Positions 1-64,000 of a stretch of DNA of 64,000 nucleotides are shown here, piece by piece. Source of the stretch: Chitinophagaceae bacterium (GTDB taxonomy: Bacteria > Bacteroidota > Bacteroidia > Chitinophagales > Chitinophagaceae); the NCBI GenBank assembly GCA_947372105.1, contig CANBSH010000002.1:41713-105712 (forward strand), read 5' to 3'. The translations under genes were made by a program, and so were the position numbers. The notes under the pieces are model-generated. The model was given only the letters and a program-made list of their open reading frames with translations. It was not told the DNA's origin and did no database searches. The first letter of the stretch is position 1. Every line of letters starts with the position of its first letter.

Positions 1-1203
1 GACTTGATGGGTAACTTAATCCGTTTTGTTTCTTCTCATGAAGTAGGTCACACATTAGGTTTAAGACATAATATGGGTAGTAGTAGCAAAACTCCAGTGG
101 AGAAATTAAGAGATAAAACATGGGTAGAAGCCAACGGTCACACTGCTTCTATTATGGACTATGCGCGTTTCAACTATGTAGCACAACCAGAAGATCATAT
201 TAATCAATCAGGTTTATTCCCACGCATTGGTGATTATGATAAATGGGCTATTAAGTGGGGTTATACCTACACTGGTATCAGTGATGTGAATGAAGATAAA
301 AAAGTAAACAACAAATGGATTGTAGATGCTTTAAAAAATAATCCAAGAGTTTGGTTTGGTGGTGAAGGTCGCAACGATGATCCTCGCGCTCAAACAGAAG
401 ACTTAAGTGATAACGCTGTGGTAGCGAGCGAATATGGTATCAAAAACTTGAAGCGTATTTTAGTAAAATTACCAGAGTGGACAAAAGAAGAAGCAGACAG
501 ATATGAAAATTTAAGTGAAGTTTATTTGCAATTAGCAGGTCAATTTAACAGATACATGGGTCATGTTTCAAAAAACATTGGTGGTATCAATGAAACTTTT
601 AAAAGTGTAGAAGAGCCAGGTGATGTTTATACACCTACTCCTGTAGCGATGCAAAAAAGTGCAATGAACTTTTTACAAACACAATTATTTACAACACCTA
701 CTTGGTTATTAGATAAGAATATTTTAAATAAAATTTCTAATCCTAATGCCAACGAACGTGTTCAAGGAATTCAAACAAGTACTTTAAAAAGCTTGTTAGA
801 TAAAAGTCGTTTGTTAAGATTAAGTACAAGTAGCAATCGTTTTGGAAACTCTACTTATTCACTACACGATATGATGGAAGACTTAAGAAAAGGTTTATTC
901 AGTGAATTAGCCACTCAAAAAGCAACCGATATCAATCGCAGAAACTTGCAAAAAACTTATGTAAGTCAATTAGATGAATTATTAAACCCAGCACCAGCAT
1001 CAGCTGCAGCGGCTGCAGTTACCGGAGCATTTAGAATGGGAGCTCCAGTAGATGTTGAAAATTCAGATATTTTATCTGAAGTAAAATCACAATTGAAAAA
1101 ATTAGCTGCTGCTTTAAAAACAGCAAACAGTAATGATGGAACCACTCAAAATCATTATGCTGATTTACAAGATAGAATTAAGAAAGCATTAGATCCTAAA
1201 TAA
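1..1203 (+). CDS. Zinc-dependent metalloprotease (metzincin-like, DUF4953/DUF5117-type), 5' truncated by window edge
   Basis: Frame open from base 1; HEVGHTLGLRHN zinc-binding motif near the N-terminus of the visible part; stop TAA at 1201-1203. Confidence 0.85.
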   Translation, partial: DLMGNLIRFVSSHEVGHTLGLRHNMGSSSKTPVEKLRDKTWVEANGHTASIMDYARFNYVAQPEDHINQSGLFPRIGDYDKWAIKWGYTYTGISDVNEDKKVNNKWIVDALKNNPRVWFGGEGRNDDPRAQTEDLSDNAVVASEYGIKNLKRILVKLPEWTKEEADRYENLSEVYLQLAGQFNRYMGHVSKNIGGINETFKSVEEPGDVYTPTPVAMQKSAMNFLQTQLFTTPTWLLDKNILNKISNPNANERVQGIQTSTLKSLLDKSRLLRLSTSSNRFGNSTYSLHDMMEDLRKGLFSELATQKATDINRRNLQKTYVSQLDELLNPAPASAAAAAVTGAFRMGAPVDVENSDILSEVKSQLKKLAAALKTANSNDGTTQNHYADLQDRIKKALDPK

Positions 1204-1214
1204 AGCTTTCTTGA

Positions 1215-1286
1215 AACCTCCTTCCGAAATTTCGGAAGGAGGTTCACAAAAAACCCCGTTCCGAATTATCGGAACGGGGTTTTTTA
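1215..1286. terminator. Two adjacent hairpins; the second is a bidirectional intrinsic terminator
   Basis: Perfect palindrome AACCTCCTTCCGAAATTTCGGAAGGAGGTT (1215-1244), then AAACCCCGTTCCGA-ATTA-TCGGAACGGGGTTT (1251-1282) with T-tracts on both strands; lies between convergent genes. Confidence 0.8.
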
Positions 1287-1364
1287 ATACTTGTAACTTA
1301 TATAAGCTTATTAGAATAGTACATTAAATAAGTACTTATAAAAATATTTTAAAGTGCCTTTTTT

Positions 1365-2639
1365 TTATTCGTATCTCAATGCATTAATAGGATTTAAAGA
1401 AGCGGCTTTCATGGCTGGATAAATCCCTGCAGCCAATCCAACTATCGAACATATAACAATTCCAATCACCACCCACATCCATGGGATGACAAATCCTGTA
1501 TGTAAAACCAAACTAAAAATATTACCCACTAATACACCTAAAATAATTCCAAAGACAGCACCTAATACACTAATTAAAATACTTTCAAATAAAAATTGTC
1601 TGCGTACATCTTTTTTCTTTCCTCCAATGGCTTTAATTAAACCAACTTCTCTTGTGCGTTCGTTTACTGCAACCAACATAATATTCATTAATCCAATTGC
1701 TGCTCCAATTAATGTAATCATACCAATAGCACCAGCAGCGCCACTAATGCCTGCTAAAAAGCCAATAAACATGTCCGCAAATTTGTCGCTTTTATCCACT
1801 ACAAAATTATCTGCTTCACTAGGAATTAATCTTCTTGCTTTTCTCATTTGTTCAATAGATTCTCCAATGGCAGGATCTAACTCTGCAACATTATTCACCA
1901 TCACGCCAATATTATAAGAAGCATTATTTTCATACTGTCTTAAATTATTGATAGAAGTTAAAATCATATCATCTTGACGCATCATAGCACTAGATCCTTT
2001 TGATTTTAACAAGCCAATGACACGATAAGGTTTGCCTCCCACTAAAATGACTTTATCGACACTTTTTTCGGGACTGGATGGAAATAGTTTAGCAGCTACA
2101 TTGCTTCCAATTAAACAAACATTACGACCACTTAATAAATCCACATTATTTAGATTACGGCCTGCATCAATTTGATACCCATTGACTGCTAAATAATTTT
2201 CATCCCCACCCCACATGGTAATTTGAGGATTGGTTTTTTTATTTTGATAATGTAATTCATTATTGCCATTCCCTCTGCGATAAACACTCACCTGTGCACG
2301 ACTAAATCCATAATGGTCTTTAAAATAAGTAGATTCTTCTAATCGAATCACCTTATTTAAATTTGATTTTTTTTCTTTTTGCCCCTTTTTCACTTTCGTA
2401 AAATCATCTTCTCTTGGACCACCCATTCGCGCATTCAATTCCTTATAACGGATACTAAACGCATTGGCTCCCATAAAGGAAAAATTTTCCTTTAAACTTT
2501 GATTCATCGCGGATATAGCAGTGATAATTCCAATTAATGCCATAATACCAAACGCGATAATAGCCACAGTGATGCCAGTTCTTAATTTGTTACTTCTAAC
2601 TGTTCGCCAAGCCAATGAAAAAGAATCCTGAAGAGTCAT
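1365..2639 (-). CDS. ABC transporter permease, MacB/FtsX-like
   Basis: 424 aa; N-terminal TM plus MacB-like periplasmic domain and C-terminal FtsX motifs (NIMLVAVNERTREVGLIKAIGGKKKDVRRQFLFES). Confidence 0.85.
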   Translation of the reverse strand: MTLQDSFSLAWRTVRSNKLRTGITVAIIAFGIMALIGIITAISAMNQSLKENFSFMGANAFSIRYKELNARMGGPREDDFTKVKKGQKEKKSNLNKVIRLEESTYFKDHYGFSRAQVSVYRRGNGNNELHYQNKKTNPQITMWGGDENYLAVNGYQIDAGRNLNNVDLLSGRNVCLIGSNVAAKLFPSSPEKSVDKVILVGGKPYRVIGLLKSKGSSAMMRQDDMILTSINNLRQYENNASYNIGVMVNNVAELDPAIGESIEQMRKARRLIPSEADNFVVDKSDKFADMFIGFLAGISGAAGAIGMITLIGAAIGLMNIMLVAVNERTREVGLIKAIGGKKKDVRRQFLFESILISVLGAVFGIILGVLVGNIFSLVLHTGFVIPWMWVVIGIVICSIVGLAAGIYPAMKAASLNPINALRYE

Positions 2640-2719
2640 ACAATTATTTTATTCTGAAACCTAAAGGTAATACAGATTCAACAATGTCCCTTTGTAGCGC
2701 TTGACTATTTGAAGAACGG

Positions 2720-4093
2720 CTAAAAGTAGAGATAATTGAGCAATAGATTAGGGAAAACACCAAGGATAAGCAGTAAAACAGCCAGCACTAATAATTTATA
2801 GGGATAGGTATTTTGAATCTCTCCTAGAGCTGGCTCGCCCGGTACAAAATACATGGCTTGTATGATCTTAAAATAATAGTACACGCTGATGGCTGCGAAA
2901 ACTAAAGCAACAATCACTAACCATAATCCGGCGCCCGCTACTAAAATAGCATTGATCATATAATATTTAGCAAAGAAGCCTCCCGTTAAAGGAATCCCTG
3001 CCAATGAAAACAAAAAGATAGTCGTCACAAAAGCAAGCAGCGGATGCGCTTTTGCTAAGCCATTAAAACCTTCAATACTATTTTCTTTCATTTTAATAAG
3101 AACACCAAACATTCCAATGCTGGCCACAGAGTAAACAAAAGCGTATAATAAAATTCCTTCATTGGCAAAAGTAGAAGGTTTGTATAATGCAAATAACATG
3201 AAACCTGCTTGAGCAATGCTAGAATAAGCGAGCATTCTTTTAACACTGCGTTGAAAAACGGCGGTAACATTACCAATTAATAAAGTACTTATTATGACGA
3301 ATGGTAAAAGTAGGGTCCAGCTATAACCCAAGGCTTGATATTGAACTTGAAATACAGACATAAAAGCAAAAAAACCTGCTGCTTTGGCAATGGTTGCCAT
3401 GAAAGAAGTAAATACGGTGGGTGCACCATCATAAACATCAGGAGTCCAAAAATGAAAAGGAGCTGCCGACACTTTAAAATTCATGGCGACAAATATGAGA
3501 ATCAATCCGCCCGAACGCATGAACATTTCATACTTAAACCCAGTTTCAGGAACGGTTAAATGAAAACTTCCTGTAGCACCATAAATAAATGTAATGCCTA
3601 ATAATAAAATACCTGTAGAAAAAGCACCCATTAAAAAATACTTCAACCCTGCTTCATTACTTGTTAAACTTGTTTTATCGGAACTTGTTAAAATATATAA
3701 GGGAATAGACAACATTTCAATTCCAATAAATAACATTAACAAATTATCAAAGCTAGTCAACACACTCGCTCCACATAAAATGAAAAAGAATAAAGCGTAA
3801 AAATCGGCAGCATGATTTCCTATCTTAGAAATTTCATCGCCATTGATCCAAACATATAGGAAAGTAAGTGTAAACAATATCGTATTTGCATAAATTCCAT
3901 AACGAGAAAATGCAAGCATGCCTTTGGTATCATACTCTATCACATACCAGCCATTCAATTGGCTTAAATTTGCTAAAATTAAAATCGCTAAGCCCATCAA
4001 AGCAATATATTTTTGAGATTTCTCTCCTTTGATACCCCAAGAGGTGAACATCATAATAACACCTAATAAAGCAGAAACTATAATTGCATTCAT
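2720..4093 (-). CDS. nuoN: NADH-quinone oxidoreductase subunit N
   Basis: 457 aa proton-pumping antiporter-like subunit; last gene of nuo operon. Confidence 0.93.
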   Translation of the reverse strand: MNAIIVSALLGVIMMFTSWGIKGEKSQKYIALMGLAILILANLSQLNGWYVIEYDTKGMLAFSRYGIYANTILFTLTFLYVWINGDEISKIGNHAADFYALFFFILCGASVLTSFDNLLMLFIGIEMLSIPLYILTSSDKTSLTSNEAGLKYFLMGAFSTGILLLGITFIYGATGSFHLTVPETGFKYEMFMRSGGLILIFVAMNFKVSAAPFHFWTPDVYDGAPTVFTSFMATIAKAAGFFAFMSVFQVQYQALGYSWTLLLPFVIISTLLIGNVTAVFQRSVKRMLAYSSIAQAGFMLFALYKPSTFANEGILLYAFVYSVASIGMFGVLIKMKENSIEGFNGLAKAHPLLAFVTTIFLFSLAGIPLTGGFFAKYYMINAILVAGAGLWLVIVALVFAAISVYYYFKIIQAMYFVPGEPALGEIQNTYPYKLLVLAVLLLILGVFPNLLLNYLYF

Positions 4094-4108
4094 TACTAAT
4101 ACTTTTAA

Positions 4109-5527
4109 TTATTTGACAAACATTTGTTGTAAGGTATCTGCAGTTAAATCAAATAAGGGTTGCGGATAGACCCCACTTGCAAATACGATGACCAATAAAA
4201 TGATTAAAGCCCATTGAGCTCCTTTGTTTATAAAATTTATTTTTTGAGTCGCTTCACTCACTTCGCCATAAGCGACTTTTTGAACCATATTTAAAGTGTA
4301 AATGGCAGAAAGTATAACACTCACTCCAGCAAAAGCGGCTACCCATGGATTGAATTGGAATAACCCATTAAAAATTAAAAACTCGCCCACAAAAGCATTG
4401 GTTAATGGTAGTGCAATATTTGCAAAAGCAAATGCTACTAATAAAATTGCAAGGGTAGGTTGTTTTTTGGCAAGTCCTCCCATAGCCATCATGGATCTGG
4501 TACCAGTCTGTTGTTCAATAATATCTGCTACCATCCATAATCCTAACACATTAATGCCATGTGAAAAAAGTTGAATCAACACTCCTTGCACGCCAATAAC
4601 TTGATGTGCAAACAAAGCAGCATTCATTAAACCAATATGCGCAATCGAAGAATAAGCAATCAATCTTTTGATGTCGTCTTGTTTAATGGCAATAAAAGAA
4701 GCATATAAAACTCCTATCACTGAAAGATCTACCACGATGACAGCCGCTGACTTTGCTGCCACAGGGAATAAAGGCAATAACCATCTGATCACACCATATA
4801 ATCCCATTTTAACCATAACGGCACTCATCACCATAGTGACTGCAGTAGGCGATTGTTCATAGGCATCCGGTTGCCAAGTATGTAATGGGAAGATGGGCAT
4901 TTTAATTGCAAACGCAATAAAAAATAATACAAACGCAGTCGTCTGTTGCGCTGGAGTTAAAGTTGCATGAGCAAAATTTTGTATTAAAAAATTAGGTTCG
5001 GTACTATGGGTATATAAAAAGATAATGCCCGCTAACATCATTAAAGAACCTAAAAATGTATAAATGAAAAATTTAAAAGTTATAGCAATTCGTTTTTCTC
5101 CACCCCATATGCTACACAAAAAATAAACTGGAATAAGTGCTAATTCCCAAAAGAAATAAAACAACAAAGCATCCCCCGCTAAAAACACACCTAATAAACC
5201 AGCTTGTGTCAATAATAAAAGAGAAATGAAAATATTTTTTTGCGCCAATGTATTAGATCCAGTCGCCAATAAAATTGCAGGAAAACTAATAGTAGTCAAC
5301 AATACTAAGATTTTTGCTAAGCCATCTGCATGTAAAAAAACCCGACTGTTTAATGCGGCAATCCAAGCTTGATTAAAATCCGGAGCGCCTTTCATAGCTA
5401 CCCAAATACTAATAGCTAAAGAAGCTGCGCTGCTTACCAATGCAATGGTGTTGGATTTTTTGGCATCCTTTATAAAAAGCAATAACAATGCAGTGATAAA
5501 AGGAATAAGTATAATTGAAAGTAACAT
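4109..5527 (-). CDS. nuoM: NADH-quinone oxidoreductase subunit M
   Basis: 472 aa; FFFWELALIPVYFLCSIWGGEKR and PLHTWQPDAYEQSPTAV motifs; operon position. Confidence 0.95.
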   Translation of the reverse strand: MLLSIILIPFITALLLLFIKDAKKSNTIALVSSAASLAISIWVAMKGAPDFNQAWIAALNSRVFLHADGLAKILVLLTTISFPAILLATGSNTLAQKNIFISLLLLTQAGLLGVFLAGDALLFYFFWELALIPVYFLCSIWGGEKRIAITFKFFIYTFLGSLMMLAGIIFLYTHSTEPNFLIQNFAHATLTPAQQTTAFVLFFIAFAIKMPIFPLHTWQPDAYEQSPTAVTMVMSAVMVKMGLYGVIRWLLPLFPVAAKSAAVIVVDLSVIGVLYASFIAIKQDDIKRLIAYSSIAHIGLMNAALFAHQVIGVQGVLIQLFSHGINVLGLWMVADIIEQQTGTRSMMAMGGLAKKQPTLAILLVAFAFANIALPLTNAFVGEFLIFNGLFQFNPWVAAFAGVSVILSAIYTLNMVQKVAYGEVSEATQKINFINKGAQWALIILLVIVFASGVYPQPLFDLTADTLQQMFVK

Positions 5528-5543
5528 ATTGTTTCTTATAATT

Positions 5544-7457
5544 TTAGTGTGTCAATTTGTAAAAAAAGCGAAGAATAGTAGCATCATTAAACCATAAAAC
5601 AAAAAGTAAAATGATACTCAACACCATGAATAATATATAATACCCCACCTGACCGCTTTGCATTAATCTTATTTGACGGGCTCCATATTGCACCATTTTA
5701 CCTGTCCCATTTACGGCTCCATCTATCACATTTTTCTCGATAGTATTTTTCAAAAAGGCAGCTAGTTTATCTAATGGTCTCACAATGACTGCTTCATATA
5801 ATTCATCTACATACCACTTATTAAATAATACTTTGCCCCAACCTGAAGTAGGTTCTCCATCCGCTTTTTTACGATAGATAACTATTGCAATGATGACCGC
5901 AATAACAGCGATAGATACCGAAATACCCATTAACATCCATTCTTGTGCATGTGATAAAACAGACTCATGCGTAGCTCCTACTATAGTAGTCAAGTGAGCC
6001 CCTAACCAATGATGTCCACCCATGATTTCAGGCACTCCAATGACCCCCGCAATTGCACTCGCAATAGCTAATAATATTAATGGTATGGTCATCGCAATTG
6101 GACTCTCATGTAAATGATGAGCTTGATCATCCGTACCTCTAAACTTTCCTAAAAAAGTAGTAGCATATAAACGGAACATATAAAATGCAGTCATTCCAGC
6201 ACCCACCATACCTAAATAAAAGTAAATAGGATTTTTCTCATAGGCTGCAGTTAATATTTCATCTTTAGAAAAGAAACCGCTAAATGGAGGAATACCTGCA
6301 ATCGCAATACAACCTATCAAAAAGGTGAGATGTGTTATAGGCAATTTAGATTTTAATCCGCCCATTTTTTGAATGTCTTGTTCATGATGCATCGCATGAA
6401 TCACCGAACCTGCTCCTAAAAATAATAAGGCTTTAAAGAAAGCATGTGTGATCACATGAAAAACAGCACCTGTATAAGCACCCACTCCTAAACCTAAAAA
6501 CATATAACCCAATTGACTCACGGTTGAATACGCTAATACTTTTTTGATGTCATTTTGTTTGATGGCAATAGTAGCTGCTAACAATGCCGTACTAATACCA
6601 ATGATGGCGATCACTGTTTGCGTGCATTCGCTATGGCTAAATAAAATATTACTTCTGGTGATCATATAAATACCCGCTGTCACCATTGTTGCAGCATGAA
6701 TTAATGCAGAAACAGGAGTTGGGCCCGCCATCGCATCTGGCAACCAAGTATATAATGGTATTTGTGCGCTCTTACCCATTGCACCTACAAATAATAATAA
6801 AGTAATCGCTGTAATATCGGCACTTGATAATTTCGTTAAACTCGCTTCCGTAAATACATCTCCATAACTCACAGTTCCTAATTTAACAACCATCCAAAAT
6901 ATAGCCAATAAAAAACCTAAATCACCAATACGATTCATCACAAATGCTTTTATAGCAGCTGCATTATAATTACCATTGGTAAACCAATAACCAATTAGTA
7001 AATAAGAACATAACCCCACGCCTTCCCATCCCATAAACATCACCACAAAATTGTCTCCTAATACTAACAATAGCATGGAGAAAATAAATAAATTAAGATA
7101 GGCGAAGTAACGTGCATAATGAGGAGCGGTTTCCTCCTTCATATAGGCGGTAGAATACAAATGTATCAAAGAACCCACTCCTGTAATAACTAATAAAAAC
7201 AAACTGGATAATGCATCCACTTTAAAATCAATAGGAATTTTTAACGTGGCTGTATTTATAAAATCAAAATAATGAACTGTTACTGCTCCATATTCCTGAA
7301 CATTCATAAAAGCAAAAACGCTTAAAATAAAGGAAGCCACTATATAACCAGTCGCTTTATATGCAATTATTTTTTTGCTCCAAAAATTACGACCTAACCC
7401 GTTGAATAAAAATCCAGCTAAAGGCCAAAGTATGATCAATCCTATTATTACTTTCAT
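5544..7457 (-). CDS. nuoL: NADH-quinone oxidoreductase subunit L
   Basis: 637 aa; MGWEGVGLCSYLLIGYW, LPDAMAGPTPVSALIHAATMVTAGIY motifs. Confidence 0.96.
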   Translation of the reverse strand: MKVIIGLIILWPLAGFLFNGLGRNFWSKKIIAYKATGYIVASFILSVFAFMNVQEYGAVTVHYFDFINTATLKIPIDFKVDALSSLFLLVITGVGSLIHLYSTAYMKEETAPHYARYFAYLNLFIFSMLLLVLGDNFVVMFMGWEGVGLCSYLLIGYWFTNGNYNAAAIKAFVMNRIGDLGFLLAIFWMVVKLGTVSYGDVFTEASLTKLSSADITAITLLLFVGAMGKSAQIPLYTWLPDAMAGPTPVSALIHAATMVTAGIYMITRSNILFSHSECTQTVIAIIGISTALLAATIAIKQNDIKKVLAYSTVSQLGYMFLGLGVGAYTGAVFHVITHAFFKALLFLGAGSVIHAMHHEQDIQKMGGLKSKLPITHLTFLIGCIAIAGIPPFSGFFSKDEILTAAYEKNPIYFYLGMVGAGMTAFYMFRLYATTFLGKFRGTDDQAHHLHESPIAMTIPLILLAIASAIAGVIGVPEIMGGHHWLGAHLTTIVGATHESVLSHAQEWMLMGISVSIAVIAVIIAIVIYRKKADGEPTSGWGKVLFNKWYVDELYEAVIVRPLDKLAAFLKNTIEKNVIDGAVNGTGKMVQYGARQIRLMQSGQVGYYILFMVLSIILLFVLWFNDATILRFFYKLTH

Positions 7458-7467
7458 GCGAAATGAA

Positions 7468-7806
7468 TTAATTCTTTAATCTGTTTAAGAAATTGATGTC
7501 AACCGAATGTGTGTTTCGATACATCATAACGATGATAGCCAACCCCACACTCACTTCTGCGGCAGCTACAACCATAATAAAAAATACAAAAATTTGAGCA
7601 TCAATACCTACGATACTATTGGGTGATTCTGCCAATCCAAATCCATAAAACATTTTAGAAAATGCCACCAACAATAAATTCACTGCATTTAACATAAGTT
7701 CAATGCACATAAAAACAATAATAGCATTGCGTCTTGTTAAAACCCCTGTCACCCCAATACAAAATAGGGCCAAACTCAAATAGATATAATAATGTATAGG
7801 CATCAC
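7468..7806 (-). CDS. nuoK: NADH-quinone oxidoreductase subunit K
   Basis: 112 aa; [20 protein letters not shown] motif. Confidence 0.95.
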
Positions 7807-7816
7807 TCAATAATTT

Positions 7817-8317
7817 TTATTTTTTTCCAATAATAACTGCTCCCACCATCGCACTTAAAAACAACACACTACTTATTTCAAAAGGAACTACATAGTCGCT
7901 AAACAATACTTTCCCCAAAGGGTGTATTAAACCAATAGTCCCTTCTTTCATCATAACTTGTTTTCCGTCAATTTGAACTGTTTGCTTTACTATAGCCACC
8001 AATAAGGTTAAAAAACTACCTCCTGTAATCACCCCTATTAATTTTACAAATAATTGTTTTTGTGGTTCTTTATCTTTTTTCACATTCATTAACATGATCA
8101 CAAATAAAAACAATACCATAATCGCACCTGCATAGACAATAATATTCACGATCGCCAAAAATTGCGCATTCAATAATATATAGTGTCCTGAAATAGCAAA
8201 AAATACTAGTATCAACCACAACACACTATGAATGGGGTTTTTGCTCACCAATACCATAATAGCACTGATAATTGCAAATGCAGATAAAGCAAAAAATAAA
8301 ATTTGTAAAGTACTCAT
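7817..8317 (-). CDS. nuoJ: NADH-quinone oxidoreductase subunit J
   Basis: 166 aa; VYAGAIMVLFLFVIMLMN motif. Confidence 0.94.
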   Translation of the reverse strand: MSTLQILFFALSAFAIISAIMVLVSKNPIHSVLWLILVFFAISGHYILLNAQFLAIVNIIVYAGAIMVLFLFVIMLMNVKKDKEPQKQLFVKLIGVITGGSFLTLLVAIVKQTVQIDGKQVMMKEGTIGLIHPLGKVLFSDYVVPFEISSVLFLSAMVGAVIIGKK

Positions 8318-8328
8318 ATCAAATATGC

Positions 8329-8859
8329 TTAGACTCCTTTTGCTTCACCAAAAGCAGCTGCTTCGGTAGTGACATTGGGAATTAATAAATCTTGTTTTTC
8401 ATAAATAAATCCTTTGCGCGTAAAATTAGCGGGGGCAAAAGTTTCACTTAAATAAATAGCATCCTTAGGGCAAGCCTCCTCACATAAACCGCAGAAAATA
8501 CAACGCAACATATTGATCTCATAATTAGCTGCGTATTTTTCTTCTCTATATAAATTTTCTTCCCCTTCTTTTCTTTCAGCTGCTTCCATGGTGATTGCTT
8601 CGGCAGGACAAGCTACGGCACACAATCCACATGCGGTGCATCTTTCACGCCCTTCTTCGTCTCTATTTAAAACGTGCAAGCCTCTAAATACAGGACTAAA
8701 TTCACGTTTTTGTTCGGGGTATCTTACCGTGGGTTGTTTTTTAAACATATGCCCAAACGTAATAAACATCCCTTTGATAATATTGATCAAATATAATCGC
8801 TCCCAGAAAGTCATGGGTTTACGATTGACTGCTAATGCTCTATTAGTTAATGCTTGCAT
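8329..8859 (-). CDS. nuoI: NADH-quinone oxidoreductase subunit I (2x[4Fe-4S])
   Basis: CTACGLCAVACPAEAI and CIFCGLCEEACPKDAI ferredoxin motifs. Confidence 0.96.
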   Translation of the reverse strand: MQALTNRALAVNRKPMTFWERLYLINIIKGMFITFGHMFKKQPTVRYPEQKREFSPVFRGLHVLNRDEEGRERCTACGLCAVACPAEAITMEAAERKEGEENLYREEKYAANYEINMLRCIFCGLCEEACPKDAIYLSETFAPANFTRKGFIYEKQDLLIPNVTTEAAAFGEAKGV

Positions 8860-8881
8860 ATTATAATTGCAATAATTTATT

Positions 8882-9925
8882 TTATAATTTAGATAATATC
8901 AAAGCGCCCGTTAATAACATATTAAATAACGCTAATGGTATCATTGTTTTCCAACCTAAGTTCATGAGTTGATCATATCTAAAACGTGGGATGGTCCAAC
9001 GAATCCACATAAATAAGAATATAAACAACACAATTTTTATTAATAAGGTTCCTACTCCAATTAAAGCCGCAATATTGGGCGCCACACTACTTTCATTAAA
9101 GAAAGGCAAGTCGTATCCGCCAAAATACATCGAAGCCATAATGGCACTACTCATTATCATATTAATATACTCTGCAAATAAGTAGAACCCCAATTTCATG
9201 GAAGAATATTCCTGATGATAACCAAAGTTTAATTCGTTTTCAGCTTCGGGTAAATCAAATGGAGTTCGATTACACTCTGCCATGGCAGTGATAAAAAATA
9301 TTAAAAAACCCAAAGGTTGATAAACCACATTCCACCAATGACCTGCTACTTGTTGTTCCACTATCGTCTTTAAACTCAATGTACCCGTAGACATCAATAA
9401 AGCAATTAAAGCCAAGCCCATTGCTAACTCGTAACTTATAGCTTGAGATGCTGCACGTAAAGCAGACATCAAAGAAAACTTATTATTAGAAGCCCAACCA
9501 CCAATCATAATACCATACACTCCCATACTCACCACCGCAAACACATATAATATTCCAATATTCACATCGGCAATTTGCAATTCCACTTTACGTCCAAACA
9601 CTTCCACCGCAGATCCCCATGGAATCACAGCGCAGGTCATTAAACTTGCAGTCATGGCTAAGCCCGGACCTAAAATAAATAACCACTTACTGGATGCAGT
9701 TGGAATGATTTCTTCCTTCATGATGAGTTTTAAACCATCCGCTAAAGGTTGTAATAAACCAAAAGGTCCTGCACGGTTAGGTCCTGGACGATCTTGTAAT
9801 ATTGCTGCTACTTTACGTTCCCCAAAAGTGGTGTATAAAGCAATACCTAAACTGGCAAATACTACAATAGCAATCAGAATTAATTTCTCAATAATAAAAG
9901 CCATATCTACTGCTAACAAATTCAT
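8882..9925 (-). CDS. nuoH: NADH-quinone oxidoreductase subunit H
   Basis: 347 aa; ERKVAAILQDRPGPNRAGPFGLLQPLADGLKL; NRTPFDLPEAENEL motif. Confidence 0.97.
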   Translation of the reverse strand: MNLLAVDMAFIIEKLILIAIVVFASLGIALYTTFGERKVAAILQDRPGPNRAGPFGLLQPLADGLKLIMKEEIIPTASSKWLFILGPGLAMTASLMTCAVIPWGSAVEVFGRKVELQIADVNIGILYVFAVVSMGVYGIMIGGWASNNKFSLMSALRAASQAISYELAMGLALIALLMSTGTLSLKTIVEQQVAGHWWNVVYQPLGFLIFFITAMAECNRTPFDLPEAENELNFGYHQEYSSMKLGFYLFAEYINMIMSSAIMASMYFGGYDLPFFNESSVAPNIAALIGVGTLLIKIVLFIFLFMWIRWTIPRFRYDQLMNLGWKTMIPLALFNMLLTGALILSKL

Positions 9926-9936
9926 ATTCTTTTCAA

Positions 9937-11028
9937 TTAGGCGTTTTCAATATTGTTCTTACTAATATAATCTTCATTTTTATTCACTTCGCTCTCATCA
10001 TGAATGTCCATTAATAAATGTGGCGTGCGGCCATCATTAATGGCGCCAAAAGTTTCTTGGGGTTTAGTCATACCCACTGTACCTTGGTAATGACCTTGTG
10101 CAATAACCGATTGACGATTAATAGCTCGAGGTCCTTCAATCACCCAATCATTTGCATTTTTTGTATCAAATCGACAAGTATTACAAATCCAACCTGGTTT
10201 TCCGTCAGGTGTATCTTCAATTTCTCCCCACTCATCTTTACGGGCAGTCACTCTATATACTTCATCTCCTCTGTTCCATAAGGTGACTCTTCCTGAACAG
10301 GTAGGACAATCACGATGTGCATCCATAGGTTTTAAAAACCAAACACGATTTTTAAAACGGAAAGTTTTATCGGTTAAAGCTCCTACTGGACATACGTCAA
10401 TCACGTTTCCTATAAATTCGTTGTCCAAACTTTTCTCAATATGTGTTGCAATTTCTGCGTGATCTCCTCTGTCTAAAATTCCGTGTACTCTTTTTTGTGT
10501 TAATTGGTCTGCTGTAAACACACAACGATAACATAATATACAACGCGTCATATGCAATTGTATATTTTTTCCTAAATCATGTTTTTTGAAAGTTCTTTTT
10601 TGAAATTCAAATCTAGTACCTGCCTTTCCATGATCAAAACTTAAATCCTGTAAATGACATTCGCCAGCTTGATCACAAATAGGACAATCCAAAGGATGAT
10701 TGATTAATAAAAATTCTACCACACTTGCTCTTGCATCTATTACCTTATCGCTGGTAATATTTTTCACTTCCATTCCATCCATCACCGTAGTGCGACATGA
10801 TGCCACTAATTTTGGCATAGGTCTTGGATCTTTTTCAGAACCTTTTGATACTTCTACTAAACAAGTGCGGCACTTTCCACCACTACCTTCCAGCTTACTA
10901 TAATAACACATCGCAGGCGGTGCCACTTGACCACCAATTTTACGTGCTGCTTGCAAAATAGTCGTGCCCGCAGGTACGTCTATCGTGATGTTGTCAATCG
11001 TGACTTTAAATAAATTTTGTTCGCTCAT
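9937..11028 (-). CDS. nuoG: NADH-quinone oxidoreductase subunit G, short form (2Fe-2S/4Fe-4S region only)
   Basis: 363 aa; CDQAGECHLQDLSFDHG and TRCILCYRCV motifs; no long molybdopterin oxidoreductase domain before the stop. Confidence 0.9.
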   Translation of the reverse strand: MSEQNLFKVTIDNITIDVPAGTTILQAARKIGGQVAPPAMCYYSKLEGSGGKCRTCLVEVSKGSEKDPRPMPKLVASCRTTVMDGMEVKNITSDKVIDARASVVEFLLINHPLDCPICDQAGECHLQDLSFDHGKAGTRFEFQKRTFKKHDLGKNIQLHMTRCILCYRCVFTADQLTQKRVHGILDRGDHAEIATHIEKSLDNEFIGNVIDVCPVGALTDKTFRFKNRVWFLKPMDAHRDCPTCSGRVTLWNRGDEVYRVTARKDEWGEIEDTPDGKPGWICNTCRFDTKNANDWVIEGPRAINRQSVIAQGHYQGTVGMTKPQETFGAINDGRTPHLLMDIHDESEVNKNEDYISKNNIENA

Positions 11029-11044
11029 AGTTTATCGTTCTATG

Positions 11045-12397
11045 TTATGCAGGTACATGAATTGGATCTGCATAGTGTTGTAAACCGAAATTTCTTATTT
11101 GTGCTTCTTCAGGATGTTGAATATGCCATTCAAACTCATCACGGAAATGACGAATTGCTGCTGCTACAGGCCATGCTGCCGCATCACCTAAAGGACAAAT
11201 AGTATTGCCTTCAATTTTGCGTTGAATGTCCCATAATAAATCAATATCACTGCTAGTACCTTTTCCTGTTTCTATTTTTTGTAATATTTTTTCCATCCAG
11301 CCTGTTCCTTCTCTACAAGGAGAACATTGTCCACAACTTTCATGGCGATAAAAACGAGCTAATGTATACGTGTTCTTTACAATACATTGATCCTCATCTA
11401 ACACAATAAAACCACCCGAACCCATCATAGATCCTGTTGCAAAACCACCATCACTTAAACTCTCATAGTTCATGTAACGTGTTTCTCCTTTGGCTGTTTT
11501 TAATAATAAGTTAGCAGGCAGAATGGGTACCGAAGAACCTCCTGGGATACATGCTTTTAATTTTTTACCATTTGCAATACCACCGCAATATTCATCGCTG
11601 TAAATAAAATCTTCTACCGAAATGGTCATATCAATTTCATACACACCAGGTTTATTAATATTACCACATGCCGAAATTAATTTAGTACCTGTAGAACGAC
11701 CTACCCCAATTTTTGCGTATTCATCACCCCCCATGTTGATGATAGGAACCACTGCAGCTAAAGTTTCTACATTATTGACTACCGTTGGACGTTGCCATAA
11801 ACCTTGGATAGCTGGGAAAGGAGGTTTAATACGAGGGTTTCCTCTTTTACCTTCTAAAGATTCTATCAATGCAGTTTCTTCCCCACAGATATAAGCTCCC
11901 GCACCACGTTGCACATGTATGTTGCAATCAAAGCCTGTTCCTAAAATATTTTTTCCTAACCAACCATTCGCTTTTGCTTCATCGATGGCTGTTTCTAAAA
12001 TATTTGTGATCCAAGCATATTCTCCTCTAATATAAATGTAGGTGTCATTAGAACCTAATGCAAAACTTGATACAATCAACCCTTCTATTAATAAATGAGG
12101 CAAGAACTCCATTAAATAACGATCCTTAAAAGTTCCAGGCTCACTTTCATCTGCATTACAAACCAAATGACGTGGAACCCCTTCAGGTTTAGCAATAAAA
12201 CTCCATTTCATTCCTGCAGGAAAACCTGCACCACCTCGTCCACGCAATCCACTTTTCTTCACTTCTTCCACAATGGATTCTGGATTCATTTCTTTCAAAG
12301 CCTTTTCTACCGCACGATATCCTCCTTCACGGCGATACACATCGTAAGAACGAATTCCCGGTATATGCGCTTTTTCTAATAATAATTTTACACCCAT
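11045..12397 (-). CDS. nuoF: NADH-quinone oxidoreductase subunit F
   Basis: GLRGRGGAGFPAGMKW and ESCGQCSPCREGTGW motifs. Confidence 0.97.
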   Translation of the reverse strand: MGVKLLLEKAHIPGIRSYDVYRREGGYRAVEKALKEMNPESIVEEVKKSGLRGRGGAGFPAGMKWSFIAKPEGVPRHLVCNADESEPGTFKDRYLMEFLPHLLIEGLIVSSFALGSNDTYIYIRGEYAWITNILETAIDEAKANGWLGKNILGTGFDCNIHVQRGAGAYICGEETALIESLEGKRGNPRIKPPFPAIQGLWQRPTVVNNVETLAAVVPIINMGGDEYAKIGVGRSTGTKLISACGNINKPGVYEIDMTISVEDFIYSDEYCGGIANGKKLKACIPGGSSVPILPANLLLKTAKGETRYMNYESLSDGGFATGSMMGSGGFIVLDEDQCIVKNTYTLARFYRHESCGQCSPCREGTGWMEKILQKIETGKGTSSDIDLLWDIQRKIEGNTICPLGDAAAWPVAAAIRHFRDEFEWHIQHPEEAQIRNFGLQHYADPIHVPA

Positions 12398-12419
12398 TTT
12401 TATTCTTTTATACTACTTG

Positions 12420-12923
12420 TTATTGTTGATGTGCCGCTTGTTGTGTGTATTCTGCAATAATGGCATCTACTTTTTCTTTGGTCAAATGCTCGCGATAAAT
12501 TTTTCCTACTTGCATCATGGGTGCATAGCCACAAGCCCCCAAACATTCTACTAATTTTAAAGTAAACAAACCATCTTGGGTTGTTTCACCTGGTTGAATA
12601 GAAAGTTTTTGTTGTATGTATTGAATGATATTATCAGAACCACTAATCATACAAGGTCCTGTTTGACAAACCTCAAACACATATTTACCCACTGGTTTTA
12701 AATTGTACATGGAATAAAAAGTCGCTACTTCATATACTTCAATAGGTTCAATATTTAATATTTGAGCAACGTAATCCATGGCTTCCGTTGACAACCATCC
12801 TCCAAAACTATCTTGCGCCAAATGCAACACAGGCAAGACTGCACTTTTTTGTTTCCCCTCTGGATAACGAGCTACCAAGCGTTTACACTCGGTCATTTGT
12901 TCGTCATTAAATTGAAGATTCAT
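12420..12923 (-). CDS. nuoE: NADH-quinone oxidoreductase subunit E
   Basis: 167 aa; EVATFYSMYNLKPVGKYVFEVCQTGPCM; CLGACGYAPMMQV. Confidence 0.96.
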   Translation of the reverse strand: MNLQFNDEQMTECKRLVARYPEGKQKSAVLPVLHLAQDSFGGWLSTEAMDYVAQILNIEPIEVYEVATFYSMYNLKPVGKYVFEVCQTGPCMISGSDNIIQYIQQKLSIQPGETTQDGLFTLKLVECLGACGYAPMMQVGKIYREHLTKEKVDAIIAEYTQQAAHQQ

Positions 12924-12972
12924 ATTACTAATTTCATTTTTCTAAATCATAGGGGACGTATCCCTTTATTTC

Positions 12973-14199
12973 TTAAGCATCCAATTCACCCGCAATCAAA
13001 TTCAAACTACTCATGGTCACCACCGCATCACTTAACATCCCTCCTTTAATTAATTCCTCAAAAGCTTGATAATAAATAAAACAAGGACGTCTAAAATGTA
13101 AACGGAAAGGCGTTCTTCCTCCGTCACTAATTAAATAAAATCCAAGTTCCCCATTTCCCCCTTCTACAGCACTATATATTTGACCTTTCGGTAATTCAAT
13201 TTCACCCATGATGATTTTGAAATGCCATATTAAAGCTTCCATCTTGGTATATACATCTTCTTTTTTAGGAAGATAATACTCAGGAACATCTGCGTGAAAC
13301 ACTTCTGCATCAGCTCCTTTAAAAGATTGGACTTTTTCATATGCTTGACGAATGATCGAAAGGCTTTCCCACATTTCCGCATTACGCACTAAAAAACGAT
13401 CATAATTATCGCCCGTTGTTCCTACTGGAACTTTAAAATCAAAATCTTGATAACTACTGTATGGTTGTTGCACACGCACATCATAGTCAACGCCAGTAGC
13501 ACGTAAGTTAGGACCTGTAAAACCATAGTTCATTGCTCTTTGGGCACTAATGCCTCCAGAGCCTTGTGTACGCTCCATGAAAATTCGATTACGCGTAAAT
13601 AAGTTTTCAAATTCGCGTAATACTTTTGGATATTCATTTAAGAATTTCTCGAGTTTCGTAAACGCTGTATTTGTGAAATTCCTTTCAAAGCCGCCAATAC
13701 GCCCAATATTAGTAGTAAGACGGGACCCACATACTTCTTCATATATTTCATAGATTAATTCACGGTATTGCATCACATACAAGAATCCGGTATAAGCTCC
13801 TGTATCCACTCCAACAATAGAATTACAAATTAAATGATCCGAAATACGCGCCAATTCCATAATGATAACACGTAAATAATCAACACGCTTAGGTAATTCT
13901 ATTTTTAAAAAACGTTCACAAGTAATATGCCAACCCATATTGTTAATAGGGCTACTACAATAGTTTAAGCGATCCGTAATAGGTGTGATTTGATATAATG
14001 GACGACGTTCTGCTAATTTTTCAAAAGCACGATGAATATATCCCACCGTTTGTTCAGTAGACACCACACGCTCTCCATCCACTTCCATAATATTTTGGAA
14101 TACTCCATGCGTTGCAGGATGGGTAGGACCAATATTTAAAGTAGTCGTTGCTTTTTCAATGGACCCTTTAGGTAATGCTATATGATTCTGATCTTCCAT
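12973..14199 (-). CDS. nuoD: NADH-quinone oxidoreductase subunit D
   Basis: 408 aa; GPTHPATHGVFQNIMEVDGE motif. Confidence 0.97.
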   Translation of the reverse strand: MEDQNHIALPKGSIEKATTTLNIGPTHPATHGVFQNIMEVDGERVVSTEQTVGYIHRAFEKLAERRPLYQITPITDRLNYCSSPINNMGWHITCERFLKIELPKRVDYLRVIIMELARISDHLICNSIVGVDTGAYTGFLYVMQYRELIYEIYEEVCGSRLTTNIGRIGGFERNFTNTAFTKLEKFLNEYPKVLREFENLFTRNRIFMERTQGSGGISAQRAMNYGFTGPNLRATGVDYDVRVQQPYSSYQDFDFKVPVGTTGDNYDRFLVRNAEMWESLSIIRQAYEKVQSFKGADAEVFHADVPEYYLPKKEDVYTKMEALIWHFKIIMGEIELPKGQIYSAVEGGNGELGFYLISDGGRTPFRLHFRRPCFIYYQAFEELIKGGMLSDAVVTMSSLNLIAGELDA

Positions 14200-14234
14200 T
14201 TTTATGTTGTTACACTTTTACTTTCATAATAATT

Positions 14235-14756
14235 TTATCCGCGACCAAACATTTCATCGTCCTTATCAATTCTCGTTTGATCTTCTAAAGGGAACTCTTT
14301 CCTTAATGGGAAGTAATCCATTTCATCCACATTTAAAATACGTTTCAAGTTGGGATGACCTACAAAATTGACTCCAAAGAAATCATAAGTTTCTCGCTCC
14401 ATCCAATTCGCACTTTCAAATAATTTAGTAGCTGTGAATATTTGAGGTTCGGCAACACTTGTTGCTACCGAATAACGTATTCTAATGTTTTCAGAAAAGT
14501 TGTGTAGATGATAGACGACTACTAATTCCGCTCCTGGTTGTTGAGGATAATTCACACCGCATAAATCGGTTAAAAAAGTAAATCCTAAACTAGGCTCATC
14601 ATATAAAAATTGTAACACTTTTAAATTGAGTTCCTTAGATGATTCAAAAGACAAAATACCAGATTCGGTAGAAAAGCCATACACTTGCTCGGCAAATTTC
14701 TCGACTAGTTTTTGTTGAATATGTTCGTTCGTTAAAGCCATTGTTGATTCAATCAT
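14235..14756 (-). CDS. nuoC: NADH-quinone oxidoreductase subunit C
   Basis: 173 aa; ANWMERETYDFFGVNFVGHPNLKRIL motif. Confidence 0.95.
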   Translation of the reverse strand: MIESTMALTNEHIQQKLVEKFAEQVYGFSTESGILSFESSKELNLKVLQFLYDEPSLGFTFLTDLCGVNYPQQPGAELVVVYHLHNFSENIRIRYSVATSVAEPQIFTATKLFESANWMERETYDFFGVNFVGHPNLKRILNVDEMDYFPLRKEFPLEDQTRIDKDDEMFGRG

Positions 14757-14766
14757 TTAAAAATTA

Positions 14767-15354
14767 TTATTGAATTCCGTAGCTATTTAATAAATCACGG
14801 TATTTATCACTATTGCGACGACGTATACTTTCTTGGCCCACTAAATCTTGGATTTTCATAAAACCATCAATGATGGCTTCGGGGCGAGGAGGACATCCTG
14901 GTACATATACATCCACTGGTATCACTTGATCAATTCCTTGCAACACGCTATAGGTATCAAAAATACCGCCACTAGAAGCACAAGCGCCCACTGCAATCAC
15001 CCAACGCGGCTCGGCCATTTGTAAATATACTTGTCTTAATACTGGCGCCATTTTTTTTGCAATGGTACCCATCACCATTAATAAATCACATTGACGTGGT
15101 GAAAATCCAACACGCTCAGAACCAAAACGTGATAAATCATAATGAGATGCCATGGTTGCCATAAATTCAATACCGCAACAAGAAGTTGCGAATGGCAAAG
15201 GCCATAAAGAATTTTTTCTGGCTAACCCTACTACAGAGCTCAATTGAGTAGCGAAAAATCCATCGCCAGGGACTCCATCTGGTGCTTTACCCATTGAAAT
15301 AGCTTCATTGATATTCGCTTCTTTGGGATGTATATTAAATCGGACTGGACGCAT
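14767..15354 (-). CDS. nuoB: NADH-quinone oxidoreductase subunit B
   Basis: 195 aa; PLPFATSCCGIEFMAT, VIAVGACASSGGIFDTYSVLQGID motifs. Confidence 0.97.
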   Translation of the reverse strand: MRPVRFNIHPKEANINEAISMGKAPDGVPGDGFFATQLSSVVGLARKNSLWPLPFATSCCGIEFMATMASHYDLSRFGSERVGFSPRQCDLLMVMGTIAKKMAPVLRQVYLQMAEPRWVIAVGACASSGGIFDTYSVLQGIDQVIPVDVYVPGCPPRPEAIIDGFMKIQDLVGQESIRRRNSDKYRDLLNSYGIQ

Positions 15355-15380
15355 ATGTATGCATTAAGTTTTTTATAAAA

Positions 15381-15782
15381 TTAATCTTCCCATTTAAGGG
15401 CTCCTTTTTTAAGGATGTAAATAAAACCTACCAAGAAAAAAACAACAAATAATACGACTTCAAAAAATCCTGCCCAGCCTAAACTTTTAAAGTTCACTGC
15501 ATAAGGATAAAAGAAAATGACTTCCACATCAAACAGTACAAATAAAATGGCTACCAGAAAATACTTCACCGCCATAGGCGATCTAGCATCTCCATGAGAT
15601 TCAATTCCACTCGCAAAGTTTTCAAGTTTATCCGAAGTCTTTCTTTTGGGTCCCAAGAAATTGGACAACAAAAACATGATGGAAACAAACCCCCCTGCAA
15701 ATAACATTTGTAAAGCGATGGGTAAGTAATTGGTGGCGCTATTTAATTCGTTAGCTGACATCAAGTACTGAAGTAAAATCAT
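15381..15782 (-). CDS. nuoA: NADH-quinone oxidoreductase subunit A
   Basis: 133 aa; FASGIESHGDARSPMAVKYFLVAILFVLFDVEVIFFYPYAV motif; first gene of operon. Confidence 0.95.
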   Translation of the reverse strand: MILLQYLMSANELNSATNYLPIALQMLFAGGFVSIMFLLSNFLGPKRKTSDKLENFASGIESHGDARSPMAVKYFLVAILFVLFDVEVIFFYPYAVNFKSLGWAGFFEVVLFVVFFLVGFIYILKKGALKWED

Positions 15783-15801
15783 ACACTTTTTTTTGGATTT
15801 G

Positions 15802-15809
15802 CAAAAATA
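15802..15809 (-). promoter_or_regulatory. Putative Bacteroidota -7 element (TATTTTTG) for nuo operon
   Basis: CAAAAATA on + strand = TATTTTTG on - strand, 19 nt upstream of nuoA ATG; matches TAnnTTTG. Confidence 0.5.
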
Positions 15810-15831
15810 CGCAAAGGATTGCCATTAAACG

Positions 15832-15855
15832 AAAAACTCCCCATAAATGGGGAGT
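15832..15855 (-). terminator. Intrinsic terminator downstream of TPR gene
   Basis: Minus-strand ACTCCCCAT-TT-ATGGGGAGT followed by TTTTT. Confidence 0.7.
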
Positions 15856-15902
15856 AATTTTCAATTATTTTTTACACACAAAAATGTGCTTAAAATTCGT
15901 TT

Positions 15903-17678
15903 TTAGCCTTTTTTGATCTGAGTGGTATCTGAAGCTGCTTTAGGTGCTCCAGGAGCAGGCGCTCCCCCTTTACCGTTCTGCATTTTCTTCAAAATTTCAA
16001 TGTTTTTAGTGAATTGCGCCTTTGCTCCCAATGTGGTAGGGTCATTAGGCACTAATTCCAACACTTTATCACACATTGCTACCGCATTTTCATAGGACTT
16101 GGTCTCATTATAGTAACCAATCATGGTATAGTAGTTGTTAATCAGACCCTGTTTGTTATTGGCTACATTTTTCAATAAAAACTGATTTTGAACACTTACT
16201 GCTTCAAATAAAACCCCCGTATTATTAGCTGTATCCACCAATCTAGCTGCTTTTACATAAAAAGAGTACCCGTTTGGTTTTTCAGGGAAAGCTGCCATAT
16301 AATCCTTAGCTATCGAAGTAGCAACCGTTGTATCTTTTGCATTTAATGCAATACTTCCTGTTTTATAGTAGTAAATCTCATCTTTGACCCCTCTTAAGGC
16401 AGAATATTTCGCATACCATTTTAATTCATCAGAATACATATTAGATTTTTCTAACATTTCATATCCTAACTTGTAATATTTCAACTTGTTGGTTCTGGAA
16501 GTATCAGCCGCAATTGCTTTTTCTAGAATAGCTCCTAAAGCTGCTTGATTACCACTAAATTTTGAAATTATTTTTACAGCCAATTCGTAATCAGAAGATG
16601 AAATTTTATCAGACGGACTAGTATTAATAAATTGTTCTATATAGTTTTTTGCTAATGCAGAATCCCCTTTACGCTCGTAGTTGTATGCTAATAAAACGCC
16701 TAATCTTGGCAAAGCCGCTACTCCAATAGTAGCTTCTAATGCTTTTGATTTTTCTAAAGAAGCATCATATTGTCCTGCACGAAATAAATAATCTGCATTA
16801 AAAATATCTAAGGAAGGATCTTTATCTGCATGCTTTAAAAATAAATCCAAATTCGCTTTTGCAGTTTCAGTATTTAAGTCTGCATAAAAATTATACAATG
16901 CATAATACACAGGAGGAAAAGTGGGATCCGCAGCAATCGCTTTATTATAATATTCATCAAAAGATTCTCTATTATTTTGTGTTTGATATACTCTACCTAT
17001 ACGATAATGACCATATGCATTTTTAGAATCACGATTAATCGCTTCTTGGAATGCAGTAACAGCATCTCCACCATACTCTCCACCCATTTTTAAATAGTTA
17101 ATCCCTAAGTTGATATATAAGTTAGCAGGTAAAGTTCCAATACCATCATAAGAAGATATGGTTTCTTTTATTTTATCTACCGCATAACGGTGATCCACAA
17201 CAGCAATAGGGGTTTCAGCAAAAATATAACCAATTGCATTAATGATATCTGGATTTACTTTTCCTTTCGCTTTTCCTTTCGCAACAATGGTAGAAGTAAT
17301 TGCTAATTCTAAATTTTGTTTGATGGCATTAAAATTTCCGCCTTCTAATAATTGTACATGTGCCATACCCACTAACAACCAAGGATCACTACCTAATGAT
17401 TGTAAAGCTTGTTGGTAAAATTCTTTTGCTTTTTGTATGACTGCAGTACTTGGCATGCCCGCTCCGTCTTGAGCCAACAAAGCTTCCCCTTGCCAAAAAT
17501 TAGCTTCTCCATCTTTTGGATTTTTACTAACCGCATCTTTGAAAAAGATGAGCGCTGATTTATTTTTTTCATAATTCAACAACTTCACACCTTCTGCATA
17601 AGGAGATACAGGAGCTTGCGCGATGGCTCCTACCCCAACAAATGCGAACAACACAAATGACACAACCAATTTTTTCAT
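15903..17678 (-). CDS. Secreted tetratricopeptide-repeat protein
   Basis: Start trimmed to MKKLVVSFVLFAFVGVGAIAQ signal peptide; multiple TPR-like helices (NAYGHYRIGRVYQTQNNRESFDEYYNKAIAADPTFPPVYYALYNFY). Confidence 0.8.
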   Translation of the reverse strand: MKKLVVSFVLFAFVGVGAIAQAPVSPYAEGVKLLNYEKNKSALIFFKDAVSKNPKDGEANFWQGEALLAQDGAGMPSTAVIQKAKEFYQQALQSLGSDPWLLVGMAHVQLLEGGNFNAIKQNLELAITSTIVAKGKAKGKVNPDIINAIGYIFAETPIAVVDHRYAVDKIKETISSYDGIGTLPANLYINLGINYLKMGGEYGGDAVTAFQEAINRDSKNAYGHYRIGRVYQTQNNRESFDEYYNKAIAADPTFPPVYYALYNFYADLNTETAKANLDLFLKHADKDPSLDIFNADYLFRAGQYDASLEKSKALEATIGVAALPRLGVLLAYNYERKGDSALAKNYIEQFINTSPSDKISSSDYELAVKIISKFSGNQAALGAILEKAIAADTSRTNKLKYYKLGYEMLEKSNMYSDELKWYAKYSALRGVKDEIYYYKTGSIALNAKDTTVATSIAKDYMAAFPEKPNGYSFYVKAARLVDTANNTGVLFEAVSVQNQFLLKNVANNKQGLINNYYTMIGYYNETKSYENAVAMCDKVLELVPNDPTTLGAKAQFTKNIEILKKMQNGKGGAPAPGAPKAASDTTQIKKG

Positions 17679-17846
17679 CACGTTCTTTTTTCTTTGAATG
17701 TTAAAAATCAAACCCAATCATCTTATCTATGATTTGGGGAGGTTAAAAATATTAATTTTTTTGGAAGAATAGCATTAAATTTTTGATAAGAATAGTTTCA
17801 AAATAAGCCTTCTCGTACTAAAAAATGTTAGTTTTTGATAAGTGGT

Positions 17847-18749
17847 TTAGGACATCATCCCCTTCCTGTTTTTAAAGCTCATTTTGGCGGGAACCAAGAA
17901 AGCCCTCCTAAAAATGAGTTGCCCCCTTTCTTCGCTTAAAAAATTGAGAAATCCAGAGCCTAACCCAGGTGCATTTTCCTTTAAAATATAATAAATAGGT
18001 AGGGAAAGCGAATACTGGCCCTGACTAATTGTAGACTGGGAAGGTTTGGAAAAATACCCCTTTTCAATACAAAGTGTACATTCCACCAAGGCCATTTTGA
18101 TTATATTTTGATAGGCCACTTGTTTGGGGTCATATTTATCTCCCACCCAATTCATTCCCACAAATCCAATCGCATGAGGGTTATTTTGTATGTATTGAAT
18201 CACCTCTTCACTTCCTTGAGCAGCCTGCACATTTTTACCCAAAGTACCTAGTTTCACCAAGCTATCTTTCAAAAATCGAATAATCCCTGTAAGATTGTTC
18301 CCATCCATCACTGCTTCCTTAGGATTTTTACCTGTTAAAATAAGGCTTAAATCCTTCATCGTAAATACCGAATCGGGTGCGTTTTTGGATATCACTACAG
18401 CAATGCCATTATAGGCTAGAATTCCAAAAGTGGGTGTAAAACCCAAATGATTTTTCATGACTTCCTCCTCCTGATGCTGCAACCCTCGAGTAGTGATAAT
18501 CATACGGGTACTATCTAGAGCGAAATCTTTAAAACATTCAATCTCAGATTTATAAGAAACATTGATATGTGCTTTTGGAAAACTGGAATGAAACACTTTT
18601 AATTGCTGCTCGATAATGGGTTTAAAACTTTCTTCCACGGATATATTAATGGATCCTTCATTAGTGGTATCTCTAGGAGCTTGCGAGCTTGGAGAGCCAC
18701 AGCCCATAAGTATTACAGAGGTACATAAGAATAATTTTGCGAAACGCAT
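17847..18749 (-). CDS. PstS-like phosphate/solute-binding lipoprotein
   Basis: Start trimmed to MRFAKLFLCTSVILMGCGS lipobox; GSINISVEESFKPIIEQQLKVF, TRGL, AIGFVGMNWVGDKYDP typical of the PBP-like domain. Confidence 0.75.
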   Translation of the reverse strand: MRFAKLFLCTSVILMGCGSPSSQAPRDTTNEGSINISVEESFKPIIEQQLKVFHSSFPKAHINVSYKSEIECFKDFALDSTRMIITTRGLQHQEEEVMKNHLGFTPTFGILAYNGIAVVISKNAPDSVFTMKDLSLILTGKNPKEAVMDGNNLTGIIRFLKDSLVKLGTLGKNVQAAQGSEEVIQYIQNNPHAIGFVGMNWVGDKYDPKQVAYQNIIKMALVECTLCIEKGYFSKPSQSTISQGQYSLSLPIYYILKENAPGLGSGFLNFLSEERGQLIFRRAFLVPAKMSFKNRKGMMS

Positions 18750-18781
18750 AATGAGTAATTCTTTAAATAAATGAAAGCAAA

Positions 18782-19021
18782 TTAATAGTCCTTTTTGAAG
18801 CCTCGGTACAAACGGAAAGTACCGTATACCATGCATAGCGTACCAAAGATAGCCCTGAATTCGGCATCCACATTAAGGATCTGATCTAATTTAAAATATT
18901 TGGCAAATAACATTAAAATGCCCGAACCCAATATGAGTGCAGCCATGCTAAAATCATAAATGCTTCTAAAAATTCGATAGGATTTTTCGGACCTATCTCT
19001 TAAGTGGTTGTTTTCTTCCAT
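18782..19021 (-). CDS. Small membrane protein, unknown function
   Basis: 79 aa, two predicted TM segments; same strand, 32 bp upstream of the PstS-like gene. Confidence 0.65.
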   Translation of the reverse strand: MEENNHLRDRSEKSYRIFRSIYDFSMAALILGSGILMLFAKYFKLDQILNVDAEFRAIFGTLCMVYGTFRLYRGFKKDY

Positions 19022-19103
19022 AAAAGACCTATTTAAAAAAGCAATTTAAACAATTAATAGAGGATGAATTTAAAAATTTATCTTTACCTACAAATAAGAA
19101 TGC

Positions 19104-20471
19104 ATGAGCAAACCATCTTTGCCCCAAGGAACAAGGGATTTTAACGCAGCAACTGTTCAAAAGAGACAGTATATTTTTCAAACCATACGTTCGGTGTTTG
19201 AAAATTTTGGCTTTCAGCCCTTGGAAACACCTGCCATGGAAAACTTAGAAACCTTAATGGGAAAATATGGTGAAGAAGGAGATAAATTAATTTTCAAGAT
19301 TTTAAATAACGGCTTAGATAATCCTCAAAAAAAGGAACAAACCACTACCGGATTTGATAAAATATTAGAAGGGAAAAGTAGTACCAACATTACTGAACGT
19401 GCTTTAAGATACGACCTTACCATCCCTTTTGCAAGATATGTTGCTATGAATCATGGCGCTTTAACTTTTCCATTTAAACGATATCAAATACAACCAGTAT
19501 GGAGAGCGGATCGTCCCCAAAAAGGTAGATATAGAGAGTTTTATCAATGTGATGCAGATATTGTGGGGAGTGAGAGTTTATTAAACGAAGTGGACTTGGT
19601 GGCTATTTATGTAACTGCATTCAACCAACTTCAATTACCTGTTGAAATTAAAATTAACAATCGAAAAATTTTATTTGCATTATCCCAAGTATGTGGTGGT
19701 GAAGAAAAATTAATCGACCTCACTATTGCAATAGATAAATTAGATAAAATTGGATGGGAAAAAGTGCAAACGGAATTGGCCCAAAAAGGATTTAATGAGG
19801 CCCAACAAAAAATCGTTGAAAAATATTTAACCTTAGCGGGAAACAATGATGAAAAAATTTCACAGTTAGTCCATATTTTGGGGGACAATGAACAAGGAAA
19901 AAAAGGAATTGAAGAATTAAAACATGTTTTGCAGTATCACGAAAGTACGGGCATGGCAAAGCATTTGGTGGCAGATTTTACTTTAGCAAGAGGCTTGAAT
20001 TATTATACGGGAATTATATTTGAAGTAAAAGCATTGGAAGCAGATATGGGAAGTATTGGAGGGGGCGGAAGATACAATGACTTGACTTCTTTATTTGGCG
20101 TACCCAACATACCTGGCGTAGGTATTAGCTTTGGAGTGGACCGCATTTATGATGTGTTAGAAGATAAAAAATTATTTCCTGAATCGGTGCAACAATCAAC
20201 GCAAGTATTATTTTTTAATTTAGGAGAAGCCGAAGCAATGCAAGCATTTCAACTCATGATGAGTTTAAGAAATAAAAAAATTGCTTGCGAAATGTACCCT
20301 GAAAAGAGCAAATTTGACAAGCAATTTAAATACGCGGAGAAAAAAAATATTCCCCATATTGTCATCATCGGATCCGATGAATTAAATCAACAAAAATGTA
20401 CTGTTAAAAATTTAATCAATGGCGAACAAAGCACGATTGATTTTGATAGTCTTTTGGAATACCATTTTTAA
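19104..20471 (+). CDS. hisS: Histidine-tRNA ligase
   Basis: PQGTRDF; GLNYYTGIIFEV motif; class II aaRS. Confidence 0.96.
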   Translation: MSKPSLPQGTRDFNAATVQKRQYIFQTIRSVFENFGFQPLETPAMENLETLMGKYGEEGDKLIFKILNNGLDNPQKKEQTTTGFDKILEGKSSTNITERALRYDLTIPFARYVAMNHGALTFPFKRYQIQPVWRADRPQKGRYREFYQCDADIVGSESLLNEVDLVAIYVTAFNQLQLPVEIKINNRKILFALSQVCGGEEKLIDLTIAIDKLDKIGWEKVQTELAQKGFNEAQQKIVEKYLTLAGNNDEKISQLVHILGDNEQGKKGIEELKHVLQYHESTGMAKHLVADFTLARGLNYYTGIIFEVKALEADMGSIGGGGRYNDLTSLFGVPNIPGVGISFGVDRIYDVLEDKKLFPESVQQSTQVLFFNLGEAEAMQAFQLMMSLRNKKIACEMYPEKSKFDKQFKYAEKKNIPHIVIIGSDELNQQKCTVKNLINGEQSTIDFDSLLEYHF

Positions 20472-20483
20472 ATTGAACTAGCA

Positions 20484-20873
20484 CTAATAATTTTTATCCG
20501 CCCAAATTTGATGGTAAAAATCATCTTCTTTAAGAGCGATTGCTGCTGAAGCTACTTTTTTACCAATCAAGTCCATGCCTTGTACATTAATACTTAAAGA
20601 TTCAACTGTTTTATTAGCATCTCTTTTAAAAATTACTAAAGCATCATAAGCTGCTAAATAAAAAGTGTCTACTCCTTTTTTCTCTAATGGCACAGCACCC
20701 ATTGCAGAATTAATAATTAAGTTAGCGTCTTCTGCTGTTAAAGTCACTTCGGCTACTGGACTTCCTTCCGCAAAAGTGTATTTTCCTAAATAATCTTTAA
20801 GGGGACTGTCTTGCGCTTGAACTGACATAAAAACACCTAATAAAACGACACCCATTAATAACACTTTTTTCAT
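20484..20873 (-). CDS. Small secreted protein, unknown function
   Basis: 129 aa with signal peptide MKKVLLMGVVLLGVFMSVQAQ. Confidence 0.65.
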   Translation of the reverse strand: MKKVLLMGVVLLGVFMSVQAQDSPLKDYLGKYTFAEGSPVAEVTLTAEDANLIINSAMGAVPLEKKGVDTFYLAAYDALVIFKRDANKTVESLSINVQGMDLIGKKVASAAIALKEDDFYHQIWADKNY

Positions 20874-21054
20874 ACTGTTTATTTTAAATGATTGGTTAAT
20901 TGATTTTTTATTCCTTCCTTATTAGCCGAAATTAGGGGAATAGCCCTAAAAATAAAAGCAAAAATGAAAGGATTTCTTAAACTTAACATCTTCCCTCAAA
21001 AAAGGTTGCATAATGGTTAAAAAAAAGAAATAAAAGGAAACAAATACGATCAAG

Positions 21055-21062
21055 TATCTTTG
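21055..21062 (+). promoter_or_regulatory. Putative -7 element TATCTTTG of rlmN, 4 nt before ATG
   Basis: Matches TAnnTTTG; ATG at 21067. Confidence 0.6.
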
Positions 21063-21066
21063 CATT

Positions 21067-22116
21067 ATGGAGAAAGAAAAAGTAAATATCAGACATCTCG
21101 AAGTAGCTGACATTGAACGATTTATAGGGAAATTGGGGGAGAAATCCTTCAGGGTAAAACAAATCCACGAATGGTTATGGCAAAAGCATGCGCATAGCTT
21201 TGACGAAATGACCAATTTAAGTAAGGATTTAAGAAAGCAATTAGAAGACCATTTTACATTGCCCGCCTTACAATTAAATACGACTCAATTAAGCAGCGAC
21301 GGGACTTTAAAAACTCGTTTTGAAACCTTTGATCATCACATGATAGAAGGGGTATTAATTCCAACCACCGAACGTAAAACAGCTTGCGTATCCTCTCAAA
21401 TTGGATGCAGTTTAAGTTGTAAGTTTTGCGCAACAGGTTATATGGAAAGAAAAAGGAATTTAACTTATGATGAAATTTACGACCAAGTAGTTTTAATCAA
21501 TCAGCAAAGTGAAAAAACATTTGATCAAAAGCTTTCCAATATTGTATTTATGGGTATGGGTGAGCCTTTGTTGAATTATAAAAATGTTTTAAAATCTATA
21601 GAACGTATTTCTGCAAAAGATGGATTAGGAATGAGTCAGCGCAGAATCACCGTTTCAACGGCTGGAGTGGCTAAAGGCATTAAGCAATTAGGCGATGATC
21701 AAGTTCGATTTAAATTAGCCTTATCCTTGCATGCAGCGAATGATAAAAAAAGAAATGAAATAATGCCTATCAATGAAAGCAACAATATTGAGGCCCTCAT
21801 TGATGCACTTAATTATTTTTATAAAAAAACAGGCAACGAAATTACATTTGAATATATTTTATTCAAGGACTTTAACGATTCTGAACGTGACGTGGAAGAG
21901 CTCACTAAAATTTATCGAAAAGTGCCCGCCGATTTAATAAATGTAATTGAATACAATGCTATTGATAAATTTCCTTTTGACAAACCAGACGAAGATGGAT
22001 TTGAAACCTTTGTAACTGCATTACAAAAAAACAGAGTAAATGTGAGAGTAAGACGTAGTAGAGGAAAGGATATTGATGCCGCATGTGGTCAATTAGCAAA
22101 TAAGGATAACTTTTAA
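21067..22116 (+). CDS. rlmN: 23S rRNA (adenine2503-C2)-methyltransferase RlmN
   Basis: Radical SAM motif CSLSCKFCATG; NIVFMGMGEPLLNY. Confidence 0.96.
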   Translation: MEKEKVNIRHLEVADIERFIGKLGEKSFRVKQIHEWLWQKHAHSFDEMTNLSKDLRKQLEDHFTLPALQLNTTQLSSDGTLKTRFETFDHHMIEGVLIPTTERKTACVSSQIGCSLSCKFCATGYMERKRNLTYDEIYDQVVLINQQSEKTFDQKLSNIVFMGMGEPLLNYKNVLKSIERISAKDGLGMSQRRITVSTAGVAKGIKQLGDDQVRFKLALSLHAANDKKRNEIMPINESNNIEALIDALNYFYKKTGNEITFEYILFKDFNDSERDVEELTKIYRKVPADLINVIEYNAIDKFPFDKPDEDGFETFVTALQKNRVNVRVRRSRGKDIDAACGQLANKDNF

Positions 22117-22127
22117 TTCCACTCTAG

Positions 22128-23255
22128 ATGAACCAAAAAAGATCAGACAATTTTGATAAGTTTTCTTTGAAGAAAAAAGGAAGTGCTGTTAAAGAGGCTA
22201 TTCGTCAAGACAAGAAAAAAGCGAAGGCCGAATCTAGAGCCATGGGAGAAGCCATGCGTCAAAGAAAAAAAGATAAAGCAAGAGGTATCATCACCGACCC
22301 TCCTCCTGCTTATGAAAAAGGAAAAAGAGTCAATCCTCATAAAAAATCCAACCCATATAGTACTCCAAGTGCAGCTCCTGCAAAGTATGGTTCCTTGCAA
22401 CCAAGTGCACCACAAGGCAGAGCCAAACGTACTCCAGCGGCGATGGATAAAGCGGACGAAAAAAGAACAGCGTCTATAGGAAAAGTAACAGCAGCGAATG
22501 ATGTTCCTCATGAACAAATGCCTTTAAATAAATACATTGCACATGCAGGTGTATCAGGTCGTCGCGAAGCTGCCGAAATGGTAAAATCGGGACATGTCAC
22601 TGTTAATGGTGATACTGTTTTAGAACCTGGATATAAAGTTCAATATAAAGATGTAGTAAGATTAAAAGGAAAAGTATTGCAATTGCAAGTCACTCCTGTT
22701 TATATATTATTAAATAAACCAAAAGATTATATCTGCACTGCGAACGATCCAGAAGGACGTAAAACAGTGTTGGATATTATTAAAAATGCAACCACGCAAC
22801 GTATGTTTCCAGTGGGAAGATTGGATCGAAACACAACCGGTGTTTTATTATTAACGAATGATGGAGACTTAGCACAAAAATTAACACATCCTTCCTTCGA
22901 GATTAAAAAAATATACGAAGTAACATTGGATAAGCCCGTCACTAAAGCAGATATGGAAGCGATTGCAGCTGGGGTTGAATTGGAAGATGGATTTATTGCA
23001 GCAGATGCAGTAAGTTTTTTATCTAATACATCTAAAAACGTAATAGGAATTGAAATACATAGTGGCCGTAACAGAATTGTGCGACGCATATTTGAACATT
23101 TAGGATATGATGTAAGACATTTAGATCGTGTGATGTTTGCCAACATGACTAAAAAAAATGTGGACCGCGGTAAGTGGCGTTTTTTATCAGAAAAAGAAGT
23201 AAGGTTGTTGAAATTTATGAATAAATCATTTACCAGGAAATCGAAGCAGGAATGA
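22128..23255 (+). CDS. Pseudouridine synthase, RluB/RsuA family with long basic N-terminal extension
   Basis: S4 domain LNKYIAHAGVSGRREAAEMVKSGHVTVNG; GRLDRNTTGVLLLTNDGDLAQKLTHP motif. Confidence 0.92.
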   Translation: MNQKRSDNFDKFSLKKKGSAVKEAIRQDKKKAKAESRAMGEAMRQRKKDKARGIITDPPPAYEKGKRVNPHKKSNPYSTPSAAPAKYGSLQPSAPQGRAKRTPAAMDKADEKRTASIGKVTAANDVPHEQMPLNKYIAHAGVSGRREAAEMVKSGHVTVNGDTVLEPGYKVQYKDVVRLKGKVLQLQVTPVYILLNKPKDYICTANDPEGRKTVLDIIKNATTQRMFPVGRLDRNTTGVLLLTNDGDLAQKLTHPSFEIKKIYEVTLDKPVTKADMEAIAAGVELEDGFIAADAVSFLSNTSKNVIGIEIHSGRNRIVRRIFEHLGYDVRHLDRVMFANMTKKNVDRGKWRFLSEKEVRLLKFMNKSFTRKSKQE

Positions 23256-23959
23256 TCGACATCATATTTGAAAACGACGACTTAATCGTACTAAATAAAC
23301 CAGCTGGCTTATTTAGTATTCCAGATAGATTTGGCAAGGAAGCTTCCCTAAAATCTTTATTGCAAGCAAAATATCCAAGCATCTTTACAGTTCACCGTTT
23401 GGATCAACAAACCAGTGGCTTAATTGTATTTGCAAAAAATGCAGAAGCGCATCAACAACTCAGTGAATTATTTGAAGGTCGAACGATAGAAAAAAAATAT
23501 GTTGGATTGGTAATGGGATTGCCCCCAAAAACAGGAAGTATTGAACAAGCCATCATGGAACATCCGGGTAAAAAAGGACAAATGGTGACCCATGCAAAAG
23601 GGAAAGCAGCACACACCACTTACGAGGTCTTAAAATTTTATAAACGTTTTGCCTGGGTATCCTTTCAAATTCATACAGGACGTACCCACCAAATTAGAGT
23701 GCACGCACAACATATGGGACATCCTATTGTAGCCGATGAAATTTATGGCGACAACACTCCCTTATTACTTTCTGCCATTAAAAAGAAAAATTTCAAATTA
23801 AGTAAAGCAGAAGAATCTGAAAGACCTTTATTAGCCAGACAAGCATTACATGCTTTATCCTTAAAATTTACTTTAGGTGAAAAAGATTATGCTTTTGAAG
23901 CGCCACTCCCTAAGGATCTTACTGCCACATTAAAGCAGTTGGACAAATGGAATAGTTAA
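23252..23959 (+). CDS. Pseudouridine synthase, RluA family
   Basis: VHRLDQQTSGLIVFAKN motif; ATGA overlap with upstream gene. Confidence 0.92.
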   Translation: MIDIIFENDDLIVLNKPAGLFSIPDRFGKEASLKSLLQAKYPSIFTVHRLDQQTSGLIVFAKNAEAHQQLSELFEGRTIEKKYVGLVMGLPPKTGSIEQAIMEHPGKKGQMVTHAKGKAAHTTYEVLKFYKRFAWVSFQIHTGRTHQIRVHAQHMGHPIVADEIYGDNTPLLLSAIKKKNFKLSKAEESERPLLARQALHALSLKFTLGEKDYAFEAPLPKDLTATLKQLDKWNS

Positions 23960-23969
23960 ATACCACTTT

Positions 23970-24605
23970 TTATTTATTGGGCTGCGGGGTAAATCTTAAA
24001 TAAGGTTTTACAATATTTAATCCTTTAGGAAACTTTACCAAAGCATCTTCGGTGGTAACGGCAGGAACCACAATCACATCTTCGCCATCCACCCAATTAG
24101 CAGGTGTTGCGACGCTGTAATTAGCAGTCAATTGTAAGGAATCAATCACTCTTAATACTTCTACAAAATTTCTTCCAGTAGAAGCAGGATAGGTAATTGT
24201 TAATTTTATTTTTTTATCAGGGCCTATTATAAATAAGGAACGCACTGTAAATGTTTCACTGGCTTTTGGATGAATCATTCCATACGCATTCGCAATAGAT
24301 TTATCTTCATCTGCAATAATGGGAAAACCAACAGTCACATGTTGTGTTTGATTGATGTCTTTTATCCAATCTGCATGTTTTTCAAGAGAGTCTACACTTA
24401 AGGCTAACACTTTTACATTTCTTTTTGCAAACTCTTCTTGTAATCCCGCAGTACGTCCTAATTCGGTGGTACATACAGGTGTGAAATCCGCGGGATGTGA
24501 AAACAATACTCCCCAACTGTCCCCTAAAAATGTATGAAATTGAATGGGGCCAATACTTGTTTGGGCTTTAAAATCGGGAGCGATATCGCCTAATTGTAAA
24601 CTCAT
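23970..24605 (-). CDS. Peroxiredoxin (1-Cys Prx6-like)
   Basis: SHPADFTPVCTTELGR active-site motif; long C-terminal domain. Confidence 0.93.
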   Translation of the reverse strand: MSLQLGDIAPDFKAQTSIGPIQFHTFLGDSWGVLFSHPADFTPVCTTELGRTAGLQEEFAKRNVKVLALSVDSLEKHADWIKDINQTQHVTVGFPIIADEDKSIANAYGMIHPKASETFTVRSLFIIGPDKKIKLTITYPASTGRNFVEVLRVIDSLQLTANYSVATPANWVDGEDVIVVPAVTTEDALVKFPKGLNIVKPYLRFTPQPNK

Positions 24606-24679
24606 AATTTATTATTTTATTTTATTACTTTTTATAATAAAAGAAGGAACACTATGTAACTAAATTTTTGTTCGAAAGA

Positions 24680-24687
24680 CAAAGGTA
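24680..24687 (-). promoter_or_regulatory. Putative -7 element TACCTTTG for peroxiredoxin gene
   Basis: CAAAGGTA on + strand; about 74 nt upstream of ATG. Confidence 0.4.
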
Positions 24688-24765
24688 CGGAAATTGTTTT
24701 TATTTTCCTACTAATTTAGTAGACTTTTATACTAAAAAAGGAAAATTTTTATCGCATAATAGTAT

Positions 24766-25287
24766 TTACTCTTCAGTATATAAATCAAGGAGTCCGTCAG
24801 GTAAATTTACCAAGACTAATTTTTTTGCATGATCCACCCCCAATAAACTTTCTTCATGTAATGGGATATAGGCTTCCTGGCCTTTATATAATATGGTGAC
24901 CATTAATTGATGCGGCTGTTCAATAACTTCTTGAATGATCCCTAAGTCCTGTCCGTCTTGTTGTACTTGATATCCTAATAAGGCTAAGGGAGAACTCTTG
25001 TCTACTAATTTTTGAAATGCATCTTGCGGAAGCCATACTTTTTTACTCATGAGTACCGAAGTCGCTTCTCTGGATTGAATGCCTTCAATTTGAAGATGGG
25101 TTATGGTATCGGTTTTAGCCGTAGCAGATTGAATAAAATAGGGAATAAAACTGCCTTCATTTTTTTCAACAAACAAAGCATCAATTCCTTTAAAGTGTAT
25201 AGGTTTGCCAAGGGCATGTTCTAAAATGATTTGCCCAGCGACGCCATGTGGCGCAACAATTTTTCCAATGTGAACGTAATCTGTCAT
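24766..25287 (-). CDS. rimM: Ribosome maturation factor RimM
   Basis: YVHIGKIVAPHGVAGQI start and PRC-barrel-like C-terminus (YIPLHEESLLGVD); adjacent to rpsP. Confidence 0.92.
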   Translation of the reverse strand: MTDYVHIGKIVAPHGVAGQIILEHALGKPIHFKGIDALFVEKNEGSFIPYFIQSATAKTDTITHLQIEGIQSREATSVLMSKKVWLPQDAFQKLVDKSSPLALLGYQVQQDGQDLGIIQEVIEQPHQLMVTILYKGQEAYIPLHEESLLGVDHAKKLVLVNLPDGLLDLYTEE

Positions 25288-25292
25288 AAGAT

Positions 25293-25328
25293 AAAAACCC
25301 CCGATTTCGCAAAGCGGAACCAGGGGTT
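25293..25328 (-). terminator. Hairpin with T-tract between rpsP and rimM
   Basis: Minus-strand AACCCCTGGTTCCGCTTTGCGAAATCGGGGGTTTTT. Confidence 0.55.
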
Positions 25329-25353
25329 AGTATTTAAAGCTAGTTTGAATTCA

Positions 25354-25845
25354 TTATTCAGCAGCTGGAGTTTCCTCCGCTGGAGCTTCTGGAGCAACTT
25401 CTTCCGCTACTTCTTGAGCTACGGGTTCAGCTACTTTTTTCACCACAGGAACATACACTTTTTTAGCAGCTTGTGCTTTTTTGTGTGAGTCACTGATGTT
25501 TGCATTTTTTGCTTCATGCTCAGCATACCAAGTTTGGAACTTAGCCATTGCAGTTGCTTCATCAAATAAGCCCAACTTAACACCACGTAATAAGTGTTTT
25601 AAGTAAAGTACTCCTTTGAATGATAAAATACGGTGAACGGTGTCAGTTGCTTGAGCACCTTTGTTTAACCACTCTAAAGCTTTTTGACGATCCAATTGGA
25701 TAGTCGCAGGAACTGTTAAAGGATTGTAAGTACCAATTTTTTGGATGAATTTACCATCTCTTGGTGCGCGTCCGTCGGCCACTACTATAAAGTAGAAAGG
25801 TCTTTTTTTACTACCATGACGCTGTAGTCTAATTTTTACTGCCAT
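25354..25845 (-). CDS. rpsP: 30S ribosomal protein bS16 with Ala/Glu/Pro-rich C-terminal extension
   Basis: Start trimmed to [34 protein letters not shown]. Confidence 0.96.
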
Positions 25846-25891
25846 GCTAAATAGAAATTTAAAGGCGTTATTAAATAGGGTTAAATAGGAC

Positions 25892-25899
25892 GCGAAGAT
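25892..25899 (-). promoter_or_regulatory. Putative -7 element TATCTTCG for rpsP
   Basis: CGAAGATA on + strand upstream of rpsP; one mismatch to TAnnTTTG. Confidence 0.35.
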
Positions 25900-25967
25900 A
25901 ATAGAAACTAAGATAACTCCCAATAAATATTTGAAAAATATCAAAAATAGTACTGATAATCAACGAA

Positions 25968-27284
25968 TTACCTTCTTAATCCAGGCATTTTACCCATGGG
26001 CATATTGTTCATTTGCTTCATCATTTGCTTCATTTGGTCAAATTGCTTGATAAAAGCATTGATTTCACCAATGTCCTTTCCAGACCCTTTTGCAATTCTT
26101 TGTTTACGGCTAGGAGATAATAAATCGGGATTTCTTCTTTCCACAACGGTCATAGATTGAATGATCGCTTCTACTCCTTTAAAAGAGTTGTCGTTAATAT
26201 CTACATCCTTTAAACTTTTTCCCATACCAGGAATCATTCCCATCAAATCCTTCAAATTTCCCATCTTCTTAATTTGCTGTATCTGAGATAAAAAATCTTC
26301 AAAATCAAATTGATTTTTACGAATTTTCTTTTCTAATTTTTTAGCTTCAGCCTCATCATATTGTGCTTGTGCTTTTTCTACTAAGGAAGTAATATCCCCC
26401 ATCCCTAAAATTCTTTGCGCCATTCTATCCGGATAGAAAATATCTAAGGTGTCCATTTTTTCACCACTGCTCATAAACTTGATAGGTTTATTCACGGTGT
26501 ACTTAATAGACAAGGCAGCCCCTCCACGTGTATCTCCATCTAACTTAGTTAATACCACTCCCGTGAAATCAAGACGATCGTTGAAAGCCTTTGCAGTATT
26601 GACTGCATCCTGTCCTGTCATAGCATCTACCACAAATAAAATTTCCTGTGGTTGCACTGCAGCTTTAATATTAGCCACTTCGTTCATCATAATTTCATCC
26701 ACTGCTAAACGACCTGCAGTATCTATAATGATGACATTTTTATTATTGGCTTTCGCATACTGAATGGCATTTTGTGTGATGGAAACCGCATCTTTATTTT
26801 CTCTCTCTACAAAAATATCTACTCCAATTTGTTCTGCTAAAACAGTTAATTGATCCATCGCTGCTGGACGATAAATATCAGCAGCCACTAATAATGGCGA
26901 TTTTTTTTGTGCTTTTAAATAAGTGGCTAGTTTGCCAGAGAACGTGGTTTTACCACTACCTTGTAAACCAGCAATTAAAATAATAGATGGATTTTTTGTT
27001 AAGTCTAATGTAGCAGCTTCTGACCCCATTAAAGAGGTTAATTCATCTTGCACAATTTTTGTCATTAACTGACCTGGGCTAATAGCATTGATGACTTTTT
27101 CTCCAATGGCTTTTTCCTTAATTGTATCGGTAAACTCCTTTGCAATTTTAAAATTCACATCCGCATCCAATAAAGCCTTACGAATATCCTTTAAGGTATT
27201 GGCCACATTTAACTCATTAATACGAGCCTGTCCTTTTAGATGCTTAAAGGCGGATTCTAATTTTTCACTCAAACTATTGAACAT
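25968..27284 (-). CDS. ffh: Signal recognition particle protein Ffh
   Basis: GLQGSGKTTFSGKLATYL; VVDAMTGQDAVNTAKAF; M-domain at C-terminus. Confidence 0.97.
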   Translation of the reverse strand: MFNSLSEKLESAFKHLKGQARINELNVANTLKDIRKALLDADVNFKIAKEFTDTIKEKAIGEKVINAISPGQLMTKIVQDELTSLMGSEAATLDLTKNPSIILIAGLQGSGKTTFSGKLATYLKAQKKSPLLVAADIYRPAAMDQLTVLAEQIGVDIFVERENKDAVSITQNAIQYAKANNKNVIIIDTAGRLAVDEIMMNEVANIKAAVQPQEILFVVDAMTGQDAVNTAKAFNDRLDFTGVVLTKLDGDTRGGAALSIKYTVNKPIKFMSSGEKMDTLDIFYPDRMAQRILGMGDITSLVEKAQAQYDEAEAKKLEKKIRKNQFDFEDFLSQIQQIKKMGNLKDLMGMIPGMGKSLKDVDINDNSFKGVEAIIQSMTVVERRNPDLLSPSRKQRIAKGSGKDIGEINAFIKQFDQMKQMMKQMNNMPMGKMPGLRR

Positions 27285-27302
27285 ATAAAAACTTTATGGC
27301 GG

Positions 27303-27310
27303 CAAAGATA
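27303..27310 (-). promoter_or_regulatory. Putative -7 element TATCTTTG for ffh
   Basis: CAAAGATA on + strand, 18 nt upstream of ffh ATG. Confidence 0.5.
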
Positions 27311-27410
27311 AGTGAATGATTTGAGCGAATAAGAATGTAAATCACGGCATCTAAAAAAAATGAATAGTGGATTATTAGTAAAAGATTTAATTATAAATAA
27401 TTGATTGCCA

Positions 27411-27554
27411 ATGTTTTATAAACAAAATAAAGCATCATTTACCATCCGCAGGAAAGCGATGTACGAATTAACAAAAAAAATACTTGGAACCTACCATTTA
27501 TTTAATATTATTGCACCTAACGAACCCCATTATAAAGAGGTATTAGATTTATGA
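27411..27554 (+). CDS. Candidate 47-aa small ORF, unknown
   Basis: MFYKQNKASFTIRRKAMYELTKKILGTYHLFNIIAPNEPHYKEVLDL; stop overlaps the next gene's start as ATGA at 27551-27554; below the ORF-track length cutoff. Confidence 0.4.
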   Translation: MFYKQNKASFTIRRKAMYELTKKILGTYHLFNIIAPNEPHYKEVLDL

Positions 27555-27934
27555 GTAAGAAACAATTATTTACATTAGAATTTCCTGTGAGATGCTCACC
27601 CAATATATTATTTGAATTTTTGTCAACTGGATCTGGTTTACAAGAATGGTTTGCGGATAAAGTGGACGAATGGGAAAATGTTTTCAGTTTTTCATGGAAT
27701 GGAGGGGTTCCCGATAAAGCAGAATTATTAGACCAAGAAGAAGATAAGTTTATTCGTTTTAGATGGTTGCACAGTGAGAAAAATGAATACTTCGAATTCC
27801 GTATTGAAAAAACCGAAATATCCAACCAAACTATTTTGATCATTAAGGATTTTGCTGAAAAAAATGAAATTAAGGATCAATCACGTCTTTGGGAATATCA
27901 AATTAAAGAGCTATTTCATAGAATAGGTAGCTAG
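27551..27934 (+). CDS. START-like/SRPBCC domain protein
   Basis: 127 aa; FPVRCSPNILFEFLSTGSGLQEWFADKV, ligand-binding-fold-like pattern. Confidence 0.8.
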   Translation: MSKKQLFTLEFPVRCSPNILFEFLSTGSGLQEWFADKVDEWENVFSFSWNGGVPDKAELLDQEEDKFIRFRWLHSEKNEYFEFRIEKTEISNQTILIIKDFAEKNEIKDQSRLWEYQIKELFHRIGS

Positions 27935-27944
27935 TACTACAACA

Positions 27945-29369
27945 TTGTTCAAGAAGTTAGACATACTAATTCTTCGCGCATTCATTGCGCCTTTTTTGGC
28001 AGCATTGACCATTTGTATTTTCGTGCTCACCATGCAATTTTTCTGGCTCTATATTGATGACTTAGTGGGTAAAGGTTTAGACCTATTCACTATTTTAGAA
28101 TTAGTCGGCTTAGTATCTGTCACTACGTTCACAACTGCCCTTCCTTTAGCTTTACTATTTTCTTCTATCATGACTTTCGGAAATTTAGGAGAAAGTTTTG
28201 AATTAGTTGCCATTAAAGCAGCAGGGATTCCTTTAATACGCTTTATGCGTCCTTTATTTATTTTTGCTCTTTTTTTAGCCGGAGTCGCGTTTTTATTTTC
28301 AAATAATATCATTCCGGTTTCTCAAATGAAACTGACGAACTTAAAGTATGATATCATTGTAGCCAAGCCTGCTATTGATTTGAAAGAAGGGGTGTTTTAT
28401 GATAAGATTGACGGCTACGTTATAAAACTTGGAAAAAAAGAATCCAACGATAGTGTCATTCATAATATTGTCATTTTCGAAAAACGATTTGCACTACAGG
28501 ATAATTATATTATTGCAGAGTCGGGTATTATGCGTGTTTCACCTGATAAAAAATTCCTAGAATTTATTTTGCATGATGGTTGGCGTTATCAAGAACGTGG
28601 TGTGAGGAGTACTACCAACACTGAATTTACTCGACTTTATTTTAAAGAATATAAAAAAGTATTTGACTTAAAAAGTTTTCAAGTTAATAAAGGAAATGAT
28701 AACATTTATGATCCTAAAATGTTAAGTGTTCGTCAATTAAATAAAGCCATTGATTCCATTTCTAATATGGATAGTTTTTTTGTCAAAAGATTCACTCAGG
28801 AGGTAGCCCCTTACTTGCATTTCATGCATTACAAAGACAGCATGGCATTATTTAATAGTCATCCCATTAACTCGGTTACAAATATTCGACAAATCATTCC
28901 AGATTCCATGGCGAATAGTGTGGGCGAATCTGCCAGCTTTCAGTTTAATTCCATAAAAAATAATGTGAAAATTTTAGGAGATATCTACAACGAAACTAAA
29001 AGTTCGGTAGCCATACATAGTATCGAATGGCATCGTAAATTCACTTTATCCATTGCCTGTTTAGTGCTCTTTTTAATAGGTGCTCCACTGGGTTCTATTA
29101 TTCGTAAAGGTGGTTTGGGCACTCCCATGGTCACGGCTATCATCTTTTTTGTATTCTTTTTTCTGCTCAACAATTTTGGTGAAAAGTTTGCGCGCTCTGG
29201 ACAATGGAACGTCTATATGGGAATGTGGCTTTCCACCTTTATTTTAGTGCCCATTGGCATATTTCTAACCTACAAGGCTATGCGCGATTCCCAATTATTT
29301 AATCAGGAATTTTACTACCGACTTTTACATCCAATTAAAGTAACTTTACGTAAGTACTTTAAAAAATAA
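27945..29369 (+). CDS. LptF/LptG family permease
   Basis: 474 aa; N-terminal LDILILRAFIAPFLAALTICIFVLTMQFFWLYIDDLVGKG and C-terminal TM bundle; apparent TTG start. Confidence 0.88.
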   Translation: MFKKLDILILRAFIAPFLAALTICIFVLTMQFFWLYIDDLVGKGLDLFTILELVGLVSVTTFTTALPLALLFSSIMTFGNLGESFELVAIKAAGIPLIRFMRPLFIFALFLAGVAFLFSNNIIPVSQMKLTNLKYDIIVAKPAIDLKEGVFYDKIDGYVIKLGKKESNDSVIHNIVIFEKRFALQDNYIIAESGIMRVSPDKKFLEFILHDGWRYQERGVRSTTNTEFTRLYFKEYKKVFDLKSFQVNKGNDNIYDPKMLSVRQLNKAIDSISNMDSFFVKRFTQEVAPYLHFMHYKDSMALFNSHPINSVTNIRQIIPDSMANSVGESASFQFNSIKNNVKILGDIYNETKSSVAIHSIEWHRKFTLSIACLVLFLIGAPLGSIIRKGGLGTPMVTAIIFFVFFFLLNNFGEKFARSGQWNVYMGMWLSTFILVPIGIFLTYKAMRDSQLFNQEFYYRLLHPIKVTLRKYFKK

Positions 29370-29373
29370 AATC

Positions 29374-30108
29374 ATGTCAAAATTAACCTCCAATAGACGC
29401 CAGTTTTTAAAGCAAACTGGAAAGGCGAGTATTGCCATTGCCGCAATGCCCTTAGTAAGTTCTTTTACTTCGGAAAACTTTTTTGCGAATGGAGACTTTC
29501 AACAACAACCTTTACCCTACTCCTATACTGCATTAGAGCCTTATATTGATGCTATAACCATGGAAATACATTACACGAAACACGCTGCTACTTATGCCAA
29601 AAATCTAGCTGACGCATGTGTTGCAGAAAAAGTAGACACCGCACAAATTTCATTGGTAGAAGTATTAAAGAATATTTCAAAATACAGTCCTAAAATGCGC
29701 AACAACGCAGGTGGACATTATAATCATGAATTGTTTTGGCAAATTATGAAACCTGTACCTAACAATGCTCCCTCTGGTAGTTTAGCAGAAGCAATCAATA
29801 AATCATTTGGCAATTTTGCTGAATTTCAAAAAGCATTTGGAGAAGCAGCTAAAGCAAGATTTGGAAGTGGCTGGGCTTGGTTACTGGTAAAATCGGATGG
29901 AAGTTTAGCCGTATCCTCTACTCCCAATCAAGATAATCCATTGATGGATGTAGCTGAAACAAAAGGCTTCCCTATTATTGGTTTAGATGTATGGGAACAT
30001 GCTTACTATTTAAAATACCAAAATAAACGCCCTGATTATATAAATAGTTGGTGGAATATTGTGAATTGGGAAGTAGCGCAAGCGAGATTTGCAAGTGTTG
30101 TAAAATAA
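29374..30108 (+). CDS. Superoxide dismutase [Fe/Mn] with Tat-type signal peptide
   Basis: SNRRQFLKQTGKASIAIAAMPLVSS; NNAGGHYNHELFW; DVWEHAYYLKYQNKRPDYI. Confidence 0.93.
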   Translation: MSKLTSNRRQFLKQTGKASIAIAAMPLVSSFTSENFFANGDFQQQPLPYSYTALEPYIDAITMEIHYTKHAATYAKNLADACVAEKVDTAQISLVEVLKNISKYSPKMRNNAGGHYNHELFWQIMKPVPNNAPSGSLAEAINKSFGNFAEFQKAFGEAAKARFGSGWAWLLVKSDGSLAVSSTPNQDNPLMDVAETKGFPIIGLDVWEHAYYLKYQNKRPDYINSWWNIVNWEVAQARFASVVK

Positions 30109-30135
30109 TTATTTGACCCCTTTATATATAGTCCC

Positions 30136-31122
30136 TTGCAAACGTCAAAACAAAATTTAAGAATACAGTTTTTTGTCACCAGTCTGAGCATCATTCTGTT
30201 TGTATTAAAATTTGTGGCCTATTTTATGACGCACTCTTTGTCTGTATTATCAGATGCGTTAGAAAGTATTGTGAATGTATTGGCTGGTATCATTGGTTTA
30301 TATAGTTTATATGTGGCTTCTAAACCAAAAGATAAAGAACATCCATATGGACATGGTAAAGCCGAATTTATATCTGCTGCATTTGAAGGGAGTTTAATTA
30401 TCACCGCAGGCTGTATCATTTTATACGAATCCATTGATACTTTTTTTGATCCCAAACCATTACATGATTTGGATAATGGTATTTGGGTATTATTAATTAC
30501 GGCTGTTTTAAATATGGCAGCCGGGTTATTTGCAAAAGCCTTGGGTAAAAAAAATAAATCACTAGCACTAACGTCAAGTGGGCAACATTTATTAATTGAT
30601 AGCTACACCACTTATGCAGTTGTTGTTGGAATTGGATTAGTCATATATACAGGATACAAATGGATAGATGTAACTATTGCGATTTTTATGGGTTTATGGA
30701 TTATATATAATGGATATAAAATTATTAGAGAATCTTTAGCGGGCATAATGGATGAAGCAGATATGGCTTTGTTAGAAGAAGTAATTACGGAATTAAATTT
30801 ATCAAGAGCAGTGCAATGGATAGACTTGCATAACTTAAGAGTGATTAAGTATGGCGCCTTAATGCATATTGATTGTCATTTGACTGTGCCTTGGTATTAT
30901 AATGTGAATGAGGCGCATGGAGCAGTAGACGGATTTACACAGTTAATCAAAAATAAATTTGGAGATAGTGTTGAATTTTTTGTGCACACCGATGGTTGTA
31001 TGCCATTTAGTTGTCCTATATGCACTATGGAAAATTGCGAAAAAAGAAAATCCCCTTTTCAAGAAAAATTAAATTGGTCTCTTGAAAACGTATTATCAGA
31101 TTTAAAACATCAATTAAAATAA
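30136..31122 (+). CDS. Cation diffusion facilitator transporter
   Basis: 328 aa; SLSVLSDALESIVNVLAG and KDKEHPYGHGKAEFIS motifs; TTG start. Confidence 0.9.
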   Translation: MQTSKQNLRIQFFVTSLSIILFVLKFVAYFMTHSLSVLSDALESIVNVLAGIIGLYSLYVASKPKDKEHPYGHGKAEFISAAFEGSLIITAGCIILYESIDTFFDPKPLHDLDNGIWVLLITAVLNMAAGLFAKALGKKNKSLALTSSGQHLLIDSYTTYAVVVGIGLVIYTGYKWIDVTIAIFMGLWIIYNGYKIIRESLAGIMDEADMALLEEVITELNLSRAVQWIDLHNLRVIKYGALMHIDCHLTVPWYYNVNEAHGAVDGFTQLIKNKFGDSVEFFVHTDGCMPFSCPICTMENCEKRKSPFQEKLNWSLENVLSDLKHQLK

Positions 31123-31128
31123 ATTAAG

Positions 31129-32496
31129 ATGCAGGCTTGGAAAAATTATCAAGAAGAAAACAAGGATCGTTTTTTAAACGAGTTATTAGACTTATTAAGA
31201 ATTCCTAGTGTTAGTGCAAAGTCGGAACATAATGCAGATATGTTGGCTTGCGCAAAAGCAGTAGAGCAATCATTAAAAAATGCGGGGGCACCAGTGACTA
31301 AAATATATGTAACAGCAGGTCATCCTATTGTGTATGCTGAAATTATCACAGACCCTAGCTTACCTACTGTTTTAGTATATGGACACTATGATGTACAACC
31401 TGCCGATCCTTTAGAACTATGGAAAAGCGGTCCCTTTGAACCAACCATTATAGATGGAAAAATATTTGCACGTGGATCATGTGATGACAAAGGACAATTT
31501 TATATGCATGTAAAAGCTTTGGAGATCATGACCCAAACAAAATCATTGTGCACGAATATTAAATTCATCATTGAAGGAGAGGAAGAAATTGGAAGTCCAA
31601 ACCTTGCTGATTTTGTAAAGTCACATACCGATTTGTTAAAGGCAGATGTGATATTAATTAGTGATACTGCCATGATTAGCATGGACAACCCATCCATTGA
31701 TATTGGGGTACGCGGATTAAGTTATATTGAAGTAGAAGTCACCGGACCAAATCGTGATTTACATAGTGGTGTTTATGGAGGCGCGGTTGCTAATCCTATT
31801 ACCATTTTATCTAAAATGATTGCCGCTTGTCATGATGAAAATAATCATATAACCATTCCTGGATTTTATGATGATGTGATAGCCTCTACAACAGCAGAAA
31901 GAACCAAAATGGCCGAAGCTCCCTTTGATGAATCAGAATTTAAAGAGGATTTAGGCATTGGGCAAGTTTGGGGGGAGAAAGGATATAGTACCAACGAACG
32001 CACTGGCATTCGACCTACATTAGAAGTGAATGGAATATGGGGTGGTTATACAGGCGAAGGAGCGAAAACCGTATTGCCTTCTAAAGCTTTTGCAAAAATT
32101 TCTTGTCGTTTGGTGCCTAATCAATCTTCGGCAAAAATTACTGAAATGGTATTGTCCTATTTCAAAAAAATAGCACCTGCACATGTAACAGTAAATGCTT
32201 TTGAACATCATGGAGGAGAACCTTATATCACACCTATCGATTCACATGAATACCAAAGTGCTGCGAAAGCTATTGCAACTACGTTTGGCAAAGAACCTAT
32301 TCCTGTAAGAGGGGGTGGCAGTATTCCTATTTGCTCTTTATTTGAAAAAGAATTAGGATTGAAAATTGTATTTATGGGCTTTGGTTTAGATAGTGATAAT
32401 TTACATAGCCCAAATGAAAAATTTGATATCGTAAATTTTTATAAGGGCATTGAAACCATTCCCTACTTTCATCAATACTTTGCAGAAAAAAAATAG
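31129..32496 (+). CDS. M20-family dipeptidase
   Basis: VYGHYDVQPADPLELWKSGPFEP; ARGSCDDKGQFYMHVKA; EGEEEIGSPNL. Confidence 0.93.
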   Translation: MQAWKNYQEENKDRFLNELLDLLRIPSVSAKSEHNADMLACAKAVEQSLKNAGAPVTKIYVTAGHPIVYAEIITDPSLPTVLVYGHYDVQPADPLELWKSGPFEPTIIDGKIFARGSCDDKGQFYMHVKALEIMTQTKSLCTNIKFIIEGEEEIGSPNLADFVKSHTDLLKADVILISDTAMISMDNPSIDIGVRGLSYIEVEVTGPNRDLHSGVYGGAVANPITILSKMIAACHDENNHITIPGFYDDVIASTTAERTKMAEAPFDESEFKEDLGIGQVWGEKGYSTNERTGIRPTLEVNGIWGGYTGEGAKTVLPSKAFAKISCRLVPNQSSAKITEMVLSYFKKIAPAHVTVNAFEHHGGEPYITPIDSHEYQSAAKAIATTFGKEPIPVRGGGSIPICSLFEKELGLKIVFMGFGLDSDNLHSPNEKFDIVNFYKGIETIPYFHQYFAEKK

Positions 32497-32499
32497 TGC

Positions 32500-32907
32500 A
32501 TGAAGGCAGAGGCTGGAAATACAAAAAAAGAAACAGGTAAAGTACGTATAGATAAATACTTATGGTCTATTCGTGTCTTTAAAACAAGGTCTCAAGCCAC
32601 AGAAGCCATTGATAAAGGGAGAGTAAAGTTGAAAGGAGAAAATATTAAGCCTTCACGAAACGTGGTGGTGGGTGATGTATACGAAGCAAGGACAGAACAT
32701 AAAAACTGGACGCTTCGTGTGACTCAATTACTTGAATCTCGCATGGCATATGCGGAAGCCATCAAATATTATGAGGATTTATCCCCTATTGAAGAAAAAG
32801 AAAGAATCAATATGGTAGCGGCTTCCTTCCAAACCGGAAAAAGGTTAAGTAAAGTAGGTCGACCTACTAAAAAAAATCGACGCGAATTAGGCAATTTTCT
32901 TGACTAG
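32500..32907 (+). CDS. S4 RNA-binding domain protein (Hsp15-like)
   Basis: VRIDKYLWSIRVFKTRSQATEAIDKGRVKLKGENIKPSRNV. Confidence 0.88.
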   Translation: MKAEAGNTKKETGKVRIDKYLWSIRVFKTRSQATEAIDKGRVKLKGENIKPSRNVVVGDVYEARTEHKNWTLRVTQLLESRMAYAEAIKYYEDLSPIEEKERINMVAASFQTGKRLSKVGRPTKKNRRELGNFLD

Positions 32908-32915
32908 ACTTGTTT

Positions 32916-32923
32916 TATATTTG
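32916..32923 (+). promoter_or_regulatory. Putative -7 element TATATTTG of trmD, 4 nt before ATG
   Basis: Matches TAnnTTTG; ATG at 32928. Confidence 0.6.
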
Positions 32924-32927
32924 CCTT

Positions 32928-33608
32928 ATGACAATCGAAATTATTTGTGCCGTTCCTGAATTATTACAAAGCCCTTTTGAGCATAGTATTATGAAGCGTG
33001 CGCAAGAACGCGGATTGCTATCTCTTAAAATACATTCCCTTCGTAAGTGGGCGATTAATAAACACGGCCAAATTGATGATTATCAATATGGCGGGGGTGC
33101 AGGTATGGTGATGATGTGCGAGCCCTTAGCCAATGCAATTGACGAATTACAGCAAGAAGGAAAATTTGATGAAATAATTTTCATGACCCCGGATGGAAAA
33201 ACTTTTGACCAAAAGCAAACCAATAGTTTATCCTTAAAAAACAGAATACTTATTATTTGCGGTCATTATAAAGGAATAGATCAACGCATTCGTGATTTAT
33301 ACGTAACCCTGGAAATATCAATAGGCGACTATGTTTTGAGTGGAGGTGAATTAGCTGCCGCCGTTATTGTGGACGCCATTGGTCGTGTCATTCCAGGTGT
33401 CATTAATGATGAGACCTCAGCACTCACCGATTCTTTTCAAGACAATTTATTAGCGCCCCCTGTATATTCTAGACCCGCCGAATTTAGAGGTTTAGAAGTA
33501 CCCCCAGTTTTACTCACAGGAGACCCCAAAAAAGTGGAACAATGGCGCCTAGAACAAGCCTTGGCGAGAACCAAGGAACGCAGACCTGATATTTTGGACA
33601 AAGAATAA
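32928..33608 (+). CDS. trmD: tRNA (guanine37-N1)-methyltransferase
   Basis: Start trimmed to MTIEIICAVPELLQSPFEHSIMKRAQ; ISIGDYVLSGGELAA motif. Confidence 0.96.
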   Translation: MTIEIICAVPELLQSPFEHSIMKRAQERGLLSLKIHSLRKWAINKHGQIDDYQYGGGAGMVMMCEPLANAIDELQQEGKFDEIIFMTPDGKTFDQKQTNSLSLKNRILIICGHYKGIDQRIRDLYVTLEISIGDYVLSGGELAAAVIVDAIGRVIPGVINDETSALTDSFQDNLLAPPVYSRPAEFRGLEVPPVLLTGDPKKVEQWRLEQALARTKERRPDILDKE

Positions 33609-33696
33609 CCTTCTGTCCTTTATTATTGCCATTTTCACCTATCTAAGCCAAATATTTAATAAGTTCGATGATATTTGCAGCACTTTAACTTAAAAA

Positions 33697-35919
33697 ATGA
33701 TTCATCGTTTCCTGCTTGCTTTTTTATTAATTATTACGGGGACTTCTATAGGAGTGGCTCAAAATATTTCTGATTTTCAGAAACAATTTCAATTAAACAT
33801 CACGGCAACGAGTACCGAAATAAAAATTGATGGTTTATTAGAAGAGCCAATTTGGAAAACGGCTCAAAAAGTAAGCATTGATAATAAAAAATATCCCAAT
33901 AATATTGGCAAGCCTCAACAAGCAACTGAAGCCATGTGCACTTTTGATGATAAAAATATGTATTTCGCATTCATTGTACATAGTAAAGGGGATCAACTTA
34001 TTAAAAGTTTAAAAAGAGATGTTGGATATGAAGGTAGTGACGGAATCTCTATTGTATTGGATCCTTTAAACCAAAAAACAAATGGATTCTTTTTTGTATT
34101 GACCGCTTCCAATGTTCAGTCCGAAGATCAGTTATCATCTAGTAGCGAAGATAAACCAAGCTGGAGCTGGGATACGAGATGGTATTCTGCTACAAAAATA
34201 TATGAAGACTATTGGATTGCAGAAATTGCTATCCCCTTTAAATCATTAAGATATAATGAACTCCAAACTGTTTGGGGCATTAATTTTTTGAGGGCCGATT
34301 TTAAGTCCAATGAATACAATTGTTGGACTAGAGTGGTTCCCACTTTTCATTCCTATGATTTAGGATATACTGGCATGGTAACTTTCCCTAGCAAATTGCC
34401 TCCCAATAACAATAATATTATTTTACAGCCATTCGTCACAGGTAATGCCACTCAAGACCATGAAAGTGCCAATGCACATGGAGGTACAGGGAATGCAGGT
34501 TTTGATGCAAAATTCACATTGAATTCGTCTTTGAATATGGATGTTACAGTCAACCCTGATTTTTCACAAGTAGAAATAGATCAACAAGTCACCAACCTCA
34601 CTCGTTTCAATATTTTTCTTCCTGAAAAAAGAAATTTTTTCATGGAAAATTCAGACTTGTTTGCTGGATTTGGAAATCCCCTTTACAAGCCATTTTATTC
34701 TAGGACAATTGGATTAGATAAAGAGGGAAATCAAATCCCCATCCTATTAGGAGCAAGATTATCGGGTAATTTATCGCCCACTGTAAGAATAGGTTTAATG
34801 AATATGCAAACTGGGAAAAAAGGCGATTATTCTCCCGAAAATTTCACTGCTTTTACAATGCAAAAAAGATTTTGGGCTCGGTCTGTAATTAAAGGCTACT
34901 TTTTAAATAGAGAAAACTTTATTTCAGAAGAAAAAGCGGCCATGAACCCATTGGACCGATTTGGTCGCAATGCAGGTGTCAGTTTTAATTATACGAATAG
35001 TGATGGCACTAAAAATGTAGAAGTCAATTATCATCATTCTATCAAACCAACTATTCAAAATCAAAATGGGTATGTGGATGCCAGCATTACTAGAACCATC
35101 AAAAACACAACTTATACTGCCTACGTAGGTAATGTGGGAAAGAATTATTACACCGACATGGGATATGTGCAACGCATTGAAAACTACGATGCCATAAGAG
35201 ATACGGTGATACGACAAGGTTATAAAAATTTATTTGGCAACATATCTCATAAAATATTTTTCGAAAAGGGGCCTATAGGTAGGATTCAGTTTAATTTGGA
35301 AGAACTAGTTAATTTTACTCCTGACAATACGTTCAATGAAAATGAATTAAATTTTAGAGCAAGTTTGGAAATGAAAAATTCATCTGGCTTGAGTTTACAA
35401 AGCTCCAGTAATAATTTGAATTTACTATTTCCTACACAACCTGCAGATGGCAAGCCTTTACCTATTGGGACCTATCAATACACAAATTATAATTTGATGT
35501 ATTTCTCCGATATGCGAAAACTTTTTAGTTACCGCGTGGGGGTATTTGCTGGAGAATATTACAATGGAACGGTGCATGGCTGGGGAGCAGGTATTAATTG
35601 GCGCAAACAACCACGCTTAAATATTGATATTAATTTTCAACTCAATGAAATTAGTTTGCCTCATCCCTATGGCTCTGCAAAGTTATTGTTAATCGCTCCC
35701 AAGATAGAATACAACTTTAACACTAAACTATTCTGGACTAGCTTCATACAATACAATACACAAAGCAATAACTTTAACATTAATAGTAGATTACAGTATA
35801 GATATCGACCTATGAGTGACTTCTATTTAGTATACACTGATAATTATTTTACTGATCCTTTATTCAAAAATAAAAATAGAGCGCTTATCTTTAAGTTCAG
35901 TTATTGGTTTAATTTATAA
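33697..35919 (+). CDS. DUF5916-type protein with CBM9-like N-terminal domain and beta-barrel-like C-terminus
   Basis: 740 aa; signal peptide; [47 protein letters not shown]. Confidence 0.83.
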
Positions 35920-35932
35920 TAAACCCCACCCC

Positions 35933-37567
35933 ATGAGTGCTCAGTTTACGGTTACTGGACAATATGTAGACATATTAGGCAAAAAGATTTTCCCGGCAAT
36001 GGTGACTGTCAAAGACGGAATCATTGCAAGTGTTACCCACTGCGAGGAAGCAACCAATCATTATATATTACCAGGTTTTATAGATAGTCATGTACATATT
36101 GAAAGCAGTATGTTAATCCCAAGTTCTTTTGCAAGGTTGGCAGTGACGCATGGCACAATTGGTACGATTAGTGACCCCCATGAAATAGCGAATGTTTGTG
36201 GGATAGAAGGCGTTTATTATATGATTGAGAATGGGAAAAAAGTTCCATTTCATTTTTTCTTTGGAGCACCCAGTTGTGTGCCAGCAACTAATTTTGAAAC
36301 AGCAGGTGCTGCTATAGATAGTGAACAAATAAAAAACTTACTTGCATCAGAAGATATTTATTATTTAAGTGAAATGATGAATTTCCCAGGAGTGTTGTAT
36401 GAAGAGGAGGAAGTGATGAAAAAAATAAGAGCCGCACATAAATCAGGGAAACCTGTGGATGGTCATGCTCCTGGATTAAGAGGCGAAGAAGCTAAAAAAT
36501 ATATTGAAGCAGGAATAAGTACCGATCACGAATGTTTTACAATCGAGGAAGCCATAGATAAATTAAGCTATGGCATGAAAATATTAATTAGAGAAGGAAG
36601 TGCGGCTAAAAATTTTGAAGCTTTACATGAATTAATTGATGATCATCCTAGCATGATGATGTTATGTAGTGATGATAAGCACCCCGACAGTTTACTAGAG
36701 GGTCATATCAATCAATTATGTGCGCGCGCCGTAGCAAAAGGGTTGGATGTATTTAATGTATTAAGAGCGGCTTGTATCAATCCAGTAATACATTATTCCC
36801 TACCCACAGGAAAAGTGCAGCCTAATGATTCTGCCAACTTTATAGTGGTCAAAGATTTAGTGAACTTTGAAGTAACACAAACTTATATTCAAGGAAACTT
36901 AGTGGCAGAAAACGGAATAAGCTTAATTCCACATATTGAAGAAGGTGCTATTAATCAATTTAACGCGACATCTATTCAAGGAAAGGACCTGAGCCTATCT
37001 GTCAATGAATATCCTACACAAAATGGAAATATCCCAGTCATTGAAGCCATCGATGGACAATTAATTACCCATTGCTTATGGATGCCCCCCACTATTGAAA
37101 ATGAATTTTTAGTGTCCAATACACAAACCGATATTTTAAAAATCGTAGTTTATAATAGATATTTTAATGCACCTCCTAAAATCGCTTTCATTAAAAATTT
37201 TGGGTTTCAAGAAGGAGCCATTGCTTCAACAGTAGCACATGATAGTCATAATATTATTGCGGTGGGAGTAGATGATGAGAGTATAGCGATAGCCATCAAT
37301 TTAGTGATTCAGGAAAAAGGCGGTGTCAGCTGTGTTTCATCCCATGATGAAAAAGTATTGGGCCTGCCTGTGGCTGGATTAATGAGCAATGAAGATCCTT
37401 ATGAAGTAGCAGCCAATTATACCATTATTGATAAGATGTCCAAACAACTTGGAAGTTCTTTGGGGTCTCCCTTTATGACACTGAGTTTCATGGCATTATT
37501 AGTAATTCCGCATTTGAAATTAAGTGACAAAGGATTGTTTGATGGAGATCAGTTTAAATTATATTAA
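35933..37567 (+). CDS. ade: Adenine deaminase
   Basis: [52 protein letters not shown]. Confidence 0.94.
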
Positions 37568-37600
37568 ATTTGGATAGAAGAATTAAATTTGGATGGAAGA
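37563..37600 (+). repeat. Two tandem 19-bp units (1 mismatch)
   Basis: ATTAAATTTGGATAGAAGA / ATTAAATTTGGATGGAAGA, spanning the ade stop codon. Confidence 0.8.
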
Positions 37601-37631
37601 AATTGAGTTTTAAAAAAATAATGAGCATTTT

Positions 37632-38285
37632 ATGGTACATCATTTAAGCGAGCAACATAGTTTACTTAGTAATTGGATAGCAGAAATTAGAGATGTATCT
37701 ATACAAAAAGATAGGATGCGTTTTAGAAGAAATATAGAACGTATTGGTGAAGTCATTGCATATGAAATGAGTAAGGGCTTCGCAAGTAATATAAACCCTA
37801 CTACTACGCCATTAGGTATTCATCATTCTAAAGTATTAGCAGAACAACCCGTCATAGCTACCGTATTAAGAGCAGGCTTACCCTTGCATCAAGGCATGTT
37901 GAATTATTTTGACAAAGCCGACAATGCATTTATATCAGCTTATCGCAAACATCATCCCGATGGCAGTTTTGAAATTAGTATTGAATATTTGAGTTGCCCC
38001 AACTTAAACAATCGTATTTTAATTGTAGCAGATCCCATGTTAGCTACTGGCGCCTCTTTAGTGGAGACCATTCTTGCAATTACTAAAACTCAAAAACCTA
38101 AGGAAATTCATATTGCAGTAGCCATAGCGAGCAAAAAAGGAATTGAAGCCGTAGAAGCCGCATTGGGTAAGGATATCCCTATTTGGTGTGGTGATATTGA
38201 CGACACTTTAAACGACAAAAGCTATATCATACCTGGCTTGGGTGATGCAGGGGACCTAGCTTATGGGACGAAAATGCAATCCTAA
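37632..38285 (+). CDS. upp: Uracil phosphoribosyltransferase
   Basis: VLRAGLPLHQGML; LIVADPMLATGASLVETI. Confidence 0.93.
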   Translation: MVHHLSEQHSLLSNWIAEIRDVSIQKDRMRFRRNIERIGEVIAYEMSKGFASNINPTTTPLGIHHSKVLAEQPVIATVLRAGLPLHQGMLNYFDKADNAFISAYRKHHPDGSFEISIEYLSCPNLNNRILIVADPMLATGASLVETILAITKTQKPKEIHIAVAIASKKGIEAVEAALGKDIPIWCGDIDDTLNDKSYIIPGLGDAGDLAYGTKMQS

Positions 38286-38321
38286 ATAGGGACTTCGTAT
38301 CTTTAATGCAAAACCAGCCCC

Positions 38322-39083
38322 TTGTTAAAGGAACTCATTTTATCTATTCGAGCTTATTTTTTAGCACATCGTTTTATTCTGCAACATAAATTGTGGAAAT
38401 GGATGATTGTCCCAGGTATTATTTATGCCATCTTATTTATAGTAGGCATGAATTATTTTGGAGCGACTTCAAGTAACTTTATTGAGTGGATTATATTACG
38501 TACAGGATTAAAGACATGGTTAGATAGTATTAGCAGTGATTGGCTAGGATTTTTTATTACTATGGGGAGCTTCTGGCTATGGTTTACTTTGTTTCTTTTT
38601 TACTTCGCTTTATTTAAGTATTTATTCTTGCTATTATTTTCCCCCTTCTTTTCGTATTTGCATTTAAAAATAGATGCCATACAAAAAAACGAGCCTTTTG
38701 TATTTGATAGAGATGCCTATAGAAAATTGATAAGACGTGCGTTATTATTAAATGTAACCAACCTTCTTTGGCAAACTGTTTATTTAATACCTATCGTTGT
38801 TTTTTGCTCTATTCCTTTAATAGGCTGGTTTACACCCATTTTCACCATACTAATGGAATGTTATTTTTTAGGCTATGGCATGTTGGATTATGGATTAGCG
38901 ACCGAAAAGAAAAGCAAAATTGCTTCCGCCACCTACGTTGGAAATCATAAGGGATTACCTATAGGAAACGGAATAATTTTTTATGTCATGCATTTATTGC
39001 CTATCATTGGATGGATGACAGCTCCTTTTTATGCACTCATTGCGGCTCATCTAAATACTCAAGAAGTAAAAGACAATAACTAA
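38322..39083 (+). CDS. EI24 domain-containing membrane protein
   Basis: 253 aa multi-TM; ECYFLGYGMLDYGLA-like motif; TTG start because an in-frame stop lies just upstream. Confidence 0.75.
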   Translation: MLKELILSIRAYFLAHRFILQHKLWKWMIVPGIIYAILFIVGMNYFGATSSNFIEWIILRTGLKTWLDSISSDWLGFFITMGSFWLWFTLFLFYFALFKYLFLLLFSPFFSYLHLKIDAIQKNEPFVFDRDAYRKLIRRALLLNVTNLLWQTVYLIPIVVFCSIPLIGWFTPIFTILMECYFLGYGMLDYGLATEKKSKIASATYVGNHKGLPIGNGIIFYVMHLLPIIGWMTAPFYALIAAHLNTQEVKDNN

Positions 39084-39790
39084 TGACACTCGGAAAAGTA
39101 TATTTACTGCCCATGCTCTTGCATGAAGAAGGTTGGGAAAGCATCCCAGCTGGCACTTTACAATGGATACAGCAATGTGACGCTTTTTTTGCAGAGAATG
39201 AAAAAACCACACGCCGATATTTTAAAAAAATTTGGAAGGAAATGGTGATTGATAATTATGCATGGCATTCTATACATAAAGTAGAGCAAGCCCAAATTCA
39301 GATATTCACTCAATTACTGCAAGAAGGAAAAAATATTGGAATCATTTCAGAAGCAGGATGTGCGGGCATTGCCGATCCAGGTCAACAATTAGTAGCCGCA
39401 GCACAAAATATGGGCGCGATTGTAAAGCCATATGTAGCGCCCTCTTCCCTACTTTTAGCCTTGATGGCAAGTGGCATGAATGGCCAATTATTTCAGTTTC
39501 ATGGTTATCTCCCTATTGATGCTTTAGAAAGAAAGAAAAAAATTCAAGCATTAGAAGCAGATACCAAACAAAGAGGATGTACGCAAATCTTTATTGAAAC
39601 TCCGTATCGTAATAATCAATTACTAGAAGCCTTACTTCAAAATTTACATCCCACTACAAAAATTTGTATAGGGGTTGAAATCACAGGACCTTCCGAAACC
39701 ATTCAAACTGCAACAGCGAGTCATTGGAAAAACAATTTGCCTGATTTGCATAAAAAATTAGTGGTGTTTTTAATTGGAGCAGTTAGTTAG
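39083..39790 (+). CDS. SAM-dependent methyltransferase, tetrapyrrole methylase fold (RsmI-like)
   Basis: GIISEAGCAGIADPGQQLVAAA; FIETPYRNNQLLEALL. Confidence 0.87.
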   Translation: MTLGKVYLLPMLLHEEGWESIPAGTLQWIQQCDAFFAENEKTTRRYFKKIWKEMVIDNYAWHSIHKVEQAQIQIFTQLLQEGKNIGIISEAGCAGIADPGQQLVAAAQNMGAIVKPYVAPSSLLLALMASGMNGQLFQFHGYLPIDALERKKKIQALEADTKQRGCTQIFIETPYRNNQLLEALLQNLHPTTKICIGVEITGPSETIQTATASHWKNNLPDLHKKLVVFLIGAVS

Positions 39791-39885
39791 ATTGTTAATT
39801 GATCGTTTAATTATTTAGTTACAGAATAACCTTTCTCCGTATTTACCGAAATTTTTATTTTCTAAATTAAGGTTAGCATTCCTGA

Positions 39886-41181
39886 ATGGAAAAATCCCTA
39901 GCGCATTGGAGAGCAGAGCATCCTTTGTTATTTGTATCCATGGCTATATGTATTGGATTACTCCTTCAATATTACGCAGCTAATCAAGGTTTTATAGTCA
40001 CTCCGCTAAAATCCTGTAGCATTATGGTATTCAGCTTAATAGCCTATTATACAAACGAAAAGTATAACCCGCATTTTCAATGGCAAGGAATATTTATTAT
40101 TGTGATTATGATTGTTTGGGGCTTTTGTATGGGAAGTACCCTTCCCTCGTCTATCCCCCAATTTAAATTACATAATACTACCTCCTCTTATTGGATTGCT
40201 TCTGAACTTCCTTTTATTAAAAATCTAAGAGAGGCGATGATTCAAAAAATGAATTTATATATTATCACTAAGGAGGAAAGTGGTTTTGCGCAAGCCTTAT
40301 TATTGGGCGTTAAATCAAGTTTAGATAAAAATATTTTAATAGCCTATTTGCAATTAGGTATCATACATATTATTGCCATTAGCGGAATGCATATTGACTT
40401 AATATTTAAAAGTGTACTTAAATTAACGCAATGGAAACCTCAGCATAGCATATTCAAATGGTTGGAACTCATTTTATTGTTAGGTGGGGTATGGACTTAC
40501 ACACTAATTGCATTTGCAAGTGCTTCCATAGTGCGAGCCAGTATATTTTTTAGTATTTATTTGATAGGTCGTTTTTTCAATCAACCTAGGTATACTTTAA
40601 ATTGTATCGCTGGAGGATTATTAATGATGCTCCTATGGGATAGTAAAAGTGGATCACAAATTGGACTTCAATTATCCTATGCAGCAGTAGTGGGAATTTA
40701 TTTGTTTCACCCACTGCTTCAAAAACTAGTACCCATGGACAACGTCTTATTAACCATGATATGGAGTAGTTTTTCCATCAGTTTCGCAGCTCAGCTAACA
40801 ACATTACCCCTTCTCCTGTATCATTTTCATCAAATCTCGCCTATCATTCTAGTCAGTAATTTCATTATAGTCCCTTTAAGTAACTTATTACTTTATGCAT
40901 TATTGATTTTCATCATCTCTCCTTCCATTTGGAATATTCCCCCAATTTTAGGGAATGGAATACAATATTATATTCATGGGCTCAATAGGGGGATATTGTT
41001 TTTTTACGAAAAAGGAATGGGGAATACATTGTACTCTAAATGGGATAGTCCTCAAGTTTGCTTGTACTATTTATGCCTTTTGGGGCTGTATTTATGGTGG
41101 CATCAAGCCAAAGCCAGGTATCTATTGTATATACTAGGCATCGTTGTAGTATTCCAGTTTATAAAGTTATTCAGTTCTTGA
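39886..41181 (+). CDS. ComEC/Rec2-family competence protein (short)
   Basis: 431 aa; AISGMHIDLIFK; multi-TM; no C-terminal metallo-beta-lactamase-like domain before stop. Confidence 0.83.
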   Translation: MEKSLAHWRAEHPLLFVSMAICIGLLLQYYAANQGFIVTPLKSCSIMVFSLIAYYTNEKYNPHFQWQGIFIIVIMIVWGFCMGSTLPSSIPQFKLHNTTSSYWIASELPFIKNLREAMIQKMNLYIITKEESGFAQALLLGVKSSLDKNILIAYLQLGIIHIIAISGMHIDLIFKSVLKLTQWKPQHSIFKWLELILLLGGVWTYTLIAFASASIVRASIFFSIYLIGRFFNQPRYTLNCIAGGLLMMLLWDSKSGSQIGLQLSYAAVVGIYLFHPLLQKLVPMDNVLLTMIWSSFSISFAAQLTTLPLLLYHFHQISPIILVSNFIIVPLSNLLLYALLIFIISPSIWNIPPILGNGIQYYIHGLNRGILFFYEKGMGNTLYSKWDSPQVCLYYLCLLGLYLWWHQAKARYLLYILGIVVVFQFIKLFSS

Positions 41182-41226
41182 TTTTTTTTGTGGAAAATGA
41201 GCAAAAAAATAAAATAGCAAAGCGCG

Positions 41227-41234
41227 TACCTTTG
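41227..41234 (+). promoter_or_regulatory. Putative -7 element TACCTTTG of purH, 3 nt before ATG
   Basis: Matches TAnnTTTG; ATG at 41238. Confidence 0.6.
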
Positions 41235-41237
41235 ACT

Positions 41238-42722
41238 ATGGAAAAGAAAATACAATCAGCCCTTATTTCAGTTTTTTATAAAGATGGCTTAGAACCATTA
41301 GCAAAAACCTTACATCAATTAAATATCACCATTTATTCTACCGGTGGAACACAAAAATTTTTAGAAGATTTAGGCATCCCATGTGTAGGTGTAGAAACCG
41401 TGACAGGATACCCTTCCATTTTAGGTGGTCGTGTAAAAACATTACACCCCTCCGTTTTTGGTGGTATTTTAGGTAGAAGATATGAAACACAGGATATAGC
41501 TGAAATGGCACAATACAAAATCCCTGAATTAGATTTAGTGATTGTTGATTTATATCCATTTGAAGAGACATTACGCAACACCGATGAAGAAAAATTAATC
41601 ATCGAAAAAATAGATATTGGCGGGCCCTCTATGATTAGAGCTGCAGCCAAAAATTTCAGAGACGTTGTAGTATTATCTGCGAAAGATGATTATGCTTCAC
41701 TCAATTCCATGCTACTTGAACAAAAAGGGCATACCAGTATGGAACAACGCAAAGCCTTTGCTGCTAAAGCATTTGAAGTAGTGATGCAGTATGATATAGC
41801 CATTAGTAATTATTTTAATCCTGTGCAAGGAAAAGTATTACGTTATGGTGAAAATCCACATCAGGTAGCTACTTTTTATGGCCACTTAGAGCAATGGTTT
41901 GATCAATTAAATGGCAAAGAACTTTCTTATAATAATTTAGTAGATGTAGATGCCGCTATTGCCTTGATTGCGGATTTACCTACTACAAGTTTTGCCATTA
42001 TCAAACATACCAATGTATGTGGAGTAGCGCAACGCGATACAGTATTTGAAAGTTGGCAAGCTGCATTGGCAGGTGACCCTGAAAGTGCTTTTGGAGGTGT
42101 CTTAGTAACCAATGGCAATATTGATAAAGCTACAGCTGAAGCCATTCAAGAAATATTTTTTGAAGTGTTAATAGCACCAGGATATGATGCAGATGCCTTA
42201 GCCATTTTATCTAGCAAAAAAAATAGAATATTACTAGCATCCAAGCCAGGAATGACTTTTAACCCTACGCAAAAAAAATCTATACTCAATGGCACATTAG
42301 AGCAAGGATTAGATGCTGGAAATTATACCAACTGGGATGAAGTAGGTGCAAGACCTTGTAGCGCATCAGAAAAAGACGATTTAAGTTTTGGAAACATTAT
42401 TTGCAAGCATTTAAAAAGCAATGCCATTGCATTAATAAAGAATAAGCAGTTGGTAGGAAAAGGATGCGGACAAACGAGTCGTGTAGATGCCCTTCGCCAC
42501 GCCATTGAAAAAGCAAAACAATTTAATTTTGATTTAAAGGGTGCTAGTTTAGCATCTGATGCGTTCTTCCCTTTTGATGATTGTGTTCGTATTGCTCATG
42601 CCGAAGGAATTGAAGCCTATATTCAACCCGGCGGATCGGTGCGTGATAAAGATAGTATTGCTTATTGTCAAGCAAATGGATTAGCCATGGTCATGACACA
42701 ATTAAGGCACTTCAAACACTAA
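41238..42722 (+). CDS. purH: Bifunctional AICAR formyltransferase/IMP cyclohydrolase
   Basis: Start trimmed to MEKKIQSALISVFYKDGLEPLAKTL; STGGTQKFLEDLGIP; GGRVKTLHPSVFGGIL. Confidence 0.96.
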   Translation: MEKKIQSALISVFYKDGLEPLAKTLHQLNITIYSTGGTQKFLEDLGIPCVGVETVTGYPSILGGRVKTLHPSVFGGILGRRYETQDIAEMAQYKIPELDLVIVDLYPFEETLRNTDEEKLIIEKIDIGGPSMIRAAAKNFRDVVVLSAKDDYASLNSMLLEQKGHTSMEQRKAFAAKAFEVVMQYDIAISNYFNPVQGKVLRYGENPHQVATFYGHLEQWFDQLNGKELSYNNLVDVDAAIALIADLPTTSFAIIKHTNVCGVAQRDTVFESWQAALAGDPESAFGGVLVTNGNIDKATAEAIQEIFFEVLIAPGYDADALAILSSKKNRILLASKPGMTFNPTQKKSILNGTLEQGLDAGNYTNWDEVGARPCSASEKDDLSFGNIICKHLKSNAIALIKNKQLVGKGCGQTSRVDALRHAIEKAKQFNFDLKGASLASDAFFPFDDCVRIAHAEGIEAYIQPGGSVRDKDSIAYCQANGLAMVMTQLRHFKH

Positions 42723-42775
42723 TTGAATTTCATACAGACTTAATATTATTGGAAAAATGTCCATCAACTAAAAAT

Positions 42776-43702
42776 ATGAAGCAACAGCAAAAAGCATATG
42801 CAGCACTTGCTGTTACTAGTATTGTTTGGGGTACTACATGGGTTGCTAGTAAAATCGGGTTGGCCCACTTGCCTGCTTTTGAATTGGCAAGTATTCGACA
42901 ATTTATGGGTAGCAGCATTTACATTAGTTTTTTTCTGATCAAAGGAGAAGGTTTACCCACACGCAAACAATTTTTATGGCTCATCCCCATGGCTTTTTTG
43001 ATGTTTGTTTCCAGTAATGGTTTAGCCACTTATGGTTTACAATTTATTACCAGCGGATTAGCCGCCTTGATTGCAGCATTATATCCCTTAAGCGTTGTAT
43101 TGATAGAACGATTTTATTACAAAGCCATTAAAATTACACCTCAAACATTACTAGGTTTATTGCTAGGACTCTTAGGCATTGCTTTTATTTTTTACAAAGA
43201 CAGCATGGAGCTTCACGGTAAAAATTATATGATAGGAGTTGGATTTTCTATGTTCGCGATGATTACATGGAGCGTCGGTTCTGTGATAATATCAAGAAGC
43301 AATATTAAGATTAACGCCTATTATTCTATTGGATGGCAAATGTTCATAAGTGCAGTCACCATGGGTTTGATAACTATTATCTCAGGTAATTATGTTCCAT
43401 TAAATGAAATTAATGCAGTATCCTGGGGCGTATTAGGATACATGGTATTAGGAGGGTCTGTCTTTGCCTTTATTTCATTCATCTATAGTATGAAGCATTT
43501 GCAACCTGCGATTGCTTCCTTATACGCCTACATAAATCCAATAGTTGCTATATGGGTAGGTTCCTTATTATTGAAAGAAGAAATGACCATGACTAGTATT
43601 GTTGGAACCGTCATTACATTAGTTGGTGTGTATTTAGTGAATAATAGTTTGAAAAAACAAAAGGATCCAGTAGAAGCCATTGCAGATGCAGATGGTATGT
43701 AA
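42776..43702 (+). CDS. EamA/DMT-family transporter
   Basis: Two EamA-like repeats; start trimmed to MKQQQKAYAALAVTSIVWGTTWVASKIGL. Confidence 0.88.
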   Translation: MKQQQKAYAALAVTSIVWGTTWVASKIGLAHLPAFELASIRQFMGSSIYISFFLIKGEGLPTRKQFLWLIPMAFLMFVSSNGLATYGLQFITSGLAALIAALYPLSVVLIERFYYKAIKITPQTLLGLLLGLLGIAFIFYKDSMELHGKNYMIGVGFSMFAMITWSVGSVIISRSNIKINAYYSIGWQMFISAVTMGLITIISGNYVPLNEINAVSWGVLGYMVLGGSVFAFISFIYSMKHLQPAIASLYAYINPIVAIWVGSLLLKEEMTMTSIVGTVITLVGVYLVNNSLKKQKDPVEAIADADGM

Positions 43703-43871
43703 TTGTCCACTCCTAGAAATAGTAATAAAATTGGAATAGCGGATCTTAAAAGTGAAATAATGATCACACTAGCGTCAATCATTAGGGGGTATAATAAATA
43801 AATAAATTAATAAAAATAAAAAAGCGAGTAGGTAAGTAATTGAGTGATTGAGTTAGTAATTCAACCTAGTA

Positions 43872-45248
43872 TTATTTTCTTGACTCCTGATACATTTGAT
43901 TAAATGTCTTTTTAGGAAAACTCAATGGCGCACGTTGATTGGACCATCCTTTAAACATTTTATTAATCACCCAATTTTTTATCGTTGCATTTCCTTGGTT
44001 CATTAACATACGACTCATAGACGCATTCTTCCACATTTTCCAAGCAAACTTTTCTGCAAAATCTGCTTCCCCCGACACCACCGATTCTCTACGATTTTCT
44101 AATAAAAGTTCGTGCACATTAATTTTAACAGGACATACTTCGGTGCAATTGCCACACAAACTAGAAGCATAACTTAAATGTTTGTAATCATGCATCCCTC
44201 TTAAATGTGGAGTTATCACACTTCCAATAGGACCACTATAGGTAGTATCATAAGCATGTCCACCAATATTTTTATATACAGGGCAAGCATTTAAGCAAGC
44301 GCCACAACGTATACAGTATAAGGCTTCGCGCGCTTTAGCATTAGATAATAAATCGGTACGGCCATTATCTAATAATATCACATACATTTCCTCAGGGCCA
44401 TCTGTTTCCCCTACTTGACGAGGACCGGTTATAATACTATTATACACCGTCACTTGTTGTCCTGTACCATAAGTGGCTAATAAAGGCCAAAATAAACCAA
44501 GGTCATTGATGGAAGGAATTGTTTTTTCAATACCCACAATTACAATATGCGTTTTAGGCCATGCTGCAGATAATCTTGCATTGCCTTCATTTTCAGTTAA
44601 CGCAATGCCCCCAATATCAGATAAAATAAAATTGGCACCTGTTACACCAATTTCAGCTTGTACATATTTTTCTCGCAAATTTTTGCGCGCCACCAAGGTT
44701 AATTGTTCTGGTGTTAAAGAAATATCAGTACCCAAATGTTCATTGAATAATTTTGCAACGTCTTCTTTACTTTTATGCATCGCAGGAGTGACAATGTGAT
44801 AAGGCGCTTCTCCATCCATTTGTTGAATGTACTCTCCTAAATCTGTCTCCACGCTTTCTACACCAATGGAAGTGAGATAATCATTTAAATGAATTTCCTC
44901 CGTCACCATACTCTTACTTTTCACAATGGATTTGCATTCTTTTTCTTTACAAATCTCTCCTATAAAATTAAGTGCTTGTTCGCTGTCTTCGGCCCAAAAA
45001 ACTTTAGCGCCACGTTGTGTAATTTGTTCTTCAAATTGGGTGAGGTATAAATCCAAATGCTCAATGGCCTCCCACTTTCTATTTTTAGCTAATTGACGTA
45101 CCCTATCTAAATCAGTAAATTGTGATTTCCCTTTAGGGACCACTGCATTATACTTGGAAATATTAAAATTAAGCTTGCGTCTATGCTCCAAATCAACCGC
45201 CTTAGCGTTACTTTTTTCATTAAAGGAGGAGGCGTAGATACTTTCCAT
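43872..45248 (-). CDS. LutB/LldF-type iron-sulfur lactate utilization protein
   Basis: CIRCGACLNACPVYKNIGGHAYDTTYSGPIGSV; CGNCTEVCPVKINVHELLL; start trimmed to ATG at 45248. Confidence 0.9.
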   Translation of the reverse strand: MESIYASSFNEKSNAKAVDLEHRRKLNFNISKYNAVVPKGKSQFTDLDRVRQLAKNRKWEAIEHLDLYLTQFEEQITQRGAKVFWAEDSEQALNFIGEICKEKECKSIVKSKSMVTEEIHLNDYLTSIGVESVETDLGEYIQQMDGEAPYHIVTPAMHKSKEDVAKLFNEHLGTDISLTPEQLTLVARKNLREKYVQAEIGVTGANFILSDIGGIALTENEGNARLSAAWPKTHIVIVGIEKTIPSINDLGLFWPLLATYGTGQQVTVYNSIITGPRQVGETDGPEEMYVILLDNGRTDLLSNAKAREALYCIRCGACLNACPVYKNIGGHAYDTTYSGPIGSVITPHLRGMHDYKHLSYASSLCGNCTEVCPVKINVHELLLENRRESVVSGEADFAEKFAWKMWKNASMSRMLMNQGNATIKNWVINKMFKGWSNQRAPLSFPKKTFNQMYQESRK

Positions 45249-45266
45249 AGTTGGAAACAAAAATAA

Positions 45267-45851
45267 CTATTTATTTTTTAGATGTTGCGCGGAAGCTTCT
45301 AAAGCTTCGTAAAAATTTTCCCCATATTTGCGGATAATAGATTCCTTTAAAAAGACATACGCCGGAACTTTTAATTTAACACCTAGGGAACAGGCCGCTT
45401 TACATAAATCTTCGCGAGGTTCGTAATTCATGTACTCGATATCAGGGTCTTGTTTGCTTTTTTGCACTTTAATGGGAAATAAATGGCAGCTGATGGGCTT
45501 TTTCCAAGGAATTTTCCCATCATTATAGGCTTGCTCAAAAGCACATTTAATCACCCCTGCTTTATCGCGATTACCATACACACATATTTGACCATTAATG
45601 GTAGGGGTAACCCATCCAAATTCACGATCATATAAAAACTGACCTACTTGTTGGACTTCTTTAATCCCTTCCTTAGTCATATAAGGCTTAACGATCTCGT
45701 AGAATTCTTTAACGTATTCTTTTTCTTTATTTTCAAGGGGCGCACCCGCATCCCCATCTTCACAGCAACCTCCTTTACATTTGGTTAAATCACAAACAAA
45801 TTGTTCCTCAATGACCTGGTCGCTTACCAAAACTGAATCTATCGCTATCAT
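45267..45851 (-). CDS. DUF3109 family cysteine-rich protein
   Basis: 194 aa; CDLTKCKGGCCEDGDAGAPLE; KPISCHLFPIKV. Confidence 0.85.
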   Translation of the reverse strand: MIAIDSVLVSDQVIEEQFVCDLTKCKGGCCEDGDAGAPLENKEKEYVKEFYEIVKPYMTKEGIKEVQQVGQFLYDREFGWVTPTINGQICVYGNRDKAGVIKCAFEQAYNDGKIPWKKPISCHLFPIKVQKSKQDPDIEYMNYEPREDLCKAACSLGVKLKVPAYVFLKESIIRKYGENFYEALEASAQHLKNK

Positions 45852-45909
45852 ATCAAAAATTGTGGGGTAAAGAATTTTATAGTTTACTTATGGAGTCGTA
45901 AAGATATCA

Positions 45910-46500
45910 TTATTTCCATCTAAAAGTGTTTACTAATCGCTTCACATCTTCCAATAAAAATGCATTATAGGGTGCTAAGGAATCTGCATTAGGAGTGGTA
46001 TTAAAATACAAAGCCCCTCTAAAAAAATGATGCGTGGAATCGGTTAAAAAAAACTGGTAGGCAGTAGCTACGTCTCCGCCAATATGAAAGAACACTCCGT
46101 GCACACCTAAGGGAGTTGTAAAAACCGAATCCTCAATACTACTTGCTTTATTGGCATGATTGGTCGCAAATTTATAAGCATCATTCAACAAAGTATCAAA
46201 TTGATTTTTTTGAATCGTATTGTAACTGATATATAAGGTGCTATTAAAAATAGGAAAATCTAAATTCATCCAATCCGCTGATTTTTTTTCTACCCCAAAA
46301 TAATTCACCTCATGATTCACACTGGCATAAGTGGGTATGTCAAAAGAATAAGGAGTTGTAGGTTCCGAAAAAGATTGATATTTTTTTTCAGGAAAATAAA
46401 CCATAGGATAGGCTTTTTCCTTAGGTATATAGGGCGAATTACATGCTATCAAAAAAGACGTCATTCCTAACAAAACAAATAAGACAAAATAATTACGCAT
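45910..46500 (-). CDS. gldD: Gliding motility lipoprotein GldD
   Basis: MRNYFVLFVLLGMTSFLIACN lipobox; YMVYFPEKKYQSF-like core; adjacent to gldE. Confidence 0.88.
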   Translation of the reverse strand: MRNYFVLFVLLGMTSFLIACNSPYIPKEKAYPMVYFPEKKYQSFSEPTTPYSFDIPTYASVNHEVNYFGVEKKSADWMNLDFPIFNSTLYISYNTIQKNQFDTLLNDAYKFATNHANKASSIEDSVFTTPLGVHGVFFHIGGDVATAYQFFLTDSTHHFFRGALYFNTTPNADSLAPYNAFLLEDVKRLVNTFRWK

Positions 46501-47848
46501 GATCAATAATACTTGGAATAGTGGGAGTAATTATCATCTGAATTTTATGAATTCTATTTTTTTGTATTTCAAGCACAGTAAAACTATAGGATTGAAATTT
46601 AACTACCTGTTGAAGGGAGGGGAATTCTCCCGCTAATTCTAAAAACAAACCTGCCATAGTATCGCTCTCCCCTTTTACAGTATCAAAAGTGGTCGCTGGC
46701 AAATCAATATAATTACACAAATCAATGATAGTGGTTTTTCCTTCTACCATATAATGGTAAGCATCAATTTTTTTAATTGTAGATTCTTCTTCGTCAAATT
46801 CATCTTTAATATCTCCTACAATTTCCTCTAAAATATCTTCTAATGTTATAATACCGCTGGTGCCCCCAAATTCATCCACCACAACTGCAAAGTGAATTCT
46901 CTTTAATTGAAATTCTTTTAATAAATCCTCGATCATTTTTTGTTCGTGCACAAAATAGGCAGGCCTGATTAAGCTTAGCCATTGAAAATTGGGGAGCTCC
47001 GTCAAATGAGGAATGATATCCTTGGTATGAATCATCCCCACCACGGTATCTAAATCATCTTTGTACACAGGAAATCGGCTATAACTGAATTCTTTAATAC
47101 TATTGAGAACGCCAGCAAAATCAAGCGTTTCATTGATGGCATGTACATCTAATCGGGTCTTCATGATTTGTTTCACCGAAATATTTCCAAACTTAACTAT
47201 GCCTTTTAAAATTTTCTTTTCATTATCCTTATTTGGCTCATTACTCGTTAATTCTATAGCATGATCCAACTCCTCCATACTATAAGAACTACCTGCATTT
47301 TTTTGAGCTAATTTTTTTTCAATCACATTGGTGTATTTCACCATTAAGCCACTCATATTGGAAAATAAAAAATAAACCGTTTGAATGATAAGTCCAAAAT
47401 CCTGAGCAAAACGAATATTGTTTTGAGTGGCCATGACCTTGGGCAAAATTTCACCAAAGAATAATAGTAATAAAGTAACCACCACCACTTTTACTAAAAA
47501 TTCAAGTCCAGGGTATTGCGCTGCATCAAAAACAAATAAATGATCAATTAAAATATTCGCAATTAAAATAATACAGATATTGATAAAGCTATTGGCAATT
47601 AACATGGAAGTCAACAGCTTTTTTGGATTTTCTAACAATTGTACGATACGTTGTAAAGGAACATGTCGTTTTGTTTTAAGCACTTGAATATCCTTATAAG
47701 ACAAAGAAAAAAATGCAACTTCGGAACCTGCTATGACAAAAGATAAAAAAAGTAACCCCACCATCAAAAAAATGAGGCTGGCGTCTTGCTGCAACTTGAA
47801 GAGTATAGAAACGGACAAAAAAGTAAAATCACCCGAATGCGCTTCCAA
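46493..47848 (-). CDS. gldE: Gliding motility-associated protein GldE (CNNM/CBS domain)
   Basis: DUF21-like TM region, two CBS domains, CorC-type C-terminus (VVDEFGGTSGIITLEDILEEIVGDI); overlaps gldD. Confidence 0.87.
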   Translation of the reverse strand: MEAHSGDFTFLSVSILFKLQQDASLIFLMVGLLFLSFVIAGSEVAFFSLSYKDIQVLKTKRHVPLQRIVQLLENPKKLLTSMLIANSFINICIILIANILIDHLFVFDAAQYPGLEFLVKVVVVTLLLLFFGEILPKVMATQNNIRFAQDFGLIIQTVYFLFSNMSGLMVKYTNVIEKKLAQKNAGSSYSMEELDHAIELTSNEPNKDNEKKILKGIVKFGNISVKQIMKTRLDVHAINETLDFAGVLNSIKEFSYSRFPVYKDDLDTVVGMIHTKDIIPHLTELPNFQWLSLIRPAYFVHEQKMIEDLLKEFQLKRIHFAVVVDEFGGTSGIITLEDILEEIVGDIKDEFDEEESTIKKIDAYHYMVEGKTTIIDLCNYIDLPATTFDTVKGESDTMAGLFLELAGEFPSLQQVVKFQSYSFTVLEIQKNRIHKIQMIITPTIPSIIDHA

Positions 47849-47921
47849 TTGTAAATTATTTATTTATGGAAAGTTAGTATTTTTTTAGGGTTACACCCAA
47901 ATTATAAGCGTTAAACTACCC

Positions 47922-49019
47922 CTACTTTGACCACTCTTGAAATTGAGTTTTTAAAAAATCATTAATTAATTTAGGGAAAGCATATTTTTTTAAAGAAGTC
48001 GCACTCACCCAAAGGTCATTATCGTACAATTTTGGCTTTTGCTTTAGTTTTACCCATATAAAGCGAGCCTGTAACAACTGATGGGTAAGGGTTTGACTAA
48101 AAATAGGCGAAACATTTTTTCGATTTAATACAACGCCTCCCGATTCAAAATTTTGATTTTTAACCCCTAATTGATCCTGCAAAATATGAGTCAAATAGCT
48201 TACTGTAAGTGGACGCATGTTTGTGTTTTCTACTAAATAAAATTGAAATAGATTTTGCCAAATATCACCTTCTCCTCTTTTTTGCAACCACCAAGTATTT
48301 TTATATTGGAAGCAGAAAAAATCAAACTGTCTTTTTTTCCTTTGTATACTTTTTATTTTAATGGGCAACTGATTCACTAAGCCTTGTTGATAAGCAACAC
48401 ATTTAGGTTGAAGATTACAATGCGCACAATTGGGCGCCATTGGCTTACATATAGTAGCTCCAAAATCCATGAGGGCTTGATTGTAAATGCCGGCTTGTCG
48501 GGCTGCTAAATTTTTTTGTGCTAGTTCATTAAAAATCAATAGGCCTTCTTTGCTATCAGTGGGTGTATGAATGCCATAAAATCGGGACAACACTCTAAAA
48601 ACATTGCCATCAACCACAGCATACGGTAAATTATAGGCAAAGGAAGCAATGGCAGCGGCAGTATAAGGCCCCACCCCTTTTAAAGAAAGTAATTCTTCAT
48701 AAGTATTCGGAAAGACTCCTTTATATTTTTCGACAATTTCCTTTGCCGTAAATAATAAATTTTTACATCGATTATAATATCCTAAGCCTTCCCATAATTT
48801 AAAAACCTTTTCTTCTTTAGCTTTTGCTAAATCTTGGACTGTTGGGAAGGCTTTTGTAAATTTTTCGTAATAACTCCAACCCTGTTCTACCCTAGTTTGT
48901 TGTAAAATGATCTCACTCAACCATATTTTATAGGGGTCTTTTTCTCCCTTCCAAGGCATGGGTCGATTATTTTCGATATCATTCCAATAAAGGAGCTTCT
49001 GGGTAAAGAAAGTGGCCAT
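47922..49019 (-). CDS. mutY: A/G-specific adenine glycosylase
   Basis: EIILQQTRVEQGWSYYEKF; LKGVGPYTAAAIASFAYNLPYAVVDGNVFRVLSR; CX6CX2CX5C cluster. Confidence 0.95.
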   Translation of the reverse strand: MATFFTQKLLYWNDIENNRPMPWKGEKDPYKIWLSEIILQQTRVEQGWSYYEKFTKAFPTVQDLAKAKEEKVFKLWEGLGYYNRCKNLLFTAKEIVEKYKGVFPNTYEELLSLKGVGPYTAAAIASFAYNLPYAVVDGNVFRVLSRFYGIHTPTDSKEGLLIFNELAQKNLAARQAGIYNQALMDFGATICKPMAPNCAHCNLQPKCVAYQQGLVNQLPIKIKSIQRKKRQFDFFCFQYKNTWWLQKRGEGDIWQNLFQFYLVENTNMRPLTVSYLTHILQDQLGVKNQNFESGGVVLNRKNVSPIFSQTLTHQLLQARFIWVKLKQKPKLYDNDLWVSATSLKKYAFPKLINDFLKTQFQEWSK

Positions 49020-49226
49020 ATTTCACAAAAATGCTAAAAAAACGGGTGACTCAGATTAAAATTATCGTCTAAAAGGACAATTATAGATTATATTAATTTT
49101 ATATATAAATAATAAATATGTATATTCCTTTAAAATAATGGCTAAAAATGTATAAAAATATTAGGATATAGTTGTAATTCGGTGAAATTTAATTTATTTT
49201 TAATACTGAACCTAAAACCAAACTTC

Positions 49227-49511
49227 ATGAGAAAATCTGATCTCATTAATCAAATTTCTGAAAAAACCGGAATACCTAAAGTAGATGTTCTTGTTACTTT
49301 AGAAACCATGTTTAAGGAAGTAAAAGAAAGCTTGTCAAACGGCCAAAACATCTACATACGTGGATTTGGCAGCTTTATTACTAAAAAAAGGGCGGCTAAA
49401 ATTGGTCGTAATATTAAAAAGAATATTGCGGTTGAGATCCCTGAACATTTTATTCCTGCTTTTAAACCAGCAAAAGAATTTGTAAACGATGTAAAAAGCA
49501 AGCGTAAGTAA
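49227..49511 (+). CDS. HU/IHF-family DNA-binding protein
   Basis: Start trimmed to MRKSDLINQISEKTGIPKVDV; GQNIYIRGFGSFITKKRAAKIGRNIKKN. Confidence 0.93.
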   Translation: MRKSDLINQISEKTGIPKVDVLVTLETMFKEVKESLSNGQNIYIRGFGSFITKKRAAKIGRNIKKNIAVEIPEHFIPAFKPAKEFVNDVKSKRK

Positions 49512-49519
49512 CTACCTTT
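49512..49519 (+). promoter_or_regulatory. Putative -7 element TACCTTTG upstream of TPR gene
   Basis: Matches TAnnTTTG; directly after HU stop codon. Confidence 0.4.
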
Positions 49520-49537
49520 GCTGGAAATTGATTTACA

Positions 49538-50383
49538 TTGAAGAAGCCTCAAATTATTGTTGTTGCCCTATCTATTGCCTTATTTTGTACACTCTATTTT
49601 TGGGTACCTAGGCATAAAACCATCGAATCTGCAGCCTCCATTACGACTGATAATCAAGAATTTACGTCCACTAGTGTCCTAGAAACTGCCAAATTAGGAC
49701 TCAGTCCAGAACAAAAATTAACTTTACTAAGCATTGAAAATCAATTCAATAGCTCAAAAACTCCAAAGGATAGTATCGCCGTAATTGCTCAACTAAGCCG
49801 CTTTTGGGCGGACTCGGCTCAAAAGCTAGGTCCTTATTTATATTACACATACAGCGCTGCTTTGTTGGAAAATTCTGAAAAAAGCCTCACTTTTGCAGCC
49901 CAACAGTTGGTTGATAACTTAACCAACCAGGAAGCACCTCCAGCCTTTCTTAAATGGATCGCCGGAAATGCAAAAGTTCTTTTAGATAAAGCATTGATTA
50001 TGAATCCTAATAATGATTCAGCTAAAATCAATTTAGGTGCCTGTTATTTGTTTGGAAATATTTCGGACAATCCTATGCAAGGCATTTTAAAGATTAAAGA
50101 AATAGTGGACAAAAATCCACACAATATTTACGGTCAAATGATTTTAGCATTGGGAGGTAAAAAGTCAGGACAAAATCAAAAAGCAATTGAACGCTTTTTA
50201 ATCATTCTGAAAGACCAACCTAATAATATGGAAGCCCTCATAAATGTGGCTGAATGTTATGAACTTACGAATCAAAAGGATCTTGCTTTGGAATATTATG
50301 AAAAAGCTAAAAAAGCAAACCAAATGAATATTCCAGGGCTGAATGGTGCGATTGACAAAAGAATACAACAATTAAAGAAATAA
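49538..50383 (+). CDS. TPR protein, membrane-anchored
   Basis: 281 aa; N-terminal TM; C-terminal TPR repeats (PNNMEALINVAECYELTNQKDLALEYYEKAKKANQMN). Confidence 0.8.
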   Translation: MKKPQIIVVALSIALFCTLYFWVPRHKTIESAASITTDNQEFTSTSVLETAKLGLSPEQKLTLLSIENQFNSSKTPKDSIAVIAQLSRFWADSAQKLGPYLYYTYSAALLENSEKSLTFAAQQLVDNLTNQEAPPAFLKWIAGNAKVLLDKALIMNPNNDSAKINLGACYLFGNISDNPMQGILKIKEIVDKNPHNIYGQMILALGGKKSGQNQKAIERFLIILKDQPNNMEALINVAECYELTNQKDLALEYYEKAKKANQMNIPGLNGAIDKRIQQLKK

Positions 50384-50410
50384 TATTATATAACAACAAA
50401 ATTATCGGAC

Positions 50411-50506
50411 ATGCCTTGTGGTAAAAAGAGAAAGCGTCATAAAATTGCGACGCACAAAAGAAAGAAGCGTTTAAGAAAAAATAGACATAAGAAGAAGAAT
50501 AAATAA
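50411..50506 (+). CDS. 31-aa basic AURKAIP1/COX24-like microprotein (putative ribosome-associated)
   Basis: MPCGKKRKRHKIATHKRKKRLRKNRHKKKNK*, absent from the >=60 aa ORF track; located between TPR gene and rng. Confidence 0.8.
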   Translation: MPCGKKRKRHKIATHKRKKRLRKNRHKKKNK

Positions 50507-50518
50507 TTCCTTTTCTAT

Positions 50519-50557
50519 GCAAGCGTATTTTAATTAAAATACGCTTGCATTTTTTTC
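50519..50557 (+). terminator. Intrinsic terminator after the microprotein gene
   Basis: GCAAGCGTATTTTAATTAAAATACGCTTGC followed by ATTTTTTTC. Confidence 0.8.
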
Positions 50558-50665
50558 AAATCACACACCACTTATCTACTAAGCAACTTTACTTTACCTT
50601 TTCCTTCCTTTGTAAAGTGGTCGTGTTTCAAAAATTATAAAGCAAAACATGAGTGTTAATGCGCT

Positions 50666-52246
50666 ATGCGTGCTTTAAAAAAGTTGCTATCAGTGAACAA
50701 AGATTTAATAATTAATAGTTCTTCCGATGGGGTAGAGATTGCCTTGTTAGAAGAAAAAAAGTTGGTTGAAATACACAACGAAAAAATGGACGCCCGTTGG
50801 TCTGTAGGGGATTTGTATTTAGGAAAGGTTAAAAAAATAATACCAGGCCTGAATGCCGCTTTTGTGGATGTAGGCTTTGAGAAAGATGCTTTTTTGCATT
50901 ACACCGACTTAAGTCCTTATGCCAAATCCATCATTAAGTTCACGCAATTAGCAATGAACGACAATGATAATAGTTTTGATTTTGCGCATTTCCAAACTGC
51001 CCCAGAAATAGTTAAAACAGGCAAAATAAGCGAAGTATTAAATGGCAAGCCCAATGTGTTGGTTCAAATATTAAAAGAGCCTATTGCGGCCAAAGGACCC
51101 CGTTTAAGTTGTGAAATTTCATTAGCAGGACGATTCGTAGTATTAACTCCCTTCAATGAAATAGTGGCAGTGAGTAAAAAAATTCATTCAGGAGACGAAC
51201 GTAGAAGATTACAAAAAATAATTGAAGGAGTGAGGCCCAAAAATTTTGGGGTCATTGTACGTACTGCAGCCGAAGGAAAAAGCACCGCCGAACTTCATGA
51301 GGATTTATTAACGCTTGAAGCCAACTGGAAAAATATACAATCCAATTTAAAAGGCGCGGTTCCTCCTGCTCGTATTATGAATGAGGAGAGTAAAACGACA
51401 AGTATCTTAAGAGACTTATTAAATGAAGATTTTAATAAGATCGTAGTGAATGATAAAAAAATATACGACCTCACTTTAAGTTATTTGCAACGTATAGCTC
51501 CAGGCAAAGCAAACATATTAAGTTTATACAATGGAGATCAAGCAATTTTTGATCAATATGGTATTACTAAACAAGTAAAATCTTCTTTTGGTAAAACAGT
51601 CAACTTACCTAGTGGCGCTTATTTGATTATTGAACATACCGAAGCATTACATGTCATAGATGTGAACTCAGGTTTCAAGAGCGTTTCCAATAACCAAGAG
51701 GAAAATGCGATGCAAACCAATATGGAAGCTGCCGAGGAAATCGCAAGACAATTAAGATTAAGAGATATAGGGGGGATTATTGTCATTGACTTTATTGATA
51801 TGAAATTGCCCGAAAACAGACGCAAAGTTCAAGAAGCTTTAGAAGGCTTTATGAAAACCGACCGTGCAAGACATTCGGTACTTCCTATTTCCAAGTTTGG
51901 ATTATTACAAGCAACTCGTCAAAGAATACGCCCAGAAGTAAATATTAATACCTCCGAAGACTGTCCTGCATGTACAGGAACGGGGAAAATCACATCCACT
52001 TTACTCTTAGAGGATGAAATGGAGAAGAAATTGGCTTATTTGGCTACACACGGGCATAAAAATCTGCAGATAGTAGTTCATCCCATCATTCATTCGCACC
52101 TCACTAAGGGCATCTTTAATAGCATTATAAAGACTTGGAGAAAGAGATATAAAATCAAACTTAAATCACAGGCATCCAATATTAGCCATTTAGTAGAATA
52201 TCGATTCTTGGATGAGCATTTAGAAGAAATTAAGATTTACGCGTAG
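50666..52246 (+). CDS. rng: Ribonuclease E/G family protein
   Basis: S1-like LGKVKKIIPGLNAAFVDVGFEKDAFLH; HVIDVNSGF; IVIDFIDM; CPACTGTGKI. Confidence 0.95.
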   Translation: MRALKKLLSVNKDLIINSSSDGVEIALLEEKKLVEIHNEKMDARWSVGDLYLGKVKKIIPGLNAAFVDVGFEKDAFLHYTDLSPYAKSIIKFTQLAMNDNDNSFDFAHFQTAPEIVKTGKISEVLNGKPNVLVQILKEPIAAKGPRLSCEISLAGRFVVLTPFNEIVAVSKKIHSGDERRRLQKIIEGVRPKNFGVIVRTAAEGKSTAELHEDLLTLEANWKNIQSNLKGAVPPARIMNEESKTTSILRDLLNEDFNKIVVNDKKIYDLTLSYLQRIAPGKANILSLYNGDQAIFDQYGITKQVKSSFGKTVNLPSGAYLIIEHTEALHVIDVNSGFKSVSNNQEENAMQTNMEAAEEIARQLRLRDIGGIIVIDFIDMKLPENRRKVQEALEGFMKTDRARHSVLPISKFGLLQATRQRIRPEVNINTSEDCPACTGTGKITSTLLLEDEMEKKLAYLATHGHKNLQIVVHPIIHSHLTKGIFNSIIKTWRKRYKIKLKSQASNISHLVEYRFLDEHLEEIKIYA

Positions 52247-52386
52247 TTTTTATATTAGTTGGAATCATTAATATAAGAACAGGCAAGCAATGTATGGTTC
52301 TAATGAATATCGCAAGTAGACTCCTATTGATATAGCTTATTCCTTATACAAGAGGATCTATTAAAACATTCCTGAAAAAAGAGCAT

Positions 52387-52426
52387 AAAAAAAAGACCCA
52401 CCGAAAATTCGGTGGGTCTTTTTTTA
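52387..52426. terminator. Bidirectional intrinsic terminator
   Basis: AAAAAGACCCACCGAAAATTCGGTGGGTCTTTTTTT between convergent genes. Confidence 0.85.
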
Positions 52427-52456
52427 TATTGAGATGTTCAATGAAGAACAGTCAAA

Positions 52457-53356
52457 CTATTGCTTTTGAAGAATCAAAGAATAGAAACCATAACTAGAAG
52501 TTCCATAGAAATGTTCAATCTTTAATCCGATATATCCAGTACAAGAGAAGATATAACCAGCATTTGCTGCAGCAGCAGAATATACAGCTCCAGTTGGAGA
52601 ATAGCTACCGTAATCAACACGTGGAATTGAAGCAGCTCCTGTGTTTGGATCTACGTTTACTACCAATTTGTTTTTTACATAACCGCCACCTGGGTATACA
52701 CCACTTAAATCAACTTGGTTAGCACCAGGACCATCACCTACAGGTACGATTGCACCTAAAGCCCAGTCTTCCCAACCATCAGCGATTACTTTGTAGTTAC
52801 CTTTCATACCACCTGTGAATGGACAAACCACATAAGCAGTCCATCTAAAACAAGCGTTATAACCAGTAGCATTTTCTAATGCACCTAAAGTGTTAGATAA
52901 GTCATAAGTTTTACCATCTTCAGTAATAACTTGGTTGTAGAAAGTGTAAAACTGACCTGGCGCAAATAAAGATGCAGCAGGAGTTCCAATAGCAGTCGCT
53001 ACTTCAGCTCCAGTTGCAGCTAATTCGGTAGTACCGTTTACGTCTACTGTTTTAACTAATTTCCATGCAGCTGGATCAGCATTTGCATTTTTTACTACAA
53101 ACAATTTTACTTGTTTAATTTTAACCCCGTTATTATAAGGGTCTACCATTACAGATACTTTAGAAGTACTGATTGCGGCATAGTTAAAGTTTACATTCAC
53201 CGTTTTATTAAGGGTGATATAAGCTCCTTTTCCAAAGAAGTTGATATCAACGAATGGTTTTTCTAAGGCTAATCCTTCTTTTTGACAAGAAGTACCCACA
53301 ACCATAAAGGCGATAGCAACTAATAGGATGTTTAATATTTTTTTCATTGTTGTCAA
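52457..53356 (-). CDS. Hypothetical lipoprotein downstream of SusD-like gene
   Basis: 299 aa; lipobox VVGTSCQKEG; operon with SusC/SusD. Confidence 0.75.
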   Translation of the reverse strand: MTTMKKILNILLVAIAFMVVGTSCQKEGLALEKPFVDINFFGKGAYITLNKTVNVNFNYAAISTSKVSVMVDPYNNGVKIKQVKLFVVKNANADPAAWKLVKTVDVNGTTELAATGAEVATAIGTPAASLFAPGQFYTFYNQVITEDGKTYDLSNTLGALENATGYNACFRWTAYVVCPFTGGMKGNYKVIADGWEDWALGAIVPVGDGPGANQVDLSGVYPGGGYVKNKLVVNVDPNTGAASIPRVDYGSYSPTGAVYSAAAANAGYIFSCTGYIGLKIEHFYGTSSYGFYSLILQKQ

Positions 53357-53361
53357 ATTTA

Positions 53362-55086
53362 TTATTTGATGAAATTATCAGGGTTATTATCCCAGAATAC
53401 TTTGTTTACCGCAGTTCCTAAATTTCTTTGTACCGGTGCATTCAAGTTTCTGTTCATGAATACAGATGGGTAGAAGAAAGAACGGATAAAGAATCCTGGA
53501 TTAGCAGCGTACTTATTGCCTTGTAAATTTCTAGGCGTACCATTTAAACGGTAGTTGTTATATGCTTCCCAACCATTACCCCAAGTTGCTAAGTAAAATT
53601 CCTTACCTACGATATCCAATTTAGCAGCATCAGTAGCAGCAGCATCATATTGTGCTAAAACAATGCTAATGTAGTTTGCAATAGTAGCAGAAGTAGCAGC
53701 ATAAGTTGCAGAAGGAGTAATACCCACTTTAGCAGCAAAGCCAGTTACTTTAGCCATATTATTAGTAAGTGCAGTGTTTAAGCTAGCTCTTGCAGCAGCT
53801 GCACCACCAGTAATAACACCTGTTAAAGCAGCTTCCGCTAATTTAAAGTGTGTAAATTCAGAGTTCCAGATAGGTAAGATACCAGCACCTTTACCACCCA
53901 TTTCCAAACTTACTTTTACAGCAGCATCATCATCAAATGCGCCACCTGCTGGGTAAATACCCCATGTAGTTCTGTAAGAACCATCTGGAGGAGTACCAGA
54001 GTTGTCACCGTGATCACGACCCCAATAACCAGCACCTACATAACAGAAAGGCTCGCCTGCTTTATAATGAGCAGGAGGCGCTTCAATGCTACAAGATAAG
54101 GTTACAGAGTTAACGTTCGCTGCAGATGTATTTTGTCTGTAGAAATAGTAACGTTGTCTTGGATCCAAAGTAGTCTTTGTTGTTTTACTAGTACCACTAA
54201 TATCACAACCACCAGAACCATTTGAAGCACAAGCTGTACCAATTTTTTCAGAAGCAATAGCCCACATAAAGTAGTCAGCCATGTATTCACCTACACTACC
54301 TGATGAGTTATAGTTTCCACCATAATCAGGATGACGGCTATCTGGAGTAGTACGGTTAGTACCATATTGGAAATTAAAGTCGTTTGTTGCAGTTAAAATT
54401 AAATCACCTGCAGTTACTAAAGCTTGAATTTTAGCAGCAGCTGTTGCATCCACTTTACGAGTTTGCATCAACATTTTAAATTTCATTGTTTTAGCAGCCG
54501 TGATCCATTTTGTTTTGTTACCACCATAAAACAAGTCAGCACCTGGTGCAGCACTTGATTTAGAGAAGTCTGTAATCGCATCATCATATAAAGCTAATGC
54601 AGCAGCATATACAGAAGCAGCTGGATCCACTTTAGGTGAAGTTTGTGCTAAACCTGTATTCGCTTCAGTGTAAGGAACATCACCAAAAGCATCTACTAAA
54701 ACTCCTAAAGCGTATGCTTTCATGAATTTAGCCATACCAGAGGCGATGAATCTGTTTTGCTTTTGCGCCAAAGGAATTAAGGCGTTTGCATTTTTAATGA
54801 TTGAAGTATAGGCTGTGTTCCAATAACCATCAAATGAATTCGGAGAATATCCGTTTTGATAGATTGGTCCAAACCATGCTTGTTGTCTAGTTAATTGGCC
54901 CCCGTCGTTTGACGCACCATCAAAGAAACCAGCAAAAGATAATTGAACTGTGTTTAATAACAAGTCAACATCCGCTGTTCCTAATGAAGGAGCATTTGGG
55001 TTGTCCAAAAGACTATCTAATTGTTTGCTACATGCAACCGCAGTTGTAAGTAAGGCAGTGACGATTATAATTTTTAAATATCTCAT
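53362..55086 (-). CDS. SusD/RagB-family outer-membrane lipoprotein (SusD-like_2 type)
   Basis: Lipobox TTAVACSKQL; NPNAPS; KFMKAYALGVLVDAFGDVPYTEA. Confidence 0.9.
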   Translation of the reverse strand: MRYLKIIIVTALLTTAVACSKQLDSLLDNPNAPSLGTADVDLLLNTVQLSFAGFFDGASNDGGQLTRQQAWFGPIYQNGYSPNSFDGYWNTAYTSIIKNANALIPLAQKQNRFIASGMAKFMKAYALGVLVDAFGDVPYTEANTGLAQTSPKVDPAASVYAAALALYDDAITDFSKSSAAPGADLFYGGNKTKWITAAKTMKFKMLMQTRKVDATAAAKIQALVTAGDLILTATNDFNFQYGTNRTTPDSRHPDYGGNYNSSGSVGEYMADYFMWAIASEKIGTACASNGSGGCDISGTSKTTKTTLDPRQRYYFYRQNTSAANVNSVTLSCSIEAPPAHYKAGEPFCYVGAGYWGRDHGDNSGTPPDGSYRTTWGIYPAGGAFDDDAAVKVSLEMGGKGAGILPIWNSEFTHFKLAEAALTGVITGGAAAARASLNTALTNNMAKVTGFAAKVGITPSATYAATSATIANYISIVLAQYDAAATDAAKLDIVGKEFYLATWGNGWEAYNNYRLNGTPRNLQGNKYAANPGFFIRSFFYPSVFMNRNLNAPVQRNLGTAVNKVFWDNNPDNFIK

Positions 55087-55114
55087 ATAGATTTCTTTTT
55101 TACTTTAGTTAGGA

Positions 55115-58100
55115 TTAAAAGGTTACTCTTACACTTACACCCATTCTACGTGCAGAAGGACCAGTGATACCCTCGAAACCTTTACCACTACTTACACCCA
55201 ATCCATTTGTTTCTGGATCAAAATGCATGTGTTTAGGGAAGTTAGGAGCAAAGTACCATAAGTTGCTTCCGTTGGCAGAGATAGACAAGCTACCAAATGG
55301 AGTTTTTGATAAGTATTTTTCAGGTAATGAATAACTAAGAGAAACATCTCTTAATCTGATAACTGTTCCGTCAAACATACCAGATTGGTCTGGTCCAAAC
55401 ATGTTATTAAAGAAGGCTTGAGTAGCACTAATTTGAATATTGTTTGGTTTGCCATTTTCCAATACCCCTGGTAAAATATAAGGAGCAGCACGATCAAATT
55501 CTGTATCCGCAGTTACCCCTCTCGCTAACAATGATCTTACTGTTGAAGAGTAAATATCACCACCGCAAGTGTAGTCAAATTGGAAACGGAAATTGAATTG
55601 CTTATAGCTTAAGCTAGAAATACCTGTTAATTTATATTTAGCGTTCGGATCACCAATCACACCAATACTATTTGATGCCATATAGTCACCACCAGATCCT
55701 ACTAATAAATTTCCTTTTGCATCTTTTTGGAAATAATAACCTTTCATGATACCTAAAGGTTGACCGTTAATAGCGAAGTTACCTAAGGTAGTATAACCTG
55801 CATAAACGATTTCTTTTAAGTCAGTAGGAATATTAGATACCATAGACTCATTTAAAGTCCAAACACCTGTTAAATCCCAAGACCAATCTTTTCCTTTGAT
55901 GATTTTGTAACCTACTTGAGCTTCAATACCCTTGTTAGATACTTGACCAGCATTGATTTGGATGGCAGTATAACCAGTTGATGGATCTAAATCTCTGTTC
56001 AAGATTTGATCTTTTGCAACTCTATTATATAATGTCAAATCCAAACTTAAACGAGATTGGAAGAATTTACCTTCAATACCTGCTTCTAATTCTTGTAATA
56101 ACTCAGGTTTTAAATCTGCGTTAGGCAAGTAGTTAGGAATAGCATTGGTATTTAATACAGAACCAGCACTTGTTACAAAGTTTCTTGTAGAAATTGCTAA
56201 AGCTGATCTTGTAGAGTAAGCTCCAGGGAAGTTAGCTGCAGTAGAATAACCAACACGTAATTTTAAGTAGTTGATATTCTTTTTATTTCTTAACCAAGAC
56301 AACGCTTCTGTAGGAATAAATGAAGCACTTACATTAGGATAGAAGATGCTACGGTTAGCGGCTTCTAAAGTAGAAGTCCAGCTATTACGTCCACCTACTA
56401 CTAAATAAGCAAAACGCTTATAATCTAAAGTAGCAGTTGCAAAAGCAGCTAATGATTGAGAATTAATTTTATAATCCAAATCACCACCACCTTCATTATT
56501 GATATCATGCGTTGTAAAGTTAGAATGGTCTAATAAACCAAATACTAATTGTTCTTTACTAGTTGCACCCATTTGATTGTAGCCTAATTCACGATCGTTC
56601 ACACCCGCTAATACGTCAAAGCTATAATCAGAGTTGATATCTTTTTTATAAGTAGCAGTTAATGTGTGGTCAATGATGTTGTTGAAACCAACACTTGTTC
56701 TCATAAAACCAGTAGGGAAATAAGTACCCCCTTTGTTTTGAGCATATAATTGGAAGTTTGAATAATCATCATAACCAAAACGGTAAGCGATTTTTAAATC
56801 CTTAGCAGCATCCCAAGCCATCAAGATATTACCAAAGTTTCTTGAAACCTTATCACGGTTAAAAGAGTTTTTAGCAGTCCATCTTGGGTTTTGGATATCG
56901 TTACCACTTCTGTAGTATACATGAGAATGGTCAATTGGGTTTTCCCACTCTAATCCCATTAAATCTACCGCAGTTGGAGTGTACATTACGTCACCAAAAA
57001 TAGATGGTGCAGATGCAGTACTACCAAATGAAGGAGAAGTTGGAGGAGACTTAACGTCTGTGTTAACGTGGTTGAAAGTACCGCTAATAGTAATTTTGTT
57101 ACTTAATTTAGCTGTACCACCCATACCAATATTACCTTTCATTGTTCCATTACCTTCTACAAAACCTTGGTCATCAGTATAACCGTAGTTAATATTATAG
57201 TTTACATTGCCAGAAGAACCAGCAAAGTTTACTGAAGTATTTTTTGTTACACCATCTTGGAAGAAGTTTTTAACAGAGTTATAAAACTTTAATGGGTAGC
57301 TGTTGTTTCCAACATATTGAGGGAATGCAGCGTTCAAAGCAGAACGGCTATATGGATGCGCTACCAAAGTTGGAGGATTGGTAAATTTACCACCCCAGTT
57401 ACTGAAGAAAGCTAAACCAATACTCAAATCAAAACCACCACCATAAGTAGTGTTGTAATCTGGTAGGTTAGCCACTTGGTTTACAAAATAAGATTGAGAA
57501 ACAGTTACTTCGTTTTTCTTTCTTGTTTTTTGAGTAGATCCGTTTTTAGTAGTTACCAAGATAACACCATTACGTCCTAACTCACCATATAATGTAGTCG
57601 CACTCAAACCTTTTAATACGTCAATTGACTCCACGTTATTCGCGTCTAAGTCTAAGAAACGGCTAGGAGAGTTGTTACCATATACGAAAGAAGTTTGTTG
57701 GTTATTACCACCGTCAAAAGGCACACCATCCACAACCCATAATGGAGAAGTTCCACCAGAGATAGTAGAAATAGCACGAATTACAACGTTAGTACCAGAA
57801 CCAGATAAACCACTTGTATTTAAAATGTTAACACCAGGAGCTTTACCAGTTAAGATACGAGCAATATCCACCTCAGGTTTTAATTCAAGGTCTTTTTTAC
57901 CAATAGAAGAAACCGCGTATCCTAAGGCTTTCTTTTCCTTTTTGATACCCAAGGCAGTTACAACCACTTCACTTAAATCTTCTTTCAAAGCTTTTAAACT
58001 AAAGTTCGTAACAGCTTGTGCTGCTGCTTCTTTTCTTTCAAATCCTACACTAGACACTTGTAATACAGATCCTAGTTTTACACTAATTCTGTAAGTACCA

Positions 58101-58273
58101 CTTGCATCAGTGATTGCTCGGTTATTTGTTTTTGATTTCTCTGTTACGACCGCACCTTCAATGGGCGCATTTTTATCATCTGTTACTTTACCAGTCACAG
58201 TTGTGTTTTGCGCGATTGCCGCCGTGAAAGAGAAAAACGCAACAAACAAACTCAATAGTAGTTTTTTTCTCAT
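55115..58273 (-). CDS. SusC/RagA-family TonB-dependent receptor
   Basis: Start trimmed to MRKKLLLSLFVAFFSFTAAIAQ; CarboxypepD_reg-like domain; plug VVTALGIKKEKKALGYAV; C-terminal beta-barrel. Confidence 0.95.
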   Translation of the reverse strand: MRKKLLLSLFVAFFSFTAAIAQNTTVTGKVTDDKNAPIEGAVVTEKSKTNNRAITDASGTYRISVKLGSVLQVSSVGFERKEAAAQAVTNFSLKALKEDLSEVVVTALGIKKEKKALGYAVSSIGKKDLELKPEVDIARILTGKAPGVNILNTSGLSGSGTNVVIRAISTISGGTSPLWVVDGVPFDGGNNQQTSFVYGNNSPSRFLDLDANNVESIDVLKGLSATTLYGELGRNGVILVTTKNGSTQKTRKKNEVTVSQSYFVNQVANLPDYNTTYGGGFDLSIGLAFFSNWGGKFTNPPTLVAHPYSRSALNAAFPQYVGNNSYPLKFYNSVKNFFQDGVTKNTSVNFAGSSGNVNYNINYGYTDDQGFVEGNGTMKGNIGMGGTAKLSNKITISGTFNHVNTDVKSPPTSPSFGSTASAPSIFGDVMYTPTAVDLMGLEWENPIDHSHVYYRSGNDIQNPRWTAKNSFNRDKVSRNFGNILMAWDAAKDLKIAYRFGYDDYSNFQLYAQNKGGTYFPTGFMRTSVGFNNIIDHTLTATYKKDINSDYSFDVLAGVNDRELGYNQMGATSKEQLVFGLLDHSNFTTHDINNEGGGDLDYKINSQSLAAFATATLDYKRFAYLVVGGRNSWTSTLEAANRSIFYPNVSASFIPTEALSWLRNKKNINYLKLRVGYSTAANFPGAYSTRSALAISTRNFVTSAGSVLNTNAIPNYLPNADLKPELLQELEAGIEGKFFQSRLSLDLTLYNRVAKDQILNRDLDPSTGYTAIQINAGQVSNKGIEAQVGYKIIKGKDWSWDLTGVWTLNESMVSNIPTDLKEIVYAGYTTLGNFAINGQPLGIMKGYYFQKDAKGNLLVGSGGDYMASNSIGVIGDPNAKYKLTGISSLSYKQFNFRFQFDYTCGGDIYSSTVRSLLARGVTADTEFDRAAPYILPGVLENGKPNNIQISATQAFFNNMFGPDQSGMFDGTVIRLRDVSLSYSLPEKYLSKTPFGSLSISANGSNLWYFAPNFPKHMHFDPETNGLGVSSGKGFEGITGPSARRMGVSVRVTF

Positions 58274-58671
58274 GTTGTTGTCAAAATTTTTGTTAATAAA
58301 GCCCTCCATTATGGAGAACATGTTGTGCAATATAATATAAGTCGGAGTTTCTGCCAACGAAAATCATATCTTTTTTTAACAAATTTTAACAAAAAGGTGA
58401 CTAAATGTTAATATGGAGGGTGGTTTAGGGAGAAATCTTTAATTGTATTATGTTTTTATTACATTTATAAATAACACATTTAAAATTAATTAAAAGATCT
58501 TATTATTTAAAAAACTCATAGGAAAATTAAACTAATAAATGTCCGTTTTTGTTCGAAAAATTTCTTAAAAAAAGTTTAAGGAATTCGCCTTAATAAATGA
58601 ACATTTTGAGACAAAAAGGGCTTTTTACCCGTTTTGCGGGAAATACGCAATCTCAATTTAAAGGAAGCAAT

Positions 58672-58679
58672 TATCTTTA
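58672..58679 (+). promoter_or_regulatory. Putative -7 element TATCTTTA of radA, 4 nt before ATG
   Basis: One mismatch to TAnnTTTG; ATG at 58684. Confidence 0.5.
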
Positions 58680-58683
58680 CCCA

Positions 58684-60054
58684 ATGAGTAAATCCAAATC
58701 GGCATTTTTTTGCAATAATTGTGGTTATGAATCGGCAAAGTGGGCGGGTAAATGTCCGGCTTGTAACGAATGGAATACGTTTACCGAGGAATTAATTGAT
58801 AAAGGAAAGGAAGCCACCACCGATTGGGAAGGCTATCATAATAATCAAAATGGAAATCAAGCCATTTCATTGAATGATGTGAATAGTTTATCTGAAAAAA
58901 GAATAGATAGTTCGGATGTGGAATTAAATAGAGTTTTGGGAGGAGGTATCGTTTTAGGTTCCATCATATTAGTGGCGGGCGAACCTGGTATTGGAAAAAG
59001 TACTTTGTTTTTACAACAAGGTTTGATGATGAAAGATCAAACCGTTTTATACATCAGTGGAGAAGAAAGTATTCAGCAAATAAAAATGCGTGCCGATAGA
59101 TTACAATTAAAAAATGAAAATTTTTATTTGTTAACTGAAACACATACTGCGCAAATTTTTAAAGCCATTAAAAAATTAAAACCCACAGTGGTGATTGTGG
59201 ATTCCATTCAAACATTAGAATCTAATTTAATTGATGCTACTGCAGGAAGTGTTTCTCAAATTAAACAAACTGCTGCCGAATTTCAACGCTTTGCGAAAGA
59301 AACAGGAACACCGGTTTTTTTAATTGGTCATATTACTAAAGAAGGAACCATTGCAGGACCTAAAATTTTAGAACACATGGTGGACACGGTGTTGCAATTT
59401 GAAGGAGATCGTCATTATGCTTATCGTATGTTGCGCACTTTGAAAAATCGTTTTGGAGGCACGAGTGAATTAGGAATATACGAAATGACTGGAGAAGGAA
59501 TGAAAGTAGTCAACAACCCTTCAGCTTTTTTAATTGCACAACGTAATGAATCCTTGAGTGGCAGTACCATAGCTGCTTCCATGGAAGGTATGAGGCCTTT
59601 ATTAATTGAAGTGCAAGCACTCGTAACACAAAGTGTGTATGGCACGCCACAACGCACTGTGACTGGATTTGATTTACGTCGTTTACAATTATTATTAGCC
59701 GTTTTAGAAAAACGTGGTGGTTTTGCATTTGGCATGAAAGATGTTTTTGTAAACATTGCAGGCGGTTTAAAAATTGAAGACCCTTCCTTAGATTTAGCAA
59801 TTATACTTTCTTTACTTTCTTCCTATGAAGATGTTCCCTTACCACAAGGAATTTGTTTTGCGGGCGAAGTAGGTTTGAATGGAGAAATAAGAGCAGTGAA
59901 TCGTATTCAACAAAGAATTGCAGAAGCTGAAAAATTAGGATTTGAAAAAATTTATATTTCAGAATTTAATAAAAAAGGAATTGAGCCAAAAAAATATGGC
60001 ATTGAAATTATTGCCATCGAAAGAGTAGACGAAGCCTATAGATTATTTTTTTAG
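58684..60054 (+). CDS. radA: DNA repair protein RadA
   Basis: Start trimmed to MSKSKSAFFCNNCGYESAKWAGKCPACNEWNTF; GEPGIGKST; KNRFG motif. Confidence 0.96.
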   Translation: MSKSKSAFFCNNCGYESAKWAGKCPACNEWNTFTEELIDKGKEATTDWEGYHNNQNGNQAISLNDVNSLSEKRIDSSDVELNRVLGGGIVLGSIILVAGEPGIGKSTLFLQQGLMMKDQTVLYISGEESIQQIKMRADRLQLKNENFYLLTETHTAQIFKAIKKLKPTVVIVDSIQTLESNLIDATAGSVSQIKQTAAEFQRFAKETGTPVFLIGHITKEGTIAGPKILEHMVDTVLQFEGDRHYAYRMLRTLKNRFGGTSELGIYEMTGEGMKVVNNPSAFLIAQRNESLSGSTIAASMEGMRPLLIEVQALVTQSVYGTPQRTVTGFDLRRLQLLLAVLEKRGGFAFGMKDVFVNIAGGLKIEDPSLDLAIILSLLSSYEDVPLPQGICFAGEVGLNGEIRAVNRIQQRIAEAEKLGFEKIYISEFNKKGIEPKKYGIEIIAIERVDEAYRLFF

Positions 60055-60812
60055 TGTCTCGTTTTTATAATAATTGGTTGAATAAGTTTTACCAAAACTT
60101 AGAACCTTTCTTTTTATTTATAAAAAAATATTTGCAAGGTTTTTTGCATTTATTATTTCCTTCTATTTGTTTGCAATGTGGCACAGATGAATTGAGTGAT
60201 TCCAATATTTTATGTGACTCCTGTATTCAACAATTACCGTACACCGATTTTTTTTCGATTGAAAATAATGTTGTAGAAAAAATGTTTTGGGGTCGAATTT
60301 CATTGGGCGCCTGCGGCGCCGCATTATTTTTTACCAAAAAGAGTATCGTTCAAATTTTAATTTTCGAATTAAAATACAAGCAAAATCCAAAAGCAGGATG
60401 GCTATTAGGTAGATTGATGGGGGAAGCACTTCAAAAAAGTAATCGTTTTCATCATATCAATGGTTTAGTCCCTGTTCCACTTCAAAAATCAAGACAACGA
60501 AAACGAGGTTATAATCAAGCGCAACTATTATGCGAAGGCATCGCAGCGGTATGCCACTGGCCGCTATTTAAGGATGCCATCCAAAAGAAAAAAACGAGCA
60601 GTTCGCAAACCCATAAGGATCGTTTACAACGGGGCGGATCGGCTACTATTCAGTTTACAATAACCCACCCCGAAACCTTATATGGCTTGAATTTACTGGT
60701 GGTAGATGATGTCGTCACTACAGGAGCCACCATGGAAGCATTAGGGAATTGTTTGTTGATGGCACAACCTGCCAGTATTGGATTTGCAGCCGCCGCCTAC
60801 ACATTACATTAA
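60054..60812 (+). CDS. ComF family phosphoribosyltransferase-like protein
   Basis: CLQCGTDELSDSNILCDSC zinc motif; QKSRQRKRGYNQAQLL; LVVDDVVTTGATMEA; GTG start. Confidence 0.9.
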   Translation: MSRFYNNWLNKFYQNLEPFFLFIKKYLQGFLHLLFPSICLQCGTDELSDSNILCDSCIQQLPYTDFFSIENNVVEKMFWGRISLGACGAALFFTKKSIVQILIFELKYKQNPKAGWLLGRLMGEALQKSNRFHHINGLVPVPLQKSRQRKRGYNQAQLLCEGIAAVCHWPLFKDAIQKKKTSSSQTHKDRLQRGGSATIQFTITHPETLYGLNLLVVDDVVTTGATMEALGNCLLMAQPASIGFAAAAYTLH

Positions 60813-60932
60813 ACCCTGTCAACCTTTTATTTGAATTGTTGTTATAATATTTATTAATTTTAAAATACAAGTACAATCATTAAATAATCCAAATATTCAA
60901 CACCCTACTCAACAATTTTTTAACCAAACATT

Positions 60933-60968
60933 CATTCAAATAAACATTCAAATAAACATTTAAATAAT
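60933..60968 (+). repeat. Three tandem 12-bp units
   Basis: CATTCAAATAAA x2 + CATTTAAATAAT, immediately 5' of glutathione peroxidase gene. Confidence 0.75.
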
Positions 60969-60973
60969 ATTAT

Positions 60974-61498
60974 ATGAAATATCTATTCACCCTTTTATTA
61001 ATGGCTACTTCCTTTTTCGCACAAGCGCAATCAATTCATAGTTTTCAAGTAAAAAGCATTGATGGCAATCAAATTAGTTTTTCAAAATATAAAGGCAAAA
61101 AAATATTAGTAGTGAACACCGCTTCAAAATGTGGTTATACTCCCCAATATGAAGCATTGCAAAAAGTATATGAACAATACAAGGATAAATTAGTGATTAT
61201 AGGTTTCCCTTGCAATCAGTTTGGGGGTCAAGAGCCAGGGTCTAATCAAGAAATTGTTGAATTTTGTAAAAAAAATTACGGGGTGAGTTTTCCCTTAGCG
61301 GATAAAATTGATGTGAAAGGTGATAACACCGCACCCATCTATCAATGGCTTACTCAAAAAGGCAAAAATGGAGTTTTAGATGCTAGTATTTCTTGGAACT
61401 TCAATAAATTTTTGTTGGATGAAAATGGAAAAATGATTGCTTATTTCCCAAGCAATGTAAAACCAGATAGCGACGCTATTTTATCTTACTTAAAATAA
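60974..61498 (+). CDS. Glutathione peroxidase-like protein, secreted
   Basis: Signal peptide; VVNTASKCGYTPQYEALQ; FPCNQFGGQEPG; ISWNFNKFLLDENG. Confidence 0.95.
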   Translation: MKYLFTLLLMATSFFAQAQSIHSFQVKSIDGNQISFSKYKGKKILVVNTASKCGYTPQYEALQKVYEQYKDKLVIIGFPCNQFGGQEPGSNQEIVEFCKKNYGVSFPLADKIDVKGDNTAPIYQWLTQKGKNGVLDASISWNFNKFLLDENGKMIAYFPSNVKPDSDAILSYLK

Positions 61499-61511
61499 TG
61501 GCAGGAAGCAT

Positions 61512-61519
61512 TATCTTCG
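61512..61519 (+). promoter_or_regulatory. Putative -7 element TATCTTCG of holB, 4 nt before ATG
   Basis: One mismatch to TAnnTTTG; ATG at 61524. Confidence 0.4.
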
Positions 61520-61523
61520 TTGC

Positions 61524-62723
61524 ATGTTATTGAGCGAAGTCATAGGTCAAGAAAAATTAAAAAAACAATTAGTGGACATGGTGCATCAACAAAGGTTGAG
61601 CCATGCTTTACTATTAGTGGGTCCCGAAGGTTCGGGGGCACTTCCTTTAGCCATTGCTTTCGCACAATATATAGTGAGTCTTCCTAATGGGAATGAAGCC
61701 AGTCCGGATTTATTTGGAGGACCTAGTGAACCGGTGCCAGTTAAAAAATATAGTCCCGAAGAAATTGCATCACTACCTGCTTATCATAGAGCAAGTCAAT
61801 TGGTACATCCCGACTTACATTTTAGTTTTCCTACTATCACTTTAGAAAAATCAGGCAGGAAAAATATCAGCGCGAATTTTATTGAAGAGTGGAGAGAATT
61901 TTTAAATGGATACCCTTATGGAAATGCATTTGATTGGCTTCAATTTATAAAAGCCGAAAATAAACAAGGGAATATTAGTGCCGAGGAGTGCAATGAAATC
62001 ATCAAAAAATTATCCTTTAAAAGTTTTGAAAGCGCCTACAAAGTTTTGGTTTTATGGATGCCTGAATATTTAGGTCATGAAGGAAATAAATTATTGAAAC
62101 TTATTGAAGAGCCGCCACCTCATACCATTTTTATTTTAGTAGCTGCTTCGGAAGAAAATATTTTACCTACTATTTTAAGTAGATGTCAGTTTGTAAAAGT
62201 CCCAAGATTAACTGTAGCCGAAATTGAAACTGCCTTAATTGAAAGAGGTAAATTAGATCCCGACAAAGCCAAACAAATCGCTTTGCTTTCGGACGGCAAT
62301 TATAGAGAAGCCCTTCACTTAGTACAACATAGTGATGCGGATTATATCACTCAAATTAAAGACTGGTTAAACGCCATTTTAAGATCAGGACCATTAGCTC
62401 AATTAAAATGGGTGGAAGAAATGAGTAAAATGGGTCGTGAGCAACAAAAGCAGTTTTTGAAGTATTTCAACCATTTATTAGAGCATAGCATCCGCTTAAA
62501 GACGATGGGGAGTGATTTACCCTTAGATAATGACCTTAAAGATTTTGCCCTTAGAATTAACAAAATAGCAGGGGTAAGTCAGATGGAAGCCATTGTAAAT
62601 GAACTAGATAAGGCAGTTTATCATATTGAACGCAATGCCAACGCCAAGATGTTGTTTATGGGACTTAGTATTAAGTTCTATCATATCATTCAGAACAAAA
62701 CCTTAATTTTGACAGAAGCTTAA
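61524..62723 (+). CDS. holB: DNA polymerase III subunit delta'
   Basis: EVIGQEKLKKQLVDMVHQQRLSHALLLVGPEGSG; LLKLIEEPPPHTIFILVA; LSRCQF. Confidence 0.92.
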   Translation: MLLSEVIGQEKLKKQLVDMVHQQRLSHALLLVGPEGSGALPLAIAFAQYIVSLPNGNEASPDLFGGPSEPVPVKKYSPEEIASLPAYHRASQLVHPDLHFSFPTITLEKSGRKNISANFIEEWREFLNGYPYGNAFDWLQFIKAENKQGNISAEECNEIIKKLSFKSFESAYKVLVLWMPEYLGHEGNKLLKLIEEPPPHTIFILVAASEENILPTILSRCQFVKVPRLTVAEIETALIERGKLDPDKAKQIALLSDGNYREALHLVQHSDADYITQIKDWLNAILRSGPLAQLKWVEEMSKMGREQQKQFLKYFNHLLEHSIRLKTMGSDLPLDNDLKDFALRINKIAGVSQMEAIVNELDKAVYHIERNANAKMLFMGLSIKFYHIIQNKTLILTEA

Positions 62724-62792
62724 GTGGAAAGAATAGAGAAAAGAGGATAAGCTTGGGTATTTTATATTTAATAACAGTTGAACTAACGATAT

Positions 62793-64000
62793 ATGGGATG
62801 TGGATCATGTGGAACTGGAAAACCAGGCGGCTGCAAAAGTAATGGCGGCTGTAGTACTGGAGGCTGTAACCGATTGAATGTACATGATTGGTTACGCAAT
62901 TTACCAATAGACGATACCGAAAGTCAATGTAAAATCATTGAAGTCAGCTTTAATCAAGGCAGTCGTAAGGATTTTTATAAAAATACCTCAAGTCAGTTTT
63001 ATGAAAAAGGCGACTATGTTACTGTAGAAGGGGTGAATGGCTTTGACTTAGGGGAAGTGGTTTTGACCGGTGAATTAGTACGTTTACAATTAAAGAAAAG
63101 AGGGATAGACGAATTTGGATCTGAGATGAAGAAAATATTACGCCCTAGCAATGAGCGCGATATTGAAGCATTCAAGATTAGTAAAAGTCGTGAAGCTGCA
63201 ATTTTATCTCGTAGTCGTGCCGCCGCGCGTGATTTACGTTTAGCAATGAAATTGAGTGAAGTTGAAATTCAAGCAGATGGTAAAAAAGCAACTTTCTTTT
63301 ATACTGCCGATGATCGTATTGACTTTAGAGAACTCATTCGCATTTTTGCAGGCGAGTTTAAAGTAAAAGTAGAAATGCGCCAAATTGGAATTCGTCAAGA
63401 AGCTGCTAAAGTAGGTGGTATTGGAAGTTGTGGACGTGAACTTTGTTGTAGCACTTGGTTACATGATTTTAAAAGTGTGAATACCACTGCTGCTCGTTAT
63501 CAAAATTTATCTATCAATCAAACTAAGTTAAGTGGCCAATGTGGTCGTTTAAAATGTTGTTTGAATTTTGAATTAGATACTTACTTAGATGCATTGCAAG
63601 CTTTCCCTGATTATGCAGATAATTTACAAACTGTCATGGGGCAGGCTTTCTTAATTAAGAAAGATATTTTCAAAAATTTAATGTGGTATACTTTACCCAA
63701 TAATACCAAGCATTATCCATTGACGATTGAACGCGTAAAGGAAATAAAAAAATTAAATCAACAAGGCATTGCGGTGGAAGAATTACAGGCCGTAGAAGTT
63801 ACTAGTGGAAAGCCTAAGGAAGTAGAACCGGATTTTGTAGATGTGGTAGGACAAATTAGTTTGAGAACTTTAGAGAAAAACGATCGTCGTAGAAATCAAC
63901 AAAACAATAACAATCGTTTGAATCCATCAGGCCCACGTTCTAATAACGGACCAGATAATAGAAATAATAATCGTCCAAATAATGGACCTAACAACGGACC
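62793..64000 (+). CDS. PSP1-domain (RicT/YaaT-like) protein, 3' end beyond window
   Basis: Manual translation: MGCGSCGTGKPGGCKSNGGCSTGGCNRLNVHDWL...GGIGSCGRELCCSTWL...LSGQCGRLKCCLNFE...; open to window edge, so absent from ORF track. Confidence 0.9.
   Translation, partial: MGCGSCGTGKPGGCKSNGGCSTGGCNRLNVHDWLRNLPIDDTESQCKIIEVSFNQGSRKDFYKNTSSQFYEKGDYVTVEGVNGFDLGEVVLTGELVRLQLKKRGIDEFGSEMKKILRPSNERDIEAFKISKSREAAILSRSRAAARDLRLAMKLSEVEIQADGKKATFFYTADDRIDFRELIRIFAGEFKVKVEMRQIGIRQEAAKVGGIGSCGRELCCSTWLHDFKSVNTTAARYQNLSINQTKLSGQCGRLKCCLNFELDTYLDALQAFPDYADNLQTVMGQAFLIKKDIFKNLMWYTLPNNTKHYPLTIERVKEIKKLNQQGIAVEELQAVEVTSGKPKEVEPDFVDVVGQISLRTLEKNDRRRNQQNNNNRLNPSGPRSNNGPDNRNNNRPNNGPNNG

Follow-up and report, generated by a model that had tools for sequence, protein, structure and literature searches.

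A 31-residue basic protein encoded between HU-family and Rne/Rng-family genes is very probably the Bacteroidota ribosomal protein bS22

A reading frame of 31 codons on the forward strand of the window (the whole 64,000-nucleotide stretch of Chitinophagaceae DNA that was analyzed) almost certainly encodes the Bacteroidota form of bS22, a small-subunit ribosomal protein that likely forms a bent helix in a pocket of the 30S subunit and makes an inter-subunit contact. That Bacteroidota possess bS22 was already known from the cryo-EM structure of the Flavobacterium johnsoniae ribosome, and a Lyme-spirochaete ribosome solved by cryo-EM contains the protein too; in this sense the finding is mostly explained.

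Genomic context

The frame opens with an ATG at 50411, closes with a TAA stop that ends at 50506 and specifies the product MPCGKKRKRHKIATHKRKKRLRKNRHKKKNK. The preliminary description had called it an ultrabasic frame of 31 residues, and both coordinates and product were the same when re-read from the sequence. By count, 18 of the 31 residues are K or R and three more are H; a length of about 30 residues and a K/R content above one half are as expected for bS22. The genome from which the window derives contains a single match to the peptide (n = 1). The features of the locus are as follows.

47922..49019, minus strand: mutY (A/G-specific adenine glycosylase; above the TIGR01084 cut-off), divergent to the HU-family gene, in the same arrangement as in many relatives
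49227..49511, plus strand: HU/IHF-family DNA-binding protein (PF00216, E = 3e-25), conserved upstream neighbor by synteny
49538..50383, plus strand: TPR-repeat protein with a TTG start, fast-evolving and absent from the HU-bS22 interval in many lineages
50411..50506, plus strand: probable bS22 gene, small-subunit ribosomal protein of 31 aa (open reading frame, PDB matches 7JIL_5, 9I5V_10 and 8FMW_V, purifying selection, phylum-wide conservation)
50517..50550, plus strand: hairpin followed by a T run, resembling an intrinsic terminator (15 pairs, 5 of them G-C)
50666..52246, plus strand: Rne/Rng-family ribonuclease (TIGR00757, 449.5 bits; PF10150), conserved downstream neighbor

The bS22 frame starts 27 nt past the stop of the TPR gene (50383), and 159 nt separate its end from the ribonuclease gene. 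Farther out, gldD and gldE (gliding motility) are encoded on the minus strand at 45910-47848, downstream of mutY, and both score above NCBIfam cut-offs. On the other side, rng is separated from a convergent lipoprotein-like gene by a strong hairpin (AAAGACCCACCGAAAATTCGGTGGGTCTTTTTTT, 52383-52425) that by eye resembles a two-way terminator. The translations from 52457-58357 on the minus strand suggest, also by eye, a SusC/SusD-like pair followed by a putative lipoprotein.

Identification of the encoded protein

Searched as a single sequence against the PDB, the peptide matched ribosomal chains and none other. These are bS22 of the F. johnsoniae 70S ribosome (7JIL chain 5, E = 1.3e-9; the structure is named as the F. 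johnsoniae ribosome in PMC9976891, and its depositors use the names S22 and L38 for the chain), 9I5V_10 (E = 2.1e-9), a chain with nearly the sequence of the window peptide that is designated 'AURKAIP1/COX24 domain-containing protein', and Borrelia bS22 (8FMW_V, E = 2.1e-7). A 16-sequence profile recovered the same three chains over their full length (2.4e-15 to 2.6e-13). Two rows of the profile are practically identical to the 7JIL and 8FMW chains, and only 9I5V was new to it; thus, the single-sequence search is the independent test.

The F. johnsoniae protein, which belongs to the same length class and phylum, is identical to the window peptide at 25 of 29 aligned residues, the sole differences being C3S, I12V, L21A, K23A and a C-terminal NK tail. 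Borrelia burgdorferi bS22 (8FMW chain V, PMC10618245) aligns over 28 of 28 residues and has the THKRKK and NRHKK core in common with the window peptide. Across the aligned set, Borrelia included, 18 residues are invariant, and the matches extend position by position along the full length, including P2, G4, T14, H15 and H26. Low complexity in K, R and H inflates similarity in general, but these full-length positional matches argue otherwise here. By sequence, the peptide is orthologous, over its full length, to chains placed in the bacterial 30S subunit (7JIL_5, 8FMW_V). The earlier proposal of a small ribosomal-subunit protein is therefore borne out, at the level of bS22, by matches to solved ribosomes.

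Relation to COX24-type proteins

The preliminary description had also likened the peptide to AURKAIP1/COX24-domain proteins and suggested kinship with mitochondrial mS38 and mycobacterial bS22. The resemblance stands insofar as the near-identical 9I5V entry carries that name (this protein is annotated, unlike the Borrelia copy), but the family model does not match. Pfam COX24_C (PF08213, cut-off 23 bits) has no match at E<=10 to the window peptide and none anywhere in its genome, and it also misses the F. johnsoniae and Borrelia proteins. As a positive control, the same model scored 46.2 bits against M. smegmatis bS22, the query being an exact match to PDB chains. No Pfam or NCBIfam model matches the peptide, and an Rfam search of its surroundings found nothing. 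PDB searches with the single sequence and with the profile gave no match to mitochondrial mS38 or eL41.

The protein is of the bS22 kind, but its sequence does not show common descent with mS38 and COX24. Alignment of the Bacteroidota-type profile to mycobacterial bS22 with hhalign gave a probability of 6% over 7 columns, a comparison in which very short, biased sequences give little power. According to published structures, bS22 of Mycobacterium and Cutibacterium (5O61, 8CRX; COX24_C) is a like peptide in the same 30S pocket, yet no homology between its sequence and the Bacteroidota profile could be detected, and COX24_C matches the mycobacterial form but not that of Bacteroidota. Mitochondrial mS38 (AURKAIP1/COX24) and eukaryotic and archaeal eL41 sit at the corresponding position of the small subunit (PMC10618245, PMC7005279, PMC6582356); compared with bS22, mS38 is longer, and eL41 is shorter and unbent. 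We thus assign the peptide to bS22 on the ground that it is orthologous to chains located in ribosome structures; the sequence does not demonstrate a common COX24-type ancestor.

Predicted role in the ribosome

On binding 16S rRNA, the peptide most probably adopts the form of a bent alpha helix. The helix would fill the 30S pocket between h2, h27, h44 and h45 and would touch 23S rRNA (H67/H68) where the two subunits meet, and it may stabilize the decoding-site end of h44 and add an inter-subunit contact. Published structures of relatives point to the same pocket (16S h27/h44/h45) in the organism from which the window derives. Borrelia bS22, described as highly basic and unannotated, is located in a pocket of h2, h27, h44 and h45 and touches 23S H68; pocket and contact are common to the Borrelia, F. 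johnsoniae and Mycobacterium proteins, and the Borrelia form is nearer to that of F. johnsoniae than to that of Mycobacterium and analogous to mS38 and eL41 (PMC10618245). Cutibacterium acnes bS22, annotated as AURKAIP1/COX24, occupies the same site and contacts H67 (PMC10085706). It has been suggested that the site shared by mS38, eL41 and bS22 is linked to initiation that does not use Shine-Dalgarno pairing (PMC6582356, PMC7005279). GGAG-like leaders precede spirochaete bS22 genes; thus, such a link is not simple.

The ribosomal protein might also act in free form as an antimicrobial or as an inhibitor of translation; C. acnes bS22 was tested for this and is reported to inhibit growth and E. 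coli cell-free translation (PMC10085706). We consider this improbable, as such activity is common among synthetic basic peptides and 31 residues leave no room for a secretion signal.

Distribution and gene neighborhood

The expected conservation of the peptide across related genomes was found in nearly all of those sampled. Matches (E<=0.01) occur in 289 of 297 Bacteroidota genomes, all at least 90% complete, and in every near-complete relative (39/39). In Spirochaetota, 82 of 100 sampled genomes have a match. Three GC-rich, 3.6 Mb Bacteroidota genomes of one genus (G147, G195, G199) lack bS22 by sequence and also by profile at E<=10, as do three of one other genus (G227, G275, G287), even by profile at the same threshold; two further genomes without a match (G249, G296) are fragmented assemblies. 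In G227, G275 and G287 the HU gene is in place and no bS22 frame occurs in the approximately 700 bases examined, and congeners (G081, G151, G251) retain bS22. These absences resemble genuine losses, or else genes that moved elsewhere and diverged strongly. Since a few members of the phylum lack the gene, bS22 appears not to be indispensable everywhere. The idea that genomes without bS22 belong to salt-in halophiles was dropped, as a rough count of D+E minus K+R on sampled contigs did not separate keepers from losers within a genus and is unreliable for the GC-rich group.

HU lies upstream of bS22 across Bacteroidota and neighboring lineages, and rng usually lies downstream in Bacteroidota. In a set of 78 loci from relatives, which includes truncated loci and many loci of the same genus, HU occurs within 1.5 kb upstream in 65 and rng occurs downstream in 49. 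A second, independent set was derived with a pattern that favors Ser over Ala before THKRKK and so samples a subset of the family. Among the matches listed, loci with enough flank have HU upstream (72/78) and rng downstream (61/78), so that the synteny proposed in the preliminary description holds across much of Bacteroidota. HU also precedes bS22 in records titled Ignavibacteria, Neomarinimicrobiota and Calditrichaeota, where rng does not follow. In relatives of the window's organism, HU and bS22 are separated by the TPR gene, which was not found in this interval in many Flavobacteriaceae- and Bacteroidales-titled records. Spirochaete copies among the pattern matches listed adjoin neither HU nor rng; Borrelia-type genes differ from the window gene in this respect and start with GUG. 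A GUG start is present in all eight listed VPCG-type copies (from Spirochaetes- and Borreliella-titled records and others), and other Spirochaetota copies start with AUG or UUG.

The frequency of HU as upstream neighbor in both sets and the high K/R content would also suit a nucleic-acid-binding peptide that acts with HU on DNA, outside the ribosome, in which case the neighborhood would be functional. This nucleoid-associated role is very unlikely, because orthologs are part of the 30S subunit in solved structures (PDB; PMC10618245), spirochaete copies among the pattern matches listed have no HU neighbor, and HU persists in three genomes that lack the peptide. Returning to bS22, one tentative and rather doubtful account of its origin is that the Bacteroidota/Spirochaetota type (MP.GKKRKR.K..THKRKKR.R.NRHKK) arose as a separate family and reached by convergence the 30S pocket of actinobacterial and mitochondrial COX24-type bS22 and mS38, with an ancestral HU-bS22 pair in Bacteroidota and related phyla, and scattered losses.

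Purifying selection and transcription

An open reading frame of 31 codons is not proof of a gene by itself because the DNA is AT-rich. However, 31 loci of the same genus comprise 23 distinct DNA versions that encode one identical protein. All 26 variable columns are synonymous, and they fall on codon positions 1, 2 and 3 in the ratio 3/0/23, for which the neutral expectation gives a crude probability of ~3e-20 with columns treated as independent. Stops interrupt both other frames in 23/23 versions. Since the protein is conserved while the DNA varies, 50411-50506 is a genuine gene under purifying selection. Many random frames of 25-35 aa are listed nearby, but a chance frame in AT-rich intergenic DNA is refuted by the codon-position analysis (26/26 variable columns synonymous within the genus) and by conservation throughout the phylum and across phyla, and has a negligible probability.

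The strong terminator reported directly after the frame (at 50519-50557) was recovered with nearly the same limits. A scripted scan placed a hairpin 3' of the bS22 stop in 17 of the 31 same-genus loci, some of them probably by chance. About a dozen of the 17 agree in offset and in a stem of the ACAAGC/GCTTGT type, with inner pairs changed on both arms. By these comparisons, the terminator appears common to close relatives rather than general. The bS22 gene is probably co-transcribed with the HU and TPR genes, and the transcript probably ends at the hairpin, before rng.

Implications

A reading frame below the length cut-off is thus confirmed computationally as a ribosomal protein conserved in nearly all sampled Bacteroidota and most sampled Spirochaetota, even though it is matched by no model of Pfam or NCBIfam. 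Beyond the known structure, the analysis adds the HU/rng neighborhood, the presence in Spirochaetota and the absence downstream of HU in three genomes. The order HU, optional TPR gene, bS22, hairpin and rng provides a simple guide for annotation of bS22, and congeners with and without the gene offer a natural comparison for its function.
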